From a virus, in the IMG/VR virus record IMGVR_UViG_3300009030_000024, positions 1-21,300 of that record: a stretch of 21,300 bases of DNA; one strand, written 5' to 3'. Below are positions 1-21,300 of the stretch, piece by piece (positions within the stretch are counted from its first letter, which is position 1; each line of letters begins with the position of its first letter). Below the pieces are notes generated by a model. It worked only from the letters and a program-made list of their open reading frames with translations. It ran no database searches and was not told the DNA's origin. The position numbers and the translations under genes are program-made.

Positions 1-30
1 ATACTCGAAAGGGTAACGGTCCAACTCTGA

Positions 31-42
31 AAGGGAGCCCCA
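31..42 (+). promoter_or_regulatory. Extended ribosome binding site AAGGGAGCCCCA
   Basis: AAGGGAG is a good Shine-Dalgarno match, followed by CCCCA and then the ATG at 43. The same extended string (AAGGGAGCCC plus a few bases) precedes the starts at 6585, 10527, 11711, 14004 and, in shorter form, 14397. It is therefore a recurrent translation signal of this phage. It fixes the start of the first gene of the window. Confidence 0.75.
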
Positions 43-228
43 ATGGATAAGCAGACAGCGGAAGCTGAAGTCACGAAGCCGGCCAAGCCCCGAGCGCATA
101 ATTTCCCGATCCTCCACTTCTCGAAGCTCCTGGATCAGTTCCTCAAGGATCATCCGAGCGACGGGGATTCGGTGGACGCTCTCAAGGAATCCGTAAACGA
201 GGCCTTGCTCGCCACGATCAAGAAGTAG
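43..228 (+). CDS. Small hypothetical protein, 61 aa
   Basis: I do not recognise the family. The ATG at 43 has an excellent ribosome binding site (AAGGGAG, 31-37). The protein has a Lys/Ala/Pro-rich N-terminal 20 residues, a short hydrophobic patch (FPILHFSKLLDQFL, about residues 21-34) and a predicted helical, acidic C-terminal half. There is no membrane segment and no cysteine. The stop codon TAG shares its G with the GTG start of the next gene, so the two are probably translationally coupled. It opens the rightward run of small genes; its promoter must lie upstream of the window. Confidence 0.75.
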   Translation: MDKQTAEAEVTKPAKPRAHNFPILHFSKLLDQFLKDHPSDGDSVDALKESVNEALLATIKK

Positions 229-380
229 TGGATCTCTCGACCGGAATTGCTCTGGCGGGGCTCATTAGCCTCATTCTTCTCGGAGCTCTCTTCGTGCCGG
301 GAACGGAGAACCGGGAGCTCGTCCGGACGCTTGGGTTCATCCTCGCGCTCTGGACGATCCTCTTCGCCGTCCTCCAATGA
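228..380 (+). CDS. Small membrane protein with two helices, 50 aa
   Basis: The frame is open from the GTG at 228, which overlaps the previous stop by one base, to the TGA at 378-380, which overlaps the next ATG (ATGA). Two hydrophobic stretches are visible: roughly residues 6-23 (TGIALAGLISLILLGALF) and 36-49 (LGFILALWTILFAV). They are separated by a short charged loop (GTENRELVR). This predicts a hairpin membrane protein. Such microproteins occur in phage lysis, superinfection-exclusion and accessory functions, but nothing here selects one. It fills the gap between its neighbours exactly, which is strong support for being real. Confidence 0.7.
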   Translation: MDLSTGIALAGLISLILLGALFVPGTENRELVRTLGFILALWTILFAVLQ

Positions 381-709
381 CTGACCGACCGTTGCCCTTC
401 GATCCCGAGTACCGGACCCGGACCGGGGATCCGGAGACTTCTCTCGAAGCGGCGCGGTCGGTTACTGATCTGACCGGGAAGCAAAGCGCGGTGCTCCAAG
501 TGCTCAAGGTCTTGGGTCCAATGACGGATACCACCTTGAACGATCACTACAACAACCCCGAAGCCTTCCCCCTATTGCCGAGACAATCCGACTCGGGGCT
601 CCGGGCGCGCCGATCCGAATTGGTGACTCGAGGCCTCGTCCGGGACACTGGAAGGAAGGTCAAACTACCGTCCGGGAGACGGGCAATCGTATGGGAGGCC
701 AAACCGTGA
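377..709 (+). CDS. Winged-helix DNA-binding protein, 110 aa
   Basis: The start is the ATG at 377 (ATGA overlap with the preceding stop). The N-terminal segment has the pattern DPETSLEAARSVTDLTGKQ. It is followed by a helix (SAVLQVLKVLGPMTDTTL), a region RQSDSGLRARRSELVTRGLV that fits a recognition helix, and a basic beta-hairpin (RDTGRKVKLPSGRRAIVWEA) that fits the wing. Many actinophages carry a protein of this layout, annotated as helix-turn-helix or MarR-like. The target is unknown; a regulator of phage genes is plausible. Assignment rests on pattern recognition only. Confidence 0.65.
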   Translation: MTDRPLPFDPEYRTRTGDPETSLEAARSVTDLTGKQSAVLQVLKVLGPMTDTTLNDHYNNPEAFPLLPRQSDSGLRARRSELVTRGLVRDTGRKVKLPSGRRAIVWEAKP

Positions 710-954
710 TCGGATTCTTTATCGGGCTCTTCATCGGTGGCACGCTCGGAGTCTTTGCTATGGCGATTCTCGGAGCGGGAGCTCGACGGGAAGATTTCGA
801 GCAAGCCCAAGTCAAAGGTATGCGCGCCGCTATCGACGTGTTCCGAGATCAGTGGCCGCACCGCGTCGAATCGTATTTCGACGGTGACACGCTCGTTCGA
901 CATTTCTATGACGAGCAGGACGTGATTCACCATACCGACAAGAGGCCAGCTTGA
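706..954 (+). CDS. Small protein with N-terminal membrane anchor, about 82 aa
   Basis: I chose the GTG at 706 because it overlaps the previous stop (GTGA) and is preceded by GGGAGG seven bases upstream. An in-frame ATG at 691 is possible and would add five residues. The first 25 residues are a glycine-rich hydrophobic helix (IGFFIGLFIGGTLGVFAMAIL), as in the DUF3789-like phage membrane proteins. A soluble tail follows with GARREDFEQAQVKGMRAAIDVF and an acidic-aromatic C-terminus. The likely topology is a single-pass membrane protein with a cytoplasmic helix. Function unknown. Confidence 0.65.
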   Translation: MIGFFIGLFIGGTLGVFAMAILGAGARREDFEQAQVKGMRAAIDVFRDQWPHRVESYFDGDTLVRHFYDEQDVIHHTDKRPA

Positions 955-1214
955 GCCACGACCCGTACACCGAAGAGATAACCAACGAAGCCAATCTCCG
1001 GATGCGCGAGGCTTCCGGTCGCGTGAATGACAATCGACCGCTCGTAGCTTTCCTCTATGAGCTCGCTCGCGACGAGATCCAGATAGGGGATATCGAGGAC
1101 AAACTCGATCGCATTACCAACCTCCCTCCCGAGAAGGTTCCCGGACCGTTCATGTTTACTAACGGTTGGTTGGCGCGATGGGCTCAAGACGCAGCGGATC
1201 GGCTAACCGGATGA
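951..1214 (+). CDS. Hypothetical protein, 87 aa
   Basis: Starts at a TTG (951) that overlaps the previous TGA (TTGA) and ends in an ATGA overlap at 1211-1214. The protein is soluble and mostly helical. It contains an acidic middle (ARDEIQIGDIEDKLDRI) and a C-terminal segment GPFMFTNGWLARWAQDAADRL. Similar short proteins are common in actinophage early regions, but I cannot attach a function. No cysteines or catalytic motifs are visible. Confidence 0.65.
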   Translation: MSHDPYTEEITNEANLRMREASGRVNDNRPLVAFLYELARDEIQIGDIEDKLDRITNLPPEKVPGPFMFTNGWLARWAQDAADRLTG

Positions 1215-1435
1215 GCCCGAAGGGGCGCGGGGCCAACTCGAGCAGATCTCGGAGACGGGGAAATGATCGACCCACTCGAGGAACCCAATCGGGCCGGCTC
1301 CGCAAGGACTCGATGCTCATTCTGACCGCGATGGCTCAGACCCGGGTCGCTCCCACTGACAAGGCAGGGATCCTCTCAGAGACGGAGACGTTTCGAGACA
1401 GGCTCCGAAAACGATTCCGAAGAAAGGCGGGCTAA
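1211..1435 (+). CDS. Arg/Ser-rich basic protein, 74 aa
   Basis: The ATG at 1211 overlaps the preceding stop (ATGA) and the TAA shares its last A with the next ATG (TAATG). The N-terminal half is low-complexity and strongly basic (GANSSRSRRRGNDRPTRGTQ). A short helix (LRKDSMLILTAMAQTRVA) follows, then a very basic C-terminus (RDRLRKRFRRKAG). Composition suggests nucleic-acid binding, but no recognised domain is present. Because the composition is unusual, tight gene spacing is the main evidence that this frame is coding. Confidence 0.55.
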   Translation: MSPKGRGANSSRSRRRGNDRPTRGTQSGRLRKDSMLILTAMAQTRVAPTDKAGILSETETFRDRLRKRFRRKAG

Positions 1436-1620
1436 TGCCGCGAGGTTTCTACATCGTCCAGGATCGCTGGTGTGAGATTTGCTCCGCGCCAGCCGCGTTC
1501 CAAGTGCTCGAGCTCGGGGCGCTCAAACTCATGCCGGTATGCACTCACGACCACGGCGAATTGTTGATAAAGCAGAAAATGGCAGAGCGGGAAAAGGCGC
1601 TGAAAGAGAGCCAGAAATGA
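1435..1620 (+). CDS. Zinc-binding-like microprotein, 61 aa
   Basis: The start is an ATG overlapping the previous stop by one base. Cys13-x2-Cys16 and Cys36-x-His38-x-His40 could together bind one zinc. A Lys/Glu-rich helix (KQKMAEREKALKESQK) forms the C-terminus. The layout CxxC, about 20 residues, then Cys and His is echoed in the leftward gene at 12029-12199 (CxxC plus CxxH), so the two may be distant relatives. Function unknown; the C-terminal helix could mediate protein or nucleic-acid contacts. Confidence 0.65.
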   Translation: MPRGFYIVQDRWCEICSAPAAFQVLELGALKLMPVCTHDHGELLIKQKMAEREKALKESQK

Positions 1621-1844
1621 GCCAGCAAACCGAAGACGACCCGATCAACGATCTCGACAAGTCCCGCGAGATCCTCAACGACATTCGCGCGATCAGAGCG
1701 GAACAATGCCTCTCCTGTGGGAAGGCCTATCACAACCAATCCAAGACCCACGACTGGCGCGGTTGGGGGGTCTTCCGACGACCACGATGCCAATACGATC
1801 CGAAGGGGTGGGATTACAGCGACCACTCGGAAGGGATCGCGTGA
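1617..1844 (+). CDS. Small Cys-containing protein, 75 aa
   Basis: The ATG at 1617 overlaps the previous stop (ATGA). An acidic N-terminal helix (residues 1-28) is followed by QCLSCGKAYH (Cys31-x2-Cys34), then a Trp-rich stretch (THDWRGWGVFRRPRC) with a further Cys, and an aromatic C-terminus. The CxxC with later His and Cys could form a zinc site. It ends in a GTGA overlap with the next gene. I do not recognise the family. Confidence 0.6.
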   Translation: MSQQTEDDPINDLDKSREILNDIRAIRAEQCLSCGKAYHNQSKTHDWRGWGVFRRPRCQYDPKGWDYSDHSEGIA

Positions 1845-2254
1845 CTAAGCCAGAGGAATACTCGATCCAATACTGGCTCAAGGCGATCAACCGGAGCCTC
1901 GAGAAGCTCATCGTGGAGAGCCTCGATCGGTTCACCGCGTCTCATCGCGAGAAGCCTCGCGACCCTCCGATATGGAAAATGCGTATGGAGCTCCAAGAGG
2001 CGATAGCGGATTCGATCGCCGAGACTACGGATCTCGCAGCGTTTCTAACCGAGCTCATGGACGCGGGGGTAGTCGAAGCATGGATACGGGGGATGCTCGG
2101 AGCGGAAGCTCCCGCAGTAGACGAGATCCACTACGCAGACGGGAGGATCCGACCGCTTTCCGATCTGATCTCCGGGGTAGAGGCCACTATCGAACACCGC
2201 GGGACGATGGTCGGTGGAGTCTGGATCCCTGAACGACCGGAGACAACGGATTGA
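1841..2254 (+). CDS. Hypothetical helical protein, 137 aa
   Basis: The frame opens further upstream, but the GTG at 1841 overlaps the previous stop (GTGA) and gives a sensible N-terminus (TKPEEYSIQYWLKAINRSLE). The protein is predicted almost wholly helical (LEKLIVESLDRF, RMELQEAIADSIAETTDLAAFLTELMDAGVVEAWI), with a short beta-like end (GTMVGGVWIPERP). No cysteine, signal peptide or catalytic motif is seen. It lies within an uninterrupted chain of overlapping genes. Confidence 0.6.
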   Translation: MTKPEEYSIQYWLKAINRSLEKLIVESLDRFTASHREKPRDPPIWKMRMELQEAIADSIAETTDLAAFLTELMDAGVVEAWIRGMLGAEAPAVDEIHYADGRIRPLSDLISGVEATIEHRGTMVGGVWIPERPETTD

Positions 2255-2523
2255 AACGAGGCAAACACTCCGCGCGAATCGCGATCCAAGACGCTCCGGA
2301 GGTTTCCGACTTGGGCCGGGGCTCCATGATCCGGTTCGGTAACCAACGATTCCGAATTGACGACACGGCGCTTCTCGGAAACATCGAAGTGACCTTCCAG
2401 CGGGGGAGCGTTAGCGACGATTGGGAGATCACGCTCTTGGTGGGCGGGCTTCCACTCATGGGGGAATGGGGGCTCTCACCGGATTGGGGAGATCTCGCTG
2501 TCGAAGAGTGGTGGAAGCAATAG
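2251..2523 (+). CDS. Hypothetical beta-rich protein, 90 aa
   Basis: TTG start at 2251, overlapping the previous TGA (TTGA). A basic N-terminus (KRGKHSARIAI) leads into alternating hydrophobic strands (SMIRFGNQRFRI, GNIEVTFQRG, WEITLLVGGLPL), ending in the Trp-rich GDLAVEEWWKQ. This suggests a small beta sandwich or barrel. The TAG stop shares its G with the next GTG start. No family recognised. Confidence 0.6.
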   Translation: MKRGKHSARIAIQDAPEVSDLGRGSMIRFGNQRFRIDDTALLGNIEVTFQRGSVSDDWEITLLVGGLPLMGEWGLSPDWGDLAVEEWWKQ

Positions 2524-2774
2524 TGAGACGGAAACGTAAGCCACCGGATCTCGACCCTGTTATCACCGAGTTCCACAACGAGCTCACCGGGGAGACGAAA
2601 TGGAAGGTCTTCGCTCGAGGCCAATTCTTCCAGGGGATCAAGCTCCGGGAACCGTTCTCCAAGACCTTCGCGACTCGAGAGGAAGCGATCGCGTGCTACG
2701 CCGAGAACTTCGGATGGGTTCCGCGGGGCGAGTTCCAACCCTCAGAGACAGACGTAACGGAGCCGCCGTTCTAA
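2523..2774 (+). CDS. Hypothetical protein, 83 aa
   Basis: GTG start at 2523, sharing a base with the previous stop. The N-terminus is very basic (RRKRKPPD). Next come FHNELTGETKWKVFARGQFF, which looks like two beta strands, and then SKTFATREEAIACYAENFGW, a typical strand-helix element of small alpha/beta proteins. The C-terminus is acidic. The pattern of two strands followed by an EEAI helix resembles small domains that bind nucleic acid or peptides, but no assignment is justified. It ends in a TAATG overlap. Confidence 0.6.
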   Translation: MRRKRKPPDLDPVITEFHNELTGETKWKVFARGQFFQGIKLREPFSKTFATREEAIACYAENFGWVPRGEFQPSETDVTEPPF

Positions 2775-3013
2775 TGCCCGAGATCCGACCCTTCGCAGAC
2801 GGAGATTGGTACGACCAGGGAGGGCTTGAGCCCCGCCAGAGCCCACTCACCGTGGAGCACCTGACCCTCAGAGACGAGCTCGACAGGATGCGCGGGGAGG
2901 CAGACTTGCTATGGCGACCGCTTCGATGGCTGTTCAATCGGAAGCTCGACAGGCTCGAGGCCATCCTGGACGAGACGAGAGACGCAGCCCTTCGGAGGTA
3001 CTTCCAATCGTGA
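2774..3013 (+). CDS. Hypothetical helical protein, 79 aa
   Basis: ATG start at 2774 (TAATG). After about 25 variable residues the protein is one long amphipathic helical region: LTLRDELDRMRGEADLLWRPLRWLFNRKLDRLEAILDE in sequence, with heptad-like spacing that suggests a short coiled coil. The central LLWRPLRWLF is amphipathic rather than membrane-spanning. It ends in a GTGA overlap with the following gene. Function unknown. Confidence 0.6.
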   Translation: MPEIRPFADGDWYDQGGLEPRQSPLTVEHLTLRDELDRMRGEADLLWRPLRWLFNRKLDRLEAILDETRDAALRRYFQS

Positions 3014-3174
3014 GGCCAACTGACTGTCCGAAATGCGAAGAGTTCTTCACACCCATTCTCCAAGCCGAAGCCGGGATGGAGCTCGCCAAGAGTGGAGCCC
3101 GGGCCGCGCGAGCCCTAGTGGACGAGAGACTCGAGGCCGTTCACGCCGAGCACAAAGATCCTGACCGCACCTGA
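3010..3174 (+). CDS. Small CPKC protein, 54 aa
   Basis: The GTG at 3010 overlaps the previous stop (GTGA). The N-terminus has TDCPKCEEFF, a single CxxC pair. A long helix follows (LQAEAGMELAKSGARAARALVDERLEAVHAEH), with two histidines near its end. One CxxC plus His residues could hold zinc or allow dimerisation around a shared metal. It is the last gene before the first real gap in the rightward series. Confidence 0.55.
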   Translation: MRPTDCPKCEEFFTPILQAEAGMELAKSGARAARALVDERLEAVHAEHKDPDRT

Positions 3175-3177
3175 CCG

Positions 3178-3216
3178 CATGGATACGGTATACCTCATGG
3201 ATACGATCGGATACGG
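3178..3216 (+). repeat. Cluster of GGATACGG direct repeats with a GGTATACC palindrome
   Basis: CATGGATACG occurs at 3178-3187 and 3196-3205. GGATACGG occurs at 3181-3188 and 3209-3216. GGTATACC, a perfect palindrome, lies between them at 3187-3194. The cluster sits in the first non-overlapping gap of the left arm, so an operator or other protein-binding site is possible. No clear -35/-10 pair is seen nearby. Confidence 0.4.
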
Positions 3217-3225
3217 AGCGAGGTC

Positions 3226-3357
3226 TTGGACAGCCGGCAACTGAAAGCGACTCGATTTCCCATGCTGAACGGTGAGGATCAACTCGATCGTCTCCGCTCG
3301 ATCTCGGCGGGATCCGGTGGAACCTTGAGAGTGTCGATTCTGGCTGTGGACAACTGA
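3226..3357 (+). CDS. Possible small protein, 43 aa
   Basis: An open frame runs from a TTG at 3226, preceded by GGAGCGAGG, to a TGA at 3355-3357 that directly abuts the next ATG. It reads LDSRQLKATRFPMLNGEDQL and continues into SGGTLRVSILAVDN, protein-like with a beta C-terminus. An internal ATG at 3262 would give 31 residues. It occupies most of the 183-base gap between 3174 and 3358, the only long gap of the left arm. The evidence is weaker than for its neighbours because there is no overlap with the gene before. Confidence 0.4.
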   Translation: MDSRQLKATRFPMLNGEDQLDRLRSISAGSGGTLRVSILAVDN

Positions 3358-3654
3358 ATGAGACTCAACGACGGGCTTCCAGTTTGGCACGCCTCAGTAA
3401 GCGTTCAGGATCAGAGAACCGGGATCCTTCTACCCGCGCCGAGCCAATCGGAAATGATCGCGATTCGCTTGCTCGAGGGGGTAGGCAGAGACGACGGCGA
3501 ATGGTGGCTTTTCTCTGAGGGCAGGGTCGGCCACCTTCGAGTCGGGATCACCGAGAACGAGCTCGAGAGCATTTGGCCCGACCAAGACCCGCCACTCGCG
3601 ACGGTGGATGCCGGGGAATCCGGGCCTTATCGAATGAGGACGCGCCTTGGGTAG
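3358..3654 (+). CDS. Hypothetical protein, 98 aa
   Basis: ATG start immediately after a TGA. The protein is a compact alpha/beta sequence: VWHASVSVQDQRTGILLP (strands), SEMIAIRLLEGVG (helix), EWWLFSEGRVGHLRVGITENELESIW (strands and helix). Short proteins starting RLNDGLPVWHASVS are, from memory, recurrent in actinophages upstream of packaging genes, without known function. The stop overlaps the next TTG start by eight bases. Confidence 0.65.
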   Translation: MRLNDGLPVWHASVSVQDQRTGILLPAPSQSEMIAIRLLEGVGRDDGEWWLFSEGRVGHLRVGITENELESIWPDQDPPLATVDAGESGPYRMRTRLG

Positions 3655-4015
3655 CTGGATCCCCCCGGAGCCCCTCGATCGTTGCAACGCCAAGAGCAAG
3701 ACGGCGGGGCGACAATGCGCGCGGTATCGAACCGCGGGGCTCAAGGTGTGTTATTGGCATGGAGCCGAAACTCCGCAGGCCAAGAATAAGGTCGATCGAC
3801 TCTTCGCTCTAGCGGCGGATCTGGCTATCGAGGTTCTCGTAGATGAAATGGAACGAGGCGAGAACTCCGCCGATCGGATCCGCGCCGCTCGAGCCATCCT
3901 GGACCGCGCCGGCTACGGGCCGCTCCGCCGGCTCGAGATCACTACCGGAGCTCTCGAGGAAGAGCTCGACAAGCTGAATCGGGAAGTGGCTCAAATGGAA
4001 GACGAAGCGGATTGA
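3647..4015 (+). CDS. Putative small terminase subunit with zinc-binding N-terminus, 122 aa
   Basis: TTG start at 3647, overlapping the previous gene. Residues 11-40 hold CNAKSKTAGRQC, then ARYRTAGLKVCYWHG: Cys-x11-Cys-x10-Cys-x2-His. This is the pattern of a small zinc-binding module found at the N-terminus of many phage proteins encoded just before terL. The rest is helical (DRLFALAADLAIEVLVDEMER, SADRIRAARAILDRAGYGP, EEELDKLNREVAQMED), as in small terminases, whose helices oligomerise and bind the packaging site. Position four genes upstream of TerL fits. The alternative is an unrelated zinc-binding DNA-binding protein. Confidence 0.5.
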   Translation: MGSWIPPEPLDRCNAKSKTAGRQCARYRTAGLKVCYWHGAETPQAKNKVDRLFALAADLAIEVLVDEMERGENSADRIRAARAILDRAGYGPLRRLEITTGALEEELDKLNREVAQMEDEAD

Positions 4016-4158
4016 GCCGCGCGCCTCTCACCGTGAAGCTGGTCGCGGACACAACCCAATTCGACCGGATGCTCGAGCGTATAGTCGAGCAACTCAGACG
4101 ACCCGACGACGACGAAGAAGAGGATGATGAGCGACCAGGCGACCAATCCCGCACTTGA
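4012..4158 (+). CDS. Small acidic-tailed protein, 48 aa
   Basis: TTG start overlapping the previous stop (TTGA). The first 30 residues (SRAPLTVKLVADTTQFDRML, then ERIVEQLRR) form a strand-plus-helix unit. The following segment is an Asp/Glu run (DDDEEEDDE). It overlaps the next gene by about 35 bases, more than is usual here, but the N-terminal sequence is protein-like. The same LTVKLVADTxQFDR pattern occurs in phage structural proteins, from memory. Function unknown. Confidence 0.5.
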   Translation: MSRAPLTVKLVADTTQFDRMLERIVEQLRRPDDDEEEDDERPGDQSRT

Positions 4159-4405
4159 TCTCCCGCTCACCGAGATCCCCCACACCCTCGCGATGGTGAT
4201 CCCCGGGTACGTCTACTACTTCCAGTTTTACAGCGAGCCCGGACCCGACGAATACATGGCCGCGGTGGTCGCGGTGGGCAACCGGATGGCGAAAGAGCTC
4301 GGAGTGGTCCCGGACAGCAAGGACACGATCTACCGTCCGACCGCTGAGATTCGATGGGATGAGATCCGGAAGACGCTCCAATCCGATCCGGTGCGCGTGG
4401 CATGA
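4124..4405 (+). CDS. Hypothetical protein, 92-93 aa
   Basis: Two adjacent ATGs (4124 and 4127) follow a GAAGAAGAGG purine run, so either may start translation. The sequence has a short hydrophobic stretch (TLAMVIPGYVYYFQF), a helix (DEYMAAVVAVGNRMAKELGV) and a C-terminal helix (WDEIRKTLQSDP). It appears soluble. It ends in an ATGA overlap with the following gene. Not recognised. Confidence 0.6.
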   Translation: MMSDQATNPALDLPLTEIPHTLAMVIPGYVYYFQFYSEPGPDEYMAAVVAVGNRMAKELGVVPDSKDTIYRPTAEIRWDEIRKTLQSDPVRVA

Positions 4406-4758
4406 GTCCAGTTCCGATGGGTCCAGTCACCTACTCCCCCGGGAAGTGCACGCGGGTCGTGGGCGGGCCGATCGAAAAGCCAACCTCGCTCTGTCTCAAG
4501 GACGCGGTTATGCACGTCTTTTGGGATCCCGATTTGGAGAACGGCTTTACCTGTACCGAGCACTCAAACGAGATCCAGGAGTGGAGCCCCTATGCCGTCC
4601 ACACTTCGGACGTTCCCCCCTGTGGGCTCACTGGATCCAACTTCGCCGGGATACTCATGGAGGACGGCTCGATCGAGTCGTGGTGCTTCCTTGACGAAGG
4701 GGAGAAAGAGAAGAGGGCCGAATTCGTGAAGAGAATCATGGAGACGGCCAGCGCATGA
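4402..4758 (+). CDS. Cysteine-containing hypothetical protein, 118 aa
   Basis: ATG at 4402 (ATGA overlap); another in-frame ATG lies at 4417. Five cysteines are spread through the protein (in GKCTR, SLCLK, FTCTEH, PPCGL, SWCFL), with His residues near two of them (VMHVF, CTEHSNE). A structural zinc site is possible. The N-terminal CTRVVGGPIEKPTSLCLKDA resembles a two-Cys knuckle. The C-terminus is a charged helix (EKEKRAEFVKRIMETA). Its place in the cluster before TerL does not identify its function. Confidence 0.55.
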   Translation: MSPVPMGPVTYSPGKCTRVVGGPIEKPTSLCLKDAVMHVFWDPDLENGFTCTEHSNEIQEWSPYAVHTSDVPPCGLTGSNFAGILMEDGSIESWCFLDEGEKEKRAEFVKRIMETASA

Positions 4759-5069
4759 CCCCCGATGAGGCCGAATTCAACGAAGAGATCCACGTCCGGA
4801 TCCAGTACCCCGGGAACGGAAACGGGAAGATTCTCCGACCGGGGAACCTCTACGACTTCGATGAATGGGAGACGTTTCTCAACCTTCACGATCTGAGCGG
4901 GCTCGACGTTTACCGGATCGATTTCCTCGAGGACGGTCGGATGACAGTTCACCGCTATCGGAAGGGCTCGGACGGACACCCGTTTCTCGCCAACCTCGAC
5001 ACTCGAGAGATCGCCACTTTCGAGCCGGTGACAATCACTCCCAAGGTTCCGATCCCGTCCTGGACGTGA
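4755..5069 (+). CDS. Hypothetical protein, 104 aa
   Basis: ATG at 4755 (ATGA overlap). An acidic N-terminus is followed by beta-like segments (EIHVRIQYPGNGNGKIL), a helix (DEWETFLNLHDLSGL), and strands (VYRIDFLEDGRMTVHRYR, then EIATFEPVTITPKV). It looks like a small single-domain alpha/beta protein. The TGA overlaps the TerL GTG start (GTGA), so it is translationally coupled to TerL. No family recognised. Confidence 0.6.
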   Translation: MTPDEAEFNEEIHVRIQYPGNGNGKILRPGNLYDFDEWETFLNLHDLSGLDVYRIDFLEDGRMTVHRYRKGSDGHPFLANLDTREIATFEPVTITPKVPIPSWT

Positions 5070-6556
5070 GCACCGCCGAAGCTCTATCGCGCGTCGATCT
5101 GATAACCAAGATCAACACTCAGCAAATCCGCAAAGACTGGTACAGGACCGAGCGACTTCGCAGGATCTACGGAGAGGATCCGGTCGCGTGGGCTAACGAT
5201 TTCCTCGACTTCGGAGAGGCCGGCGGTTTGGCCGAATACCAGGAAGAGACGCTCACCAATCTGGCCGTCCACCATCGAGAGGCAACTCGAGCTCCCCGGG
5301 GCGCGGGGAAGACCGCTCCCGCAGCGATAGCCGTCCATTGGTTCGCTAACACCTTCGACGGGCTCGACTGGAAGGTGGTCACGACGGCGGGGGGATGGCG
5401 GCAACTCATAAAGTTCCTCTGGCCTGAGATCCACAAATGGGCTCGAGCGATCGACTTTCAGAAGCTCGGAAGGCCGCGGTATACCAACCTCGAGCTCCAA
5501 GTAATGAGCCTGAAACTCAACACCGGGGAAGCCTTCGGAGTGGCCTCAGACAACCCGGACCTGATCGAAGGCGCGCACGCGGAGAACCTCCTAACGATCG
5601 TGGACGAGGCGAAGGCGGTTCCAGCGAAATCATGGGATGCGATCGAGGGGTACTTCTCGGACCCGGGCCACAAGCTGATTCTGGCGCTCTCGGTGCCGGG
5701 GGAGCCGGCGGGCCGCTTCCATGAGATCCACGCTCGAGCTCCCGGTTACGAGGAATGGCATACGACCCACGTCACCACGGAGCGAGCTCTCAAGGCGGGA
5801 CGGATCACTCAGGAATGGGTCGATGCTCGAGGGAAACAATGGGGGGAGGACTCCCCGCTGTATCGGACCTACGTCAAGGCCGAGTTTGCGGGTTCGGAGG
5901 ACGCGGCGATCCCGCTCGGTTGGATCGAGGCGGCGATGGCCCGTTGGGAGGAAGAGAAGACTCACGTTCTCACTCAGATCGGAGTGGACGTGGCAGACAC
6001 CGGAGAGGATCAAACCGTGATCGCGAAGCTGTACGGAACCCGGGTCGGAAGGCTCGCGTATCACGACGAGAAGGGCGCGGTTGGTGAGGGGCTCGAGGCC
6101 ACCGTGGGCCACGTCTGGAAGGCGACCGGATATGGAGCGGCGAAGATCCCGGTGGTCATAGACTCGATCGGAGTCGGCGCGGGAGTGGTCGGCCAGCTAC
6201 GAACGAAGGGAGCGGAGGTTGTCGGTTTTAACGCTTCGGAGGCGACCGACTGGACAGACGAATCCGGGGAGCTCCGATTCGTCAACAAACGATCCGCGGC
6301 CTGGTGGAACCTCCGGGAGCTCCTTCATCCTGATAACCCAACCCCGATCTCGCTCCCCCCGGACGACTTGCTTCTCGGGGATCTCGCTTCCCCGAAATGG
6401 CTTTCTATTACTTCCGGTGGCCGGCAACGCTTGGAGCCGAAGGTCGATATCAAGAGGCGACTAGGGCGGAGCCCGGACAGCGGGGATACCGTGGTCATGC
6501 TTTTCTGGACGGATCCCGTCGAGGTCATAACTCAGATCGAATGGGGCGCGGTCTAA
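5066..6556 (+). CDS. Terminase large subunit (packaging ATPase-nuclease), 496 aa
   Basis: TerL powers DNA translocation into the prohead and cuts the concatemer. The frame opens at 4865, but the GTG at 5066 overlaps the preceding stop (GTGA) and removes an arginine-rich non-protein-like extension. In the 496-residue protein the Walker A motif is APRGAGKT (residues 76-83). The Walker B is LLTIVDEAK, with the Asp-Glu pair at 180-181. The C-terminal RuvC-like nuclease domain shows acidic residues in IGVDVAD (Asp308), VVIDSIGVG (Asp366) and DSGDTVVM (Asp471/Asp474). Length is typical. It heads the packaging-head module. Confidence 0.92.
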   Translation: MSTAEALSRVDLITKINTQQIRKDWYRTERLRRIYGEDPVAWANDFLDFGEAGGLAEYQEETLTNLAVHHREATRAPRGAGKTAPAAIAVHWFANTFDGLDWKVVTTAGGWRQLIKFLWPEIHKWARAIDFQKLGRPRYTNLELQVMSLKLNTGEAFGVASDNPDLIEGAHAENLLTIVDEAKAVPAKSWDAIEGYFSDPGHKLILALSVPGEPAGRFHEIHARAPGYEEWHTTHVTTERALKAGRITQEWVDARGKQWGEDSPLYRTYVKAEFAGSEDAAIPLGWIEAAMARWEEEKTHVLTQIGVDVADTGEDQTVIAKLYGTRVGRLAYHDEKGAVGEGLEATVGHVWKATGYGAAKIPVVIDSIGVGAGVVGQLRTKGAEVVGFNASEATDWTDESGELRFVNKRSAAWWNLRELLHPDNPTPISLPPDDLLLGDLASPKWLSITSGGRQRLEPKVDIKRRLGRSPDSGDTVVMLFWTDPVEVITQIEWGAV

Positions 6557-6570
6557 AGTGGGGACCGACG

Positions 6571-6584
6571 AAGGGAGCCCCGAA
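6571..6584 (+). promoter_or_regulatory. Ribosome binding site deciding the 6585 start
   Basis: AAGGGAGCCCCGAA immediately precedes the ATG at 6585. The frame is open from a GTG at 6558, but that start would bury this strong signal inside the coding region. The same extended signal occurs before five other genes, so translation is taken to begin at 6585. Confidence 0.75.
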
Positions 6585-6827
6585 ATGGCCGAACCGCTCT
6601 GGCCGATATGCCGCAAATGCAACCGCTCGATCGAAGTCCACTACCTCCGCGGGAATATCGCCTTTTGCGATGACACCAAGAGAGGCGGGATGAGATCCAC
6701 GTTCAAGGTGGCCGAGATCAACCGACTCCGGAGAGCCTTGGGCCATACCGTCACCGCTCACGCTCGAGACTTGGAGCGCCTCGAGGCGGGGGAAGGGATG
6801 GGAAGACCGGACCCCTTTCCGTCGTGA
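6585..6827 (+). CDS. Small Cys protein after TerL, 80 aa
   Basis: ATG at 6585 chosen from the strong ribosome binding site. Early residues contain ICRKCNRSIEVHYLRGNIAFC: Cys-x2-Cys, a His, and a third Cys about 16 residues later, a probable treble-clef-like or partial zinc knuckle. The remainder is a basic helix (VAEINRLRRALGHTVTAHARDLERLEAG). Small Cys/His proteins beside phage terminases are often HNH relatives, but no HNH core can be read here. The stop overlaps the next GTG (GTGA). Confidence 0.6.
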   Translation: MAEPLWPICRKCNRSIEVHYLRGNIAFCDDTKRGGMRSTFKVAEINRLRRALGHTVTAHARDLERLEAGEGMGRPDPFPS

Positions 6828-7345
6828 ACCCGGATCTGGATTCCGGATGGGAGATCACTCGATCGATTCTCGACGCTCTCAAGAAGCGACACGCCTACGA
6901 AGCCAACGGGCTCTCTAAAGCGTGGATCTACGTCGAAGAGGTCCGGATCTCCACAGGGTTCTTCCCGTTGCGAGGAACCTCGATCGACCCGATTATCAGG
7001 GCCGCGTCGGATCAACGGATCGACGCGTTCGCTCTCCACACTTGGCCGAGCAAGAAGTACCGGCGCGTGGCTTACGAGGTCAAGGCCTCGAGGTCGGATC
7101 TCCGCCGTGAGCTCGACCAACCCGAGAAATGCGAAGTCGCGCTCGCGCTCTCAAACGAGTTCTTTCTCGTAGCTCCGACTGACGTGCTCATCGGGGGGAT
7201 CACAGACGACTTCCCGGAGACGTGGGGGGTTATGAGCTTCCACAAAGGCAAGACGACGACGATCAAACGGGCTCCGTGGCGGGACACTCCCAATCCCCCT
7301 TATTCGTTCATGCTCTCAGTGGCTCGGAATCTCCAATCGGCCTGA
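6824..7345 (+). CDS. MmcB-like PD-(D/E)XK nuclease-fold protein, 173 aa
   Basis: GTG at 6824 overlaps the previous stop. Residues 65-100 carry the diagnostic core: RIDAFAL (Asp67), then VAYEVKASRSDLRREL (Glu85-x-Lys87), then a DQPEK segment. It continues with SNEFFLVAPTDVL, a strand pair typical of MmcB/DUF6319-type and related RecB-like folds. The D...ExK triad is intact, so metal-dependent DNA cleavage is plausible. MmcB proteins are linked to DNA repair, and in phages this family lies among packaging or recombination genes. Here it sits between TerL and portal, so a role in genome processing before packaging is possible. Confidence 0.65.
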   Translation: MNPDLDSGWEITRSILDALKKRHAYEANGLSKAWIYVEEVRISTGFFPLRGTSIDPIIRAASDQRIDAFALHTWPSKKYRRVAYEVKASRSDLRRELDQPEKCEVALALSNEFFLVAPTDVLIGGITDDFPETWGVMSFHKGKTTTIKRAPWRDTPNPPYSFMLSVARNLQSA

Positions 7346-7350
7346 GACAT

Positions 7351-7431
7351 TTGCGGAAGTGGACTCGGGACGTGATCGTTGCTCTTGGAGCTCTCGCCTT
7401 CGCAGCGTGGCTCCGCGAGATCTTCACCTGA
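7351..7431 (+). CDS. Possible single-helix membrane peptide, 26 aa
   Basis: A TTG at 7351 opens a short frame to the TGA at 7429-7431; a CTG at 7342 would overlap the preceding stop (CTGA) and give 29 residues. The product RKWTRDVIVALGALAFAAWL, ending REIFT, has a basic N-terminus and one hydrophobic helix. It occupies most of the 103-base gap before the portal gene. Very short length and a non-ATG start keep confidence low. Confidence 0.35.
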   Translation: MRKWTRDVIVALGALAFAAWLREIFT

Positions 7432-7436
7432 CCGCT

Positions 7437-7448
7437 TAGACTCGGCGG
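7437..7448 (+). promoter_or_regulatory. Possible leaderless promoter -10 box for the portal gene
   Basis: TAGACT (7437-7442) fits the TANNNT box and is followed by exactly six bases (CGGCGG) before the ATG at 7449. No clear Shine-Dalgarno sequence precedes this ATG. The same spacing is seen at the three leftward promoters. No convincing -35 lies 17 bases upstream, so the evidence is the -10 and its spacing alone. Confidence 0.4.
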
Positions 7449-8855
7449 ATGGCTCGAAGCCCCGGGACGTTCCTCCGAGATCTCCGCAAGAACTTCGACA
7501 ATCCAAACCTAAGCACTACGTCGATGAACTTTCCGATCATGCCCTACGGTTGGGATACGGAGTCGGGCTTCACTGACGTTCGAGAGATCGGAGACGGATC
7601 TCGCAACTCGGCTGTCGTTGGTGCTCTCAACGTCCTCAAGAACCGTTTCCCTGAACCCCCCGGGAAGGTGTTTGAGATCTCAGAGGGACCGGAAGAGTTC
7701 GGAGAGGAAGCCTTCCCCCACAACCTCGTCTCTCTACTCCAAAAGCCAAACCCCCACATGCTCGGGGAAGAGCTCGAGCAGTACGTCGTGGCCGCGACTC
7801 ATATCTCCGGGGACGCGTACTGGATCAAGAACCGCTCCCCCGCGGGGCTCGTCCGGGAGCTCTGGCCGGTTATCCCGTCTCTCATGGAACCGCTCGCCAC
7901 TCGCGGATGGTCCGGGCCGGTCTTGGTCGGTGGGCAGACGGAGGTAATGACCGTCCCCGATGATCCCTATATCGGGCTCTTCCGCTACACGATCAACGGG
8001 GTCGAAACCAACTTCCTACCTCAAGACGTGATCCATTTCCGCTTGCTCGGTTTGGACGACGAAGACCAACGCCACGGCTTCGCTCCGATCCGGACCGTTC
8101 TTCGGGAGCTCGTCGGGGATGAGGCCGCGGGCCAATTCCAGACCGCCCTTCTCAAACGAATGGGGATTCCCGGTCTGATCTTCACTCCGAAGGTGCTCCC
8201 GGAGGGAGTCGAATATCCGGGGAAGGAAGCCGCGAAAGAGATCAAGGCCACCGCTTCCGAAGAGTTCGGAGGCCATAATCGGGGCTCGACGCTGGTCACG
8301 ACTGGACCCTTCGACGTAACGATTGCGTCATTCAATCCACAACAGCTTGACCTACGGACCCTCCATTTCCACGCTGAACACCGCGTAGCGTCGGTCCTCG
8401 AGGTTCCCGCCATCCTTGCTGGATTCGGGGCAGGTGTGGAAACCTCGTCGGGCAAATCCGAAGGGGAAGCCCTGATCCGCGACTTCACAACCGGGAAGCT
8501 GGTCCCCCTGTGGAGACGGTTCGGAGCTCAGATCACGGAATCGCTCCTGATCCCCGATTTCGAGGGGAGCCGAGCGCGCGTCTTCCGGAAGGACACTCGG
8601 GCTGTAAAGGCTCTCCAGGACAACCGCGTGGAGCAGACCACCGCCGCGGTAGCTGGATACCAGGGGGGAGTCTCCACTCGAGGGGAAGCCCGTCAAGAGC
8701 TCGGCCTCGAGGTCACCAAGGACGACGACGTGTTTATCGTTCCCGCCACTTCCATGACGATCCCTCGAGACGCTGAATCCCTCCTACCCGCGCCGAGCTC
8801 CAATGGGGAGACGGAGCTCACCGACGAAGAGCTCGCGGATCTTGTGAGTGGTTGA
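7449..8855 (+). CDS. HK97-type portal protein, 468 aa
   Basis: The portal forms the dodecameric ring at one capsid vertex through which DNA passes. Family hallmarks in order are: SRNSAVVGALNVLKNRF near the N-terminus; an HNLVSLLQKPNPHM segment; the central GDAYWIKNR and VRELWPVIPSLMEP; the DVIHFRLLG turn with DEDQRHGFAPIRTVLREL; the stem-region RMGIPGLIF; and DLRTLHFHAEHRVASVLEVP. ATG 7449 gives a typical length for this family. A TANNNT box six bases upstream and a weak ribosome site suggest a leaderless start; ATG 7524 is a less likely alternative. Its last eight bases overlap the next gene. Confidence 0.88.
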   Translation: MARSPGTFLRDLRKNFDNPNLSTTSMNFPIMPYGWDTESGFTDVREIGDGSRNSAVVGALNVLKNRFPEPPGKVFEISEGPEEFGEEAFPHNLVSLLQKPNPHMLGEELEQYVVAATHISGDAYWIKNRSPAGLVRELWPVIPSLMEPLATRGWSGPVLVGGQTEVMTVPDDPYIGLFRYTINGVETNFLPQDVIHFRLLGLDDEDQRHGFAPIRTVLRELVGDEAAGQFQTALLKRMGIPGLIFTPKVLPEGVEYPGKEAAKEIKATASEEFGGHNRGSTLVTTGPFDVTIASFNPQQLDLRTLHFHAEHRVASVLEVPAILAGFGAGVETSSGKSEGEALIRDFTTGKLVPLWRRFGAQITESLLIPDFEGSRARVFRKDTRAVKALQDNRVEQTTAAVAGYQGGVSTRGEARQELGLEVTKDDDVFIVPATSMTIPRDAESLLPAPSSNGETELTDEELADLVSG

Positions 8856-9273
8856 CACTCGTCCCGCGAATAGGGTCTTACAGCAACGCTCCGACCGTTG
8901 GCGCGCCGTAGACAACGAGCTCACTCGACTCTCGGAAACCACGACTCCACAGATCCGCCGGCAATTCCGGAGGGAAGCCCGCCGCGTAGCTCAGGCGCTC
9001 CGAACCGGGGGACTCACAGAGGCACTCGAGGCGATCTCGGTCGAAGAGTGGACGGTCGTTCTGACCCGGATCTGGACAGCTAACGCGGAGATCTACTTCG
9101 ATCGGACCCTCGAGGAACTCGCGCCTTTCGATCCAGCGCGGATCGCCTTGGGGCAATCTGTCCGGACCCTCGAGTTGATCCGCCGGCACGCCGAAGAGAA
9201 CGCGGAGGCGATCGTCGCCAACACTCGACGGAGGATCGAGGCGACCGTGGAGCGGGTTCTGAATGACGATTGA
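8848..9273 (+). CDS. N-terminal part of a MuF-like head protein (separate frame), 141 aa
   Basis: GTG start overlapping the end of the portal gene. The product is all helical: RWRAVDNELTRLSE, QIRRQFRREARRVAQALRTG, TEALEAISVEEWTVVLTRIW, then NAEIYFDRTLEEL and ENAEAIVANTRRRIEATVERV. This matches the helical N-terminal region that normally precedes the MuF core in head morphogenesis proteins encoded after the portal. Here the MuF core is in another frame, starting 11 bases before this gene ends. The pair could be a natural two-gene version, a frameshifted gene or a sequencing error. Confidence 0.6.
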   Translation: MVDTRPANRVLQQRSDRWRAVDNELTRLSETTTPQIRRQFRREARRVAQALRTGGLTEALEAISVEEWTVVLTRIWTANAEIYFDRTLEELAPFDPARIALGQSVRTLELIRRHAEENAEAIVANTRRRIEATVERVLNDD

Positions 9274-10288
9274 ATCGGGGTTTGGGCCAGCGGAGGAAGA
9301 GGAAGAAAGAGGGGATATCTTCCTTGGGTTCCTCATTTCGGTCGGGGTCGCCGCTCTCTTCTCGGATTGGGCCGGCGAGGATGATGAGCAACCGGGCGCG
9401 CGTTCCTCGTCGGTGGCTCGGCATAACGTAATGAGCTCGACCGCGGTTGGTACTCACGAAGCCGCTCTCCAATCGGGGGTCTTGCTTGAGAAGGAATGGC
9501 TCTCGATGCAGGACAACCGCGTTCGAGAAGCCCACGCGCTCGCGGACGGCCAGATCACCGGATCCGAGTCCCCCTACATCGTGGGCGGGGAAGAGCTCCA
9601 ATACCCTCGAGATCCAGGCGGCTCGATCGAGAACATCGCCAACTGCCGCTGTCAAGAGCTCTTCTCACCGATCGACACGATGGTTACTCCCCAAGAGGTC
9701 GAGGACGAAGCGAACCGGATCTTTGAGGAAGCGAAGGCGGCGGAGGCGGCGGTAACCGCTCGGATGAGGGGAATGTCCGGGAGGGTCGGTGGCCGAATGG
9801 AAGGGCTCGAGTTCAAGATCAAGAAGATCAAATCGCTCAAGCGGAAGATCGCGGGGAAGGTGAAAAAGGGCGGGCCTGGAATGTCCGCATCCCAAGCCGC
9901 GGGGCAGATCCAAGACTCCCTCCGCTACACGATGGTTCTCGAGGAGAAGAACTTCGCGGACGGGATGATCCGCTCGATCAACGAGCTCAAGGCTCAGGGG
10001 TTCACGGTAAACAAGGCGAAGAAATACTGGCTCAAGGGGAACTCCTACATGGGCTCGAACTACACCTTCAACACTCCGGAGGGGTTCACGTTCGAGCTCC
10101 AATTCCACACGCCGGCGAGTTTCGCTGTGAAGGAACCCCTACTTCATGGGATCTACGACAAGTGGCGAGTTCTCAAACCGGAGACAGTTCTGGCTCAGAA
10201 GTTCGACGCAGAAATGAGGGCGATCTCCGCGGAGGTTCCGTTCCCGCCGAGACTGGACGAGATCCCGGGGACGTTCAAGATGAACTAG
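9263..10288 (+). CDS. MuF head-morphogenesis domain fused to a RelA/SpoT-like domain, 341 aa
   Basis: ATG at 9263, overlapping the previous gene by 11 bases. Residues about 48-140 are a MuF core: ARSSSVARHNVMSSTAVGTH, then KEWLSMQDNRVREAHALADG, a GGEELQYPRDP segment and the NCRC signature (127-130). After a Glu/Ala linker, residues about 180-305 resemble a (p)ppGpp synthetase fold. Correspondences are KIKKIKSLKRKI (RxKxxxSxxRK), DSLRYTMV (Asp218), KAKKYWLKGNSYMGSNYTF (K...Y-x3-N) and FELQFHT (Glu278, equivalent to the catalytic ExQ). MuF-linked C-terminal toxins are known in temperate phages. The fold and any toxicity are inferred from motif reading. Confidence 0.75.
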   Translation: MTIESGFGPAEEEEERGDIFLGFLISVGVAALFSDWAGEDDEQPGARSSSVARHNVMSSTAVGTHEAALQSGVLLEKEWLSMQDNRVREAHALADGQITGSESPYIVGGEELQYPRDPGGSIENIANCRCQELFSPIDTMVTPQEVEDEANRIFEEAKAAEAAVTARMRGMSGRVGGRMEGLEFKIKKIKSLKRKIAGKVKKGGPGMSASQAAGQIQDSLRYTMVLEEKNFADGMIRSINELKAQGFTVNKAKKYWLKGNSYMGSNYTFNTPEGFTFELQFHTPASFAVKEPLLHGIYDKWRVLKPETVLAQKFDAEMRAISAEVPFPPRLDEIPGTFKMN

Positions 10289-10527
10289 AGGGGGACCAAG
10301 GCCTCCGCCATCGAGACGTTAAACCGAGCGGTGATTATCTCTCGAGCTCGCTCCGGGGTTATGTCCTCGATCTCTTGCTCCCCGCCGACTCGAGTGATTA
10401 CCTCGGCCATCGAGTTGTCCTGTCGCCAGCGTTTCTTAGACCACTCGAGGTAGTAGATCTTGAGGGGGTCGCGGGTGACTCGATACACCGCCCAACCCTC
10501 GTCTCCCTCGAAGTATTCATCCGCCAT
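10285..10527 (-). CDS. Last gene of the leftward block, 80 aa, tail-to-tail with MuF
   Basis: The ATG at 10527 is preceded by AAGGGAGCCCGAA. The protein has an acidic N-terminus (ADEYFEGDEG), a strand-rich segment with KIYYLEWSKKRWRQ, and a helix (TPERAREIITARFNVSMAEAL). Its stop overlaps the MuF stop by four bases on the opposite strand. It is the gene adjacent to the putative toxin domain and could in principle be an immunity factor, but the sequence does not prove this. It is expected on the transcript from the promoter at 11753-11780. Confidence 0.7.
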   Translation of the reverse strand: MADEYFEGDEGWAVYRVTRDPLKIYYLEWSKKRWRQDNSMAEVITRVGGEQEIEDITPERAREIITARFNVSMAEALVPL

Positions 10528-10540
10528 TTCGGGCTCCCTT
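10528..10540 (-). promoter_or_regulatory. Extended ribosome binding site for the 10527 start
   Basis: On the minus strand this reads AAGGGAGCCCGAA directly before the ATG at 10527. It matches the recurrent signal used on both strands of this phage. The 86 bases between 10528 and 10613 hold no other clear gene. They include an imperfect inverted repeat (GAGCTCCG and CGGGCTC) without a T-run, so I do not call a terminator. Confidence 0.65.
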
Positions 10541-10613
10541 CCACTCCTAATTCTAGTCGATCCTGAACCGAAACCCCCCGCGAGAGGGAGCTCCGGATTC
10601 GGGCTCGGGGCCG

Positions 10614-10877
10614 TTACTCAGTGAGTAGCGACTTGATCGCTTTCTCCGCGTTGGCCGAAGTCTCCACGACGATCTCGAGGATCCGCTCGGCCAGCGGAAG
10701 GGAGATCACCCGCGCGTAAACCGTCCCGTTGTGGACGATCTCGTAGCGAAGGCTCTTCGCTCCCTTGATCTGTCGGATCTCCGTGTCATCCATTTCTCTT
10801 CCCTTCCCGGGGAACGGCTCGACTTCGATGAGCTCGATCCGTCCCCCTGACTCTTCGATGATCTCGCGCAGGCTCAT
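10614..10877 (-). CDS. Hypothetical protein, 87 aa
   Basis: The ATG at 10877 overlaps the upstream stop (ATGA). The sequence is alpha/beta: SLREIIEESGGRIELIEVEPF, then KSLRYEIVHNGTVYARVISL and a C-terminal helix (PLAERILEIVVETSANAEKA). No cysteine and no membrane helix. Codon use resembles that of the structural genes, so there is no sign of recent transfer. Function unknown. Confidence 0.65.
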   Translation of the reverse strand: MSLREIIEESGGRIELIEVEPFPGKGREMDDTEIRQIKGAKSLRYEIVHNGTVYARVISLPLAERILEIVVETSANAEKAIKSLLTE

Positions 10878-11242
10878 TTGGTGGGCTTCGCTCCCGCCAT
10901 GATCTCGTTCATGGTGAAAACCTCAGAGGTTCCGTCCGACGTGAACGCACTCCGCAGGCTCGCGATCTCCGCGAACTCTTCGACCGTGGGAACTCGACCG
11001 TCAACCTCCGAAAGATCGAAGCTGGAAACCACGTCCTTGACGTAGGTATCTCCCATATCTCCGAGCTCTCCGGTGGCCGGGGTCACCGCGACCACGAACC
11101 ACGCGGAATACTCCGCGCTATCGTCGTTCTTGTATTTCTTGAGCACCTTGTAGGTGGCCGGTCCTCCAAACATCGTCCCGGTGAACACCGCGTAGGGCGG
11201 GTTGTCCTTGGATTTCTTGTCGATAAATGAGACGTTCAGCAT
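10874..11242 (-). CDS. Hypothetical protein, 122 aa
   Basis: ATG at 11242, two bases after the stop of the upstream gene. The N-terminal 55 residues are beta-rich and aromatic (LNVSFIDKKSKDNPPYAVFT, GTMFGGPATYKVLKKY, SAWFVVAVTPATGEL). The C-terminal half is acidic and helical (DVVSSFDLSEVDGRVPTVEEF, AEIASLRSAF). A beta-barrel binding domain with an acidic tail is one reading, as in small single-strand-binding-type proteins, but the match is not strong enough to name. It is the largest product of its transcription unit. Confidence 0.6.
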   Translation of the reverse strand: MLNVSFIDKKSKDNPPYAVFTGTMFGGPATYKVLKKYKNDDSAEYSAWFVVAVTPATGELGDMGDTYVKDVVSSFDLSEVDGRVPTVEEFAEIASLRSAFTSDGTSEVFTMNEIMAGAKPTK

Positions 11243-11245
11243 GGG

Positions 11246-11461
11246 TTATTCATCCTCTTCCTTGTCCGTGGTGATCTCGTACTCGAGCCCGTAGCCGCCG
11301 ACTTTCATGGCGTACTCATAGGACTGTCCTTGGTGGTTGAGTACGAAGGCGAACGCATCATTCGGGCTCATGGGCTCCGAGATCCGCTCTCCGTCTTTCG
11401 TGACTATCACGTTTATCATTTGTTCACCCCCCTTCATGGCTTCGATGGCTGACTGATTCAT
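11246..11461 (-). CDS. Hypothetical protein, 71 aa (internal start gives 57 aa)
   Basis: The ATG at 11461 overlaps the upstream TGA (ATGA), favouring the 71-residue form. However, an internal ATG at 11419 is preceded by GGGGGTGAACAA, a stronger ribosome site, giving a protein beginning INVIVTKDGERISEP. The body is beta-rich (INVIVTKDGERI, YEYAMKVGGYGLEYEIT) with an acidic end (DKEEDE). Both forms may be made. No recognised family. Confidence 0.6.
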   Translation of the reverse strand: MNQSAIEAMKGGEQMINVIVTKDGERISEPMSPNDAFAFVLNHQGQSYEYAMKVGGYGLEYEITTDKEEDE

Positions 11462-11586
11462 CCGTAAATCTCCCCGGTGACGATCTCTTCGATGGCGACC
11501 ACAGTGGGGACACCGACCGGGATCTCATCCGCGGCGGCAAAGAACCCGCCGAAGAAAATGGCGAAGGCGACAGCGACGGCACTCAC
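11458..11586 (-). CDS. Small membrane-anchored or exported peptide, 42 aa
   Basis: A GTG at 11586 overlaps the upstream stop (GTGA), and the TGA overlaps the next ATG (ATGA). The frame exactly fills the interval between its neighbours. The N-terminal 21 residues are hydrophobic (SAVAVAFAIFFGGFFAAA), like a membrane anchor or signal sequence. The rest is EIPVGVPTVVAIEEIVTGEI. A signal-peptidase-like AAA-D boundary is visible but there is no basic N-terminus. Function unknown. Confidence 0.6.
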   Translation of the reverse strand: MSAVAVAFAIFFGGFFAAADEIPVGVPTVVAIEEIVTGEIYG

Positions 11587-11711
11587 GCGACCACCGCCGT
11601 TTCCGTGTCCGTGGCCGCTATCGCGTCCCACAGTTCCTCCGCTGCCTCCGTACCGACCGCGGCCTCCGCCGCTTCGATCTCCGCTAGAACGTCCGCTTCT
11701 ATGTATGGCAC
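11583..11711 (-). CDS. First gene of the third leftward unit, small acidic protein, 42 aa
   Basis: I chose the GTG at 11711, preceded by AAGAAGGGAGCCCCCG. The frame is open to a TTG at 11780, but that codon lies in the -35 box of the promoter. The product is acidic, alanine-rich and helical (PYIEADVLAEIEAAEAAVGT, EAAEELWDAIAATDTET). The stop overlaps the next gene (GTGA). It lies about 35 bases downstream of the expected transcription start. Not recognised. Confidence 0.55.
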   Translation of the reverse strand: MPYIEADVLAEIEAAEAAVGTEAAEELWDAIAATDTETAVVA

Positions 11712-11725
11712 CCGGGGGCTCCCTT
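11712..11725 (-). promoter_or_regulatory. Ribosome binding site deciding the 11711 start
   Basis: On the minus strand AAGGGAGCCCCCG precedes the GTG at 11711. It matches the recurrent AAGGGAGCCCC element. This places the start well downstream of the promoter, rather than at the TTG inside the -35 region. Confidence 0.6.
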
Positions 11726-11746
11726 CTTGGTGGACTCTTCGCTCAC

Positions 11747-11792
11747 CCTTATATACTACTACGTTTACCAGGGAAAGCAAACGTATGTTTAC
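11747..11792 (-). promoter_or_regulatory. Promoter/operator P1 of the leftward block
   Basis: Reading the minus strand: GTAAACATACGTTTG (11792-11778), -35 TTGCTT (11780-11775), a second GTAAACGTAG in the spacer (from 11768), and -10 TAGTAT (11758-11753) with a 16-base spacer. TATATA (11755-11750) overlaps as an alternative -10. Six bases (ATAAGG) then precede GTGAGC at 11746. The two GTAAAC elements start 24 bases apart, as in P2. A regulator bound here would block polymerase. It should drive the six genes from 11711 to 10285. Confidence 0.75.
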
Positions 11793-12032
11793 CTAGTCGG
11801 GCCGTCCCGGGTAGCGCCCTTCGATCGATTCAGACGCTTGCTCGATGCGATTGGCGGGGGTCGCTTGGACGATCTCGATAGCCAGATCCACAGCCATTCT
11901 CAGATCGTCCCCGACGAGTCGGATCCTCCGAAACGACGTGCTCGAGAGCATCCCCTTCTTGTGCCGAAGCATGGCCGGCGGAGCAGCCTCGAGGATCTCG
12001 GTGAGAAGTTTGAGTAGCTCGTCCTTGGTCAC
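11793..12032 (-). CDS. Hypothetical helical protein, 79 aa
   Basis: GTG at 12032 overlaps the upstream stop (GTGA). Helical N-terminus (TKDELLKLLTEILEAAPPAM), a basic middle (LRHKKGMLSSTSFRRIRLV), another helix (DDLRMAVDLAIEIVQATPAN) and a polar end. The TAG stop directly abuts the P1 operator (GTAAAC begins at the next base), so the end of this unit touches the promoter of the next. Function unknown. Confidence 0.65.
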   Translation of the reverse strand: MTKDELLKLLTEILEAAPPAMLRHKKGMLSSTSFRRIRLVGDDLRMAVDLAIEIVQATPANRIEQASESIEGRYPGRPD

Positions 12033-12199
12033 TTGAGCTCTCCCTCCGATCTCTGGAACGACTTGAGAGCCGGTTGTCCGTGGATCGCACAGTAAGCCCC
12101 GATCTCCGCGTTCCGAGCGTTGTGGAGGATCGCGGTGGCGAGTTTGTCGCAGCGTTCACACTTCCGGGGGAAGATCTTCCGAAGGTGCGCGGGGCTCAT
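12029..12199 (-). CDS. Zinc-binding-like microprotein, 56 aa
   Basis: ATG at 12199 overlaps the upstream stop (ATGA); an in-frame GTG at 12259 would add 20 low-complexity residues inside the neighbouring gene and is rejected. Residues KCERC (Cys14, Cys17) and YCAIHG (Cys37, His40) make a CxxC-x19-CxxH pattern likely to bind one zinc. Similar spacing is seen in the rightward gene at 1435-1620, suggesting a shared microprotein family. Partner unknown. Confidence 0.65.
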   Translation of the reverse strand: MSPAHLRKIFPRKCERCDKLATAILHNARNAEIGAYCAIHGQPALKSFQRSEGELK

Positions 12200-12438
12200 A
12201 TCCGATTGGGCCGCGGGTTGGGCTTGTCCTCGAGCTCCATTCTCGAGACGCGCTCCCACGATCGCTCGTTATCGGCTCTCCGCTCTTTGAGCTCCTGCCC
12301 TTCGGCGTGGGTCATCGAGGGCCAGAAGTCGAATTCCTGAATGAACTCCGCGTGGATCTCGGCGCACTCAGAGCACCGGCACCCCGTATCGAGCCCGTAG
12401 GTCTTTGGTTCCGGAGGATCGACGTGGTGCGCGCCCAT
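12196..12438 (-). CDS. Cys/His-containing protein, 80 aa
   Basis: ATG at 12438 overlaps the upstream TAA by one base (TAATG). HH near the start, then GCRCSECAEIHAEF (Cys-x-Cys-x2-Cys-x3-His) suggests a zinc site. The C-terminal half is a charged helix (THAEGQELKERRADNERSWE) followed by a basic Asn/Pro tail. The pattern is compact and could be a metal-stabilised helical hairpin. Not recognised. Confidence 0.6.
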   Translation of the reverse strand: MGAHHVDPPEPKTYGLDTGCRCSECAEIHAEFIQEFDFWPSMTHAEGQELKERRADNERSWERVSRMELEDKPNPRPNRI

Positions 12439-12752
12439 TACCGCTCCCCCTTCTCGAAGATCCCGAGAACCTGATCGACTTGCTCATTGGTCAAATGATC
12501 GACCTGAACCGCTCCCGCGAAGACCCCGCCAACCTCGAGGGGGATCCAGGCGACCCGGAACCGGATCATTCCGTAGATCCGCGCGTAGTCCTCCTGGTTC
12601 CAATCGGTCGATTCCCCGTCGAGCCCGATGGCGGAATCTATCGCCACGCTCGAGCCCTTCACGGTCACGAAATAGTCACCCTCGTCGGTGACGACTCGGT
12701 ACTGTCCGTCCGGGATCGGGTTGGTCCCGGGCTCTCTTGCTCTTGTGCTCAT
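12438..12752 (-). CDS. Hypothetical protein, 104 aa
   Basis: ATG at 12752 with GAGGAAGA just upstream. An upstream in-frame ATG at 12797 would overlap the preceding gene by 31 bases and is less likely. The N-terminal 12 residues are polar. A beta-rich domain follows (DGQYRVVTDEGDYFVTVKGS), then DYARIYGMIRFRVAWIPLEV and a helix (TNEQVDQVLGIFEKGER). No catalytic motif is apparent. Confidence 0.6.
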   Translation of the reverse strand: MSTRAREPGTNPIPDGQYRVVTDEGDYFVTVKGSSVAIDSAIGLDGESTDWNQEDYARIYGMIRFRVAWIPLEVGGVFAGAVQVDHLTNEQVDQVLGIFEKGER

Positions 12753-12766
12753 TCTTCCTCGTTCCT

Positions 12767-13003
12767 TTAGTTGCCGGCTGGATGTTCCTTGCGCCATTCA
12801 GCGCGTCTCCGAGCACTCTCTTCGAGCTCGGCTTTCAGATCGGCCTCCATGCCCTGATATTCCTCATCCCATTTCCAGGGCTTCTCGAACACGTCGATCA
12901 CTTCACCCGCCCGCGCGGTGGCTCCCTCAAAAAACCACCGCGCAAACTTGGCAACCTCATCGGGATCGTCGTACCAGGATCCCTCGACGTACTTATCGCT
13001 CAT
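12767..13003 (-). CDS. Hypothetical acidic helical protein, 78 aa
   Basis: ATG at 13003 overlaps the upstream stop (ATGA) and has the strong site GGAGG seven bases upstream. Sequence: YVEGSWYDDPDEVAKFARWF, then a helix and a Glu/Arg-rich C-terminal helix (ADLKAELEESARRRAEWRKE). A perfect 9-base inverted repeat (12913-12921 with 12935-12943) lies inside the coding sequence. Function unknown. Confidence 0.65.
   Translation of the reverse strand: MSDKYVEGSWYDDPDEVAKFARWFFEGATARAGEVIDVFEKPWKWDEEYQGMEADLKAELEESARRRAEWRKEHPAGN
12913..12943. repeat. Perfect 9-bp inverted repeat inside a leftward gene
   Basis: GCGCGGTGG (12913-12921) is followed after 13 bases by its exact complement CCACCGCGC (12935-12943). 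The loop contains A6 on the plus strand (T6 on the transcribed minus-sense strand). There is no T-run after the stem in either direction, so it is not a standard terminator. It may fold in the mRNA or occur by chance. Confidence 0.5.
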
Positions 13004-13227
13004 TCTGAACCTCCAAATATCTCGTTCCAACACTCCGCATGGATCCCGGTCATTAGGCGCTCGCGCTCATCGGCGCTCTTCTCAGGCCATACGTTCTGGA
13101 CGTGCTCCCCGCCCTTCCACCGATCGAACTTCTCAGTGTCGAGCTCTACGATCGAGGTCAGGTGACAGACGATGCAGGCCGGGGTATGGAACTCGGTCAT
13201 TGTCCGGGGACCGCCGTTGGTGCTCAC
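13000..13227 (-). CDS. Small Cys/His protein, 75 aa
   Basis: GTG at 13227 overlaps the upstream stop (GTGA); an ATG at 13200 is the alternative. FHTPACIVCHL gives Cys-x2-Cys-His, and a later HAECW gives His-x2-Cys, enough for a zinc site. Between them lies a polar, Lys/Glu-rich segment. It ends in an ATGA overlap. Another member of the Cys-pair microproteins in this block, without a recognised family. Confidence 0.6.
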   Translation of the reverse strand: MSTNGGPRTMTEFHTPACIVCHLTSIVELDTEKFDRWKGGEHVQNVWPEKSADERERLMTGIHAECWNEIFGGSE

Positions 13228-13427
13228 GCTTGCTCCCTCACGTCCCAGTTGAATCCGGTCAGAGCGAATCGGATCGAATCGGCAACCGGAATGTCACCCT
13301 CTTCGGCCTCGATGATCGCCGCTATGTCCGCGGCCAGATCCTTGTCTTCGCCGGGGCCGATCGCTTTCGATAGCCGCCTCCACGCGTGACGTGACGCGTT
13401 CCTCGTCTCTGGATAGTTCTTGCTCAT
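13224..13427 (-). CDS. Hypothetical protein, 67 aa
   Basis: ATG at 13427 preceded by GGAAGG eight bases upstream; the longer frame to 13508 would overlap the previous gene deeply and is rejected. A basic N-terminal helix (RNASRHAWRRLSKAIG) is followed by an acidic helix (DLAADIAAIIEAEEGD) and a short end (SIRFALTGFNWDV). No cysteines. Function unknown. Confidence 0.6.
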   Translation of the reverse strand: MSKNYPETRNASRHAWRRLSKAIGPGEDKDLAADIAAIIEAEEGDIPVADSIRFALTGFNWDVREQA

Positions 13428-13449
13428 GGTTTGCACCTTCCGTCGTCCT

Positions 13450-13668
13450 TCATTTCCGTAGCACTCCCATACGACCCGCTCGGAAATCCGCTCGTTTCTT
13501 CCGAGCACAACTCAGAGCCGCGTTGCTCGTCTTGTGGAAGTGGGAGCAGACCGAATGACCCTCTCCCCTTCCGGTGTTGGTGGCCTCATACAGATCCAGC
13601 TTCCCGAAGTAGCTCTCGCCATCCCCGGCATAGGTGAATGAGATTCCCTTGTCCTTGTAAGCGTTCAT
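13450..13668 (-). CDS. Hypothetical basic protein, 72 aa
   Basis: ATG at 13668 preceded by GGAGGGAAGCGA and overlapping the upstream stop (ATGA). The N-terminal half is beta-like (KGISFTYAGDGESYFGKLDL). The second half has HSVCSHFH, a later SCARKKR and a strongly basic C-terminus (RADFRAGRMGVLRK). The two Cys and two His could bind zinc, and the basic tail may contact nucleic acid. Not recognised. Confidence 0.6.
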   Translation of the reverse strand: MNAYKDKGISFTYAGDGESYFGKLDLYEATNTGRGEGHSVCSHFHKTSNAALSCARKKRADFRAGRMGVLRK

Positions 13669-13787
13669 TCGCTTCCCTCCGTCTCTTCCGTGGACTCGTC
13701 TCCGTGGGCCTCGATGATCGACTCGAGAGTGATCCCGGGCTCGGTGCTCCCGCAGAACGGACAACTCACAATGTCGCTTGGGCTCAT
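13665..13787 (-). CDS. Single CPFCG zinc-ribbon-like peptide, 40 aa, probably leaderless
   Basis: The ATG at 13787 lies six bases after the -10 TATACT, so the transcript probably begins at or within a base of the start codon. No Shine-Dalgarno sequence precedes it. The peptide has one CPFCG knuckle (residues 9-13) and an acidic tail (EETEGSE). One knuckle cannot complete a zinc site alone, so a dimer or partner is needed. The stop overlaps the next ATG (ATGA). First gene of the nine-gene middle unit. Confidence 0.65.
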   Translation of the reverse strand: MSPSDIVSCPFCGSTEPGITLESIIEAHGDESTEETEGSE

Positions 13788-13793
13788 GGTCTA

Positions 13794-13834
13794 AGTATAC
13801 CTACGTTTACTCGAGAAGTCAAACGTATGTTTAC
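13794..13834 (-). promoter_or_regulatory. Promoter/operator P2 of the leftward block
   Basis: On the minus strand: GTAAACATACGTTTG (13834-13820), -35 TTGACT (13822-13817), a 17-base spacer containing GTAAACGTAG (from 13810), and -10 TATACT (13799-13794). AAACATACGTTT is close to palindromic, so the -35-proximal element can be read as a full operator and the spacer element as a half-site. The next gene start lies six bases past the -10. The stop codon TAA of the upstream gene (13831-13833) is inside the operator. Expected to drive nine genes down to 11793. Confidence 0.85.
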
Positions 13835-14004
13835 CCGCTCCCTGTCAGAATGGCGACGTATTCGATGGCTTTCTCGAGTCGCTTCGCAACCTCTCCGTCC
13901 GGAGAAACGAAGACGCTCGATGAGAGATAAGCGAGAACGAGGGCTCTCTCATGGTCCGAGAGATTGTCGATCTTGGCCTTGAGATCCGTGTAGTCGGTGT
14001 TCAT
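13831..14004 (-). CDS. Hypothetical helical protein, 57 aa
   Basis: ATG at 14004 preceded by AAGGGAGCCCCAAGAA. The product is helical (YTDLKAKIDNLSDHERALVL, then PDGEVAKRLEKAIEYVAIL). Short phage proteins of this DHERALVLAYL style are frequent, with no known function. The TAA stop lies within the P2 operator. Second and last gene of the unit from P3. Confidence 0.65.
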   Translation of the reverse strand: MNTDYTDLKAKIDNLSDHERALVLAYLSSSVFVSPDGEVAKRLEKAIEYVAILTGSG

Positions 14005-14020
14005 TTCTTGGGGCTCCCTT
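14005..14020 (-). promoter_or_regulatory. Extended ribosome binding site for the 14004 start
   Basis: Minus strand AAGGGAGCCCCAAGAA lies directly before the ATG at 14004. It matches the recurrent AAGGGAGCCCC signal of this phage and confirms the start of this 57-codon gene. Confidence 0.7.
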
Positions 14021-14022
14021 CC

Positions 14023-14397
14023 TCAGTCCAGCCGCGAGGCCGCGTACGCGGTGATCCCCGCTTCCTTGACGACCGCAGCAAAGGCAACCGCGAACGCGTA
14101 CTTCCGAGTCACGCTCTGGCCGAACTCATGGACGAAGAATTCCTCACCGCCGTAGTAGGCCTTGTGAGAGACTCCGCTCTTCCGCAGGAACTTCGCGAAC
14201 GAAGAGCTCCCAGGCCGAACCGTGACGGTGGCAAAGCCGCAAGGCCCGTCCATAACCGGAGCGTATTCCTTGACGATCGCGGAGGAATCATCGAATGGAT
14301 TCTCCCGCTCGACAACGAACATCGGCTCCGGGATCGCGGCCTTACCCGCTTCCATTCCCGCAGTAAACGCCGCGTCGTAGATTTCCTGATTCTTCAT
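14023..14397 (-). CDS. Hypothetical protein, 124 aa (alternative leaderless form 135 aa)
   Basis: ATG at 14397 follows GGGAGCCCC. An in-frame GTG at 14430 stands six bases after the TATAAT box and would add VSQESKRDGSP; both starts may be used. The protein has an N-terminal helix (YDAAFTAGMEAGKAAIP), a beta region (MFVVERENPF, GFATVTVRPGSSSFAKFL) and an Ala-rich C-terminal helix (KYAFAVAFAAVVKEAGITAY). Not recognised. First gene after the strongest promoter of the window. Confidence 0.65.
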   Translation of the reverse strand: MKNQEIYDAAFTAGMEAGKAAIPEPMFVVERENPFDDSSAIVKEYAPVMDGPCGFATVTVRPGSSSFAKFLRKSGVSHKAYYGGEEFFVHEFGQSVTRKYAFAVAFAAVVKEAGITAYAASRLD

Positions 14398-14436
14398 GGG
14401 GCTCCCGTCTCTCTTGGACTCTTGGCTCACGATCCC

Positions 14437-14476
14437 ATTATACATACGTTTACCGGCTATGTCAACATACGTTTAC
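14437..14476 (-). promoter_or_regulatory. Promoter/operator P3 of the leftward block, consensus sigma70
   Basis: On the minus strand: GTAAACGTATGTTG (14476-14463), -35 TTGACA (14465-14460), a 17-base spacer holding GTAAACGTATG (from 14453), and -10 TATAAT (14442-14437). Both boxes match consensus fully. The two GTAAAC elements start 23 bases apart. GTGAGC follows six bases after the -10. Such a strong promoter overlaid with repeats suggests tight repression when a cognate regulator is present. Drives 14023-14397 and 13831-14004. Confidence 0.88.
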
Positions 14477-14560
14477 CTGATCTCAGCGATTTCTCGAGAG
14501 GGCGCTAGAGTCCTTCCCCGAACGGACGGAACGGGAGCCTGCAATCCGGAGCTCCCTCTC

Positions 14561-15328
14561 TTGTCAACGAAGACACTCGAGACAAAACGGTTCTCTCCCG
14601 AGCTCAAGCTCACCGACGAAGAGGGAACCTTCCGAGCCGTTATCGCAACGCTCAACGTCGAAGATTCAGACGGAGACGTAACCCTTCCCGGGTTCTTCGG
14701 GGACCAGGACAACATTCCGATTCTCGTAGGCCACGATTGGATGAAGCTCCCCGTTGGCAAGGGGAAGATCTTCGAGGAGAAGAACAAAGCGATCCTCGAG
14801 GGGAAGCTGAACCTCGCGGATCCACAGGCGAAGTCTGTCTACGAATGGCTCAAGTTCGATTTCGAGAACGGAGAGCCCGCTCAGGATTTCTCCTACGGCT
14901 ACACCCTCCGGGGGGACGGTTGGAAGCCCGGAGAGTTCCGGGGGAATGACGTTCGCTTTCTCCAACCTACCGAAGACGGGAAACCCGGAGCCACTGTCCA
15001 CGAAGCCTCTCTAGTGCTCGTCGGTGCCGGCGAAGGAACCGGGACGCAGAGCGTCAAGTCTCAAGAAATGAAGTTTGCGAAACACGTCGAAACGGTGCTT
15101 GCTGCCGTGGGCGAGTTCGCGGAGCGCGCGAGGTCGCTTGCTGATCTACGCGCCAAGTCAGATCGGACGCTCTCCGATGAGAACCTCGAGAAGATCCGGA
15201 AGCTCAGAGACGAGCTCGACGCGATCGTTGTCGAGCACTCACCGGATCCCGCCGACGATCTCCCGAGCGAAGAGCGTTTCGAGACGCTCATGGCTCAGAC
15301 CGAAGCCCGAATAGCAGGAAGGTTCTAA
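14561..15328 (+). CDS. Prohead protease, HK97/S78 type, about 255 aa
   Basis: This serine protease cleaves scaffolding or delta-domain parts of the prohead during maturation. Counting from the TTG at 14561, FRAVIATLNVEDSDGDVTLP opens the fold, His58 sits in LVGHDW, and Ser111 sits in AQDFSYGY. VHEASLVLVGAGEGTGTQSV closes the catalytic domain. A C-terminal helical region (EKIRKLRDELDAIV) may be the scaffold-like part. The start is uncertain: the frame opens at 14396 and has an ATG at 14458, but that lies in the divergent promoter. TTG 14561 follows GGAGCTCC. Confidence 0.85.
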   Translation: MSTKTLETKRFSPELKLTDEEGTFRAVIATLNVEDSDGDVTLPGFFGDQDNIPILVGHDWMKLPVGKGKIFEEKNKAILEGKLNLADPQAKSVYEWLKFDFENGEPAQDFSYGYTLRGDGWKPGEFRGNDVRFLQPTEDGKPGATVHEASLVLVGAGEGTGTQSVKSQEMKFAKHVETVLAAVGEFAERARSLADLRAKSDRTLSDENLEKIRKLRDELDAIVVEHSPDPADDLPSEERFETLMAQTEARIAGRF

Positions 15329-16653
15329 TGGCAAAGGCGACGACCAAAGAGGGTCTGACCGCGGAGGACGTAGCGAAGTATTCGCTGGTCAAGGTCCGCG
15401 ACGAAATGAAGACCCGTTACGACCGGCTCGATGAGATCAAGAAGCTGAACGACGGCGATCTCACCGCGGCGGATGGCGAAGACGGGATCGAGGCCGCGAA
15501 GCTCTTCCGGGAGCTCAACACCTTGGGAACGAAGCACGACGATCTCGCTCCGATCGCGGATGGCGAGGCGAAGCTCAAGGGATTGGGCGAGTGGCTCAAC
15601 GCTCCCGCCGGCGAGATCCCGATGCCGATTCCGGACAAGAAGGAGACGGAGGTCTGGAAGGACGCGACCGAGCTCATTCTCGAGTCCGCGGGGTACAAGC
15701 GGTACAAGGACAGCGGAGACAGAAACTTCACGGTTGAAATGCCGTGGGATGCTCTCTACGGGCAGAAGGTTCTTGGACAGGATGACGCTCTCGCGGGGGT
15801 AGACGCTGAGTTCGCTCCGCAGGCGATCCGACTCCCCGGAGTCACCGTTCCGGTTCTCTTCCAGACTCAGAACATCGCGCCGACGTTCCTCCAAGGGACG
15901 ACCAATCAGAACGCGGTTCCGTTCATGGTGGAAACCGTGGCGGATCAGGGCGCGGTCGAAGTGCTCGAAGGCGGGGCCAAACCCCCCGCGGATATCTCGT
16001 TCGCTGAGAGTTCGAGCCCCGTCGAGAACATCGCGGTAACGCTCCAAGTGACGAACATTCTTCTCGAGGATGAGGGGTTCATGCGAGCCTACGTCCAGGG
16101 TCGATTGCGTCTCTTCGTGGGGAACCGTGAGGACACTCAGCTACTCAACGGTGACGGAGTAGCTCCGAACATTACGGGGATCCTCGTTGTGTCCGGGGTC
16201 GGGACCGGAGGCTTCGGGATCGTGGCTCACGCCGCGGACGGGACCGTTGGTACGGACGCGATCTTCGATGGAATGACGTTGATCCGAGAGGCCTTCCTCT
16301 CGGCTTCCGCGATCGGAATGGCCGCGGCGACGTGGGCCGAGTTCCAGAAGGCCAAGGATGGCAATAGCCAGTATTTGCTCGGAGGTCCGGGCAGTACCGC
16401 TCCCCCGCGGTTGTGGGGAGTGGCCGTCACTCAGAACGAGAACTTCCCGCCCTATCTCGCGACGAACGAAGCGATCGCGATTTGGGCTCGGGAGGCTGCG
16501 ATGGTGGTCCGTCGTAACTCGATCTCGTTGGCCGTTTCTGACAGTCACGAAGCGACGTTCACCTCGAACGTCTTGACGTTCCGAGCGGAGCAGAGGGTCG
16601 CTTTCCCGATCTTCCGTCCCGCCGCGATCACTGTCATAACGATCGGCGCGTAA
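15328..16653 (+). CDS. Major capsid protein, HK97 fold, 441 aa
   Basis: ATG at 15328 shares a base with the protease stop (TAATG). Residues 1 to about 115 form a charged helical region (KVRDEMKTRYDRLDEIKKLN, then KLFRELNTLGTKHDDLAPIA) like the HK97 delta domain removed by the protease. The capsid core follows, with VPFMVETVADQGAVEVLEGG, then AKPPADISFAESSSPVENIA, the helix NREDTQLLNGDG (about 264-276) and an A-domain end (VLTFRAEQRVAFPIFRPAAI). Length and order after the protease are typical. Confidence 0.92.
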   Translation: MAKATTKEGLTAEDVAKYSLVKVRDEMKTRYDRLDEIKKLNDGDLTAADGEDGIEAAKLFRELNTLGTKHDDLAPIADGEAKLKGLGEWLNAPAGEIPMPIPDKKETEVWKDATELILESAGYKRYKDSGDRNFTVEMPWDALYGQKVLGQDDALAGVDAEFAPQAIRLPGVTVPVLFQTQNIAPTFLQGTTNQNAVPFMVETVADQGAVEVLEGGAKPPADISFAESSSPVENIAVTLQVTNILLEDEGFMRAYVQGRLRLFVGNREDTQLLNGDGVAPNITGILVVSGVGTGGFGIVAHAADGTVGTDAIFDGMTLIREAFLSASAIGMAAATWAEFQKAKDGNSQYLLGGPGSTAPPRLWGVAVTQNENFPPYLATNEAIAIWAREAAMVVRRNSISLAVSDSHEATFTSNVLTFRAEQRVAFPIFRPAAITVITIGA

Positions 16654-16666
16654 CCGCTAGGTAGAC

Positions 16667-16708
16667 GAGCTCCGGGGGGGAGAAACTGGACCCTTCCCCC
16701 TCGAGCTC
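16667..16708 (+). repeat. Hairpin between capsid and next gene
   Basis: GAGCTC (16667-16672) pairs with GAGCTC (16703-16708). After one mismatch and a G-U pair, GGGGG (16675-16679) pairs with CCCCC (16696-16700), with a loop of about 16 bases. No T-run follows, so it is not a classical intrinsic terminator. A position directly after the capsid gene suggests partial termination or mRNA protection that keeps capsid message abundant. Confidence 0.5.
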
Positions 16709-16720
16709 TTGAAAGGTGAA

Positions 16721-16990
16721 ATGAGAGAATCGGGTTTCTATACGGTCAACGGGAAGCGCCGCCATATGACGGCTTTCAAGGCTGACCGTATGCGGGCCGC
16801 GGGCAAATCCGTCGAAGGTCCGCTCGAGGACAAGTCCTACAAGGGGCCGGCGGAGGACAAGGCTTCGGTCGAGGCTCCGGTCGAGGACTCGAGAACGCTT
16901 GGGGAGCTCCGCAAAGAGGCGAAGGCCGCGGGGATCTCGGGGTACTCGAAGTTGAACAAAGAGCGACTCTTGGAGGTTCTGAATGGCTGA
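16721..16990 (+). CDS. Rho-N/SAP-like domain protein after the capsid gene, 89 aa
   Basis: ATG at 16721 with AAAGGTGAA upstream; a TTG at 16709 is less likely. The N-terminus (ESGFYTVNGKRRHMTAFKAD) is followed by a repeated acidic linker (LEDKSYKGPAEDKASVEAPV, with three EDK/ED units). The C-terminal 30 residues (TLGELRKEAKAAGISGYSKL, then NKERLLEVL) are a Rho termination factor N-terminal-like helical domain. Actinophages often have such a protein beside the capsid gene; its virion role is not settled. It overlaps the next gene by eight bases. Confidence 0.7.
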   Translation: MRESGFYTVNGKRRHMTAFKADRMRAAGKSVEGPLEDKSYKGPAEDKASVEAPVEDSRTLGELRKEAKAAGISGYSKLNKERLLEVLNG

Positions 16991-17330
16991 CGTTTTACTG
17001 ACCCGGGAGCAGATCCTCGTAACGGGGATCGAACCCGTTGATAACTCGATCGACGCGACGGACGTTTACTTCGTTGAGAATCAGGCGGGGCAAGTGTTTC
17101 TCCATTTCAGGAACACCGGATCGGAAGCGATCGTCACGTTCGACACGACTCGGCAAATCGGCGGGCTCGATATCGAGGATCCGACCGTCACGATTCCAGC
17201 GACGACCGGGGACGTAATGATCGGACCGTTCCCTTCGACCTACGAGGGCAAGGGCGGGGTCCGCGACGGGCAGATCAAATTCTCTCAGGATCAGGCTTCG
17301 GGGGTAACCGTGGCCGTTCTTCGACTGTAA
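16983..17330 (+). CDS. Probable head decoration-type beta protein, 115 aa
   Basis: ATG at 16983, inside the end of the previous gene. The protein is almost wholly beta (VYFVENQAGQVFLHFRNTGS, EAIVTFDTTRQI, PTVTIPATTGDVMIGPF, GQIKFSQDQASGVTVAVLRL). Small beta-sandwich proteins of this size encoded directly after the capsid protein are commonly decoration or head proteins. That role is inferred from position and predicted fold, not from a family match. Confidence 0.6.
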   Translation: MADVLLTREQILVTGIEPVDNSIDATDVYFVENQAGQVFLHFRNTGSEAIVTFDTTRQIGGLDIEDPTVTIPATTGDVMIGPFPSTYEGKGGVRDGQIKFSQDQASGVTVAVLRL

Positions 17331-17339
17331 GGAACCGCT

Positions 17340-17978
17340 ATGCACAATGACCGAATGGGAATGACGGACGAGGTTACCTACAAGCTCTTGTCCGGGGACG
17401 AAGCCGTGAAGAGCAAAGAGCCCTACGTCCCGAAGAAGACTCGTCCCGATCGTCTCATTCGCGCGAGATTCGTGCTCCGAGAGAAGATCAATCTTCGAGG
17501 CACCGTTACCGCGATCCTCCGTGGACCGGACGGGATAATCAAGCAAGTCGAAACGGGTCACAACCTCATAACTGACCACGGAGACGAGCACGCCGCGAGG
17601 CGACTCTTCGATGATGCGATCGACATTGTGACCGGGATGAGGCTCGGAACCTCGACTACCGCAGTAGCGAAGGCGGGTGCCGGCGGAGCGCTAGTCGCGT
17701 ATATCTCCGGATCGGAAGAGGCTCTCGACGCGACCGCGGGAAACTCGGATCTAGGCGCGGGGCTCGGTCACAGGGCGACCTATGTCTCCACTTGGGTCGC
17801 GGCTGACGTAGTGAACTCGAATATCAACGAGACGGTTCTCACCGACGAGACTCCGATCACCGATACCGCGGGAGTGCTCGGGGATACGGTCGCGAGGTTC
17901 GTCTTCGGTTCCACGATCGACAAGCAAGTGGGCGACTCGCTCGAGGTCACTTGGAATAACGACGCTCTCGGAGCGTAA
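17340..17978 (+). CDS. Virion-associated protein of unknown role, 212 aa
   Basis: ATG at 17340 follows TAAGGAACCGCT. Residues 1-50 are charged (VKSKEPYVPKKTRPDRLIRA). The main part (NLRGTVTAILRGPDGIIKQV, then ETGHNLITDHGDEHAARRL, GMRLGTSTTAVA, and GHRATYVSTWVAADVVNSN) resembles the NLVTNxG...GTGTTA proteins that occur among phage fibre and head genes. Beta-rich with a Thr/Asp-rich end. It lies between the decoration-like and repeat proteins, so a surface component is likely. An ATG at 17355 is an alternative start. Confidence 0.55.
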   Translation: MHNDRMGMTDEVTYKLLSGDEAVKSKEPYVPKKTRPDRLIRARFVLREKINLRGTVTAILRGPDGIIKQVETGHNLITDHGDEHAARRLFDDAIDIVTGMRLGTSTTAVAKAGAGGALVAYISGSEEALDATAGNSDLGAGLGHRATYVSTWVAADVVNSNINETVLTDETPITDTAGVLGDTVARFVFGSTIDKQVGDSLEVTWNNDALGA

Positions 17979-17996
17979 GCCCAAGGGAGTAAGTGA

Positions 17997-19424
17997 ATGG
18001 CTCAATTCGCTGTCCCCGATGCCGACACAGCGACCGGAGTCGGTTGGACGACTTCCGGGTTCGCTCAACTCGATGAGGGAGCTCCCGGAGGGAACGATCT
18101 CGCTCAACAGGCCAAAGGCAACGCGAGCGCGTTCCTCGACAAAGGGCTCACCGATGTAACCGATCCCTCTCTCTCGACGGGTCACGTTCTCCGAGCTCGA
18201 TGGCAGAAGGCCGGCGGCTCAAGAATCCTCAACGCCTTCCTCGAGCTATGGCAGGGAGTCCCCGGATCCGGGACGCTGATCGCGACCCTCAACATCAACG
18301 ATATCGGGACCACGCTCTCGATCGACACGGTGGCTCTCACCGGGACCGAAGCCGACAATATCACCGACTACGCGGCGATCCAGCTTCGGCTGTATTACAC
18401 CTACTCCGGAGGCGGATCTCAGCCGACTTTCGATGCTGACTTCATCGAGCTCGAGGTTCCCGACGCGGCAGGAGGGAACGTATTCGTAACGGTTGACGAC
18501 GATCTCGGACTCACTGACGACACGACTCGAGTTCATACCGCGGAGCGGATCGTCTCCGACGATCTCGGATTAGCCGATAGCACTCCGCACGTTCTCGACG
18601 CGAAGCGGGAGATCACGGATCCTCTCGGGCTCACCGACTCGGTATCTGCCGAGCTCACGATCAAGGTAGAGATAACCGACGCTCTCGGGCTCACAGATAG
18701 CACCACGACGGCCAGAACGCTCTCGAGAACGATCACCGACGCGTTGGGGCTCACTGATACCACCGCTCGAGTTATCGCCGCTCTCCGGGCCGTTACGGAC
18801 GCTCTAGGGCTCACAGACTCAACGGAGCGCGCTCTAACGATCATCCGGGAGATCACCGACGCTCTCGGGCTCGAGGATTCGACGGTTGACGATCTGACCG
18901 CGGGAGGGGGAGACGTATTCGAGGAGATCACCGACGCGTTGGGGCTCACTGACGACACGGCTCGAGTCCACACCGCCGAGCGAGCCGTTACTGATCCTCT
19001 CGGGCTCACCGATGACACAACCCGCGTACACGCCGCAGAGCGGGTCATAGACGACGATCTCGGGCTCTCGGACTCGGTAGTACCCGCCAAGACGATACGG
19101 GTCGAGATAACCGATTCTCTAGGGCTCTCCGATGACATAGCTCCCGCGAAAGCGATCCAAGTCGAGATCTCGGACGGGCTCGGTTACCAGGACACAACCT
19201 CTCGAGTGATCGATTACGCCACTGTCATATTTGACGCTCTCGGACTCGAAGACTCAACCTCGAGAGTGCTCGATTACGCGCGGGTCGTAGACGACGCTCT
19301 CGAGCTCTCCGACGACACAACCCCGGTCCTAACGGGAGTGGGCGCGTTCTTTTGGGAGAAAGACGCGGTTCCGTTTACGAAGGATCCGGTAGCCTTCACG
19401 AAGAGAAAGCCGGGAGATCCATAA
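17997..19424 (+). CDS. Tandem-repeat virion fibre-like protein, 475 aa
   Basis: ATG at 17997 preceded by AAGGGAGTAAGTGA. Residues 1 to about 155 form a beta-sandwich-like domain (SRILNAFLELWQGVPGSGTL, AAIQLRLYYTYSGG, TFDADFIELEVPDA). Then 14 repeats of 20 residues follow, consensus ITDALGLTDSTxRxLxxxRx, roughly residues 160-445. Unit 7 carries a five-residue insertion (AGGGD). The end is FFWEKDAVPFTKDPVAFTKR. Repeats of the DxLGLTDS type occur in elongated surface proteins. Attachment to the capsid or tail is inferred. Confidence 0.6.
   Translation: MAQFAVPDADTATGVGWTTSGFAQLDEGAPGGNDLAQQAKGNASAFLDKGLTDVTDPSLSTGHVLRARWQKAGGSRILNAFLELWQGVPGSGTLIATLNINDIGTTLSIDTVALTGTEADNITDYAAIQLRLYYTYSGGGSQPTFDADFIELEVPDAAGGNVFVTVDDDLGLTDDTTRVHTAERIVSDDLGLADSTPHVLDAKREITDPLGLTDSVSAELTIKVEITDALGLTDSTTTARTLSRTITDALGLTDTTARVIAALRAVTDALGLTDSTERALTIIREITDALGLEDSTVDDLTAGGGDVFEEITDALGLTDDTARVHTAERAVTDPLGLTDDTTRVHAAERVIDDDLGLSDSVVPAKTIRVEITDSLGLSDDIAPAKAIQVEISDGLGYQDTTSRVIDYATVIFDALGLEDSTSRVLDYARVVDDALELSDDTTPVLTGVGAFFWEKDAVPFTKDPVAFTKRKPGDP
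18485..19335 (+). repeat. 14 tandem 60-bp repeats encoding DALGLTDS units
   Basis: The encoded period is 20 residues. Each unit contains a GAYSMxCTCGGGCTC-like stretch encoding D-x-LGL, so the DNA itself is repetitive (GACGCTCTCGGGCTCAC recurs). Synonymous differences between units suggest the array is old or under selection to limit recombination. One unit is extended by five codons at about 18895-18920. Unit number could vary between relatives. Confidence 0.75.
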
Positions 19425-20030
19425 ATGGCCCTATGCACGCAGGAGGACGTAGAGAAGTTCCTCCAAATCAACTTCGGATCCATGCCCGAAGCGGTGGCCG
19501 ATTATCTGATCGAGGGCGCGGACGGGCTCATAATCGACTATCTCGGATTCGATCCACAGGAACAGGCGGATCTAATCGAGATCCACGACCCGAGCCACAC
19601 CTTCGATCTGTGGGTTCGTCGTCCCCCGATCGGATCCGTCAACGAGATCCAGATAGACGGGACGGTTCTCGCCTCCACTCAATACGTTGTCTACCTCGAG
19701 GACGAGGATCGCTCCGGGCTCATTCGTCGGATCGACGGAGCTCGATGGCACTCCCAACTCCGCGGGATCCGCGTGGATTACGACGCGGGCTACCCAACGA
19801 TCCCCTTCCCTCTTCGAGACGCTTCCGTAAAGATCGTCGCTCGAGCGTTCGAGAAGGGAGTTGCGTTTGCCGCGGACGGACACACCCCGGGGGTAACCGC
19901 CGTCACGCTCGCTGGATCCGATTCGATCTCTTGGAGCGAAGGCTCGAACGATGTATCCAAGGGAGCTCTCGAGCTCATGGCCGCGGAGCGAATGGGGATC
20001 TCGAGGTACAAGCGGAGTTGGGTCGCGTGA
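19425..20030 (+). CDS. Head-tail adaptor (connector) protein, 201 aa
   Basis: ATG at 19425, just after the TAA of the repeat protein. The sequence matches the gp6/adaptor style: CTQEDVEKFLQINFG, then VADYLIEGADGLIIDYLG, the beta region DLWVRRPPIGSVNEIQIDG, VDYDAGYPTIPFPLRDASV, and a C-terminal helix (GALELMAAERMGISRYKRSW). Such proteins dock under the portal ring. The position before the stopper agrees. Confidence 0.75.
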   Translation: MALCTQEDVEKFLQINFGSMPEAVADYLIEGADGLIIDYLGFDPQEQADLIEIHDPSHTFDLWVRRPPIGSVNEIQIDGTVLASTQYVVYLEDEDRSGLIRRIDGARWHSQLRGIRVDYDAGYPTIPFPLRDASVKIVARAFEKGVAFAADGHTPGVTAVTLAGSDSISWSEGSNDVSKGALELMAAERMGISRYKRSWVA

Positions 20031-20425
20031 GTATCGCGTCGGATACGGTTGCGGGGTTCCGGACTCGATGGGCCTCTCGATTCATAGACGCGGGAACCCT
20101 GGACCGGGAGACGGACCGGGGGACGTTTGACGACTTGACGGGGCAGTACGACACGCCGACGAGCTCCGAGATCTTTACCGGGGCTTGCCTGATCCGACCG
20201 AAGGCGCGGAGCACTTCCGATTTCGGAGAGAAGGACTCGAAGGTGGAGCTCTACGATATCCACGTTCCGCACACCGCCACCGGAGCTCTCCCCGGAGACA
20301 AGTTCACCGTTTCCGCTTCTCTTCTCGACCCGGATCTTGTGGGCGCTGTGCTCGTCATAACCGAAGTCCTCGATGATTCGTACCTCACTCACTATCAGTG
20401 GGTCGCGGAGAGGATCAAGAGCTAA
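20027..20425 (+). CDS. Head closure/stopper protein, DUF6093-like, 132 aa
   Basis: GTG at 20027 overlaps the adaptor stop (GTGA). The long upstream extension of this frame (from 19352) is an arginine-rich shadow and is rejected. Features: a Cys in FTGACLIRPKAR, a beta region, then LYDIHVPHTATGALPGDKFT, the motif SLLDPDLVGAVLVITEVLDD, and an aromatic end (YLTHYQW). PGDxFxVxxSxxDPxLxG is the signature of actinophage DUF6093 stoppers. Confidence 0.7.
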   Translation: MSIASDTVAGFRTRWASRFIDAGTLDRETDRGTFDDLTGQYDTPTSSEIFTGACLIRPKARSTSDFGEKDSKVELYDIHVPHTATGALPGDKFTVSASLLDPDLVGAVLVITEVLDDSYLTHYQWVAERIKS

Positions 20426-20811
20426 TGGGCGCGGGGCCAAAGTGGGATCTCTCCGAGCTCACAGCGTTCCAGGCGCGACTCCAAACCGCGCCGAAACGAA
20501 TGGAGCGAACCGCGATCCTCATTACGAGAAACTCCGCGAAGCGGATGGTCGCGGAAGCGAAGAGCCGGCACCCTTGGAAGAACCGCAAAGGTTGGCTCGA
20601 GGCCGATATCCGGATTATCAGATCCGGGACTCTCGAGAACGGTCAGGTGGGCGCGGAGTGGGGAGTCGATTCGCAGCGGCGGGGGTTCGTAGGGGCCATC
20701 CTCGAGGCGCGCGGTTGGGAGTTCATCCAGCCCGCCGAAGAGAAATATCACTCACAATGGGTCCAGCGGATCCGTCGAGCCGCGGTAAGAGTTATCACTA
20801 AGAGAGGGTAG
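20425..20811 (+). CDS. Neck/tail-completion protein, HK97 gp10-like, 128 aa
   Basis: ATG at 20425 shares a base with the previous stop (TAATG). Helical N-terminus (LSELTAFQARLQTAPKRMER), a basic helix (TRNSAKRMVAEAKSRHPWKN), RKGWLEADIRI, then a beta hairpin and a C-terminal helix (HSQWVQRIRRAAVRVITKRG). The AKSRHPWKNRKGWLEADI stretch is the usual gp10-like pattern. It joins the head to the tail in this family. Confidence 0.7.
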   Translation: MGAGPKWDLSELTAFQARLQTAPKRMERTAILITRNSAKRMVAEAKSRHPWKNRKGWLEADIRIIRSGTLENGQVGAEWGVDSQRRGFVGAILEARGWEFIQPAEEKYHSQWVQRIRRAAVRVITKRG

Positions 20812-20813
20812 GG

Positions 20814-21254
20814 ATGGTCCGGACGACGATCGTAACGAGAACCTTCACGGACGCGGTTCTTGCTCGTCTCCGAACCAATGCGGAGAACCTCTTGGTCGGG
20901 GACGCGACCGCGGATGGGGTAGACGGTGCCTTCCCGTTCGCGGTGCTCTATCCGGAGCTCTCCCCTGATTTCTCCGATGAGGACGGGACGCTCTCGGATC
21001 CTATGTCTCACCGAACTATGGAATGGTCGATCACCAATGTCGGACGCTCGAGGGAGCAGGCCCAATGGTGCTCTGACATAATGCGGGCGATCCTCCAATC
21101 CGCTCCGCTGGTAGTGGCCGGCAGGAACATTTGGCGACTCGACGTAAGCCAACTCGGGGAGATCGAGCGGGACGACGACGTGGATATCGGGGACATATCG
21201 GGGAGCCTCTTCTACGCGAACGACTCGATCGAGGTTCCAAGCGCGCCTAGCTAA
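20814..21254 (+). CDS. Tail terminator-like protein, 146 aa
   Basis: ATG at 20814 with AGAGGGTAGGG upstream. Features: helix (RTFTDAVLARLRTNAENLLV), FPFAVLYPELSPDFSDEDGT, WSITNVGRSREQAQWCSDIM with helix RAILQSA, and a C-terminal beta region (GRNIWRLDVSQLGEIERDDD, SLFYANDSIEV). The Phe-Pro-Phe/Tyr-Pro strand plus a central QAQW helix is typical of DUF3168-like terminators that cap the tail tube. It is the last complete gene; the 46 bases after it hold two GTTTTCTC direct repeats and no clear start. Confidence 0.65.
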   Translation: MVRTTIVTRTFTDAVLARLRTNAENLLVGDATADGVDGAFPFAVLYPELSPDFSDEDGTLSDPMSHRTMEWSITNVGRSREQAQWCSDIMRAILQSAPLVVAGRNIWRLDVSQLGEIERDDDVDIGDISGSLFYANDSIEVPSAPS

Positions 21255-21300
21255 AACCGTTTTCTCAGAAGGGCTCTCCAAAAAGGTTTTCTCGGGACCA

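Follow-up and report, generated by a model that had tools for sequence, protein, structure and literature searches.

Putative repressor-controlled promoter cassettes in an uncultured phage, with a probable leaderless gene and motif-led genes resembling the ESAS/SAS system of cluster K mycobacteriophages

Three leftward promoters of the virus contig IMGVR_UViG_3300009030_000024 are followed, exactly six bases past the -10 element, by the sequence RTGAGC. Do these RTG triplets serve as the start codons of leaderless mRNAs, as an initial annotation proposed? The window analyzed is the whole 21.3-kb stretch of this contig. Its phage genes run rightward, and a leftward block at 10285-14430 consists of small orphan genes. 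The landmarks are:

5066-6556, terminase-like gene
7449-8855, rightward, portal (PF04860)
9263-10288, rightward, MuF-like gene
15328-16653, rightward, capsid (PF05065)

A single close relative was found in IMG/VR, 3300020235_000180, which aligns at 99.6% identity from window position 13006 leftward; promoters P2 and P3, listed below, lie outside its coverage. The relative runs 8.2 kb beyond the left end of the window. This extension (locus L019) was treated as added sequence of the same phage type, and the scans cover 29.5 kb in all. Re-reading of the minus strand reproduced the annotated spacing at P1, P2 and P3. The promoters and their putative operators are:

11753..11781, minus strand, promoter P1, TTTGCT-17-TAGTAT-ataagg-GTGAGC; -35 at 11781-11776, -10 at 11758-11753, predicted RNA start 11746
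13794..13822, minus strand, promoter P2, TTGACT-17-TATACT-tagacc-ATGAGC; predicted RNA start 13787
14437..14465, minus strand, promoter P3, TTGACA-17-TATAAT-gggatc-GTGAGC; 12/12 consensus positions, predicted RNA start 14430
in L019 of the relative, promoter P4, TATACT-gagggc-ATGACTACGGGAGCCCTTATG; ATG at gap 6
in L019 of the relative, promoter P5, TATAAT-taggag-TGCAGG; no RTG at gap 6
11777..11792, P1 upstream operator GTAAACATACGTTTGC
about 11759-11769, P1 second half-copy of the operator, GGTAAACGTAG, within the spacer
13795..13834, P2 operators; upstream copy 13819-13834, copy covering the -10 13795-13810
14438..14476, P3 operators; upstream copy 14461-14476, copy covering the -10 14438-14453

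These five promoters, all operator-bearing, are what a TTG[AC]-16/18-TANNNT scan of both strands of the 29.5 kb yielded, with P1 counted under its weaker, 17-spaced -35, TTTGCT. P1, with this poor -35, is the weakest of the set, and a strict scan missed it. An overlapping TATATA at P1 is a possible alternative -10. Operator-like matches to TAAACRTAYGTTTA number 11 against 0.85 expected, and a GTAAAC-type operator sequence is present in 5/5 promoters. Judged by sequence, P1, P2 and P3 represent a single cassette in three copies, in which two putative operators resembling TAAACRTAYGTTTA overlie a SigA-type promoter. Since the promoter is embedded between two operator copies, a phage repressor would be expected to bind at the -35 and -10 and shut off this sigma-70/SigA promoter. 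No repressor gene turned up in the 29.5 kb. When IMG/VR was scanned for the operator pattern, the 99.6% relative was the sole real match, the others being chance.

The RTG position is as regular as the promoters themselves. The window has four matches to TANNNT-N6-RTGAGC, where 0.04 would be expected; besides P1, P2 and P3 there is one on the plus strand at 1045, which lacks promoter context. From the first T of TANNNT to the RTG the distance is exactly 12 nt in P1, P2, P3 and P4. With an RTG frequency of 0.0215 per position, 3/3 at a fixed gap gives a naive p of ~1e-5, or 2e-7 when P4 is added; these values are anticonservative (the true p is larger) because the cassettes are paralogous. RTG at gap 6 is found in 4/4 gene-facing promoters and is absent from P5, and the gene-facing four therefore differ from the fifth. 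P5 faces ~690 nt without a convincing ORF and probably drives a non-coding RNA. In 2.08 Mb of sequence from terminase relatives, both strands, RTG stood at gap 6 past 1/33 promoters, no enrichment, and at gap 7 past a higher 6/33, a set with redundant contigs among them.

Transcription usually starts 6-8 nt past the -10, an interval whose sole purine in P2, P3 and P4 is the R of the RTG. The bases between -10 and RTG are 1/6 identical between P1 and P3, and those at +1 to +15 are 14/15 identical, a pattern that is hard to square with the block having simply been inherited as one piece. Because the lone purine lies there in P2-P4 and the P1/P3 similarity begins there, each RNA is best predicted to start at the R of its RTG. 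Taken whole, the leaders of P1 and P3 are 28/33 identical, with a 1-nt indel.

A predicted RNA start at an RTG does not by itself decide where translation begins, and a second signal bears on P1, P3 and P4. The motif [AC]GGGAGCCC has 8 copies in the 29.5 kb, and each precedes a start codon by 1-6 nt (naive p 5e-8). Copies include:

11716..11725, minus strand, AAGGGAGCCC, P1, preceding GTG 11711
14399..14408, minus strand, ACGGGAGCCC, P3, preceding ATG 14397
in L019, P4, preceding ATG L019 5459
14011..14020, minus strand, preceding ATG 14004
10531..10540, minus strand, preceding ATG 10527
31..40, plus strand, preceding ATG 43
6571..6580, plus strand, preceding ATG 6585

The motif-led starts lie 41 nt (P1), 39 nt (P3) and 24 nt (P4) past the -10. 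Shine-Dalgarno (SD)-like pairing reaches -7.8 kcal/mol at 14397 and -11.2 kcal/mol at 11711, within the -6.0 to -11.2 kcal/mol of SD-led genes overall, and -4.0 kcal/mol upstream of 13787 and 14430, which have no SD. Because the motif marks 11711 and 14397, the leaders of the P1 and P3 genes appear to be 33-35 nt long and to include a Shine-Dalgarno. A scan of IMG/VR for the leader plus motif pattern gave chance matches, with no other copy in promoter context. The reading frames concerned are:

11583..11711, minus strand, P1 gene, 42 aa, SD-led GTG start, coding signal 0.69 bits/codon
11699..11746, minus strand, 15-codon ORF VSEESTKKGAPGCHT from the GTG at the predicted +1 of P1, ending inside the next ORF in another frame
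14023..14397, minus strand, P3 gene, 124 aa from ATG 14397 or 135 aa from GTG 14430
14398..14430, minus strand, P3 leader GTGAGCCAAGAGTCCAAGAGAGACGGGAGCCCC, an 11-codon in-frame extension if leaderless, a 5' UTR if the motif-led start is used
13665..13787, minus strand, P2 ORF, 40 aa, MSPSDIVSCPFCGS..., no SD, its stop overlapping the ATG of the next gene (ATGA)
13450..13668, minus strand, second gene of the P2 unit, 72 aa, strong SD (GGAGG)

At P1 the frames favor the downstream start. The coding signal is 0.69 bits/codon in the 11711 frame vs -0.40 when read through the 11746 frame, and GTG 11746 cannot start the P1 gene, since it opens just 15 codons in a different frame. That short ORF is identical in the relative (locus L007). 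As judged from these frames, P1 is not leaderless for its gene. The two candidate starts share a frame at P3 and at P4, separated by 11 codons in the former and 6 in the latter. The P3 protein is an orphan apart from a weak match to PHROG 22149. For its start the sequence favors neither candidate decisively and leans to 14397; the 11-codon (P3) and 14-codon (P1) stretches carry no coding signal. ATG 14445, the start of the longest P3 ORF, falls at the -10 and was rejected because it is upstream of the predicted RNA start.

P2 is different. The motif and an SD are both absent at 13787, and the 40-aa ORF ends in an ATGA overlap with an SD-bearing gene, which together make P2 a good leaderless candidate. 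No homologue of this ORF was found. Its frame is the best of six, yet its 0.06 bits/codon is just below the 95th percentile of non-coding windows. P2 probably makes a truly leaderless mRNA with ATG 13787 as its start. Thus, of the leaderless starts put forward in the initial annotation, the one at P2 is upheld as probable, the one at P1 fails for its gene, and the one at P3 gives way, by a lean, to 14397. Like a leaderless start, 14430 lacks an SD; the motif directly before 11711 and 14397 had escaped the initial annotation.

An arrangement of this kind is known from cluster K mycobacteriophages, in which a 13-bp SAS precedes start codons and half of the copies are preceded by ESAS repeats (PMC3203893). 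Later work interpreted the ESAS as a SigA-like promoter bearing inverted repeats and probably under repression, and for gene 90 it inferred a leaderless promoter and transcript (PMC11373665). The right repeat can finish on the start codon in K4 phages (PMC12699233). As in Anaya, Pixie, Adephagia and TM4, the window has a SigA-like promoter with 16-18 bp spacing within repeated operator-like sequence, a leader of about 18-40 nt, several copies per genome, and a strongly conserved ...GGGAGCCC/GGAGCCC motif that precedes the start codon by a few nt. The two systems also differ: i) the window motif is [AC]GGGAGCCC, not GGGATAGGAGCCC, sharing the GGAGCCC part and lacking the leading GGG; ii) the operator sequence is different and comes as palindromic copies, not as two arms of one 17-bp inverted repeat; and iii) the window phage is unrelated at the DNA level, and its motif-led transcripts are also predicted to begin with RTG.

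Spacing was measured on half-genomes of Anaya, Pixie and the K4 phage Wintermute, in which SAS-led genes begin 32-40 nt after the -10. In Wintermute one promoter family drives either SAS-led genes (leader ~30 nt) or two leaderless genes, never both together. The leaderless pair has ESAS without SAS and an ATG 7 nt after TAGAGT or TAGACT; one of the two is ATGAGC. These K4 elements (Wintermute genes 81 and 92; Yasnaya_Polyana) read TTGACA-16-TAGACT-gccctac-ATGAGC, with the start codon at the predicted +1 as in P2; unlike the window they have gap 7 instead of 6 and a 16-bp spacer, and keep leaderless and SAS-led genes exclusive. Because Wintermute shows both, P2 and P1/P3 match two known outcomes of one promoter family. 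Counted by eye, RTG at gap 5-8 follows 0/15 SAS-led promoters of cluster K, three of which carry it at gap 4, against 3/3 motif-led transcripts (P1, P3, P4) here; a Fisher test with 14 cluster K promoters gives p 0.0015, taking related copies as independent. In Microbacterium cluster EF phages, too, ribosome sites carry a conserved 13-bp motif, GGGAAAGGACCCC, which is associated with a further motif upstream; the motif sequences are other than those of the window, and no promoter reading was reported for these phages.

P2 also resembles the TA-led genes of Actinobacteria and Deinococcus-Thermus, with the first T of TANNNT 12 nt before the start and no SD. Unlike those genes, P1 and P3 carry an SD-led start downstream as well. 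The terminase is nearest to Actinoplanes phage phiAsp2 and Streptomyces phage TurkishDelight (44-46%), and a distant nucleotide search with its gene returned short Streptomyces phage matches only. The phage relatives disagree: the terminase points to Actinobacteria, the portal to Sinorhizobium/Microcystis, and the capsid is mixed. A genome scan for relatives gave Streptomyces, Anaerolineales and Acidimicrobiia at 40-47%. The annotation's appeal to Actinobacteria is plausible, with host signals that conflict between genes. No usable homologues were found for the P3, P4 and other leftward-cluster proteins, and an Rfam search of window and relative gave no match. Two matches to the 10874 protein came from unrelated low-GC phages without the cassette and were discarded.

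A fairly probable reading, built on sequence comparison, is that repressor-controlled promoter cassettes with a leaderless P2 and motif-led P1 and P3 form an ESAS/SAS-like system in an unrelated phage. Spacing and purine position would put the first base of each RNA at the R of the RTG that lies six bases past the -10. The P2 mRNA would be leaderless for the 40-aa protein and translationally coupled to the next gene. The P1 and P3 mRNAs would have a 33-35 nt leader, with the main start set by the ribosome-site motif [AC]GGGAGCCC; the 5'-end RTG, if used, would give a 15-codon overlapping peptide at P1 or an 11-residue N-terminal extension at P3. The set would then operate in the manner of the cluster K mycobacteriophage ESAS promoters with their SAS.

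Might all three RTGs nevertheless be true leaderless starts, giving a 135-aa P3 protein, the 40-aa P2 protein and a 15-aa P1 leader peptide for the 42-aa ORF? RTG stands at the predicted +1 of all four mRNA-facing promoters, and RTGAGC looks like a start codon because six non-promoter genes of the leftward cluster (13427, 13227, 13003, 12752, 12199, 10877) begin with it. In mycobacteria, moreover, a +1 RTG is enough for translation (PMC4633059). This account is nonetheless improbable: an SAS-like motif and SD lie directly before 14397 and 11711, the P1 RTG is in the wrong frame for its gene, the 11- and 14-codon stretches lack coding signal, and the P1/P3 leader has been kept through a 1-nt indel, i.e. 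not as a reading frame. The same conservation, starting at the predicted +1 and spanning the leader despite the frame change, could instead mark RTGAGC-AAGAGTCC as an RNA or promoter-escape element (an initially transcribed sequence, 5'-end stability or a phage-factor site) in which the RTG is incidental. That too is improbable, to a like degree, for P2 and P4 share little past RTGA, folding gave no stable structure for the leaders (z +1.8 and +1.4), and IMG/VR offered no further copy in promoter context.

Somewhat unlikely, and a more serious contender, is that cassettes copied from a leaderless ancestor carried the +1 RTG of P1 and P3 along as a relic, or that it stands there by chance, so that only the SAS-like starts and P2 matter. 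The P1 and P3 leaders are clearly homologous, hence the RTGs of P1-P3 are not independent, and cluster K SAS-led leaders do without an RTG there. Set against this are the diverged six bases between -10 and RTG in P1/P3 beside a nearly identical +1 to +15, and P4, which keeps its ATG in an otherwise different leader. A further proposal, itself unlikely, is that double starts are selected for: each repressible transcript would open with an RTG usable by 70S ribosomes in leaderless fashion, followed 18-35 nt on by the phage-specific SAS/SD start, giving a single mRNA two routes of initiation. If so, P3 and P4 would each have two N-termini and P1 a coupling peptide, and the route might change in the course of infection. 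Were the host like mycobacteria, the P1 peptide and P3 extension would be made beside the SAS-led products.

For annotation, the start of the P1 gene moves to 11711 and that of P3 probably to 14397, and a 40-aa gene is added at 13787. The ESAS/SAS kind of system is already known; what appears to be new here is SAS-led transcripts that are also predicted to begin with RTG. The ESAS/SAS gene control of cluster K, itself unexplained, would extend to an unrelated, uncultured phage. P1-P5 form a natural set in which one promoter type faces a putative leaderless gene, SAS-led genes with a +1 RTG, and a probable non-coding RNA. Such a set could show if the SAS is a mark of translation and if ribosomes make use of the +1 RTGs.

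The features considered here are as follows.

Window 31-40, 6571-6580, 10531-10540, 11716-11725, 14011-14020 and 14399-14408: start-associated motif [AC]GGGAGCCC, directly 5' of start codons
Window 11753-11792 (P1), 13795-13834 (P2) and 14438-14476 (P3): paired TAAACRTAYGTTTA-like operators overlying each promoter
Window 10285-14430, minus strand: leftward gene block, comprising at least 16 small orphans
L125:25416-25451: start region of gene 81 of mycobacteriophage Wintermute (MF140435)
L019:5568-6250 (17568-18250 of the relative G001), outside the window: stretch of ~690 nt downstream of P5

[AC]GGGAGCCC directly precedes start codons, and its positions in the sequence suggest start corrections, e.g., ATG 6585 in place of GTG 6558. 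The motif is also found before genes lacking operator promoters. In Wintermute gene 81, the annotated GTG overlaps the -10 box and an ATG 9 nt downstream of it coincides with the predicted +1; this ATG is likelier than the GTG to be the start, which would be leaderless.

Operator-bearing P5 is followed by ~690 nt that contain no convincing ORF. The predicted RNA fold of this stretch, with an MFE of -273 kcal/mol (z -1.9, 20 shuffles), contains several long helices, and no Rfam or phage blastn match was found. The stretch may encode a large structured RNA of the phage or, alternatively, form a long 5' leader to a 56-aa gene.

A repressor gene for the operators is absent from the available 29.5 kb (window plus L019). 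The 40-aa P2 product (window 13665-13787) carries CPFCGS, a zinc-knuckle-like half motif (CxxC). The leftward block is an insertion between MuF-like and capsid-side genes, oriented opposite to the structural genes, and has the look of an accessory cassette under separate control.
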